Below are positions 1-30,095 of a DNA stretch of 30,095 nucleotides, piece after piece. Source of the DNA: a virus; IMG/VR virus record IMGVR_UViG_3300042914_000948, positions 1 through 30,095 of that record. The stretch is one strand, 5' to 3'. A program made the position numbers and the translations under genes. Position 1 is the stretch's first letter, and every line of letters starts with the position of its first letter. The notes under the pieces are model-generated. The model did no database searches. It was not told the origin of the DNA and worked only from the letters and a program-made list of their open reading frames with translations.

Positions 1-219
1 GAGTTCATCTCATCGCTTTTTAAGATGTTTAATTTGGTTGTGATTCCAGATGACATAAATCCAAAGTTGTTGAGTTTTAAACCAATTCAAGAATATCTAT
101 CTCAAGGCTCAACAAAAGATTGGTCAAATAAATTGGACATCAGTAAAGACATCACATTGACATCTACTGCTGACTATCAAGCAATCAAAAACATTTGGAC
201 ATACAAAAGATCAACTGAC
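1..219. repeat. Left copy of the 219-bp end overlap (circular closure)
   Basis: These bases match 29877-30095 with eight substitutions and no gaps. The mismatches are at positions 6, 15, 42, 54, 57, 84, 117 and 120 of this copy, and positions 121-219 (99 bp) are identical. All eight fall on third codon positions and are synonymous in the tail gene that runs through here. The overlap implies a circular map of about 29,876 bp. The differences suggest two strain haplotypes rather than a physical terminal repeat. Confidence 0.93.
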
Positions 220-1641
220 TATTTGAACAATATTTACAATTCTCAAGGTGACCGTGTTTATGGTCGTTTGGAGTTGTTAGATCCAGAAAATGATTTTGCT
301 ACAAATGATTATAAAGTTGAATCATTATTCTTCCCATCTCCGTGTGCATTAATAAACAACACTGATATAGCCATACCTAAGTACACCAATGATTCAGGTG
401 CGTATGTTAACCCTGGGCCTCGAATCCTTTATAAAACTTTTGACCAATTTAAATTAGATATGTGGGATAATGAATCAAATGTTTTTGTATCCCGTTTCTT
501 TTATTTATTTAATCACTACACAAGTAATATTCCTTCAATTACTTCTGAAGATTTAAACTTTGGCCAAGAAGTTCCATTGCATTACACTGTCGGAATTCCT
601 TATAAAACATTGTATCAACGTTTTTGGAATGATTACATAGCTGACATTTACGCACCAGATGCACGTGTTATTGAAGGATTCTTTGCGTTAGATTTTGCCG
701 ACATTTATCAATTTAAATTCAACGATAAAATCTTTATAAAAGATGCCTATTGGCGCATCCTTGAAATTAGTGATTACGTTGTTGGTATGCAAGATAGTGT
801 TAAGGTAAAACTTATTAAAATAGTCAGCGCAACTCCAGATTGTTTATTGACAATTGCGCCAGTGATGAATGTCAATGGTAGTATTAGATTTTTAGATGGC
901 AACGGTGATACTGCTGAAGCAACTCAAGCGTGTTGTGATAAGTATGGTTACTTTTGGGTTGATCCTTATTGCTATGCAAAAATTCCAGATAGCAAATCAA
1001 AATCATTCCAAGCTGGAAATCAAGGTGAATTACTCACACGTGAGCCAGTCATAAAATCATCAGTAACCACTTTGATAACAACTCCCAACAATACTATTGA
1101 TCGCAATGTTTTGAATACAATGGTATACGGTGAAAAGAATGTTGTAACATTTGGAATCAAAGATAGTTTAGTTGGTGGCACTGCTGCGAAAGCAATGAAT
1201 AGCGGTGTGACATTAGGAGCAGGAGGTAATTACGCAGGACAATACCAAAGCGGTATAATTGAACTCAATGGTTTTGGTACGTGGACAAATAGCACAACGG
1301 GAATAAATTTACTTGCGAATAGGTCAGCTATTAGCATGCCAAATGATTCTGTGTGGTATATCAAACTGATGATTGTCGCATCTCACGCTGATGGCACTGG
1401 TATTGATTTCGGTGTGACTGCTGAATTCAATTTCAACCTTCAAAATTCGGGTGGAATATCACTCAAAAACATCACTTTGGTAGATACATATTCGGCAGGA
1501 ATTTCGGGAGATATGGAGGTGGACATGAATATTAGCGGTTCTACTTTTAATCCAATTGTATATCTTAAAAATTCAAGCTATCCGATAGCAGATGTCAACG
1601 TAACTGCTCAATTAATTTACACACAGTACCACTATGAATAA
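1..1641 (+). CDS. Large tail protein, C-terminal part (continues from 28485)
   Basis: The frame is open from the first base, so the first ATG at 25 is internal and not the start. Joined through the end overlap to the frame starting at 28485, the gene encodes about 1,010 residues, of which the last 538 or so lie here. I recognise it as the large tail-tip type of structural protein found upstream of tape measures in Bacteroidota siphoviruses. No enzymatic motif is visible. The last 200 residues are rich in Gly, Asn, Ser and beta-branched residues, which fits a beta-structured, possibly host-binding tip domain (inference). The downstream ATG at 1634 overlaps its stop by 8 nt, indicating translational coupling with the small membrane protein and tape measure. 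Confidence 0.85.
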   Translation, partial: EFISSLFKMFNLVVIPDDINPKLLSFKPIQEYLSQGSTKDWSNKLDISKDITLTSTADYQAIKNIWTYKRSTDYLNNIYNSQGDRVYGRLELLDPENDFATNDYKVESLFFPSPCALINNTDIAIPKYTNDSGAYVNPGPRILYKTFDQFKLDMWDNESNVFVSRFFYLFNHYTSNIPSITSEDLNFGQEVPLHYTVGIPYKTLYQRFWNDYIADIYAPDARVIEGFFALDFADIYQFKFNDKIFIKDAYWRILEISDYVVGMQDSVKVKLIKIVSATPDCLLTIAPVMNVNGSIRFLDGNGDTAEATQACCDKYGYFWVDPYCYAKIPDSKSKSFQAGNQGELLTREPVIKSSVTTLITTPNNTIDRNVLNTMVYGEKNVVTFGIKDSLVGGTAAKAMNSGVTLGAGGNYAGQYQSGIIELNGFGTWTNSTTGINLLANRSAISMPNDSVWYIKLMIVASHADGTGIDFGVTAEFNFNLQNSGGISLKNITLVDTYSAGISGDMEVDMNISGSTFNPIVYLKNSSYPIADVNVTAQLIYTQYHYE

Positions 1642-1810
1642 TCCACAACAGACCTTTAAGAACATTTGCGATATGCAAAAGATGGGCATTAAGTCAACCC
1701 ATCCATCAAGCGAAAATAAGTTACCAAATTGGCTAACGAAAGGCATCAATTTAAGCATTGTTGCTACTTTAATTATAGGTACGATTTACTTAATTAAAAT
1801 GATATTCTGA
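1634..1810 (+). CDS. 58-aa single-pass membrane protein before the tape measure
   Basis: This short gene overlaps the preceding tail gene by 8 nt and the tape measure start by one base (TGATG), the tight packing expected of real coupled genes. The first 36 residues are polar (MNNPQQTF onward). The rest is one hydrophobic segment of about 20 residues (NLSIVATLIIGTIYLIKMIF) that ends the protein. No family is recognised. Its position suggests a tail-assembly or tail-tip accessory role, or a membrane-interacting virion component, but the sequence does not establish this. Confidence 0.7.
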   Translation: MNNPQQTFKNICDMQKMGIKSTHPSSENKLPNWLTKGINLSIVATLIIGTIYLIKMIF

Positions 1811-3393
1811 TGGCTGAAAATAAAGTAGTAATAACGGTAGACGTTGAAGGTAACGCACCTGAAAAAACGCAATCGTTAAGGGCGCAAATGAAAGCCCTTA
1901 GGGATGAGATGTTGAAATTCCCAGAAGGCAGTGCGGAATGGGGTAAGTTATCTGCAAAAATTGGAGAGGTAAAAGATAAGATGGATGCTATGGGTGAAAG
2001 CATCTTGACCACTGTTGGCCCTCCGTTGGAAAGATTGAACTCGTCTTTTGGACTTATTGGAAATTCATTGATGAATCTTGATTTCGACAAAGCAAATGTT
2101 GGAATTAAGGGGATGACATCCGCTGTAAAAGATTTGAAATTCAAAGATGTTTCCGAAGGCGCAAAGGGATTCGGAAAGACAATGTTTGATTTGGGTAAGG
2201 CGTTACTGTTTAACCCATTGTTTCTAATTGGTGGATTTTTAGTTGCTATCATTTCCAATTTTAATGAGTTAGCTGAAGCAGGTGGATTGATTGGTGATGT
2301 GTTTGGATTCATCAAGAATGCCATTGATAAAGTCATTGGTGGATTGGTAGACTTTATGGATTGGATAGGTCTAACAGATAGCAAGGCAAAGGAACGTGAA
2401 GAGAATCAAAAGAAACTTGATAAAGAAGCAGAAGAAAGAAGAAAGAAACAAGAAGAACAATCGCTGAAAGATGCTGAACATTTACACAAAGAGAAAGAAA
2501 GGTTAGCCCAAGAAGCTGCACGTAAAGAAGCGGAACGAATTCAAAAGATTAAGAATGACCAAAAGTCATTAACTGATTTTTTATTAGGTGAAAATGAAAA
2601 GAGGTATCAAAATCTTTTAACCAATCGTGAAAAAGAACTACGTCAATTGCAGTTAAGTTATGATGAAAAGAAAAGATTAGCGCACGGTGACAAAGAACTT
2701 TTAGTGGCATTGGATAATGAGTTAAATGCGCAAAGATTAGGAATCGAATCAAAGTATTTTACTGCTTCAAAAGATATTAAAGCTGCATCAGTTCAAGAGG
2801 ACACAAGAATAAAATCTGATGGGTTACGTTCTACCATTCAATTTGCAACTGATGAGGAACTTGTAGAATATCAAAGCGCAGAAAATAAGAAAGCAATTGA
2901 AGATAGTCTATACCAACATCGCTATATGTTGGCGCAAGCATCATTGGGCGCATTGGGTTCGTTAGCTGATGCGTTAACTGCGAATGGTGTATTGAACGCT
3001 AAACAATCTTTCAAGGTCAACAAGTCTTTGCAATTAGCTCAGGCGGGTATTGGAGCAGTACAAGCGGTGCAAAATGTTTTAGCTGATCCAACTTTAATAG
3101 GGCCTGCACGTTTCATCGCTGCTGCTGCTGCGGGTATTACAGGTGCCGCGAATGTCGCAAAGATTGCAGCTATGAAATTTAATCCAGGTACAACTACTCC
3201 TCCTCCCCCTCCAGGTACAATGGGCGGTGGTGGTGGCGGTGGCTCAACTGCTGCACCTGCATTGGATTTGTCTTTCCTAAACAACCAACAAACGAAAGCA
3301 CAACCGATACAATCTTACGTTTTAGCTACTAATGTGACGAGCGCACAAGACGCACAACAGAAGATTTTAGATCAATCGAAATTAATTAAATAA
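1810..3393 (+). CDS. Tail tape measure protein
   Basis: The tape measure sets tail length and occupies the tail lumen. At 527 aa it is short for the family; at the usual 0.15 nm per residue a tail of roughly 80 nm would follow (inference). Visible parts are an N-terminal helical region, a hydrophobic stretch at about 131-149, a highly charged coiled-coil at about 190-320 (repeated EEE/RRKK/KEKE), and an Ala/Gly-rich helical segment at about 400-455 (AQAGIGAVQAV, AAAAAGITGAANVAKIAAMKF). A proline run and a seven-glycine run follow near 465-478. The last part is typical of tape measures in Bacteroidota phages. The start overlaps the stop of the small membrane protein gene. Confidence 0.88.
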   Translation: MAENKVVITVDVEGNAPEKTQSLRAQMKALRDEMLKFPEGSAEWGKLSAKIGEVKDKMDAMGESILTTVGPPLERLNSSFGLIGNSLMNLDFDKANVGIKGMTSAVKDLKFKDVSEGAKGFGKTMFDLGKALLFNPLFLIGGFLVAIISNFNELAEAGGLIGDVFGFIKNAIDKVIGGLVDFMDWIGLTDSKAKEREENQKKLDKEAEERRKKQEEQSLKDAEHLHKEKERLAQEAARKEAERIQKIKNDQKSLTDFLLGENEKRYQNLLTNREKELRQLQLSYDEKKRLAHGDKELLVALDNELNAQRLGIESKYFTASKDIKAASVQEDTRIKSDGLRSTIQFATDEELVEYQSAENKKAIEDSLYQHRYMLAQASLGALGSLADALTANGVLNAKQSFKVNKSLQLAQAGIGAVQAVQNVLADPTLIGPARFIAAAAAGITGAANVAKIAAMKFNPGTTTPPPPPGTMGGGGGGGSTAAPALDLSFLNNQQTKAQPIQSYVLATNVTSAQDAQQKILDQSKLIK

Positions 3394-3394
3394 T

Positions 3395-3991
3395 ATGAAA
3401 GAAGAAGAAATAAAAGTTATTGAGTACACCATTGATGATAGTGGATATCTTGGAGTTCACGCAATGTCATTGGTAGAAAATCCTGCCATTGAAGTGGATT
3501 TTGTAGCATTGTCAAAGACACGCAAAGTACAACAAGCTGCGGTTGAAGAAGGTGAAAGAAAAATGGTGTATGGTGCGGTGATGCTACCCGAGCAATTGAT
3601 TTATAGAGTTGATGCCGTGGGGCGGGAGTATTATTGCAAATATTCAAAAGAAACTATCAACAAGATTGCTCAAGAATATCTCAAAAGAAATATGCATCAC
3701 AATTCCAATTTAGAACACGAAATCCCAGTTGCAGGATGTACGGTTGTGGAGTCTTGGATCACAGAAGGTCAATATGACAAGAGTCAAAACTTTGGTTTCT
3801 CCTTTCCGGAGGGAACGTGGTGTATTGGTATGAAGATAGATAATGATGAGGTGTGGGCATCAATCAAACAAGGAGATGTCAAAGGCTTTTCATTAGAGGG
3901 ATTCTTCACAGAAATCAGTGATGAGTATATGACTCAACAAGAGATTGAAAAGATAATGAAAGAACTCGAAAACGAGTTAAGCGGTTTGTAA
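3395..3991 (+). CDS. Prohead maturation protease, XkdF-like
   Basis: This 198-aa protein matches the XkdF-type phage serine protease family. It shows GAVMLPEQ near 60-67, a His-rich segment (RNMHHNSNLEH), the VVESWI strand, and the hallmark GMKIDNDEVW...GDVKGFSLEGFF, where the Ser of GFSLEG is the likely nucleophile. In this family the enzyme trims scaffold and capsid during head maturation. It lies directly before the scaffold candidate and major capsid genes, which supports the role. The C-terminal helix is charged (EIEKIMKELENEL). It starts one base after the tape measure stop. Confidence 0.86.
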   Translation: MKEEEIKVIEYTIDDSGYLGVHAMSLVENPAIEVDFVALSKTRKVQQAAVEEGERKMVYGAVMLPEQLIYRVDAVGREYYCKYSKETINKIAQEYLKRNMHHNSNLEHEIPVAGCTVVESWITEGQYDKSQNFGFSFPEGTWCIGMKIDNDEVWASIKQGDVKGFSLEGFFTEISDEYMTQQEIEKIMKELENELSGL

Positions 3992-3994
3992 GAT

Positions 3995-4056
3995 TACACC
4001 GAGTGCAGGTGTATGTTTACCCGACAAAAAAGCCCTCCACGTTTGGGGGGCTTTTC
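3995..4056 (+). terminator. Intrinsic terminator after the protease gene
   Basis: A seven-pair stem (GCCCTCC 4032-4038 with GGGGGGC 4045-4051, one T-G wobble) has a six-base loop, six A on the 5' side and TTTTC on the 3' side. A second hairpin (TACACC/GGTGTA, 3995-4013) lies just upstream. A weaker hairpin (AAGTAG/CTACTT, 4103-4122) follows before the next gene. It probably reduces read-through between the tail and capsid transcripts. Confidence 0.85.
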
Positions 4057-4148
4057 TGTTGAAACAACTAAACAAACTTAAACGAAAACTATGCTGGAAC
4101 AAAAGTAGTGTTTTTGCTACTTATGATTAGAAAAAATAAAACATAGAT

Positions 4149-4739
4149 ATGAACAAAGTCACAGAAATTGTTTCTAAGTACGCTGATAGGTTGAAGGCAT
4201 TTGGCATTCAACTTTCAGCAGACGGAGAAATAACAAAAGAGCAACAGATGGCAATGGCCATTCTTGCCGATGGCACTGAGGTATATTCTCCAGATGCTGA
4301 ATTCAAAGTTGGTAGCGAGTTATTCGTAATGGATGCAGAAGGCAATCCCGTACCTGCTCCAGACGGAGAACACACAACTGCTGAAGGCAAAGTCATAGTT
4401 GTAAGCGGTGGTGTTATTGCTGAGATTAAAGAACCAATGGAAGAAGAACCAAAGGTAGAGATTGAAATCGAAGAAGAAAAACAAGCTGCTTTCGATGGAG
4501 TAAGTCGCGAAGAATTCGAATCAACAATCAACTCTTTGGTTGAAGCATTCGAAGCTAAGATTGCATCATTGAACGCTGAGAAAGAAACTCTTTCTGCAAC
4601 CATCGAAAAAATGAGTAAACAACCTGCTACAGATAGCGTGAAGAAATCAGTTGCAGTTGCTCAAAAGAGCGCACCTCTTGACTTGGCTAAAATGGATTCT
4701 AAAAACAGAATCTTCGCAATTATAAATAAATACAAATAA
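4149..4739 (+). CDS. Probable capsid scaffolding protein
   Basis: This 196-aa acidic protein sits between the prohead protease and the major capsid protein, the normal scaffold position. The middle (about 40-100) has short Gly/Pro-punctuated strands (LADGTEVYSPD, GSELFVMDAEGNPVPAPDGE, GKVIVVSGGVIAEI), suggesting a small barrel-like domain. It is followed by a Glu-rich segment and a heptad-like helix (SLVEAFEAKIASLNAEKETL). Scaffolds are typically acidic, coiled-coil and cleaved by the neighbouring protease. The assignment rests on position and composition, not on a catalytic motif. The strand-rich middle could instead mean a fused decoration-like domain. Confidence 0.65.
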   Translation: MNKVTEIVSKYADRLKAFGIQLSADGEITKEQQMAMAILADGTEVYSPDAEFKVGSELFVMDAEGNPVPAPDGEHTTAEGKVIVVSGGVIAEIKEPMEEEPKVEIEIEEEKQAAFDGVSREEFESTINSLVEAFEAKIASLNAEKETLSATIEKMSKQPATDSVKKSVAVAQKSAPLDLAKMDSKNRIFAIINKYK

Positions 4740-4756
4740 AATAAAAAAGAAAAAAA

Positions 4757-5674
4757 ATGTCAAGTTTATCAATTAACAGTTCAACCTACGCAGGTGAATT
4801 AGCGTTGCCTTACATCAACGCAGCTATTTTGTCAGGAGACACTTTGGCTAAAAATTATGTAACTCTTAAAGAAGGTGTAAAGTACAAGGCGGTTTTGAAA
4901 AGATTGTCTAACAATGCATCTTTGGTTCAAGAAGCATCTTGCGATTTCTCACAAGCTGGAGATTTGCAATTGAACGAGTCTGTATTGGTTGTATCTGATT
5001 TGAAGACTAACTTGGAACTTTGCAAAGCTGAATTTGCACGTGACTGGGAAGCTGCTCAAACAGGTCGCGGTTTTATCAACGATGTTGTTCCTTCTAACTT
5101 TGCTGATTTCTTAATCGGTTATGCTGCTGCTAAAGTTGGTGAAACTATTGAGTACACTATTTGGCAAGGTGATACAGGTGGAACTTATGATGCATTCGAT
5201 GGATTCGAAAAGAAGTTGAAGGCTGGATTGAGTGGTTCTGCTGACCAAACTTGGGCTGCTACTTTGACTGCATCAACTGTTATTGCTAACTTGAATGCAG
5301 TTATCAATGCATTGCCTGCTGCCTTGATTGGTTCACCTGATACTAAGTTGTATATGAACCGTGCTACTGCTCAGTTCTATCGCCAAGCCATCACTGCTCT
5401 TGGTTATATGCAAATGTATCAAGCTGCTGATAGCTTCAACTTGCAGTTCAACGGATACGACATTTATGTATGTCCTGGGATGTCAACTGGAACAATCGTA
5501 GCTGCTCAACAATCTAACTTGTTTGTTGGTGTTGATGCTAACTCTGATTTTGCTGAAGTTAAAGTTGTTGATATGACAATGACTGATGCATCTGACAACG
5601 TTCGTATGGCAATGAGATACCGTGTAGGTGTTCAAATTGGTATCTTGACTGACTGCGTAATCGGTCACAACTAA
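4757..5674 (+). CDS. Major capsid protein
   Basis: This 305-aa protein directly follows the scaffold candidate, has a well-defined terminator after it, and is rich in Ala, Leu and Asn with GCT/GTT-biased codons typical of very highly expressed phage genes. It resembles the HK97-fold capsid proteins of Bacteroidota phages: an N-terminal stretch with GELALPYINAAI, a central helix with FADFLIGYAAAKVGETIEY, a peptide-chain region with DTKLYMNRATAQFYRQAI, and a C-terminal strand region with VRMAMRYRVGVQIGI. I cannot confirm the fold without a profile search, but context and composition make this the best candidate in the genome. Confidence 0.85.
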   Translation: MSSLSINSSTYAGELALPYINAAILSGDTLAKNYVTLKEGVKYKAVLKRLSNNASLVQEASCDFSQAGDLQLNESVLVVSDLKTNLELCKAEFARDWEAAQTGRGFINDVVPSNFADFLIGYAAAKVGETIEYTIWQGDTGGTYDAFDGFEKKLKAGLSGSADQTWAATLTASTVIANLNAVINALPAALIGSPDTKLYMNRATAQFYRQAITALGYMQMYQAADSFNLQFNGYDIYVCPGMSTGTIVAAQQSNLFVGVDANSDFAEVKVVDMTMTDASDNVRMAMRYRVGVQIGILTDCVIGHN

Positions 5675-5691
5675 TATTAACCACAAGTAAT

Positions 5692-5725
5692 AGGGAAGGT
5701 GGTTAGGTCTGCCTTCCCTTTATTT
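5692..5725 (+). terminator. Intrinsic terminator after the capsid gene
   Basis: A perfect eight-pair stem (AGGGAAGG 5692-5699 with CCTTCCCT 5712-5719) has a 12-base loop and is followed by TTATTTTAA. It lies 17 bases after the capsid stop. This placement would let capsid mRNA be made in excess over the downstream genes. Confidence 0.88.
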
Positions 5726-5750
5726 TAACTAATAAAAAAAATATAAAATT

Positions 5751-6293
5751 ATGGCTTGTGAATTAACCGCAGGATTTACACTTGATTGCAAAGATACCAT
5801 TGGTGGAATCAAAGCAATCTACTTGCAACAACACTCTCTCTTTTCGAGTGGTGTAACTATTGACCCAAGCACAGAAGAAGTAAGCGCATTGCCAGAAGAA
5901 GATGTATACAAATACATTTGTCCAAAGCATACTGGTAGCTTCACCGAAGAAGTGGCTTCATCTGTTGAGAATGGTACAATCTTCTATACACAAACGGTAA
6001 CTGCAACATTCTTTAAGTTGACTGCTGCCCGCAGAAAACAATTGGAATTAGTTGCCAAAAATCGTTTGGTTGTTTTTGTACAAGACAACAATGACAACAT
6101 TTGGATGGTAGGTCGTATGGATGGTGCTGAAGTTACCGCAATGACAACCGCTACTGGAGTTGCGAAGGGTGATCTAAACGGATATACAATCACCTTCACT
6201 GCTGAAGAAGCACATAAAGCGTATCGTTTGGAATCGTTTACAAATACTCCTTTCGATAACTTTGATGTTACTCCTATTGCACCGACAATTTAA
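5751..6293 (+). CDS. Tail-tube-like structural protein
   Basis: This 180-aa protein has the pattern of a conserved Bacteroidota-phage structural family. It begins with CELTAGFTLDCKDTIGGIKAIYL, then a region with FTEEVASSVENGTIFYTQTVTATFFKL, and ends with GAEVTAMTTATGVAKGDLNGYTITFTAEE. The GxxxGDLNGY/TxTFxAxE end and the two-sheet beta pattern are what I would expect of a tube-forming or closely related virion protein. Read as the major tail tube protein it completes the siphovirus set, although its position between capsid and portal is unusual. It is followed by only 16 bases before the next gene. Confidence 0.68.
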   Translation: MACELTAGFTLDCKDTIGGIKAIYLQQHSLFSSGVTIDPSTEEVSALPEEDVYKYICPKHTGSFTEEVASSVENGTIFYTQTVTATFFKLTAARRKQLELVAKNRLVVFVQDNNDNIWMVGRMDGAEVTAMTTATGVAKGDLNGYTITFTAEEAHKAYRLESFTNTPFDNFDVTPIAPTI

Positions 6294-6294
6294 T

Positions 6295-6302
6295 TATATT
6301 TG
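6295..6302 (+). promoter_or_regulatory. Bacteroidota -7 element TATATTTG before the pre-portal gene
   Basis: TATATTTG matches the Bacteroidota -7 consensus TAnnTTTG and continues as TATATTTGTAG, an 11-base match to the element at 21110-21120. No good -33 TTG is seen at 17-23 bases (the nearest TTG is at 6277-6279, a 15-base spacer). The ATG at 6310 is 8 bases beyond the box, so a transcript from here would be almost leaderless. Confidence 0.4.
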
Positions 6303-6309
6303 TAGGTAA

Positions 6310-6714
6310 ATGAATTACTTACAGACTAATACCGCCTCGCAAACCCTCCTTCTCTCTTTAGAGGAGGGGGTTTTGCTTTTACCTACGTTTGAAAACTATC
6401 TGTTGATTTTACAAAACGAAATCACACTCAAAAAATATGCGGTTATTCCATCAGTTATTAGCACCAATGAAAGAATCACTGAGTTGTCAATTAGTACAAA
6501 TGTTGATGATCCAACTATGGGAGGTGTTATCATTAATGAGGGCGGCCGTTACAACTATATTATTTACGGTCAAAATTCGGGTGGTAACCTTGATCCTACT
6601 TCTGCTGATGTGGTTGGAGAGATTAAGCGTGGCTATATTGAATTTAATACGCTAACCGCCTACTTTGACCAACCATCACTAACCATACCTAATGACATCG
6701 AATACAATGGATAA
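6310..6714 (+). CDS. Conserved structural-module protein before the portal
   Basis: This 134-aa protein resembles a small family common in Bacteroidota phage structural modules: NYLQTNTASQTLLLSL at the start, a strand pair NYLLILQNEIT, then a conserved RYNYIIYGQNS and NLDPTSADVVGEIKRGYIEF near the end. The N-terminal match to the family supports the ATG at 6310, which means the terminator-like hairpin at 6341-6380 lies within coding sequence. It ends with an overlap into the portal start (ATGGATAA). The role is unknown; the beta pattern suggests a virion or head-tail interface component. Confidence 0.72.
   Translation: MNYLQTNTASQTLLLSLEEGVLLLPTFENYLLILQNEITLKKYAVIPSVISTNERITELSISTNVDDPTMGGVIINEGGRYNYIIYGQNSGGNLDPTSADVVGEIKRGYIEFNTLTAYFDQPSLTIPNDIEYNG
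6341..6380 (+). terminator. Terminator-like hairpin inside the pre-portal gene
   Basis: An eight-pair stem (CCCTCCTT 6344-6351 with GAGGAGGG 6361-6368) has a nine-base loop, AAA on the 5' side, and GGTTTTGCTTTT after it. It has the form of an intrinsic terminator but starts 31 bases inside the 6310 gene, encoding residues around Q11-L24. The preceding gene ends at 6293 with no room for its own terminator, so this may serve it or attenuate the portal transcript. Confidence 0.6.
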
Positions 6715-8518
6715 TATCCTTTCAAATATAAAATCAAGAGTCGGCGATAAAGTCGAAATGGCTAAATACGTAAAGATTGCACCCATTGAAAAGGAAAATG
6801 TATCAAGGGGATGGGTAAATTTTGGTGAGGCTAATATGTATCCACAATATTTGATTGAGTTACAAAGTGAATCGCCAGTACACGGATCAATTGTGAACTC
6901 AATTAGCCAAATGATTGCAGGGAAGGGAGTGAGTGGTGGTAATGATACCGCTAATGCGTATTTGAGTGGGTTAAAAATTGATTCAATTATACCGCATATA
7001 TCAAGAGACCTTAAATTATTTGGAGGTTATTATTTGGAGGTTATCTGGTCAATGGATAGAACAACCATTGCGCAGGTTAATCATTTGCCTTTTGAGAATT
7101 GTCGCCTTGCGTGTAGTGATGAAAATGATGATTTGATTGGTGTTTGGTATTCGAGAGATTGGAGCGATATGCGGAAAAAGAAAAACACACCGCATTTTAT
7201 TCCAATGTTTGATGAAGAAAATAAAGAGACTTGCCCAAAACAAGTCCTTTTCATACATACGTTAAAAATGGGTAGTGAATACTATCCTAAACCTGATTAC
7301 ATTGGTAGTGTTAACTACATTGAACTTACAAGACAAATTGGAGAATACCACGTTAACAATATTCTCAACGGATTTTTCCCTTCATTGATTGCATCTTTCA
7401 ACAATGGCATTCCATCTTTGGAAGAGCAACACATGATTAAGAATCAGTTACAGATGTCTATTCAAGGTGCGGAAAATGCAGGGAAGGTGTTGACATTCTT
7501 TAATGAGGAAAGAGATAGAGGTGTTGAATTTACATCTTTTCCCATTCACGATGCAGATAAGCAATATCAGTTTTTAAGTGAGGAATGCACAAAGCAAATT
7601 ATGATTGCTCACAGAGTCACATCTCCTTTGTTATTTGGTGTGCGTGACGGCGGTGGATTGGGTAGCAATACCGATGAGATGAAAACTGCTTTATTCATAT
7701 TCCAAAAGCAAGTTATTGAGCCATTTCAAAGATTAATTGAAGATGGAATCTCTATCATTTGTGAGGCATCCAATGTGGTTGCAACTCCAAAAATTATTTC
7801 AAATGAAATTTTGGAAGTACAACCAGTTGAAGCGCAGCAGTCCGCAGTAAAAAAAAAAGTTAAGTGCGAACACCAAAGCATTTCTGAAACAGATGCAATT
7901 GAACTCGATGCAATAGCTGAAGAACTTATCCAACTTGGTGAAGATGCAAACGAAGATTGGATTTTAATTGATGAGTACGATGTTGACTATGATGAGGACG
8001 ATGCAGAAAATGAAGCAATATCACACATCTTTGATGCAGTCGAAATTCATCAAGTTAGTACGGGAACTGCTAAACCAAATGCTACCAGTGAGCAGGATGC
8101 TACTATCGACGAGCGTAAGTATTACACACGTTATCGTTATAGCGGTAAAATCACAGATGTTACTCGCCCTTTTTGTACTAAAATGCTACAAGCTGACAAG
8201 CTATATCGCAAAGAGGATATAATGGCAATGAATAACAAAGCAGTGAATCCAGGATGGGGGCCAAATGGTGCAGATACTTACTCATGTTGGTTGTATAAAG
8301 GTGGCGGTAACTGCCATCACATTTGGAAAAAACATTTGTACATTAGTGCAAAAGGATTTGGTCTTGATTTGAACAGTCCAAATGTTAGAACTCAGGCTTG
8401 GTCAAAAGCTGAAAAAGCAGGTTACAAAGTCCGCAATAACTACTTAGTAGAAAGAAAGCCTATTGATATGCCTTACAATGGATTTCTACCTACGAATCCA
8501 CGTTTCGGTAACAAATAA
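6707..8518 (+). CDS. Portal protein with MuF-like C-terminal extension
   Basis: The start at 6707 (MDNILSN) is chosen over an in-frame ATG at 6692 because it overlaps the upstream stop compactly. The first 375 residues or so carry portal features: SPVHGSIVNSISQMIAGKG, the stem/wing region LKLFGGYYLEVIWS, HTLKMGSEYYPKPDYIG, and MIAHRVTSPLLFGVRDGGGLGS followed by FQKQVIEPFQRLIEDGI. A Lys-coding A10 run and acidic linkers follow. The last 150 residues contain TRPFCTKM, NPGWGPNGADTYSCWLYKGG and NCHHIWKK, resembling the C-terminal motif of MuF-type head morphogenesis proteins. A portal forms the dodecameric DNA channel at one capsid vertex; MuF domains are minor head components. The A10 run may allow portal to be made with or without the extension. 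Confidence 0.84.
   Translation: MDNILSNIKSRVGDKVEMAKYVKIAPIEKENVSRGWVNFGEANMYPQYLIELQSESPVHGSIVNSISQMIAGKGVSGGNDTANAYLSGLKIDSIIPHISRDLKLFGGYYLEVIWSMDRTTIAQVNHLPFENCRLACSDENDDLIGVWYSRDWSDMRKKKNTPHFIPMFDEENKETCPKQVLFIHTLKMGSEYYPKPDYIGSVNYIELTRQIGEYHVNNILNGFFPSLIASFNNGIPSLEEQHMIKNQLQMSIQGAENAGKVLTFFNEERDRGVEFTSFPIHDADKQYQFLSEECTKQIMIAHRVTSPLLFGVRDGGGLGSNTDEMKTALFIFQKQVIEPFQRLIEDGISIICEASNVVATPKIISNEILEVQPVEAQQSAVKKKVKCEHQSISETDAIELDAIAEELIQLGEDANEDWILIDEYDVDYDEDDAENEAISHIFDAVEIHQVSTGTAKPNATSEQDATIDERKYYTRYRYSGKITDVTRPFCTKMLQADKLYRKEDIMAMNNKAVNPGWGPNGADTYSCWLYKGGGNCHHIWKKHLYISAKGFGLDLNSPNVRTQAWSKAEKAGYKVRNNYLVERKPIDMPYNGFLPTNPRFGNK
7849..7858 (+). promoter_or_regulatory. A10 slippery run at the portal/MuF boundary
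   Basis: Ten consecutive A are read as GTA AAA AAA AAA GTT. After a -1 shift the ribosome would read AGT and then stop at TAA 7861-7863, two codons past the run. The arrangement resembles dnaX-type programmed frameshifting or transcriptional slippage. The product would be a portal of about 385 aa lacking the MuF-like domain. This is seen directly; its use is inference. Confidence 0.45.
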
Positions 8519-8529
8519 AAATTAAAGAA

Positions 8530-9105
8530 ATGCCAATACCACAAGAGATACTTTTAATCAACGAAGATTATATAAAGAAGTTTACTCCATTAACTGATGC
8601 AGTTGATCCCAATCTTATCAGACCTGCCATCTATCTTGCGCAGGATAAGTATTTGACTAACTTTTTGGGGACAAATTTGACGGTGAAATTGAAAGCTGAT
8701 GTAGCTGCTGGTGAGATTACAGGCGATTATGAAACATTGCTCAATGAGTATGTCTTAAAGGTTGTGTTGTGGTGGACTATGGTGGAGATATATCCATCTC
8801 TTTTGTATAAGCACGACAACGGTAACTTGGTAAGCAGACAAAGTGAAGATACTACACCTGTAACGAAGTTCGAAATGGAGTCACTCAAAGAAGCTGCACG
8901 TCAAAACGCACGTTGGTACACCAAAAGAATGGTAGATTATTTGTGCTACAATAGCGAACTATTCCCCGAGTACACTAACAATACAGATAACAATATCTTT
9001 CCAGATAGAAACCCATACGGAAAGAGTAACTTTCTTATATCAAATTCATACAAAGAATGGAGAAACAAGTGGTCAATCAAAGACTTTCTACCCCCATCGT
9101 ATTAA
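8530..9105 (+). CDS. Head-tail connector-like protein
   Basis: This 191-aa protein follows the portal by 11 bases. It starts with LINEDYIKKFTPLTDAVDPNLIRPAIYLAQDKYL, the pattern of small helical adaptor proteins in Bacteroidota phages (DUF6712-like, analogous to gp6-type connectors), and contains GTNLTVKL, a central helical YETLLNEYVLKVVLWWTMVE, and an Arg/Trp-rich C-terminus (EWRNKWSIKDF). Connectors of this type form a ring under the portal. The position next to the portal and the all-helical pattern support the role; the family name is from memory. Confidence 0.7.
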   Translation: MPIPQEILLINEDYIKKFTPLTDAVDPNLIRPAIYLAQDKYLTNFLGTNLTVKLKADVAAGEITGDYETLLNEYVLKVVLWWTMVEIYPSLLYKHDNGNLVSRQSEDTTPVTKFEMESLKEAARQNARWYTKRMVDYLCYNSELFPEYTNNTDNNIFPDRNPYGKSNFLISNSYKEWRNKWSIKDFLPPSY

Positions 9106-9164
9106 AGCGTAAGGAGTACGAAAAGTTATTGAAGCAGTATCTTAAAAAACAAGAAAAGAGATGA
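9057..9164 (+). CDS. 35-aa basic small protein
   Basis: This very short frame starts inside the connector gene (49-nt overlap) and ends in an ATGA overlap with the holin start at 9161. It encodes MEKQVVNQRL followed by a Lys-rich helix (KRKEYEKLLKQYLKKQEKR). The 4-nt stop/start overlap argues for translation, perhaps mainly to couple holin translation to the connector. No family is recognised, and short length leaves real doubt. Confidence 0.45.
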   Translation: MEKQVVNQRLSTPIVLKRKEYEKLLKQYLKKQEKR

Positions 9165-9568
9165 AAGTAAAGTTGTGGTTGTTAGGTATTGCAACGGTCT
9201 TTTTACCAATCAAAGAACTTATGATTACAATAGGTTTTTTGGTGGCTATGGATATGGTTGTTGGTATATGGAAAGCTATTAAGTTAGGTCAGCGCATAAG
9301 GTCAAGACGGATGAGTGATACCATCACAAAGTTGATGTTGTATCAAATTGCAATTGTGAGTGGATTCTTGATTGAGACCTACATAATAACCGAACTTATC
9401 CCCATCACTAAGTTGATAGCAACTGTTGTGGCAATCATTGAATTTAAGTCAATCATTGAAAGTATTGAGTCAGTTACTGGAAAGGATTTGTGGAGTAAAA
9501 TAAAAGCAATCATAGGTAGAAAGAGTGAAGATATAACCGATGCGATGACAGATGGAAAAGGTAAGTAA
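9161..9568 (+). CDS. Holin
   Basis: This 135-aa protein has three to four hydrophobic segments: 5-20, 21-38 (MITIGFLVAMDMVVGIWKAI), 58-75 (LMLYQIAIVSGFLIETYI) and 82-96. The MDMVVGIWKAI...G...RSRRM signature after the second segment is characteristic of the phage holin 4 / toxin-secretion lysis holin family. The charged C-terminus (KAIIGRKSEDITDAMTDGKGK) is cytoplasmic in such holins. It overlaps the endolysin start by 17 nt, the normal holin-endolysin pairing. The holin forms lesions in the inner membrane that release the endolysin. Confidence 0.83.
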   Translation: MKVKLWLLGIATVFLPIKELMITIGFLVAMDMVVGIWKAIKLGQRIRSRRMSDTITKLMLYQIAIVSGFLIETYIITELIPITKLIATVVAIIEFKSIIESIESVTGKDLWSKIKAIIGRKSEDITDAMTDGKGK

Positions 9569-10013
9569 ATACGTAAGCTACTTTGAGGCAACGCACAGCA
9601 ATCAAGCTAAGGCATTGAAGATTGGAAACATTCCAAACGCTGAACAATTAGCAAATCTGAAACTGGTATGCACCAACATATTTGATAAAGTGCGTGAACA
9701 TTTTGGTAAACCTATTGGAATCTCATCAGGCTTCAGAAGCATCGAACTTAATACACGCATAAGAGGCTCAAAGAATTCGCAGCATATGGAAGGCAAGGCG
9801 TTGGATATTGATGCAGATATTCACGGCGGCATAAATAACAAAGAGATATTTGATTACATAAAAAATAATTGTAAATTTGACCAACTCATATGGGAGTTTG
9901 GAAGTGAGAATGCACCTTCTTGGGTTCACGTAAGTTACAACAAAGATGGAAACAGAGGTCAGATATTGCGTGCGGTCAAGAGTGGTGGTAGAACTGTTTA
10001 CCAACCATTCTAA
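9552..10013 (+). CDS. M15 family peptidoglycan peptidase (endolysin)
   Basis: This 153-aa protein is a peptidase M15A-like zinc enzyme that cleaves cell-wall peptide stems. Zinc ligands are recognisable as His78 and Asp85 in SQHMEGKALDID and His126 in SWVHVSY. The substrate-side GISSGFRSIELN is also typical (residues 56-67). It spans essentially the whole catalytic domain with no separate wall-binding module and no signal peptide, so release would be holin dependent. The holin gene overlaps it on the 5' side. Confidence 0.9.
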   Translation: MEKVSKYVSYFEATHSNQAKALKIGNIPNAEQLANLKLVCTNIFDKVREHFGKPIGISSGFRSIELNTRIRGSKNSQHMEGKALDIDADIHGGINNKEIFDYIKNNCKFDQLIWEFGSENAPSWVHVSYNKDGNRGQILRAVKSGGRTVYQPF

Positions 10014-10018
10014 AATAT

Positions 10019-11014
10019 ATGCCAGAAAGTCAAAAGATGAAAATCGCACGTGAATTGCGTGAGCGTTTTCCAGATACACCAACTTTAACTCTTGCAAAGA
10101 AGTTAAGCAAAGAACATTTTGAAACTTTTATTGGAGTAGAAGATGCGCGTAGCATACTGCGTTACATAGAGGGTAAAAATGGTGTTAGAAATCGTAAACA
10201 AATAACAGATAAAACTTTGGTAAAAACGGAGGATAGACCACGTAACCCATTCAAGTTGCCGAAGTCGTATGCCAAAGGTCGTAAGCACATTGACATAAAA
10301 GGCAAAAAGATTTTAATTCTTTCAGACATTCACATTCCATACCACGATATAGACGCATTATCCACCGCTATCCAGTGTGGATTAGATGAAGGAGTTGATA
10401 CAGTTGTGCTGAATGGAGATGCACTTGACTGCCATATGATTTCTGATTTCGTTAAGGATCCAAAGAAACGTAAATTTAAGGATGAGTTGTACGCAATGCG
10501 GACTTTCATTTATGAGTTGCGTCAAACGTTCCCCAATGCTGAAATCATTTACAAGGAAGGCAACCATGAAGAAAGGTACTGGCGTTATATGCGAGTGAAG
10601 GCTCCCGAACTATTCGACATAGATGCATTTGATTTCGCAAGTCTTTGCCATCTTGATAAACACAACGTACAATGGATTGAAGGCAAGAACAAATTGAATG
10701 TTGGCGGTCTATCCATCTTTCACGGTCACGAATTCGGAAAACAATTTATACCATCAGTTAACGTAGCGAGAGGATTGTTTTTAAAGACAAAAGCAAACGC
10801 AATGTGCGGACATCACCACCAAACTGCTGAGCATACTGAGCGAGATGTTAACGGAAAAGTTATCACGTGTTGGGGTGTGGGGTGTCTATCTGAATTGTCA
10901 CCTGATTACAACCCATATTCGAAATACAACCACGGATTCGCAATTATAACCAAAGGCAATGGAAAAGAATTTCACGTTAAGAACTATCGTATTAATCAAG
11001 GCAATATCTATTAG
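10019..11014 (+). CDS. Calcineurin-like metallophosphoesterase
   Basis: This 331-aa protein shows the ordered metal-binding motifs of the family: SDIHIP (Asp103, His105), NGD (133-134), GNHEER (181-186), a His-rich HGHEF (235-239) and GHHH (264-267). These enzymes hydrolyse phosphodiesters or phosphomonoesters using two metal ions. The N-terminal 80 residues look like a small DNA-binding-type helical segment (TLTLAKKLSKEHFETFIGVEDARSILRY), a layout seen in phage metallophosphoesterases. It lies within the lysis region, five bases after the endolysin, so its job there is unclear. The substrate cannot be read from sequence. Confidence 0.85.
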   Translation: MPESQKMKIARELRERFPDTPTLTLAKKLSKEHFETFIGVEDARSILRYIEGKNGVRNRKQITDKTLVKTEDRPRNPFKLPKSYAKGRKHIDIKGKKILILSDIHIPYHDIDALSTAIQCGLDEGVDTVVLNGDALDCHMISDFVKDPKKRKFKDELYAMRTFIYELRQTFPNAEIIYKEGNHEERYWRYMRVKAPELFDIDAFDFASLCHLDKHNVQWIEGKNKLNVGGLSIFHGHEFGKQFIPSVNVARGLFLKTKANAMCGHHHQTAEHTERDVNGKVITCWGVGCLSELSPDYNPYSKYNHGFAIITKGNGKEFHVKNYRINQGNIY

Positions 11015-11273
11015 TATTGGAATTGCAATTGGTGTATTGATATGTGAAAAGAACTATAAACCAATCACAAAATCTGTTTATCACAATGATACAATTGTTG
11101 TGTTGAAGGCTCGAATTGATACCTTGAAATTGGAACGCATTAAATTAAAGACCATATATGAAAAGGACATTGATACTATCTATCTTATGGATTCTACTGC
11201 CATTGATAGCGCATACGCAAAGGCTATCGAACGACTCATCGAACTGGAACAAGCTGGATTCTTTACGAACTGA
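10959..11273 (+). CDS. Rz-like inner-membrane spanin candidate
   Basis: The 104-aa frame overlaps the metallophosphoesterase by 56 nt. It has one N-terminal membrane segment (about 10-29, IVLIKAISISIGIAIGVLI) followed by a long charged helix with KARIDTLKLERIKL and AKAIERLIELEQ, the layout of i-spanins (membrane anchor plus periplasmic coiled coil). Its position after holin and endolysin supports this. The ATG at 10959 is the only upstream ATG; a shorter version using a non-ATG start after the upstream stop is possible. No sequence family is recognised, so the assignment is by topology and context. Confidence 0.55.
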   Translation: MEKNFTLRTIVLIKAISISIGIAIGVLICEKNYKPITKSVYHNDTIVVLKARIDTLKLERIKLKTIYEKDIDTIYLMDSTAIDSAYAKAIERLIELEQAGFFTN

Positions 11274-11532
11274 GCGCAGGTTAGTTGTACTTGCTGTGCG
11301 TTCACTTGACTACTACATTGAGGTCAACTCAAATTTGAGTATGGAGAATCAATCACTAACCAAAATGAATGCAGTTAATGTGGCTTATATCGAACAATTG
11401 GAGGCTCATTTGTCCCATTTAAAACAAGTTAATGATGATGAGATTAGGTCAAAAAAAAAGTGGCGAAATGCCACTCTTTTAATTGTTGGTGCTAATGTCA
11501 TTTTTTTGACATCATTCGTTTTAAGTAGATAG
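11158..11532 (+). CDS. Secreted/membrane protein overlapping the Rz-like gene
   Basis: This 124-aa frame begins 116 nt inside the preceding gene in another frame, echoing the Rz/Rz1 embedded arrangement. It has a signal-like N-terminus (RTLILSILWILLPLIAHTQ), a coiled-coil middle (LDSLRTERRLVVLAVRSLD, then NSNLSMENQSLTKMN) and a C-terminal membrane segment (NATLLIVGANVIFLTSFVLS). There is no lipobox Cys, so it is not a classical o-spanin lipoprotein. Together with the previous gene it may form a two-protein envelope-disruption complex. Its 3' end carries the bidirectional terminator and overlaps the convergent gene by 35 nt. Confidence 0.6.
   Translation: MKRTLILSILWILLPLIAHTQRLSNDSSNWNKLDSLRTERRLVVLAVRSLDYYIEVNSNLSMENQSLTKMNAVNVAYIEQLEAHLSHLKQVNDDEIRSKKKWRNATLLIVGANVIFLTSFVLSR
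11451..11480. terminator. Bidirectional terminator between convergent operons
   Basis: A perfect six-pair stem AGTGGC (11459-11464) / GCCACT (11470-11475) with loop GAAAT is flanked by nine A on the left and CTTTT on the right. Read leftward it ends in nine T, an excellent terminator for the early operon, whose last gene stops at 11498. Read rightward it gives a weaker T tract for the lysis operon. It lies within the coding sequence of the 11158 gene. Confidence 0.8.
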
Positions 11533-11707
11533 CAAAATCAAGAGCTTCCTCGTAGGCGTGTTGCATCCATTCCTTTTCGGATAGATTAGCTTTGTCCACT
11601 GTTGTGCCATACTTAGCCCTTCCCATTTTCTCCCTTGAGATTAAATCAGTAATGACCTCTTTATAGACATCGGACTGGCAGTTGTCAAAATCGTGTGTTA
11701 TGTTCAT
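11498..11707 (-). CDS. Small conserved protein with MazG-like EExxD motif
   Basis: This last gene of the leftward operon encodes 69 aa with REKMGRAKYGTT, an EKEWMQHAYEEALD stretch and AIYLKRMM. The YEEALD (ExxD-type acidic) helix after a KYGT segment recalls all-alpha nucleotide pyrophosphohydrolases (MazG-related), which in phages lower dNTP or alarmone pools. The length is about half of a full domain, so the resemblance may be only local. The start overlaps the upstream stop by 4 nt. Its 3' end overlaps the convergent spanin-like gene by 35 nt. Confidence 0.6.
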   Translation of the reverse strand: MNITHDFDNCQSDVYKEVITDLISREKMGRAKYGTTVDKANLSEKEWMQHAYEEALDFAIYLKRMMSKK

Positions 11708-12003
11708 AATAATTCAACGTGGTATTTATGAGATTCATAGTTTGGATCCATTTTCAAAATACATTCAAGCAATAAGTATAAATAATGCATTTTTGAATAA
11801 TCTAATTGATGATTAATTTCACTGATATGTATGCCATCTCCATCATCATATACAGATAATAATTCAACATTGCGATAATTTGTGTCCCAACATTCCGCAG
11901 GAGTTGTGAATAGACGGTAAGTTGTTTGATATGGCTCACCTCTTTCGATTTTAATAATGTACTCATTGACATTATTAATCATTACATTGATTTCTTTAAT
12001 CAT
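11704..12003 (-). CDS. Hypothetical protein, 99 aa
   Basis: I do not recognise this protein. It is acidic and aromatic (ELLSVYDDGDGIHISEIN, MHYLYLLLECILK), with no membrane segment or metal motif. It has 4-nt overlaps with both neighbours, indicating coupled translation in the leftward operon. The composition suggests a small alpha/beta cytoplasmic protein. Confidence 0.6.
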   Translation of the reverse strand: MIKEINVMINNVNEYIIKIERGEPYQTTYRLFTTPAECWDTNYRNVELLSVYDDGDGIHISEINHQLDYSKMHYLYLLLECILKMDPNYESHKYHVELL

Positions 12004-12347
12004 TTGATAGTTAATTTAGGTTGTGTTTCTTGTTGTGTACGTATATATTCCGTTAATTCGGGTAGCATCCAGTATCCATATTCCGCCAAAACTGCTGTGA
12101 ATTCAGACATTTGGCGAGTTATATCAGGTAGCAATGCGCCATCTGCATCCCAAAGCGCAGTAATTGTCTTGCCGTGTTCACGCTGAATCGACTCATTTAA
12201 GCGTTTCAATAACATCTTTGTTTGATGGTTATAGAACCATTTGATGCCTTCGCATTCATCGCCTGCATAGAGTGAAGCCTGCAGCCACATAAGTAGGTTA
12301 AGCACCTTGATTTTTTCTAACTCGTCTTGCGTAATTTCTGTTTTCAT
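12000..12347 (-). CDS. Hypothetical helical protein, 115 aa
   Basis: The start at 12347 (MKTEITQDELEKIK) is preferred to an upstream in-frame ATG at 12482, because the longer form would overlap the Cys-motif gene by 134 nt while this one begins one base after it. The protein is predicted mostly helical (LEKIKVLNLLMWLQASLYAG, KMLLKRLNESIQREHGKT) with an aromatic C-terminal part (AEYGYWMLPELTEYI). No family is recognised. Confidence 0.6.
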   Translation of the reverse strand: MKTEITQDELEKIKVLNLLMWLQASLYAGDECEGIKWFYNHQTKMLLKRLNESIQREHGKTITALWDADGALLPDITRQMSEFTAVLAEYGYWMLPELTEYIRTQQETQPKLTIK

Positions 12348-12348
12348 T

Positions 12349-12558
12349 TTATTTCGTTTTAGTGATGTCTTTAAGTTGTTTGTAAATTGATTTTCCAATT
12401 TCACCCCAGTACATTTCACAATCAAATTTTTCATCTTCCATTGTGAATGGTGGCTCAACAAAGTAGGCTTGATAGAACTCATCTTCTTTTGCTGTGTACC
12501 TATAACAATTCTGCTTCATTGGGCAATTAGTACCCTTACATTTTGTGATGTCTGCCAT
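12349..12558 (-). CDS. Small Cys-motif protein (C-x4-CPxKxxCYR)
   Basis: This 69-aa protein opens with ITKCKGTNCPMKQNCYRYTA and continues with an aromatic/acidic segment (DEFYQAYFVEPPF) and one more Cys (FDCEMYW). The four Cys could bind a metal, zinc or an Fe-S cluster. The gene at 12845-13087 encodes a diverged relative with CPLRETCKR, so the operon carries two paralogue-like copies. I recall such proteins from Bacteroidota phages but know no function. Confidence 0.65.
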   Translation of the reverse strand: MADITKCKGTNCPMKQNCYRYTAKEDEFYQAYFVEPPFTMEDEKFDCEMYWGEIGKSIYKQLKDITKTK

Positions 12559-12612
12559 AGTTATTTATTTTTATTAGTTGCGTATATTCCGATGTTGTAG
12601 GCAATTAAAATG

Positions 12613-12807
12613 CTACCACTCACCTGTATTTGGATTGTAACAACAGGCACATATTGCTATTTTCTTTATATTTTCAGTTTCTCCACAATCGCATTTTAAC
12701 TGTTCGCTTCGCCCTACAACACTAAATAAGCGCAATATTTCTTCTGCTGCTAATTCAGGGCTGTTGTTCTCTATAATTCTCACTATCTGTTTTTCTAAAT
12801 TTTCCAT
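12613..12807 (-). CDS. Small zinc-ribbon-like protein, 64 aa
   Basis: The N-terminal half is a helix (EKQIVRIIENNSPELAAEEILRLF in outline). The C-terminal half has CDC followed 11-14 residues later by CACC, a possible zinc ribbon (Cys at about 39, 41, 53, 55, 56). No family is recognised. Neighbouring genes also encode Cys-rich small proteins, a theme of this part of the early operon. Confidence 0.55.
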   Translation of the reverse strand: MENLEKQIVRIIENNSPELAAEEILRLFSVVGRSEQLKCDCGETENIKKIAICACCYNPNTGEW

Positions 12808-12844
12808 AATACTGCGCTTATTATTTTACGTTAGCGGAAATTTT

Positions 12845-13087
12845 TTACTCCCCACCAACGAAATGTTTACACTTTCTAAAATCCTTAATGGTATCAAATT
12901 GAAGCCTATCCAACTCATACCATTTATCCTGACGCATGTGCCACCTTTTACAAGTTTCACGGAGTGGGCAATTTTCCATACCTTTTTTAAAGTTGTATCT
13001 CTGCCCATCGCACCGTAAAAAACTATCCGCTAACACATTATTTGCGTCATGCTGCGGATCTTTGGTGTTATCAAGTTTCGTTTCCAT
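12845..13087 (-). CDS. Cys-motif protein, relative of the 12349 gene product
   Basis: It contains RCDGQRYNFKKG, ENCPLRETCKRW and KCKHFVG, with the same CPxxxxCxR core as the protein at 12349-12558. The start at 13087 (METKLDN, 80 aa) is chosen because it is preceded by an A/T-rich leader and avoids overlap with the terminase gene. An in-frame ATG at 13141 would add 18 residues and overlap the terminase by 23 nt. Function unknown; a metal-binding fold is likely. Confidence 0.62.
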   Translation of the reverse strand: METKLDNTKDPQHDANNVLADSFLRCDGQRYNFKKGMENCPLRETCKRWHMRQDKWYELDRLQFDTIKDFRKCKHFVGGE

Positions 13088-13118
13088 ATCAAATTTTGTT
13101 GTTAAAAGTTCAAATGTA

Positions 13119-14408
13119 TTAAGCGAATGCGTACTTTCCAAAATTCTTTTTTAATTCGTAATATGCCCTCATCATTATTGCGTCAGCAAAGTCGGGAGAT
13201 ATACCGTGTCTCTTTTTCAAATCTTCTTTATTGGTTACTCTCAACTTTCCATCGCTATCAATTTTCTCCCTTCTAATCATTTCGAGTTCCTTCACAATGG
13301 TGTCTTTATGCGTTGACTCAAATGTGATTGCGTTACTACTTATCAATTCTCCTAACTTAAAATAACAATCGGATTTTAGATTCATATAATTGTCACGCAC
13401 CGCTTTTGATCCATTAAGAAATCCTTTGCAATGAAGATAATCTTTGGCACCTCCTCCAATGCCATCCTCATCCACCAGTACGTTAGATAATCTTACGGAG
13501 TGATTTTTAATTAGGTCATTGATGGTGTCCACAACCTCATTGATAGGTTTGTGTTTTAACACTACAAACTTTTCTGCGTGTAAATTATTCCATACAACAA
13601 TCACTGTCCTATCGTCACCCATTCGTGCGATGTCCGCAGTTATAAATTTGTCACCCAATGTAGTGGATGGGCGAAAGCATCTTAACAAATCATCATATTC
13701 ATAAAGGCGGTCTTTTGTCTCATCATAATCCCAATCACCTTCAAGTAATCTTTTGCGGTCAATGTCGGGAAGCATCTGTAATGATTCGATATAGACTGGT
13801 GATATGTGTGGGTTGTCAGTTGGCAACGCCTGAATAAATCGCCTATCCTTTCGTATTGAGTTATTCCTTTGCGCATCAAAGAACTCCCGATATAACCAAC
13901 CTTTGTGCGGGTTGCAGGTCAATAGTCCTTTTGGGTTGTCATTGATTAGCTTGTAACGTACACGACTATTCAAGATGTTAACGCACTTCTCAGATACCTC
14001 ACTGGCTTCATCAACAAAATAATCAGTAATCTCAAGCGAACCAAAGCGACCAAAGTCTGGGTCTGATGGCATATCCGCCAAATCCATCAAGATTATTTGT
14101 GAGCCATTGTACCAATTGATTACGTGGTCTTGCCCATTATAGGTGAAATGTTTTCCTGCAATGAGATTGTACTTGGTGCAAAGCTCAAAGAATGTGGCAA
14201 GTGTGGATAGTCGCAACTTTTTAAGTTCAGCACGACCTATTAAACCACGTGTGCCAGGATACTTTAACCGCCTTTTTATTTGCCAATCGCAACCTAAAAA
14301 AGATTTTCCACTTCCTGCTGAACCGCCATATAGTAATTGCCTACATTCGTTATCAATCGCAAGATAGGATAGTGCCTCTTTTTGCTTATCGTGAAATTCA
14401 ATTTTCAT
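13119..14408 (-). CDS. terL: Terminase large subunit (TerL)
   Basis: This 429-aa protein is the DNA-packaging motor. The ATPase part has Walker A GGSAGSGKS (28-36), Walker B YFVDEA (130-135) and a coupling motif TCNP (164-167). The nuclease part has Asp259 (ITADIARMG), Asp313/Asp315 (VDEDGIGGG) and Asp409 (SPDFADAI), the three acidic positions of the RNase H-like fold. The length is normal. Unusually, it lies on the minus strand within the early operon, while the structural genes and the small-subunit candidate (22780) are on the plus strand. It abuts the methyltransferase gene with no gap. Confidence 0.95.
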   Translation of the reverse strand: MKIEFHDKQKEALSYLAIDNECRQLLYGGSAGSGKSFLGCDWQIKRRLKYPGTRGLIGRAELKKLRLSTLATFFELCTKYNLIAGKHFTYNGQDHVINWYNGSQIILMDLADMPSDPDFGRFGSLEITDYFVDEASEVSEKCVNILNSRVRYKLINDNPKGLLTCNPHKGWLYREFFDAQRNNSIRKDRRFIQALPTDNPHISPVYIESLQMLPDIDRKRLLEGDWDYDETKDRLYEYDDLLRCFRPSTTLGDKFITADIARMGDDRTVIVVWNNLHAEKFVVLKHKPINEVVDTINDLIKNHSVRLSNVLVDEDGIGGGAKDYLHCKGFLNGSKAVRDNYMNLKSDCYFKLGELISSNAITFESTHKDTIVKELEMIRREKIDSDGKLRVTNKEDLKKRHGISPDFADAIMMRAYYELKKNFGKYAFA

Positions 14409-15212
14409 TTAGAAAAGTTGTAATTGTGATTTCGTTAATGCTAATCTTTTATCTGCATACGCACATTGTTCTTTTGATAATTCACTTCCAATGTAATTTC
14501 TTTTTTCAATAATACAAGCGTTAGCAGTTGTTCCTGTTCCCATAAAACTATCGTAAATTAAATCATTTTCTTTAGTGTAAATCAATAGTAATTTTCTAAC
14601 TAATTCAGTTGAATAAGTAGCTTTGTTCAAATCATTGCTACAATCATTATTTGAGGCTTCTATAAAGTTGTAAAAAACTTCATAAAAATCTTGTCCTTTA
14701 TTTGATGTACTTGTAATTTTCTTATTGGTAGTAAAAGTGAGATATTCAGTTTTTCTAACAAATACAAATATAAATTCACAAATGCGAGTTAGTTTATTTT
14801 TACTTGATACATTGGGTAAAGCAGTTGTTTTTTTCCAACTTATGCAATCTGCAACAGTAAATTCAGTTCGTTTTATTATTTCAGCAATTAATAACCACAT
14901 TGTTTCAGCACTTTCATTGCCATATGAAATATTATATAGGACACAACCTTCTTTTTCTAAAACAGAATCATAACCTTCAAATAATTCAATAGTCCAATCA
15001 ATATATTGAAGACTTGATTTATTATCTAAATAAGTATCATATCTTTTTTCTTGACTATAAACACGAACTCCATTTACTATTTTATTGCTCCAATATTCAA
15101 CTCTAACACCAGTATTGTAAGGAGGTGAGGTTATTACTGCATTTACTTTGCTATCTAACTTTTTCATAGTCAGTAAGCAATCTTCATTATAAATTCTATT
15201 TAATTCAATCAT
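14409..15212 (-). CDS. DNA methyltransferase (beta class, TSPPY)
   Basis: This 267-aa enzyme has the catalytic motif TSPPYN at 28-33, an SAM-binding motif I DSFMGTGTTANA at about 221-232, and GSELSKEQ after it. The order (catalytic first, SAM motif late) marks the beta class. TSPPY is commoner in N4-cytosine enzymes but also occurs in N6-adenine ones. No cognate restriction endonuclease lies nearby, so it is likely an orphan modification gene protecting phage DNA from host restriction. The coding sequence is visibly more AT-rich than TerL beside it, hinting at later acquisition. It overlaps the upstream gene by 4 nt. Confidence 0.9.
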   Translation of the reverse strand: MIELNRIYNEDCLLTMKKLDSKVNAVITSPPYNTGVRVEYWSNKIVNGVRVYSQEKRYDTYLDNKSSLQYIDWTIELFEGYDSVLEKEGCVLYNISYGNESAETMWLLIAEIIKRTEFTVADCISWKKTTALPNVSSKNKLTRICEFIFVFVRKTEYLTFTTNKKITSTSNKGQDFYEVFYNFIEASNNDCSNDLNKATYSTELVRKLLLIYTKENDLIYDSFMGTGTTANACIIEKRNYIGSELSKEQCAYADKRLALTKSQLQLF

Positions 15213-15982
15213 AACACCTCCTTTGCTTTTTGTTGCAATATGTGACTATCCATTATATCTGCATACACAAGTCGTGATAGTTCTGCTTGATAATCTTCTT
15301 TTATTCTATCTTTGGATATCTTATCCAATTTCTTGAACTTATAGTCACTCATTTGATTTGCATCAAGTGTCTTTTTATATGCCATAAATTGCCACCTTTT
15401 CCACTCGTCATCAGACCACGTGCTATCCGTGTAAGCACCCAATTCGTACAACTTGCGTAGCTTCATCGGTGCAAGCATCAACACATAGTCACGTTTGTTT
15501 TCTTTCCACAATTGGATATCATCAGTAAACATTTTGAGCCAATCAACTGGAGTGGATTCATCAATGGAAGGTGCGGGGATAGATAGCTTTTGTTTCTTTT
15601 TGTCAATAGCCAAATTCATCTTCATTTTGTATTCGCTATACTGCTTCAAAATATCAGAAAGGAAAGCAACCGACATTAGTCCAAAGCATTCAACACGTGG
15701 CCAATCCTGCCCAACTGCATTGAGTTGAAAAGCTAATGCCAGTTCACCTATTGTAACGTATCTATAATGGCCTTGAATCACTCCATAAAGAAGATTTGTT
15801 TCCTCATCTGAAGGTAAGGTCTTGATTCCGTATAGAACGATTCCATAACTCAAAGTCTGCTTAAAGATTGAGAGCGTGCAATCGCCAAGATTGATTTGTT
15901 CCTGCGCCTTAAGATATGCCTTCTCATTATGCGTCAAGCCATTGCTGTAAGCTTGTCCGTTGTATTCTACCAATTGTGTCAT
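15209..15982 (-). CDS. Conserved phage replication-cassette protein, 257 aa
   Basis: There are no catalytic motifs. The middle (about 55-115: TLPSDEETNLLYGVIQGHYRYVTIGELALAF, then FGLMSVAFLSDILKQYSEY in outline) resembles proteins that Bacteroidota phages carry near DNA replication genes. The second half is charged and helical (SDYKFKKLDKISKDRIKEDY). The neighbours are a DnaA-like DNA-binding protein and a DnaD-like tail protein, so a helper role in recruiting the host replisome is plausible but not shown. It overlaps the upstream gene by 56 nt. Confidence 0.6.
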   Translation of the reverse strand: MTQLVEYNGQAYSNGLTHNEKAYLKAQEQINLGDCTLSIFKQTLSYGIVLYGIKTLPSDEETNLLYGVIQGHYRYVTIGELALAFQLNAVGQDWPRVECFGLMSVAFLSDILKQYSEYKMKMNLAIDKKKQKLSIPAPSIDESTPVDWLKMFTDDIQLWKENKRDYVLMLAPMKLRKLYELGAYTDSTWSDDEWKRWQFMAYKKTLDANQMSDYKFKKLDKISKDRIKEDYQAELSRLVYADIMDSHILQQKAKEVL

Positions 15983-16292
15983 TGTGATTGTTTTTAGTTG
16001 TTACAAATTTAGTTAAGTCCCAAGCTGAGCGCACCGCAGCTTTCCAGTCTTTCATCTTATTCTTGCCGTACTTCCATCCAGTGTTGGTGTAGTGACTGAT
16101 AAAGACATCAGCGAAATTAAGTGCATCTTCTGAGTTGGCATTGGGCATACGTTCAAGAAAGTAGTCAGCGACTTCTTCAAGTGATGGCGCAATGAAAGAT
16201 GACCTTATCTGTTTGCTGTTGAACTGGCTCTCCAAGTTCGCTATTCTTTCTTCGAGTAATAGTACCCTTGAGCTTAAAGTATTGATGTCCAT
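15927..16292 (-). CDS. DnaD-type replication protein fragment-like, 121 aa
   Basis: The N-terminus is a short coiled coil (LSSRVLLLEERIANLESQF). It is followed by FIAPSLEEVADYF and the conserved TNTGWKYGKNKMKDWKAAVRSAW, which closely resembles the C-terminal signature of phage replication proteins (NGWkvGknkMkdWkaAvr). Such proteins load or tether replicative helicase. The full-length versions usually have a longer N-terminal winged-helix region, absent here. That part may be supplied by the DnaA-like protein encoded just upstream, whose gene overlaps this one by 116 nt. Confidence 0.7.
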   Translation of the reverse strand: MDINTLSSRVLLLEERIANLESQFNSKQIRSSFIAPSLEEVADYFLERMPNANSEDALNFADVFISHYTNTGWKYGKNKMKDWKAAVRSAWDLTKFVTTKNNHNDTIGRIQRTSLQQWLDA

Positions 16293-16725
16293 CTGTTAAT
16301 CGTTGTTTAGTTGTTTTGCAATTATAACCATTATTTTCAAATGCCAAGATAAAATCATTTACTAAGTATTTGAATTGAGGATCCGTTGTGTACAGATTGC
16401 AGCATTTTTTTACTGAGTGCAAAACCGTTGCGTGATCTATCCCAAACGAATCACCAATACATTTAAGCGTTTTATGATTTTCAGCAAAGTACGTGAATGC
16501 AATACAGATAGCACGTGCATCAACAACAGCTCTTTTACGTGTGCGACTTTTAATCTGACTCTCGTTAACGTCCATTAAATCCATACACGTTTGATAAAGT
16601 ATCTCATCAACCTTCTTCATACTTTCGATATGCTCAAGTTCCTGCGATGTCGTCACAATCAATTCACGTAGGTCAGCAAGTTGTCTTTCAATTTCAGTTA
16701 TTGCGTTTAGTATTGTTGCGTTCAT
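16177..16725 (-). CDS. DnaA domain IV-like DNA-binding protein (replication initiator candidate)
   Basis: Residues 62-121 resemble DnaA domain IV: RKRAVVDARAICIAFTYF, then KCIGDSFGIDHATVLHSVK (DHATVLHS at 97-104 corresponds to the DnaA-box recognition signature DHxTVxxA). There is no AAA+ ATPase, so this is a stand-alone DNA binder preceded by a coiled coil (about 8-45). A plausible role is origin binding and recruitment of host replication proteins, in line with the lack of a phage polymerase or helicase. Its 3' end overlaps the DnaD-like gene by 116 nt, and its start overlaps the upstream stop by 4 nt. Confidence 0.78.
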   Translation of the reverse strand: MNATILNAITEIERQLADLRELIVTTSQELEHIESMKKVDEILYQTCMDLMDVNESQIKSRTRKRAVVDARAICIAFTYFAENHKTLKCIGDSFGIDHATVLHSVKKCCNLYTTDPQFKYLVNDFILAFENNGYNCKTTKQRLTDGHQYFKLKGTITRRKNSELGEPVQQQTDKVIFHCAIT

Positions 16726-16967
16726 TTTTTACCGATTGTTATTTGTTTATTTGATTCATATGTACCTCTGTTTTCAATTGGAATAAAGCCGCTACCATTG
16801 CCATTTACAACCTTCATAAAATCTACTTCAACCTTCGCACTATTAATGATAACTTGTGCTACATCTGCTATTGTTTGAGCTTTATCCATCTCAATTTCTC
16901 CATCTTTCAAAGATTCAATCACTTCAAATAAATGATTTCTTAAATCTTCAATTTTGTTTCGTGCCAT
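16722..16967 (-). CDS. Small conserved helical phage protein, 81 aa
   Basis: The pattern KIEDLRNHLFEVIESLKDGE ... IADVAQVIINSAKVEVDFMK ... GSGFI is one I recognise from Bacteroidota phages as a conserved, uncharacterised small protein. It is likely a short helical regulator or structural partner, since it has no enzymatic residues. It overlaps both neighbours (4 nt downstream, 20 nt upstream). Confidence 0.65.
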   Translation of the reverse strand: MARNKIEDLRNHLFEVIESLKDGEIEMDKAQTIADVAQVIINSAKVEVDFMKVVNGNGSGFIPIENRGTYESNKQITIGKK

Positions 16968-17289
16968 TGTTTAATTGTTTTTTTAGTTTTTTTAGTGTTT
17001 TCATTGCATATCTTAGATCATCTGGATAATTATGAATTGTTATTCTATCTAATACTTCTCGATATGATAAACATTGTAAATTGTCAATATTAAAATTTAA
17101 TTTATTTTTATCAATAAAAACAATTTTATGTTTATTCGGAACTGGACCGTTAACTGCTTCCCATATAATAACGTGAAGTTTTTTCCATTTACCTATATCA
17201 ATTTTTTTTTCTAAATAACCATTACCATCATCTCGGACAAATCCAATGGGATGTGCATTATGTGATTTTCCTCCTTTCTTGAACGGCAT
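16948..17289 (-). CDS. HNH endonuclease (HNH_3 type)
   Basis: This 113-aa protein shows the HNH_3 pattern: KKLHVIIWEAVNGPVPNKHKIVFIDKNKLNFNIDNL in outline, with His in LHVIIWE, NGPVP, His in NKHK, the D-x-N pair, and the closing NL-x-CL. Such small HNH enzymes in phages are either selfish homing endonucleases or packaging nucleases beside the terminase. This one is about 2.5 kb from TerL, and its gene is AT-rich relative to its neighbours, so a mobile origin is more likely. No intron or split gene is evident next to it. Confidence 0.85.
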   Translation of the reverse strand: MPFKKGGKSHNAHPIGFVRDDGNGYLEKKIDIGKWKKLHVIIWEAVNGPVPNKHKIVFIDKNKLNFNIDNLQCLSYREVLDRITIHNYPDDLRYAMKTLKKLKKQLNNGTKQN

Positions 17290-17294
17290 ATCAT

Positions 17295-17432
17295 TTACTT
17301 TTCACCGAACTTTTCACCGAACTTTTGTTCACGTTCCATTTCCTTTGCCTTTTCAAAATCCGTACGATAAAGCATTCCCGTTTTGAAATACACTCGTTGC
17401 AAATATTCCACTGCCGTTTGTTTAGTTTCCAT
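17295..17432 (-). CDS. Short conserved protein, 45 aa
   Basis: The start at 17432 (METKQTAVEYLQ) is preferred over an in-frame ATG at 17501 that overlaps the HTH gene. The pattern KQTAVEYLQ ... DFEKAKEMEREQ is common in small proteins of Bacteroidota phages; function unknown. The C-terminus ends in a duplicated KFGE unit created by a 12-bp tandem repeat. Confidence 0.6.
   Translation of the reverse strand: METKQTAVEYLQRVYFKTGMLYRTDFEKAKEMEREQKFGEKFGEK
17299..17322. repeat. 12-bp tandem duplication
   Basis: TTTTCACCGAAC occurs twice in a row and keeps the reading frame of the minus-strand 45-aa gene, giving KFGEKFGE at its C-terminus. It looks like a recent slippage or duplication. Confidence 0.85.
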
Positions 17433-17434
17433 CT

Positions 17435-17662
17435 TTACAAATAGTTTACTGGTTCGTGTTCGTTTTCGTTTTCCGCAACCGCCAATGAGATCAATTCGCA
17501 TTTGTCCACGTTTATCATCTTGGATAACTTATCAATGTGGTTTATACTCATTGTGATTGGGTACGTTTCATACTTCCTGCCAGTTGGCCAAGTCACTCCC
17601 ATTGCCTTTGCAAATTCGTAGGTAGATGGGTAGTGTGTTCTAATCAGTGTTCTAAATTTCAT
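17435..17662 (-). CDS. Small HTH (Cro/CI-like) DNA-binding protein
   Basis: The 75-aa sequence has a helix-turn-helix layout: TYEFAKAMGVTWPTGRKYE (helix, turn with G22, recognition helix), then SINHIDKLSKMINVDKCELISLA, the usual third and fourth helices of Cro/CI-type domains. It has no dimerisation or cleavage domain, so it resembles Cro rather than a full prophage repressor. It could regulate the early leftward promoter at 19418-19447, where an inverted repeat overlaps the -33 element; that link is inference. Confidence 0.7.
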   Translation of the reverse strand: MKFRTLIRTHYPSTYEFAKAMGVTWPTGRKYETYPITMSINHIDKLSKMINVDKCELISLAVAENENEHEPVNYL

Positions 17663-17694
17663 AATGTTTTCTTAAGTAATTAAATAAATCTTTC

Positions 17695-17716
17695 GGGCTA
17701 TCAAAGTTGATAACCC
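17695..17716 (-). terminator. Hairpin between the SSB and HTH genes
   Basis: The sequences GGG and TATCAA pair with TTGATA and CCC across 17695-17716, with one mismatch. On the minus strand it is followed by GAAAGATTTATTT. It may act as a leaky terminator or mRNA stabiliser lowering expression of downstream genes relative to SSB. The 57-bp gap is one of the few real gaps in this operon. Confidence 0.4.
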
Positions 17717-17719
17717 CCC

Positions 17720-18178
17720 TTAAAAAGGGAGGTCATCACTGTTGTTTAATTTACCATCTTGGATAGCGTCCTTATATGGATTTTCGCCAGTGGTTAAATA
17801 GATTTCAAAGGCCTGAGCAGTTGCGCAAATCATCCCAATCTGTTGGTTGATAGGTTGACCTTCGCCTTTATGGAGATCAACTGCTGCTTTCAACGCAACC
17901 GCGCGAGCGATGTCTGCTTTATCTTCGGGAGACTTACCAAAAGACTTTCCACCACCTCCACCATTCCACGCAGGTTTCTCATCTTTCGCCCATTTGATAT
18001 TCCAATACTTTCCGTTTTGGGTGTACTCATAGTTTTTCTCATCTCCTACTTTCCAAGTGGGTACTTGAGTCTTAGCGAAGCAACCGCCTACATCGCCATT
18101 TTCCATTTCGACTTCAAATTTAAAGAGGTCATTCCAGGTGCCATTGTTTTGAATGGACTTGATTTTACTTGTTTTCAT
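17720..18178 (-). CDS. Single-stranded DNA-binding-like protein
   Basis: This 152-aa protein ends in NNSDDLPF, the acidic-hydrophobic C-terminal tip by which SSB proteins dock replication and repair partners. The N-terminal 65 residues (TWNDLFKFEVEMENGDVGGCF, then GDEKNYEYTQNGKYWNIKW in outline) look like a small OB fold. A Gly run (WNGGGGGKSFG) links it to a helical region with DIARAVALKAAVDLH and QQIGMICATAQAFEIYL. It is an atypical SSB: the OB part is shorter than usual and the helical segment is extra. The tip is strong evidence of interaction with host replisome proteins. Confidence 0.78.
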   Translation of the reverse strand: MKTSKIKSIQNNGTWNDLFKFEVEMENGDVGGCFAKTQVPTWKVGDEKNYEYTQNGKYWNIKWAKDEKPAWNGGGGGKSFGKSPEDKADIARAVALKAAVDLHKGEGQPINQQIGMICATAQAFEIYLTTGENPYKDAIQDGKLNNSDDLPF

Positions 18179-18402
18179 AAATTATTGATTATTTGATTTT
18201 CAATTTCTTTGATTAATTTGGGTGCGTAAGTTAAAAACAATTCGTACATATCCACGCCATCAACATAAACGAACTCTATTTCTAATTCGCAAGATGCAGG
18301 GCTACCGCAGCCATCAGAGTCATACATATAACCGTTATCTTGTTCGTATTGATATTCCACAACCATTTCAACGTTGCATATATCTAAGGTCATTTCACTC
18401 AT
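18175..18402 (-). CDS. Hypothetical acidic protein, 75 aa
   Basis: I do not recognise it. It is acidic and aromatic, with a short loop holding two Cys (DGCGSPASCELE), a strand-rich middle and a C-terminal helix (APKLIKEIENQIINNL). It overlaps the SSB-like gene by 4 nt and the upstream ribbon-helix-helix gene by 8 nt. Confidence 0.6.
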   Translation of the reverse strand: MSEMTLDICNVEMVVEYQYEQDNGYMYDSDGCGSPASCELEIEFVYVDGVDMYELFLTYAPKLIKEIENQIINNL

Positions 18403-18550
18403 CGTTTAAATTTTTTTCTAAAATTGTTCTGATTACTTGAGATACATTCATTCCCGACTTCTTACTTTCAGATTGTAATGTTTTAATTACTTTGTTGGAT
18501 AGTCTAACTTGAACTTTTGTAAGTGTTTCTTCTTTCTTTGGTCGTGCCAT
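18395..18550 (-). CDS. Ribbon-helix-helix DNA-binding protein, 51 aa
   Basis: This short gene encodes MARPKKEETLTKVQVRLSNK followed by VIKTLQSESKKSGMNVSQVI and RTILEKNL. That is a beta strand (KVQVRLS), helix, turn (SGMN) and helix (VSQVIRTIL), the Arc/CopG/MetJ-type fold that dimerises and binds operator DNA. The stop overlaps the next start (ATGAGTGA). In phages such proteins repress early promoters; here its target may be the promoter at the head of this operon. Confidence 0.78.
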   Translation of the reverse strand: MARPKKEETLTKVQVRLSNKVIKTLQSESKKSGMNVSQVIRTILEKNLNDE

Positions 18551-18554
18551 TGTT

Positions 18555-18728
18555 TTATCTTTTATAGGTTTTTTCTTTTAACAACGCCTCCATCCTTTCA
18601 AATGGTTTGCGAGGTGAACTGTCCGCAATGTGTTGAGCAATTGCGTTAAAATCTAACTCCTCTTTTGGTAGACTGGATGACATCACACAGATGTACTTGC
18701 GTGGGTAACTAAGATCAACATTTTTCAT
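18555..18728 (-). CDS. Hypothetical protein, 57 aa
   Basis: The start at 18728 (MKNVDLSYPRKYICVMSS) is preferred over the in-frame ATG at 18755 because it shortens the overlap with the upstream gene to 14 nt. No family is recognised. It has Ser/Pro-rich turns (SSSLPKEELDF) and a C-terminal basic helix (ERMEALLKEKTYKR). Confidence 0.5.
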   Translation of the reverse strand: MKNVDLSYPRKYICVMSSSLPKEELDFNAIAQHIADSSPRKPFERMEALLKEKTYKR

Positions 18729-18975
18729 AACTGATTTGGCTTTTAAGTTTTTCAATTAATTCTTTTCCTTCATCTAAATTGATACAGAAATCAACTTTTG
18801 ATAATTTGTAATTGTCATCTTGACGAGCGTTAATCCAATCAATTAATAATGCTTCCATTGCCATTGATTCCTTGTGACTTAGAACAAATACTGCTGAACT
18901 CAATGGATTTCTATCCGATTCGAATTGAGACAAATTAGTCGAATACAATTGGACTTTTTTATATTGTAATCTCAT
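18715..18975 (-). CDS. Hypothetical protein, 86 aa
   Basis: This is an unrecognised cytoplasmic protein with a mixed alpha/beta pattern (SSAVFVLSHKESMAMEALLI in outline, then a charged C-terminal helix ELIEKLKSQI). It is part of the closely packed early operon and starts three bases after the stop of the preceding gene. Confidence 0.58.
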   Translation of the reverse strand: MRLQYKKVQLYSTNLSQFESDRNPLSSAVFVLSHKESMAMEALLIDWINARQDDNYKLSKVDFCINLDEGKELIEKLKSQISYEKC

Positions 18976-18978
18976 AAC

Positions 18979-19179
18979 TTAGATAATTTGAAAGATGAAT
19001 GCTTCAACTCCATTTACGTGATACTTGCCTGAATAAGCGTGGCAGTAACCGTGTTCATCTTTGTGATACTTAATACCACGATTGTGAGCATAATCAATTA
19101 CGGTGGCGTTTGCCTGCTCCAATGATTCGCAGTTGATGGCTTGTTGATGAAAGCCTTTGAAAATGTGAACTTGATACAT
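18979..19179 (-). CDS. Hypothetical protein, 66 aa
   Basis: The start at the ATG 19179 (MYQVHIFKGFHQQ) is chosen; an upstream GTG at 19224 would add a low-complexity Gln/Lys/Asn stretch. It has His/Tyr-rich strands (RGIKYHKDEHGYCHAYSGKYH) and an N-terminal helix with ESLEQANATVIDYAH. No family is recognised. Confidence 0.58.
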   Translation of the reverse strand: MYQVHIFKGFHQQAINCESLEQANATVIDYAHNRGIKYHKDEHGYCHAYSGKYHVNGVEAFIFQII

Positions 19180-19236
19180 AGTGTTTTGTTTTTGTTTGTT
19201 TGTTTGTGCGTTGTGGATGCGCACCCCCCCATTTTT

Positions 19237-19389
19237 TTATATTACAGAAATTGATGTTATTTCATGCATATGCCAACCTAAGATAGTTAAATGCTTTAAA
19301 TATGAATCAACTTGAGAAGTGTCAACAATGTGGATTACAGCATCTTCTCCAGTTCCAAATTGAATTTTTGATTGTGTTTCGTTTTTCAT
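19237..19389 (-). CDS. First gene of the early operon, 50 aa
   Basis: This short frame begins about 25 bases after the predicted transcription start of the leftward promoter. It encodes MKNETQSKIQFGTGEDAVIH, then VDTSQVDSYLKHLTILGWHM and HEITSISVI. The pattern (strand, DTSQVDSYLKHL helix, strand) is that of a compact foldable protein rather than a chance ORF. No family is recognised. As the first early gene it is a good candidate for a host-takeover or regulatory protein (inference). Confidence 0.6.
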   Translation of the reverse strand: MKNETQSKIQFGTGEDAVIHIVDTSQVDSYLKHLTILGWHMHEITSISVI

Positions 19390-19417
19390 TTGTTTAATTG
19401 TTTCGTTGTTTGTTTGG

Positions 19418-19447
19418 CAAATATAGAAATAAATTTTAATATGTCAA
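19418..19447 (-). promoter_or_regulatory. Strong Bacteroidota promoter for the leftward early operon
   Basis: Read leftward there is TTG (19447-19445, within TTGACA), a 19-base spacer and TATATTTG (19425-19418), a full match to the Bacteroidota -33/-7 consensus TTG-N17-23-TAnnTTTG. Transcription should begin near 19412, about 23 bases before the first gene's ATG. It can drive all genes from 19389 down to 11498. Confidence 0.85.
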
Positions 19448-19462
19448 GAAAAAAATTAAAAT
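19433..19462. repeat. 8-bp inverted repeat over the early promoter -33 element
   Basis: ATTTTAAT (19433-19440) and ATTAAAAT (19455-19462) form an inverted repeat with a 14-base spacer centred on the -33 TTG of the leftward promoter. It is a candidate operator for the HTH or ribbon-helix-helix protein of the same operon, or simply an AT-rich coincidence. Confidence 0.4.
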
Positions 19463-19508
19463 ATTTTTAGTTTTCCAATGTTTACGGGCCTTCCGAGATG
19501 CATTTTTT

Positions 19509-19542
19509 TTTGTGGTTGGTATTAAAATTGTGTTTAATTTAG
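19509..19542 (+). promoter_or_regulatory. Candidate rightward promoter before the VRR-NUC gene
   Basis: TTTG (19509-19512), a 22-base spacer and TAATTTAG (19535-19542, one mismatch from TAnnTTTG) form a weaker Bacteroidota promoter divergent from the early one. The ATG at 19547 is only five bases past the -7 box, so the mRNA would be leaderless unless the second ATG at 19571 is used. Confidence 0.45.
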
Positions 19543-19546
19543 TCCA

Positions 19547-19942
19547 ATGAAAGGTAAAATCATACAGAGTATGAAGCCAAGAGCGAAGAAACCATTGGCT
19601 GGTGAAGCTGGAGTGCAGTTTGCGATAGTCCAATACATCAAAGTAATGTATCCAAATGCCTTGTATTGCGCATCCGCAGGGGGAATGTTCACCTCAATGA
19701 AGCAGGCTATTAAAATGAAGATGACTGGATATGTGAAAGGATTTCCTGATCTTCAAATATGCGAACCAAATGAAAAGTATCATGGCTTGTTTATTGAAGT
19801 AAAGACTGAGAAAGGCGTAGTGAGCAAAGAACAAAAGGAATGGATCAAACAGTTGAACAAACGTGGGTATTATGCTACTTATGTAAAAGGCACTGAAGAG
19901 GCCATAAAAGTAATTGATGCATATTTCAAAGGTACAATATGA
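19547..19942 (+). CDS. VRR-NUC domain nuclease
   Basis: This 131-aa protein matches the VRR-NUC family, a compact PD-(D/E)XK-type nuclease. Features are GGMFTS and KMTGYVKGFPDLQI (catalytic Asp in GFPD), then FIEVKTEKGVVSKEQKEWI (E-x-K), and a final RGYYATYVKGTEEAIKVI. Such stand-alone proteins in phages act on branched or structured DNA, for example Holliday-like intermediates. The start could be 19547 or the second ATG at 19571, given the adjacent promoter. The stop overlaps the sigma-like gene by 26 nt. Confidence 0.86.
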   Translation: MKGKIIQSMKPRAKKPLAGEAGVQFAIVQYIKVMYPNALYCASAGGMFTSMKQAIKMKMTGYVKGFPDLQICEPNEKYHGLFIEVKTEKGVVSKEQKEWIKQLNKRGYYATYVKGTEEAIKVIDAYFKGTI

Positions 19943-20399
19943 CCAACATAGGCGCTTAGCCATCAATCTTTGTAGCGGCAACGTGTACGAAGCTGATGAC
20001 CTGCTGCACGATACGTTATTGTGTATTTTTGAAAATGGCAATGAGATACGCAACAGCGAACACTATATAAACCACGCATTAAAGATAGCGCACTGGTCTA
20101 ATCGTTCCCATTATCACAACACAATCAGAAAGTTCAACCAGATGAGTGATGAGCCTACTGAGTCACAATTGCGTGACTATGAGAGTGTGACCGTGTGGTT
20201 AGGGGATAGGATAACCAATGAGCAACTTGATATCTTGATTTCCCGCCTACCATTTTTTGAAAGGGAGGTATTCTATTTGTACGCATTAAATGACTTCAGT
20301 TACAATGACCTATCCATTGATACTGGCATACCCAAGAAAGTGCTTTATAACGCAGTTAAATACGCAAAAAACGAAATAAAAAAAGCAATAGTGATATGA
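19917..20399 (+). CDS. Sigma-factor-like protein (sigma-70 family, ECF-like)
   Basis: This 160-aa protein resembles a small sigma factor. The N-terminal part has YEADDLLHDTLLCIFENG, like the region 2 helix of ECF sigmas. The C-terminal part has SRLPFFEREVFYLYALNDFS, YNDLSIDTGIPKKVLYN and VKYAKNEIKKAI, like the region 4 helix-turn-helix that contacts the -35/-33 element. Region 2.4 is weakly conserved. In context it heads the rightward transcript and could redirect host RNA polymerase to phage promoters such as the TATATTTGTAG elements at 6295 and 21110 (inference). An in-frame TTG at 19914 precedes the ATG. Confidence 0.72.
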   Translation: MHISKVQYDQHRRLAINLCSGNVYEADDLLHDTLLCIFENGNEIRNSEHYINHALKIAHWSNRSHYHNTIRKFNQMSDEPTESQLRDYESVTVWLGDRITNEQLDILISRLPFFEREVFYLYALNDFSYNDLSIDTGIPKKVLYNAVKYAKNEIKKAIVI

Positions 20400-20887
20400 A
20401 TAAGATAATTGAGATGGCCAATATGCGGATGGCTATTTGTCGTGAGTGTCCCGTCTACAATTCAACTACCCGAACTTGTGGCACACCACTCAATAAATTA
20501 AATCCATTTGCACAACCTGTCACATTGGATGGGGTGACCTTTAAACCGTGTGGGTGTTTCTTAGATCTCAAAACTAAAATGACCTTTCAGGATTGTCCAG
20601 GTGGACGTTGGCCCATTGTGGTGGATTCTGAAAAGAAGAAACAAGCAAAAGAGTTGGTGCAATCTGTTAAGGCAACCAATATGCTAACCGATCCGCAGCG
20701 CAGGTTGTTAGCCGAATTCGATGAGCTAATGAAAGGTAGTAAAGGCAAAGTGAGCAGTTGCGTTCCTTGCGTGAATAAGATGATTGACGACCTTCACAAC
20801 CAACTAAAAACTGAGGAGGTGCTACTTACAACAGAAGAAACCCCACAACCAAAAAAACGTGGAAGAAAATCAAAATCAAAGTTATGA
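20396..20887 (+). CDS. Cys-rich zinc-binding-like phage protein
   Basis: This 163-aa protein begins RMAICRECPVYNSTTRTCG and continues with KPCGCFLDLKTKMTFQDCPG, eight Cys in two clusters that suggest two zinc sites. A helical middle carries SCVPCVNKM. The end is a basic tail (PKKRGRKSKSKL) with an RGR core like an AT-hook, suggesting DNA binding. This arrangement is common in Bacteroidota phages, where the role is unknown. The start overlaps the sigma-like gene by 4 nt (ATGA), so the two are probably translated together. Confidence 0.7.
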   Translation: MNKIIEMANMRMAICRECPVYNSTTRTCGTPLNKLNPFAQPVTLDGVTFKPCGCFLDLKTKMTFQDCPGGRWPIVVDSEKKKQAKELVQSVKATNMLTDPQRRLLAEFDELMKGSKGKVSSCVPCVNKMIDDLHNQLKTEEVLLTTEETPQPKKRGRKSKSKL

Positions 20888-21081
20888 TGAGCCTGCTTCA
20901 TTTTTGTTTTATGTTCTATTTACTGATAGGATTATCACTTATTGGACTGATGGCCGTGATGATCCTACGGCAAACCCTACGTTTTTCTCTTGAGAATGTA
21001 TTGGGTATGCTATTCACCGCATTTTGTTGGCCAGTTGTGTTGGCAATGACAATTGTGGAATTGTTCAAAAGTAATGAGTAA
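20884..21081 (+). CDS. Small two-helix membrane protein, 65 aa
   Basis: Two hydrophobic segments are visible (about 5-28, LLHFCFMFYLLIGLSLIGLM in outline; about 40-58, GMLFTAFCWPVVLAMTIVEL), with a short positively charged loop (RQTLRF) between. The start overlaps the preceding gene by 4 nt. No family is recognised. Possible roles are membrane modification, superinfection exclusion or an additional holin-like function; nothing in the sequence decides among them. Confidence 0.6.
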   Translation: MMSLLHFCFMFYLLIGLSLIGLMAVMILRQTLRFSLENVLGMLFTAFCWPVVLAMTIVELFKSNE

Positions 21082-21109
21082 TTAACAGATAATTATTCAC
21101 ATGCATTAC

Positions 21110-21117
21110 TATATTTG
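21110..21117 (+). promoter_or_regulatory. -7 promoter element TATATTTG before the control region
   Basis: TATATTTG fits the Bacteroidota -7 consensus and extends to TATATTTGTAG, identical over 11 bases to the element at 6295. A clear -33 TTG at the right distance is missing (TTAACA at 21082-21087 is too far). Transcription would start around 21121-21125, at the base of the RNA structures that follow. Confidence 0.55.
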
Positions 21118-21120
21118 TAG

Positions 21121-21195
21121 TGTTCATGTGTTATAGGTATTCCCCCTTTCATTTTAACCATGAACAGTTATAATGATTGGGGGAGTTTTTTTTTA
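21121..21195 (+). ncRNA. Candidate 75-nt structured RNA ending in an intrinsic terminator
   Basis: Two stems interleave. TGTTCATG (21121-21128) pairs perfectly with CATGAACA (21159-21166). ATTCCCCC (21139-21146) pairs with GGGGGAGT (21179-21186), followed by nine T (21186-21194). The order of the four arms means they form either an H-type pseudoknot or mutually exclusive structures. With the promoter element ending three bases before, the unit reads as a short independent transcript or an attenuator leader for the downstream genes. The structure is seen in the sequence; expression is inference. Confidence 0.55.
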
Positions 21196-21197
21196 TT

Positions 21198-21245
21198 GCT
21201 CATCCCCCTTCCCATTAGAACAGGGCGCATAGGGTGAGCGTTTTT
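21198..21245 (+). terminator. Second hairpin terminator before the tRNA-like gene
   Basis: GCTCATCC (21198-21205) pairs with GGGTGAGC (21232-21239) over eight pairs including one T-G, with an inner CCC/GGG hairpin (21211-21225), followed by GTTTTT. It backs up the terminator at 21186-21194 and isolates the tRNA-like gene from upstream transcription. Confidence 0.6.
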
Positions 21246-21337
21246 AGTCAGGTGGCGGAATGGTAGACGCTATAACGAATAAGAGAGCAAGGCTACACGT
21301 TGATCCTTGCGTACAGGTTCGAATCCTGTCCTGGCTG
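21246..21337 (+). tRNA. tRNA-like gene (class II, Leu/Ser-like) lacking an anticodon stem
   Basis: The acceptor stem pairs 7 of 7 (AGTCAGG with CCTGGCT), followed by TG and a Leu/Ser-type D arm (GCGGAATGGTAGACGC). The T arm is perfect (ACAGG-TTCGAAT-CCTGT). A six-pair stem GCAAGG/CCTTGC (21287-21292 with 21305-21310) with a 12-base loop corresponds to an enlarged variable arm. The 16-17 bases in the anticodon position (21271-21287) cannot form a stem, and no anticodon can be assigned. Discriminator is G and CCA is not encoded. It is either a decayed tRNA or a specialised tRNA mimic. Confidence 0.65.
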
Positions 21338-21465
21338 CGAAGAATGAATACATATAAAGAATTCTCCATTGCCAATGGGAGATGCAAACGGCAAACTTGC
21401 GATACATCAACGCTTGGTTCAGGTAAATTCGCTATTCGCGAAATTGTTTGTTTTTATTGGGGGGA
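21338..21465. other. Non-coding spacer with one hairpin
   Basis: No credible gene is seen. A hairpin TCTCCATT (21363-21370) / AATGGGAGA (21374-21382) with one bulge and a short palindrome TTCGCGAA within 21430-21445 are the only structures. A run of six G (21459-21464) ends just before the pyrimidine tract. Confidence 0.5.
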
Positions 21466-21523
21466 CTTTTTCTTTTCTTTCTTTTTCTTTTTTACCTTTT
21501 TTTCTTTTTCTTTCTTTTCTTTT
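21466..21523 (+). repeat. Oligopyrimidine mirror repeat (H-DNA type)
   Basis: The plus strand is C/T only except for one A at 21494. Around the centre (A-CC, 21494-21496) the T-run lengths mirror each other. Outward on the left they are T6, T5, T3, T4, T5, and on the right T7, T5, T3, T4, T4, each separated by a single C. Mirror symmetry of a homopyrimidine tract is the classical requirement for an intramolecular triplex. It is not an inverted repeat and cannot form a hairpin. It lies about 30 bases upstream of the next gene. Confidence 0.85.
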
Positions 21524-21552
21524 GAGTTATATTTACTATTATTATTTATTAT

Positions 21553-21909
21553 ATGATAATACTTGCTGCTCAAATTGAATCTATAAAGTCTAGAAAAGAT
21601 AGGACTACTGCCATTGTGATTGGTACCAATGAACTTTCACCTAATCAAGCGGGGCAAATATTCTCTCTTCAAAATTCGTTTGTCTATTGCGCTCTAAAAG
21701 AGGAAGAATTCGCTACTAATGAAAGGGACATCTTGAATGATCTTAAAGCTGACTTTGAGATAGAGAAGAAGAGCAATGGCCAAAGGTTACGCAATGTCCT
21801 TTACAAGTTATATGAGCAGGACAAAGAGGGATTCTTGACCTTTACTAAGTATTATGACCATAAGATGGAGCAATTGATTAACCACTTCAAAACAAAATTG
21901 GAACTGTGA
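21553..21909 (+). CDS. Conserved phage protein, 118 aa
   Basis: I recognise the pattern from Bacteroidota phages: LAAQIESIKSRKD, then NELSPNQAGQIFSLQNSFVY, and a C-terminal GQRLRNVLYKLYEQDKEGFL with FTKYYDHKMEQLINHFK. The family has no known function; the helical C-terminus with the QRLRxVLYxxxEQ signature is conserved. The ATG at 21553 is supported because LAAQIES is where the family begins. The upstream leader contains the mirror-repeat tract. The next gene starts with GTG inside its stop codon region (GTGA overlap). Confidence 0.7.
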   Translation: MIILAAQIESIKSRKDRTTAIVIGTNELSPNQAGQIFSLQNSFVYCALKEEEFATNERDILNDLKADFEIEKKSNGQRLRNVLYKLYEQDKEGFLTFTKYYDHKMEQLINHFKTKLEL

Positions 21910-22136
21910 AAAAATGCTTCAGGTGTGAATGGCGGTTACCTTTATTCTTATTCGGAAAGGATGGAATGAGATACCAAAGGGAGAGTGACAAAGGCAGGGT
22001 GAAAGTGTGCAGGTTGTGTGAATACAAGAGATGGAATCAGGTGCGAGAGGTTTGGAAATTCAACTTTATTACTCGTAAATTTGAAAAGGTGACTTTCGAA
22101 AGTAGGTGGCAAATTATTAAAAAGGTATTAAGTTAA
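21906..22136 (+). CDS. Zinc-finger-like phage protein (two CxxC), 76 aa
   Basis: It starts with GTG at 21906, overlapping the previous stop by 4 nt (GTGA). The two CxxC pairs (KCFRCEW and KVCRLCEYKRW) flank a 24-residue segment containing PLFLFGKDGMRYQ, a layout seen in HNH-associated zinc ribbons of Bacteroidota phages. There is no HNH catalytic His/Asn pair. The C-terminal half is basic and aromatic. A nucleic-acid-binding role is likely; anything more specific is unknown. Confidence 0.65.
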   Translation: MKKCFRCEWRLPLFLFGKDGMRYQRESDKGRVKVCRLCEYKRWNQVREVWKFNFITRKFEKVTFESRWQIIKKVLS

Positions 22137-22160
22137 TTTGTTAACATCAAAAATATACAA

Positions 22161-22778
22161 ATGAATCTGAGCGACAAGATAACAATTACCAATGAAGATA
22201 ACATGGCATTGATGGCTCGTTATCCTGATGGCTATTTTGACTTGGCAATAGTTGACCCGCCTTATGGGATTGATATTAATTCAAGTGGGAGATTAGGGCA
22301 TTATGGTGGTAAAGGTAAAAAATGGGATAGCAATACTCCAGATGATATTTACTTCAAAGAATTATTTCGTATTTCTAAAAATCAAATTATTTGGGGTGGA
22401 AATTATTTTTGTTTAGCACCTACAAGATGCTTTTTAATTTGGGATAAAGAACAACCAGAAGATGTTAGTTTTGCCAGTTGTGAATATGCTTGGACTTCAT
22501 TTAATGCAAGTGCAAAAACATTTTATATGCGACCTCAAAACGCTGATAATATTAGAATTCACCCAACGCAAAAACCAGTTGCACTTTACAAATGGATTTT
22601 AGATAAGTACGCAAAGCAAGGCGACAAGATACTTGATACTCATTTGGGCAGTGGTTCCATTGCAATAGCTTGCCATGATTACAATTTTGAGTTAACAGCG
22701 TGTGAGTTGGATTTAGAATATTACGACAACGCAATAAAGCGAATTAAAAACCATATGGCTCAACAAAAATTATTTTAG
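22161..22778 (+). CDS. Dam-like N6-adenine DNA methyltransferase (beta class)
   Basis: This 205-aa enzyme has the catalytic DPPYG at 32-36, the HPTQKP box at 134-139 and the SAM-binding DTHLGSGSIAIA at about 159-170. The order places it in the beta class; DPPY points to N6-adenine. It differs from the minus-strand TSPPY enzyme at 14409-15212, so the phage carries two distinct methyltransferases. No restriction endonuclease partner is nearby, which suggests DNA self-protection or expression control. The central part (about 22300-22560) is AT-rich relative to its flanks. The next gene follows after one base. Confidence 0.91.
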   Translation: MNLSDKITITNEDNMALMARYPDGYFDLAIVDPPYGIDINSSGRLGHYGGKGKKWDSNTPDDIYFKELFRISKNQIIWGGNYFCLAPTRCFLIWDKEQPEDVSFASCEYAWTSFNASAKTFYMRPQNADNIRIHPTQKPVALYKWILDKYAKQGDKILDTHLGSGSIAIACHDYNFELTACELDLEYYDNAIKRIKNHMAQQKLF

Positions 22779-22779
22779 T

Positions 22780-23070
22780 ATGGGATTACCAAAAGGACAA
22801 ACCAATAACCCAAATGGCAGGCCAGTAGGTGCTAAGTCTGAAAAGACAAAACAATGGGAGGCACTCGGTGAGTCAATCACAGGTCAACAAGCGGAACAGT
22901 TCAACGCGTTCCTTGATAAGCTATGGAGCAGCAGGAACGATGAAGATAAAATGATAGCATCTGAGTTGTATCTCAAAACTCTTGAATACTTCAAACCAAA
23001 ACAGGCACGTAACACTATTGTCGGAGATTCCGACGCACCAGTACAAATAATCATATCTGACAAATTGTAA
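22780..23070 (+). CDS. Terminase small subunit candidate (DUF5681-like)
   Basis: The N-terminus has the KGQTNNPNGRPVGAKSEKT motif typical of DUF5681 proteins, which in Bacteroidota phages are often placed as the terminase small subunit. The middle is helical (QAEQFNAFLDKLWSSRNDEDK), and the C-terminus has YFKPKQARNTIVGDSDAPVQIII, also typical. The role would be recognition of the packaging site on phage DNA. It is on the plus strand at the start of the structural arc, eight kilobases away from and opposite in direction to TerL. The assignment depends on the family link, not on catalytic residues. Confidence 0.7.
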   Translation: MGLPKGQTNNPNGRPVGAKSEKTKQWEALGESITGQQAEQFNAFLDKLWSSRNDEDKMIASELYLKTLEYFKPKQARNTIVGDSDAPVQIIISDKL

Positions 23071-23087
23071 GCAATTCACTGAACAAA

Positions 23088-23318
23088 ATGAGAGCAATAA
23101 TTGAATTCGATTTAGATGAGCCAACAGATATTGAGGCTCACAAAAGATTCACCAACTTGAATGGGGTGTATATTGCCCTTTGGGAATTCGACCAAGAGAT
23201 GAGGTCACAAATCAAATACAACTCAATGAACTATTCAGGTGATCAAGTAGATGCACTGGATAAGCTACGTTCAAAGTTCTACGAAATCCTAAACGACAAC
23301 AACGTAAAAATAGATTGA
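23088..23318 (+). CDS. Conserved small phage protein, 76 aa
   Basis: The pattern IIEFDLDEPTDIEAHKRF ... YIALWEFDQEMRSQIKYNSM matches a small uncharacterised family in phage genomes, with an acidic N-terminal strand and a W-x-FD-x-xMR-x-xIKY helix. No function is known. Its stop overlaps the next start by one base (TGATG). Confidence 0.68.
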   Translation: MRAIIEFDLDEPTDIEAHKRFTNLNGVYIALWEFDQEMRSQIKYNSMNYSGDQVDALDKLRSKFYEILNDNNVKID

Positions 23319-23494
23319 TGGATCAAGACCAAGCAAAAGAGACAGCCAAACATACATACACTATGTGTGTGTTATTCGGGTTGTGGCTACAACAAAAGGA
23401 GCAACGCAAGCGACTTGCAAAAACTGAGATGAGTAACCTATTCGATGAGTGGATTAATAAGGTATTGCAGGAGGTGAACAATGCAAAAGATTAA
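23318..23494 (+). CDS. 58-aa small protein before the tail-assembly chaperone
   Basis: This gene starts within the stop of the preceding gene and ends 14 nt inside the chaperone gene. It encodes MDQDQAKETAKHTYTMCVLF, then WLQQKEQRKRLAKTEMSNLF and DEWINKVLQEVNNAKD, a helical charged protein. Compact overlaps on both sides support translation. No family is recognised. Confidence 0.65.
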   Translation: MDQDQAKETAKHTYTMCVLFGLWLQQKEQRKRLAKTEMSNLFDEWINKVLQEVNNAKD

Positions 23495-24059
23495 GCTATC
23501 CCTTGACTATAATACGATAACGGTAAAGCAGTATGTTGACTTTCTAAATAACGAAGGTAACGACATTGGTCAAGTGTCCGCAATTATGGGACAGTCCAAA
23601 GACTTCGTTAGACAGTTAACACCTGAAGATATTGATAAGGTCATCAATGGGTTCAGAGATGTGATTGCTACTCCAATGGCGAACCATCAGCACAAATGGA
23701 ATGGCTATGGCTTTATTCCAGATATAAACAAAATATCATTCGGTGAATGGTTAGACCTGGATACCAACTGCAAGGACTTTCCAAAGAATCTACCAAAGCT
23801 ATTGTCTATCCTATACAGACCTATCGAATCGGAGATAGGCACCAAATATAAAATTGAGCAGTACACTGCTGACCATTTAGCTAATGCGAAAGACTTTGAG
23901 GCAATGCCTTTGTCTATTGCCAATGGTGCGCTGCTTTTTTTTTCGACTATCGAAAGCGAATTGGTGACCACTTCCCTCTCGTATTTAGAGCAGCAGATAC
24001 AGACGAATCTGACGAAGGCGATGGAGACGATGGAAGAGGCGTTGCAACAAGCGAATTAG
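23481..24059 (+). CDS. Tail assembly chaperone, unshifted form
   Basis: This 192-aa protein is encoded between the terminase candidate and the tail genes. It starts ITVKQYVDFLNNEGNDIGQ, contains KWNGYGFIPDINKISFGEWL and DLDTNCKDFPKNLPKLLSIL, and ends in IANGALLFFSTIESELVTTSL plus a Gln/Glu-rich helix. The pattern is that of the G-type (short) tail assembly chaperone in Bacteroidota siphoviruses, which guides tube polymerisation around the tape measure. A T9 run (23935-23943) sits at the point where the longer, frameshifted product diverges. Confidence 0.8.
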   Translation: MQKIKLSLDYNTITVKQYVDFLNNEGNDIGQVSAIMGQSKDFVRQLTPEDIDKVINGFRDVIATPMANHQHKWNGYGFIPDINKISFGEWLDLDTNCKDFPKNLPKLLSILYRPIESEIGTKYKIEQYTADHLANAKDFEAMPLSIANGALLFFSTIESELVTTSLSYLEQQIQTNLTKAMETMEEALQQAN

Positions 24060-24226
24060 CTGAAAGATACGGATGGTTTCACGTTATAGAAGAATTAGCA
24101 GATAGAGATGTGACTAAGTTCGATGCAATAACTGAAACGCAAGCATCAACCATATTTGCGCATTTGTCATATCGTCTTGACTATTATAATTTTCAGAAAC
24201 AATTACTTTCTAAAAATGAACATTAA
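23481..24226 (+). CDS. Tail assembly chaperone, -1 frameshift fusion (GT-like)
   Basis: A -1 slip on the T9 run at 23935-23943 joins the first 154 residues to a second frame that stays open from about 23942 to the TAA at 24224-24226. This adds 94 residues and gives about 248 in total. The added part contains an acidic linker (DTDESDEGDGDD) and then ERYGWFHVIEELADRDVTKF and the helix FAHLSYRLDYYNFQ, the typical T domain of phage tail chaperones. The region 24060-24226 has no other use. Length and order match the lambda gpG/gpGT logic. A homopolymer sequencing error could also create the split but would not explain the long open unshifted frame. Confidence 0.8.
23935..23943 (+). promoter_or_regulatory. 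T9 slippery site for -1 frameshifting
   Basis: Nine T are read as CTT TTT TTT TCG in the unshifted frame. Slipping back one base re-reads the run as TTT TTC GAC and continues in the T-domain frame. Runs like this are known programmed frameshift sites in tail chaperone genes. Confidence 0.75.
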
Positions 24227-24241
24227 AGCTACTTAAATAAT

Positions 24242-24979
24242 ATGAGCGCATCTTCTTTATACACATACAACGTTGTTATTGGCAAATTCAATGAGTTCGC
24301 CAATAGCCATGCGTTGTTACGCAGGTTCACACACGGCCAAATATCACAAGCAGACCTTGAGAAAGAAGGCGAATGGCCGTGGATGCACGTTACACCAACA
24401 TCATTTTCATTTGATGCAGGATCATTAACCTATTCATTTGATGTTTATTTTGCTGACCTTCCACGTGACAAAGAGGACAAAACAGAATATCAAAGGCATT
24501 CAATGAGCGAGTGTATCCAGTTGGCTGGTGACTTCGTGAATATGTTGGAGAATGGAGATATATTCGATGAGTCAGTAGTCTTAGGTAAACCAATTTCAGC
24601 GCAGCCATTCATTGAGGAATTTAGCCACGTGTTAACTGGTGTGCAGTTGTCCATTGACATCACAGTTGACTACGAGTGGAATGCGTGTGAAATTCCATAT
24701 GGTAAACAGACTATTAACGTTTACACAGATGTTATCAATTATGACCGTGACTTTAATAGCATTGAGTTTTTATGTGGTGAAGATGTTGTGCAATCGGTGT
24801 ATGGTCAAGATCAAGAGACCTTCACAGATTTCATCACTATGCTAAATACCGAAGCTCAATTTTTAGCGTATGGCACTTATTACGACAATGGAGATGCTCG
24901 CATTCGTTGTGAGATGCCAATTACAATTTATAATGAGTTGTGTGGTGGTACATTAACGATGGCAATATTTAGAGATTAA
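24242..24979 (+). CDS. Tail-terminator-like structural protein
   Basis: This 245-aa protein follows the chaperone by 15 bases. It resembles a conserved Bacteroidota-phage tail component: YNVVIGKFNEFANSHALLRR, WPWMHVTPTSFSFDAGSLTY, then FDVYFADLPRDKE and ECIQLAGDFVNMLENG. This YxFxVYFxDL...SDxxxxxxD pattern is found in tail-completion or terminator proteins. The second half (VQLSIDITVDYEWNACEIPYG, then ELCGGTLTMAIFRD) looks beta-rich and may be an extra domain. The stop overlaps the next gene's start by one base (TAATG). Confidence 0.66.
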   Translation: MSASSLYTYNVVIGKFNEFANSHALLRRFTHGQISQADLEKEGEWPWMHVTPTSFSFDAGSLTYSFDVYFADLPRDKEDKTEYQRHSMSECIQLAGDFVNMLENGDIFDESVVLGKPISAQPFIEEFSHVLTGVQLSIDITVDYEWNACEIPYGKQTINVYTDVINYDRDFNSIEFLCGEDVVQSVYGQDQETFTDFITMLNTEAQFLAYGTYYDNGDARIRCEMPITIYNELCGGTLTMAIFRD

Positions 24980-25890
24980 TGAAGAAGCTACAATTCACAA
25001 CTAACAACCCATCTGCAACCACTGACTATTTAGCGGCTGACAACACATGGAAAACCATTCCAGGCGGTGGGGGTGGTGTGCCTTACACAGGTGCTACCGC
25101 CGATGTTGATTTAGGTACTCACTCACTCACTGCTGATAGCATTGGTATAGGTACAACCGCAGGTTCTGAAAAGTTGCACATTGATGGCGGTGCATCTACA
25201 ACTCGTGTGAAGATAGACGCCGATAACGGAGTGAGCAGGATTCTTTCATTTAGAACTGACGATGTACAAAGATGGGCATTGCGTGTCGATGGAACTGAGT
25301 CAGGTTCAAATAGCGGTGCAGATTTTCAATTAAGAAGATACAATGACGCAGGCGCACACATAGACAATCCAATTGCTATAAATAGGTCAACTGGCAATAT
25401 CACAACTGCTCAGAATGTCAATGGTGCAACACCAACTGAAATGGGTTACTTGAGTGGTGCATCTTCAAACATTCAAGTTCAATTAGATTCAAAAATTTCA
25501 TCTTCACGTTCATTTCTTTTTGGAAGTTCTGGTAATGCACCAGTAGCTGGTAACACAACTGTTTATAATGGATTCGCAACAGGTGCAAATGTCACACTTG
25601 CCAATGAATTCACACGTATAGTTATTTTACCTTTGGCGTGTAATTTATCGAACTTTATAATTCGATGCGCAGCACAACCTGCAGGTAACACATTTACTGT
25701 TACACTAAGAAAAAATGGAGTTGATACTGCGGCAGTTATCACAGTCGCAGGAGGTAGCGCAGCAGGTAACTACACATCAACAACATCAGTAGCTTTTGCA
25801 GCAGGAGATTTTGTTTCGTTTAAAATTGTCAATACGGGAACATCAACCAGTGGTGCGTTAATTTGTTCATCAATTTTAGTGAGCTTATGA
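24979..25890 (+). CDS. Tail fibre / receptor-binding protein candidate
   Basis: This 303-aa protein has short motifs found in phage fibres: DYLAADNTWKTIPGGGGG near the start, PYTGATADVDLGTHSLTAD, and TPTEMGYLSGASSNIQVQLD in the middle. The Gly/Ser/Thr-rich C-terminal half (ANVTLANEFTRIVILP to SALICSSILVSL in outline) looks like a beta-sandwich tip. It sits among tail genes between the terminator-like and gp10-like genes. GTT-rich repetitive composition and lack of conservation are typical of host-range proteins, so a receptor-binding role is likely, but the fold cannot be read directly. Confidence 0.68.
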   Translation: MKKLQFTTNNPSATTDYLAADNTWKTIPGGGGGVPYTGATADVDLGTHSLTADSIGIGTTAGSEKLHIDGGASTTRVKIDADNGVSRILSFRTDDVQRWALRVDGTESGSNSGADFQLRRYNDAGAHIDNPIAINRSTGNITTAQNVNGATPTEMGYLSGASSNIQVQLDSKISSSRSFLFGSSGNAPVAGNTTVYNGFATGANVTLANEFTRIVILPLACNLSNFIIRCAAQPAGNTFTVTLRKNGVDTAAVITVAGGSAAGNYTSTTSVAFAAGDFVSFKIVNTGTSTSGALICSSILVSL

Positions 25891-26084
25891 GATATGTAAT
25901 AACAAATCAAGGCGAGTTGAATGTCTTGGAGGTCATTGGTCACAACATCTTTTTTGGTTGGGACATGAGCGATGATTATATTGATTTTAGAAATGCATTG
26001 GAGATAAAAGGAGTTGATGTCTTTGTTGACTTATTGATAGCAGATAGTAACACCGCATTTACAATTTTTATTAATGGCAACTAA
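25887..26084 (+). CDS. Hypothetical protein, 65 aa
   Basis: The start at ATG 25887 (MRYVITNQGELNVL) overlaps the fibre gene's stop; an in-frame upstream codon at 25863 is unlikely. It is acidic with a pattern DMSDDYIDFRNALEI then VDVFVDLLIADSNTAFTIF, suggesting a small alpha/beta protein. It overlaps the following gp10-like gene by 11 nt. It may be a tail-fibre partner or chaperone, by position only. Confidence 0.55.
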   Translation: MRYVITNQGELNVLEVIGHNIFFGWDMSDDYIDFRNALEIKGVDVFVDLLIADSNTAFTIFINGN

Positions 26085-26613
26085 TCCAATCACTCAATTG
26101 ATGAACGAGTTTGGGCAGGAGGTAGTTGAACGTGCCATGCTGAATCTTGGCGTTTATCGTACAGTGAATGGAAAGAAACGAAGGGCGGTTGCATCTGATA
26201 ATTTACGCAAGTCGTTGGCCTATCGTTATGATAGCAGATACAGACGAATTGATTTTTTTGCCAAAGGTACTGCGAGTGAATATGCCTACTATGTGGAAGA
26301 GGGAAGAAAGGCAGGAGGTAGACCTCCAACTGAAAAGATATTGGAGTGGATGAAAATCAAACGCATTCAACCACGCAACGAAAATGGATCATTCAAAAAG
26401 TTCGCTACTCCAAAGGCCAAAGAGAATGCAATGGAAGGGATGGCATTTAACATAAGTAAAGCAATTGGTAGAAGAGGAATCAAACCATTGTTCTACTTTC
26501 GTGACGCAGTAAATGAAACGTTGGTAGATTATAACGACAAATTTATGGCAGCGTTAAAGAGTGAAATTACAATCGCAATTGAGGAAAATTTACAAGGTAA
26601 TATAAAAATATAA
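26074..26613 (+). CDS. HK97-gp10-like neck/tail completion protein
   Basis: This 179-aa protein has the HK97 gp10-like pattern: an N-terminal helix (NEFGQEVVERAMLNL), LRKSLAYRYDSRYRRIDFFAKG, YAYYVEEGRKAGGRPPTEKI then LEWMKIKRIQPR, and RRGIKPLFYFRDAV. The YVExGRKxxGRPP...ILxWMKxKxI block is the clearest signature. Such proteins sit at the head-tail joining region or the tail completion step. The start overlaps the upstream gene by 11 nt and the stop overlaps the next start by one base. Confidence 0.76.
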   Translation: MATNPITQLMNEFGQEVVERAMLNLGVYRTVNGKKRRAVASDNLRKSLAYRYDSRYRRIDFFAKGTASEYAYYVEEGRKAGGRPPTEKILEWMKIKRIQPRNENGSFKKFATPKAKENAMEGMAFNISKAIGRRGIKPLFYFRDAVNETLVDYNDKFMAALKSEITIAIEENLQGNIKI

Positions 26614-28481
26614 TGGCATACAATACAGCAATAACAGGGTTATCCGCGCAGGGAGTTGATGCGTTCACTGGGATGTGTTATTCAAACAATGATGTTTCAT
26701 TTACCATGACATCAAGCGAGTTTGCGAACACTGGTTTTAAATACATAGTTGAAATGGTGGACAATTTGACGAGTAAAATATACACGTTTTATATTGCTCC
26801 TAATGCGGTTGGTAGTGGAGTTTTCAATGCAAAGACAATATTTAACCAATTGGTGAGAACTAATATCACGTTGCCAGATAGTGATGATGTGATAATTCAG
26901 ATTACTGATGAGGTAGTTATGAATGATAATTTCGTTAATCAATTTACCGTCAAATTATACGAGGGATATGATGTTGGTGGCGTGTTCACTGAAGATCCAA
27001 CTGTTTTAGTTGAGTATAATTTAATGTGCGTTTATGGAAAGGGCAAGAGTAACTTTTTGGTTATGGGTAGTAACGACACAAAACCACTTGCATTATCGCA
27101 ATGCTATGATAACACCATAGGATTCAATGCTGAAACCGTAGCATCTCGCATCAATATTCCTGCAGAATTACAACAAGAGGTTATCAATTGGCAACGCATA
27201 TCAAGGTCAAACGTAAAAGGTGCGCAGGATAGCGCATATAAAATACTCAGTTGGATTGCTGACGATGGAACTTATATCAATCAAAACTATCCATATACCA
27301 CAATCACTAAATTTCTATACACATTTTATGAGGACAATTACGAACCAATCACTCAAATAGAAATTCCGATGGAGTTTATTGAAGGTGGATTGATTCACAT
27401 TCCTGCAGGTCTTAAAAATTTATTCGATGGAGGGTTTTTAACTCAAGGTGAAGCGGATAGAACTTTGTTTTATACAATTGTTGGAATTGATGATGAGGGA
27501 ACTGAGATTACTGCCAAATATGGATTTTATGTAGATGAAGATTGCAAGCACAATCCAGTTCACGTTTATTGGCTCAATCAAATGGGTGGATGGGATAGCT
27601 ACTCATTCATCAAGAAGAATGAAAGGTCTATTGATGTCGAAAAGAAAAGGTACAAAAGTTACTTAGGCAACTATAACACTGCGAGTGTTGAAACACCTTT
27701 TGATACAAAGAATTATTCAAGGGCATTGAACGAAAGAGAACCAATCGTAAAGACCTATATAAATCTTACAAGCGATTGGATAACGGAGAGTGAATACAAA
27801 TGGATGAAAGATTTATTCTATTCAAAATCTGTGTGGATGGTTGACGATAACATTGATGGTTATAACATTCTTCCCGTTGTTGTTGAAGATACCAACTACT
27901 TGATGAAGCGTGAGCGTAACAGTCGCAAATATAACCAACAATTGAGACTGCAATTAGCGAACGAATATGATACAATTAATATAACATCTTACGAGTATCC
28001 ATTGCCTGATCCAGACCCATGTACGTTGGTTGGTTCTATTCACCACCAAGGTGCTGAATTTATAGCTGATATTTCACCAGCCCAAGGCGAATTCCCTATT
28101 GTTTATCAAGGTGACAATTGGCCAAATCGTCGTTCGGGTACTAAGTTCCAACCGAAGTTCAGAAATGTTAACTTTTTACCTTCTGATCCAAATGGATTGG
28201 TAACGGGACAAACGTACCGTGTTGAAATTACATTGAGCGAAATAATGAGTAACACAACATCATTCAATTTCTCGTTTGGTAGGGTGTCAAGCAATCCATC
28301 ATATAACGGATGGGATTGGGCATTAAATCCATCAACAACAGAAACGCAAGTAAATAACTTGGTTTGGAATCCGTACAACCTTTCAGCTTCAAACGGTATT
28401 TGGGGAATTTTGTCAAGGACTGGTTCATTGGGTTACTATGGTACAATAACTATAAATGTCTACTCTGGTAGCGGTTGCTAA
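26613..28481 (+). CDS. Distal tail (Dit-like) structural protein, 622 aa
   Basis: This large protein lies before the tail-tip gene and matches a conserved Bacteroidota-phage structural type, with HVYWLNQMGGWDSYSFIKKN and the following RSIDVEKKRYKSYLG, a WITESEYKWMKDLF stretch and NYLMKRERNSRKYNQQLRLQ. It is probably the distal tail or baseplate-hub component. The last 160 residues, from PDPDPCTLVGSIHHQGAEF, look like a separate beta-rich extension, perhaps carbohydrate-binding (inference). It starts one base before the preceding stop and ends three bases before the tail-tip gene. Confidence 0.7.
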   Translation: MAYNTAITGLSAQGVDAFTGMCYSNNDVSFTMTSSEFANTGFKYIVEMVDNLTSKIYTFYIAPNAVGSGVFNAKTIFNQLVRTNITLPDSDDVIIQITDEVVMNDNFVNQFTVKLYEGYDVGGVFTEDPTVLVEYNLMCVYGKGKSNFLVMGSNDTKPLALSQCYDNTIGFNAETVASRINIPAELQQEVINWQRISRSNVKGAQDSAYKILSWIADDGTYINQNYPYTTITKFLYTFYEDNYEPITQIEIPMEFIEGGLIHIPAGLKNLFDGGFLTQGEADRTLFYTIVGIDDEGTEITAKYGFYVDEDCKHNPVHVYWLNQMGGWDSYSFIKKNERSIDVEKKRYKSYLGNYNTASVETPFDTKNYSRALNEREPIVKTYINLTSDWITESEYKWMKDLFYSKSVWMVDDNIDGYNILPVVVEDTNYLMKRERNSRKYNQQLRLQLANEYDTINITSYEYPLPDPDPCTLVGSIHHQGAEFIADISPAQGEFPIVYQGDNWPNRRSGTKFQPKFRNVNFLPSDPNGLVTGQTYRVEITLSEIMSNTTSFNFSFGRVSSNPSYNGWDWALNPSTTETQVNNLVWNPYNLSASNGIWGILSRTGSLGYYGTITINVYSGSGC

Positions 28482-28484
28482 AAT

Positions 28485-30095
28485 ATGGAAACAGCATTAA
28501 TACTTTACACGCAAGCGGAGCAGGTACCCGTACTTGTTGACCTTTACGAGAATGAGAATATCTCTTTGAATTATTCATTTAATGACATCAAAGACCTCAC
28601 TCCACGAGGTAACTATTCGAGGACTTTCCGCATTCCATTCACTGAGACCAATGCGAGTGTGTTTGGATTCGTCCAAGAGAATACAATTCAATTCAGTAAC
28701 TTCAATCCCAAGCGTAAAATCAACGCATCAATCACAGTTGATACCATTCCAATCATTGAAGGCTATGTGCAATTTAAAGCAGCATACACAACAAATGGTG
28801 AGGTATCAGATTTGGAAATTGTATTCTTTGGCAACGTGGTAGATTTCTTTAAAACTATTGGAGATGCTGATTTCAAAAACTACATAGCAGATGAGTTGAC
28901 AACTGACTATCCATTGACTATAACATTTAGCACAATTGATGACATTGAATCAAATGAATTTATTCAATTTGGATTAACAGATAGGGGTAACAATTGGACT
29001 GGCAATAGCATTGCTCCTAACGCAAGGTCTATCTATTTCAATCCTTTTGAAGATTCTTCGAGTGCAATTCAAAGAATGGCTAAAGTAAATGACCTCACGC
29101 CTTTTGTATCTGCACGCTATATTTTTGATAAGATTTTTTCTTTAAGTGGTTTTCAATTCAATGAAGACAATAGCGAAACACTTGTTGATGAATTGGCAAA
29201 AATGTGGATACCATTCACAAGCGAAAGGAATTCAATCGCAATGGCTGGAGGTTCTAACGAAGAATCAGTGTTTAAAGTTGAAGGTGGAATCAATGGTGTT
29301 GGGTTTGATAGCAGTGATTTTACTACGGTTACGTTAGCGGATGGCAATACTATTTTAAGCTACACAATTCCTGCAATGACCGTTGTAAGTGATCCAGGCA
29401 ATAACGTGACTGGTAGTAATATTTACACTGCTCCATTTAATGGCAATTATACAATTCAATCGGTTTTAAGTATTGGTGAAATTACAACACCTCCACCGAA
29501 TATTTTTTATCTTGGATTATTAAGAACCAATCCAAATGGTGATAAATTCATAACACCTTCAGCTGATTATAATAGATTTCAAATAGGACTTGGCGGTTTT
29601 GGATTTAACATTTTGAGTTCGTTTATAACATTAGGAGAAACTCCAACAACTGAAGTTTTTCTTGAAACGGGAACAACCATTGAAGCAGTAATATGGGTGA
29701 ATTCTACTGATGCTCCTTTTATTGATATACCAGCAGGTACGGTAGAGTTTAGAGATGTATCTACATATACAACTGAGCCATATAATCAAAACTCAAATAT
29801 AACTTGTGTTTCTGCGGTAAACGCATTGAATAATCAAATTGATTGGGTTGCCAATGCGCCTGTAATGAAATGTAGTGAGTTTATCTCATCACTTTTTAAG
29901 ATGTTTAATTTGGTTGTTATTCCAGATGATATCAATCCAAAGTTGTTGAGTTTTAAACCCATTCAAGAATATCTATCTCAAGGCTCAACAAAGGACTGGT
30001 CAAATAAATTGGACATCAGTAAAGACATCACATTGACATCTACTGCTGACTATCAAGCAATCAAAAACATTTGGACATACAAAAGATCAACTGAC
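28485..30095 (+). CDS. Large tail-tip protein, N-terminal part (runs off the right end)
   Basis: The frame opens at ATG 28485 and stays open to the last base. Position 29901 corresponds to 25 in the same frame, so the gene continues as 1-1641, giving about 1,010 aa in total. The N-terminus (LYENENISLNYSFNDIKDL, then TPRGNYSRTFRIPFTETN) and the block WVANAPVMKCSEFISSLFKM match the tail-tip structural type found in Bacteroidota siphoviruses. No enzymatic motif is visible. The role would be adsorption apparatus or tail tip, upstream of the tape measure. Confidence 0.82.
   Translation, partial: METALILYTQAEQVPVLVDLYENENISLNYSFNDIKDLTPRGNYSRTFRIPFTETNASVFGFVQENTIQFSNFNPKRKINASITVDTIPIIEGYVQFKAAYTTNGEVSDLEIVFFGNVVDFFKTIGDADFKNYIADELTTDYPLTITFSTIDDIESNEFIQFGLTDRGNNWTGNSIAPNARSIYFNPFEDSSSAIQRMAKVNDLTPFVSARYIFDKIFSLSGFQFNEDNSETLVDELAKMWIPFTSERNSIAMAGGSNEESVFKVEGGINGVGFDSSDFTTVTLADGNTILSYTIPAMTVVSDPGNNVTGSNIYTAPFNGNYTIQSVLSIGEITTPPPNIFYLGLLRTNPNGDKFITPSADYNRFQIGLGGFGFNILSSFITLGETPTTEVFLETGTTIEAVIWVNSTDAPFIDIPAGTVEFRDVSTYTTEPYNQNSNITCVSAVNALNNQIDWVANAPVMKCSEFISSLFKMFNLVVIPDDINPKLLSFKPIQEYLSQGSTKDWSNKLDISKDITLTSTADYQAIKNIWTYKRSTD
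29877..30095. repeat. Right copy of the 219-bp end overlap
   Basis: This copy matches 1-219. The last 99 bases (29997-30095) are identical, and the eight mismatches all lie in the first 120 bases. They are synonymous third-position changes. The exact 99-base overlap fits a contig that ended on a shared k-mer after a strain bubble (inference). Confidence 0.93.

Follow-up and report, generated by a model that had tools for sequence, protein, structure and literature searches.

A 58-nt oligopyrimidine tract at 21466-21523 of a 30-kb IMG/VR virus record (IMGVR_UViG_3300042914_000948, analysed over its full 30,095 nt and hereafter called the window) is, on comparative grounds, the conserved 3' tail of an unannotated and previously undescribed small noncoding RNA gene in uncultivated Bacteroidota viruses. 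The two arms of the tract mirror each other and change in step among relatives, and the mirror symmetry, or triplex potential, itself looks to be under selection. We propose, with about even confidence, that the tract serves as the 3' module of the phage RNA gene and that selection keeps its mirror arms because both would have to read one purine strand, giving a pyrimidine-purine-pyrimidine triplex with the tract's own complementary DNA strand.

The mirror tract and its RNA gene

The tract reads CTTTTTCTTTTCTTTCTTTTTCTTTTTT-ACC-TTTTTTTCTTTTTCTTTCTTTTCTTTT. Counted outward, its T runs are 6, 5, 3, 4 and 5 nt long on the left and 7, 5, 3, 4 and 4 nt long on the right, exactly the lengths given by an earlier sequence-only reading, which had described them as mirrored around a central A-CC. 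In the window, both arms consist of T and C only, the single A sits in the 3-nt loop and all 26 of the 26 arm pairs are identical. The same reading had considered such order and spacing unlikely by chance, and the randomizations bear this out: the ungapped mirror score is 26, whereas 100 dinucleotide shuffles of the whole window averaged 9.6 and never exceeded 14. When the tract alone was dinucleotide-shuffled 2,000 times, the scores averaged 13.7, peaked at 24 and never reached 26. If the right-hand runs are rearranged, just 4 of the 120 possible orders mirror the left arm equally well. The tract is the strongest mirror repeat of the window, the runner-up scoring 10, and it has the sequence properties of an H-DNA-forming mirror repeat, being oligopyrimidine-oligopurine and mirror-symmetric around a short loop, with a symmetry that is kept despite sequence change.

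The tract had been placed in a noncoding control region; instead, it ends a conserved noncoding RNA gene (Table 1). The element runs from an H-type pseudoknot (PK1) through ACTT, hairpin P2, TTGG with CAG/CGA after it, hairpin P3, GTTTGTTTTTC and a G-run to the left arm, the loop and the right arm. All 40 distinct sequences compared (100%) keep P2 paired, each of its 3 pairs has changed on both sides, and ACTT and TTGG are invariant across members. PK1, with near-constant geometry and unrelated stem sequences, was found in 25 of 27 representatives of <80% identity, with a mean score of 23.5 versus 14.1 (sd 5.9) in shuffles; L257 and L259, the two types found on chromosomes, are a poor fit. The three tested helices jointly gave a covariation score of 0.510, compared with 0.189±0.017 when shuffled and <=0.20 when slid. 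The element thus shows the covarying secondary structure of a structured noncoding RNA (P2 covariation and PK1), and its signs of expression are confined to promoter-like TAnnTTTG boxes. Because the minimum free energy of the window RNA was no better than that of shuffles (z -0.39) in a fold program blind to pseudoknots, the proposal of an RNA gene is based on covariation and not on energy. The pyrimidine tract is predicted to be unpaired in the RNA alone.

Table 1. Features of the RNA region and the mirror tract in the window
Feature	Position	Strand	Evidence
-7 box TATATTTG, Bacteroidota-type (TAnnTTTG), upstream of the RNA region	21110..21117	+	sequence; same box and place in relatives
5' pseudoknot unit PK0: GTTCATG/CATGAAC interleaved with CCCCCTTTCATT/AATGATTGGGGG, then a T run	21122..21183	+	sequence, relatives
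Inserted tRNA-like gene, 3' of PK0 and 5' of the element	21246..21337	+	Rfam tRNA 35.2 bits, E=1.5e-5
H-type pseudoknot PK1: stem 1 21363-21367/21378-21382, stem 2 21369-21373/21390-21394	21363..21394	+	representatives
Conserved core: ACTT, hairpin P2 (GCG/CGC, 21399-21401/21411-21413), TTGGTTCAGG	21395..21424	+	covariation
Variable hairpin P3 (TTCGC/GCGAA), lacking in marine members	21428..21442	+	comparison of members
Conserved GTTTGTTTTT and G-run (GGGGGG, 21459-21464)	21446..21464	+	comparison of members
Left pyrimidine arm	21466..21493	+	sequence, mirror search
Arm-joining loop ACC	21494..21496	+	sequence
Right pyrimidine arm, mirroring the left	21497..21523	+	triad fit, arm co-evolution

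In marine members, the TAnnTTTG box, which we take to be the Bacteroidota -7 promoter consensus, lies immediately 5' of PK1, so that the element resembles a gene of about 100 nt plus a tail. As read from their sequence, the marine members have no GC-rich hairpin before the tract, and in this they depart from an intrinsic terminator. Judging from the promoter boxes and from the related copies on chromosomes, the virus of the window is probably a Bacteroidota phage. Apart from the inserted tRNA, Rfam covariance models gave no match at the gathering score in the window or in the seven other sequences searched (L122, L123, L251, L166, L177, L257 and L174), and the RNA core had no DNA match among phage isolates or plasmids. 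Whole-element matches in Staphylococcus and Arcanobacterium phages reflect low complexity only. A coding origin of the tract was set aside, the two ORFs that cross it (21260-21556 and 21369-21578) being taken as mechanical only. No description of the element was found in the part of the literature covered by our searches, which did yield papers on mirror repeats and H-loops (PMC9171763, PMC6356060, PMC4666352).

Symmetry and sequence change among relatives

Searches with the flanking proteins yielded over 100 related loci, with a near-identical tract in the same place in many and none in others, and about 150 distinct members were recovered in total from IMG/VR and two marine Bacteroidetes genomes. 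To avoid circularity, IMG/VR was also searched with P2 patterns that do not touch the tract. The 115 distinct sequences of this tract-independent sample comprise 111 members with the mirror tract, 3 chance matches and 1 homologue with another tail (L288), so that, with the chance matches set aside, mirror symmetry of the pyrimidine tract is seen in 111 of the 112 true members. In L288, near 12507, the core homologue is followed by a non-mirror tail that apparently contains a Watson-Crick inverted repeat instead. Among 13 GTDB matches to the left-arm pattern, only 4 are real members, two in each of the two marine genomes (L259 and L262 in CACMUP010000001.1; L257 and L261 in CACMHY010000001.1 and CACMHY010000010.1); the others appear to be other sequence that lacks the element. 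The element was found at E<=0.001 under strict filters in 0 of about 790 other genomes of the same order and phylum. The chromosomal copies are close to small genes common to both marine genomes, with no obvious prophage seen, and in one genome they lie 5 kb apart and point outward. A weak chromosomal relative of the RNA core (L273:1501-1600, minus strand; E=0.003 to 0.03) has no tract and lies upstream of an ORF starting MESVIIFKIDKQDKAELLEICKRNRISLSGYI.

The canonical left arm is present in 72 members; in the others, both arms are altered in step, and the pattern looked for, conserved symmetry with changed sequence, was thus found. L278 has an additional TTTC on either side, L280 has T4 on both sides of AGTA, L317 has C-T8 and T8-C around ATTA, and L286 has T5C T3G T4C T3C T3C T6, then GTCC, then its mirror. 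The outward runs of L324 are 6, 4, 6, 3 and 6 on the left versus 7, 5, 6, 3 and 5 on the right, and L281 is a further example. In L161 and L182, the partner arm lies across the G-run with the mirror kept (TTTCTTTCTTTTCTTTTT-GGGGGC-TTTTTCTTTTCTTTCTTTTT).

Over 39 arm types, 941 arm pairs were counted, of which 95.1% are identical; L275, L276 and L283, whose arms could not be parsed automatically, were omitted from the pair counts. Non-T faces non-T 161 times against 29.6 expected across the same types. The summed mirror score was 815 with the arms' own partners and 468±30 with permuted partners (maximum 580 in 5,000 permutations), and shuffling the order of the T runs lowered the mean score from 20.9 to 14.5±0.4. 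The arm types share descent, and these counts therefore include related sequences and are not all independent events, although the distinct patterns are many. The sequence-only reading had considered the symmetry to be functional and fit for a triplex; the persistence of symmetry under sequence change supports this core claim, and the reading as a whole is partly supported. The outer arm sequence is conserved beyond what symmetry alone demands, and a sequence-specific ligand may therefore also act on it.

The slot and its genomic context

The tract lies between genes at 20884-21081 and 21553-21909, and the interval between homologues of these two flanking genes was treated as a slot, of which 134 distinct examples were collected. 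The present element (type A) was scored in 92 slots, type B in 26 and type C in 13. Two slots scored A+C were counted as A, their C match being only 71 nt long and just upstream of the next gene, and one slot with no automatic assignment (L309) holds a variant A element; all 134 slots carry one of the three. B is about 330 nt long (L008, L098) and C about 400 nt (L053, L082), and neither has a pyrimidine tract. Both are apparently structured noncoding elements. B weakly matches the Betaproteobacteria-1 RNA (Rfam RF02932) in L098 only (E=0.004, below the gathering score). Relatives without a tract would have counted against a function for the symmetry, and they do exist, in about 39 of the 134 slots; but there the whole RNA gene has been swapped for another structured element, which indicates cassette exchange rather than decay. 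The shared slot suggests that the functions of A, B and C may be interchangeable, and as B and C have no tract, the tract is not needed for the slot's role in those phages.

A 5' pseudoknot unit, PK0, is common to freshwater phages of types A, B and C, and its versions in these relatives are altered yet still complementary. It has its own TAnnTTTG box and a T run after it, and may possibly be a separate small RNA or terminator. The nearby gene that had been called tRNA-like does match the Rfam tRNA model, although ARAGORN made no tRNA call at its position; its acceptor, D and T arms are normal and its anticodon arm is abnormal. In several tRNA-like versions (also L117, L152, L005, L116 and L119), the anticodon arm is replaced by a stem of 5-6 bp that closes a loop of 12 nt. 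The tRNA-like gene precedes element A or B, and most type-A relatives are without it.

The rightward operon beyond the tract had been thought to lead to a terminase candidate, but the large terminase subunit is encoded at 13119-14408 on the minus strand (phrog_2, E=1.2e-33). A role of the tract in replication or packaging, also proposed from the sequence, finds no backing, as DnaA boxes are not enriched, GC skew has no extremum and the operon is not terminase-bound. The record further encodes a protein at 19914-20399 (plus strand), upstream of the RNA slot, that is weakly similar to sigma-70 region 4 (PF08281, under the cut-off).

Proposed triplex partner and competing readings

With T·AT, C·GC, G·GC and G·TA taken as acceptable triads, 97.1% of arm positions fit in the better isomer, and in the window tract all 26 of the 26 positions form standard triads with either arm as the third strand. 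The tolerated exceptions to arm identity, C/G and A/G, are compatible with triplex triads. Against the triplex reading, G/C and C/G are found together within single tracts of the L290/L297 clade, which leaves one non-standard triad in either isomer; in addition, C+·GC triads prefer acid pH and parallel G·GC is poorly isosteric beside T·AT (PMC4807104). Within the phage record, the tract has no exact complement besides its own opposite strand, and no purine partner tract was found elsewhere in 16 near-complete phage records or, allowing <=3 mismatches, in the members' own loci except for 3 weak matches. Any purine partner has to change along with the arms, and since none was found elsewhere, the tract's own complementary strand remains and is most plausibly the triplex partner.

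In the mechanism that we envisage, RNA polymerase would first make the folded RNA (pseudoknot, hairpin and G-run) before transcribing the tract. In the wake of the polymerase, negative supercoiling could let the pyrimidine DNA strand fold back as H-DNA; alternatively, the nascent U/C-rich RNA could clamp the purine template strand. By either route, the freed purine template strand would be able to pair with RNA in an H-loop-like state, and the outcome would be a stopped polymerase, a defined RNA 3' end and an RNA held on the phage DNA. We infer triplex formation, a DNA or RNA third strand, and a trapping or termination role in this scheme. That a new phage RNA family uses a selected triplex, that locking of the transcript to its own template by an RNA-DNA triplex serves as a non-hairpin end or tether, and that mirror co-variation is a new comparative signature, is a possibility that we put forward tentatively.

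The composition of the arm pairs bears on two simpler readings. An antiparallel pyrimidine hairpin in the RNA, held by U-U pairs and C-G clips with no purine strand, might be suggested by the 28 of 46 departures from identity that are C/G (16) or G/C (12), both Watson-Crick, with C/T and T/C together giving 5; but Watson-Crick pairs make up just 3.7% of arm pairs, so that the arms are not an ordinary hairpin, C facing C is kept 118 times, and A/T, one mutation away from the 768 T/T pairs, is nearly absent (4). We regard such a hairpin as highly improbable. It is also very unlikely that the tract is an ordinary U-rich sRNA tail, acting in pausing, Rho entry or binding of an Hfq-like protein, with symmetry as a by-product of low complexity. 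An unstructured U/C-rich stretch does end the sRNA gene, yet a protein reading it in one polarity would select direct repeats or composition rather than mirror symmetry, the arms co-evolve far above permuted partners, and C/T exchanges, the neutral change to be expected, are rare.

The same mirror co-evolution would also arise from a clamp acting in trans, in which the pyrimidine tail of the free RNA captures a purine-rich single strand or duplex of host or phage as an RNA-containing triple helix. This is compatible with arms that are unpaired in the RNA fold, and the L292 group has a short Watson-Crick hairpin (GTG/CAC) at the tip, which would pre-organise the clamp. The lineage-specific arm patterns, however, require a co-varying partner, and neither the 16 phage records nor, beyond the 3 weak matches, the members' own loci offer one; the RNA also has no internal A-rich tract, and we consider the clamp unlikely. 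A replication origin or R-loop primer resembling ColE1 RNA II, in which the G-run starts a persistent RNA-DNA hybrid and a triplex locks priming, would agree with the order of structured RNA, G cluster and weak-hybrid tract, and the phage does encode a protein with a DnaA C-terminal DNA-binding domain (16177-16725, minus strand; PF08299, E=4e-12). Against this, a few members (L313, L324, L291 and L335) keep the mirror arms without the G-run, DnaA boxes occur at 0.042 per kb near the element versus 0.071 per kb elsewhere, GC skew has no extremum at the tract, and unrelated elements substitute for A in about 29% of slots. With the G-run dispensable and origin signals absent, the tract differs from a ColE1-type primer, and we judge this reading quite unlikely. 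The preferred reading, a triplex with the tract's own complementary strand, can also be set beside several known systems.

MALAT1 and ENE RNA triple helices have two U-rich stretches with an interrupting C that face one purine strand, and their A-rich tract is carried or received. The phage arms are likewise U-rich with interrupting C and would face a purine strand, whereas an A-rich tract was found neither in the phage RNA nor elsewhere in its phage. Eukaryotic H-DNA mirror repeats (PMC9171763) resemble the tract in several ways: the pyrimidine strand is mirror-symmetric, the arms span about 20-28 nt around a loop of 3-6 nt, and an intramolecular Y·R:Y triplex that leaves a purine strand orphaned could form. 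In contrast to these mostly simple repeats, the phage mirror is non-repetitive, co-evolving and fixed at the end of an RNA gene. Bacterial ITxF motifs (PMC4666352) are also conserved triplex-capable motifs of prokaryotic genomes, but in these a single strand supplies all of the Y, R and Y segments and folds by itself, and the best-studied one is G/C-rich. The phage strand has no purine segment, so that the complementary DNA strand, or else some other strand, has to join. H-loops at GAA repeats (PMC6356060, citing Neil et al. 2018) similarly combine a transcriptional RNA-DNA hybrid with a triplex on a mirror R:Y tract; there the repeat is disease-linked and the transcript is purine in the usual model, whereas in the phage the transcript would be pyrimidine and the sequence is evolutionarily maintained. 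GOLLD and ROOL (PMC12286853) are likewise structured phage noncoding RNAs near tRNA genes with functions not known, but they are far larger (659 to over 800 nt), and the phage element has no Rfam match.

It has long been asked whether H-DNA and RNA-DNA triplexes are selected as working parts or are merely tolerated hazards. The paired arm changes across many lineages are the triplex counterpart of compensatory base-pair change, and the element, with its length of about 160 nt, offers a compact natural system that lends itself to testing, together with a comparative signature that can be searched for elsewhere. The slot itself, uncovered here in uncultivated phages, is one in which three different structured elements replace each other.

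The loop varies among members as well, with GTCC, ACTC, GGTTAC, ACCC, AAAC and AGC among the forms seen. Complementarity between the loop and the end of the G-run is absent in several types; in several others, the G-run end (21459-21466) is complementary to the arm loop, as GGAC..GTCC, AGCT..AGCT or GGG..CCC.
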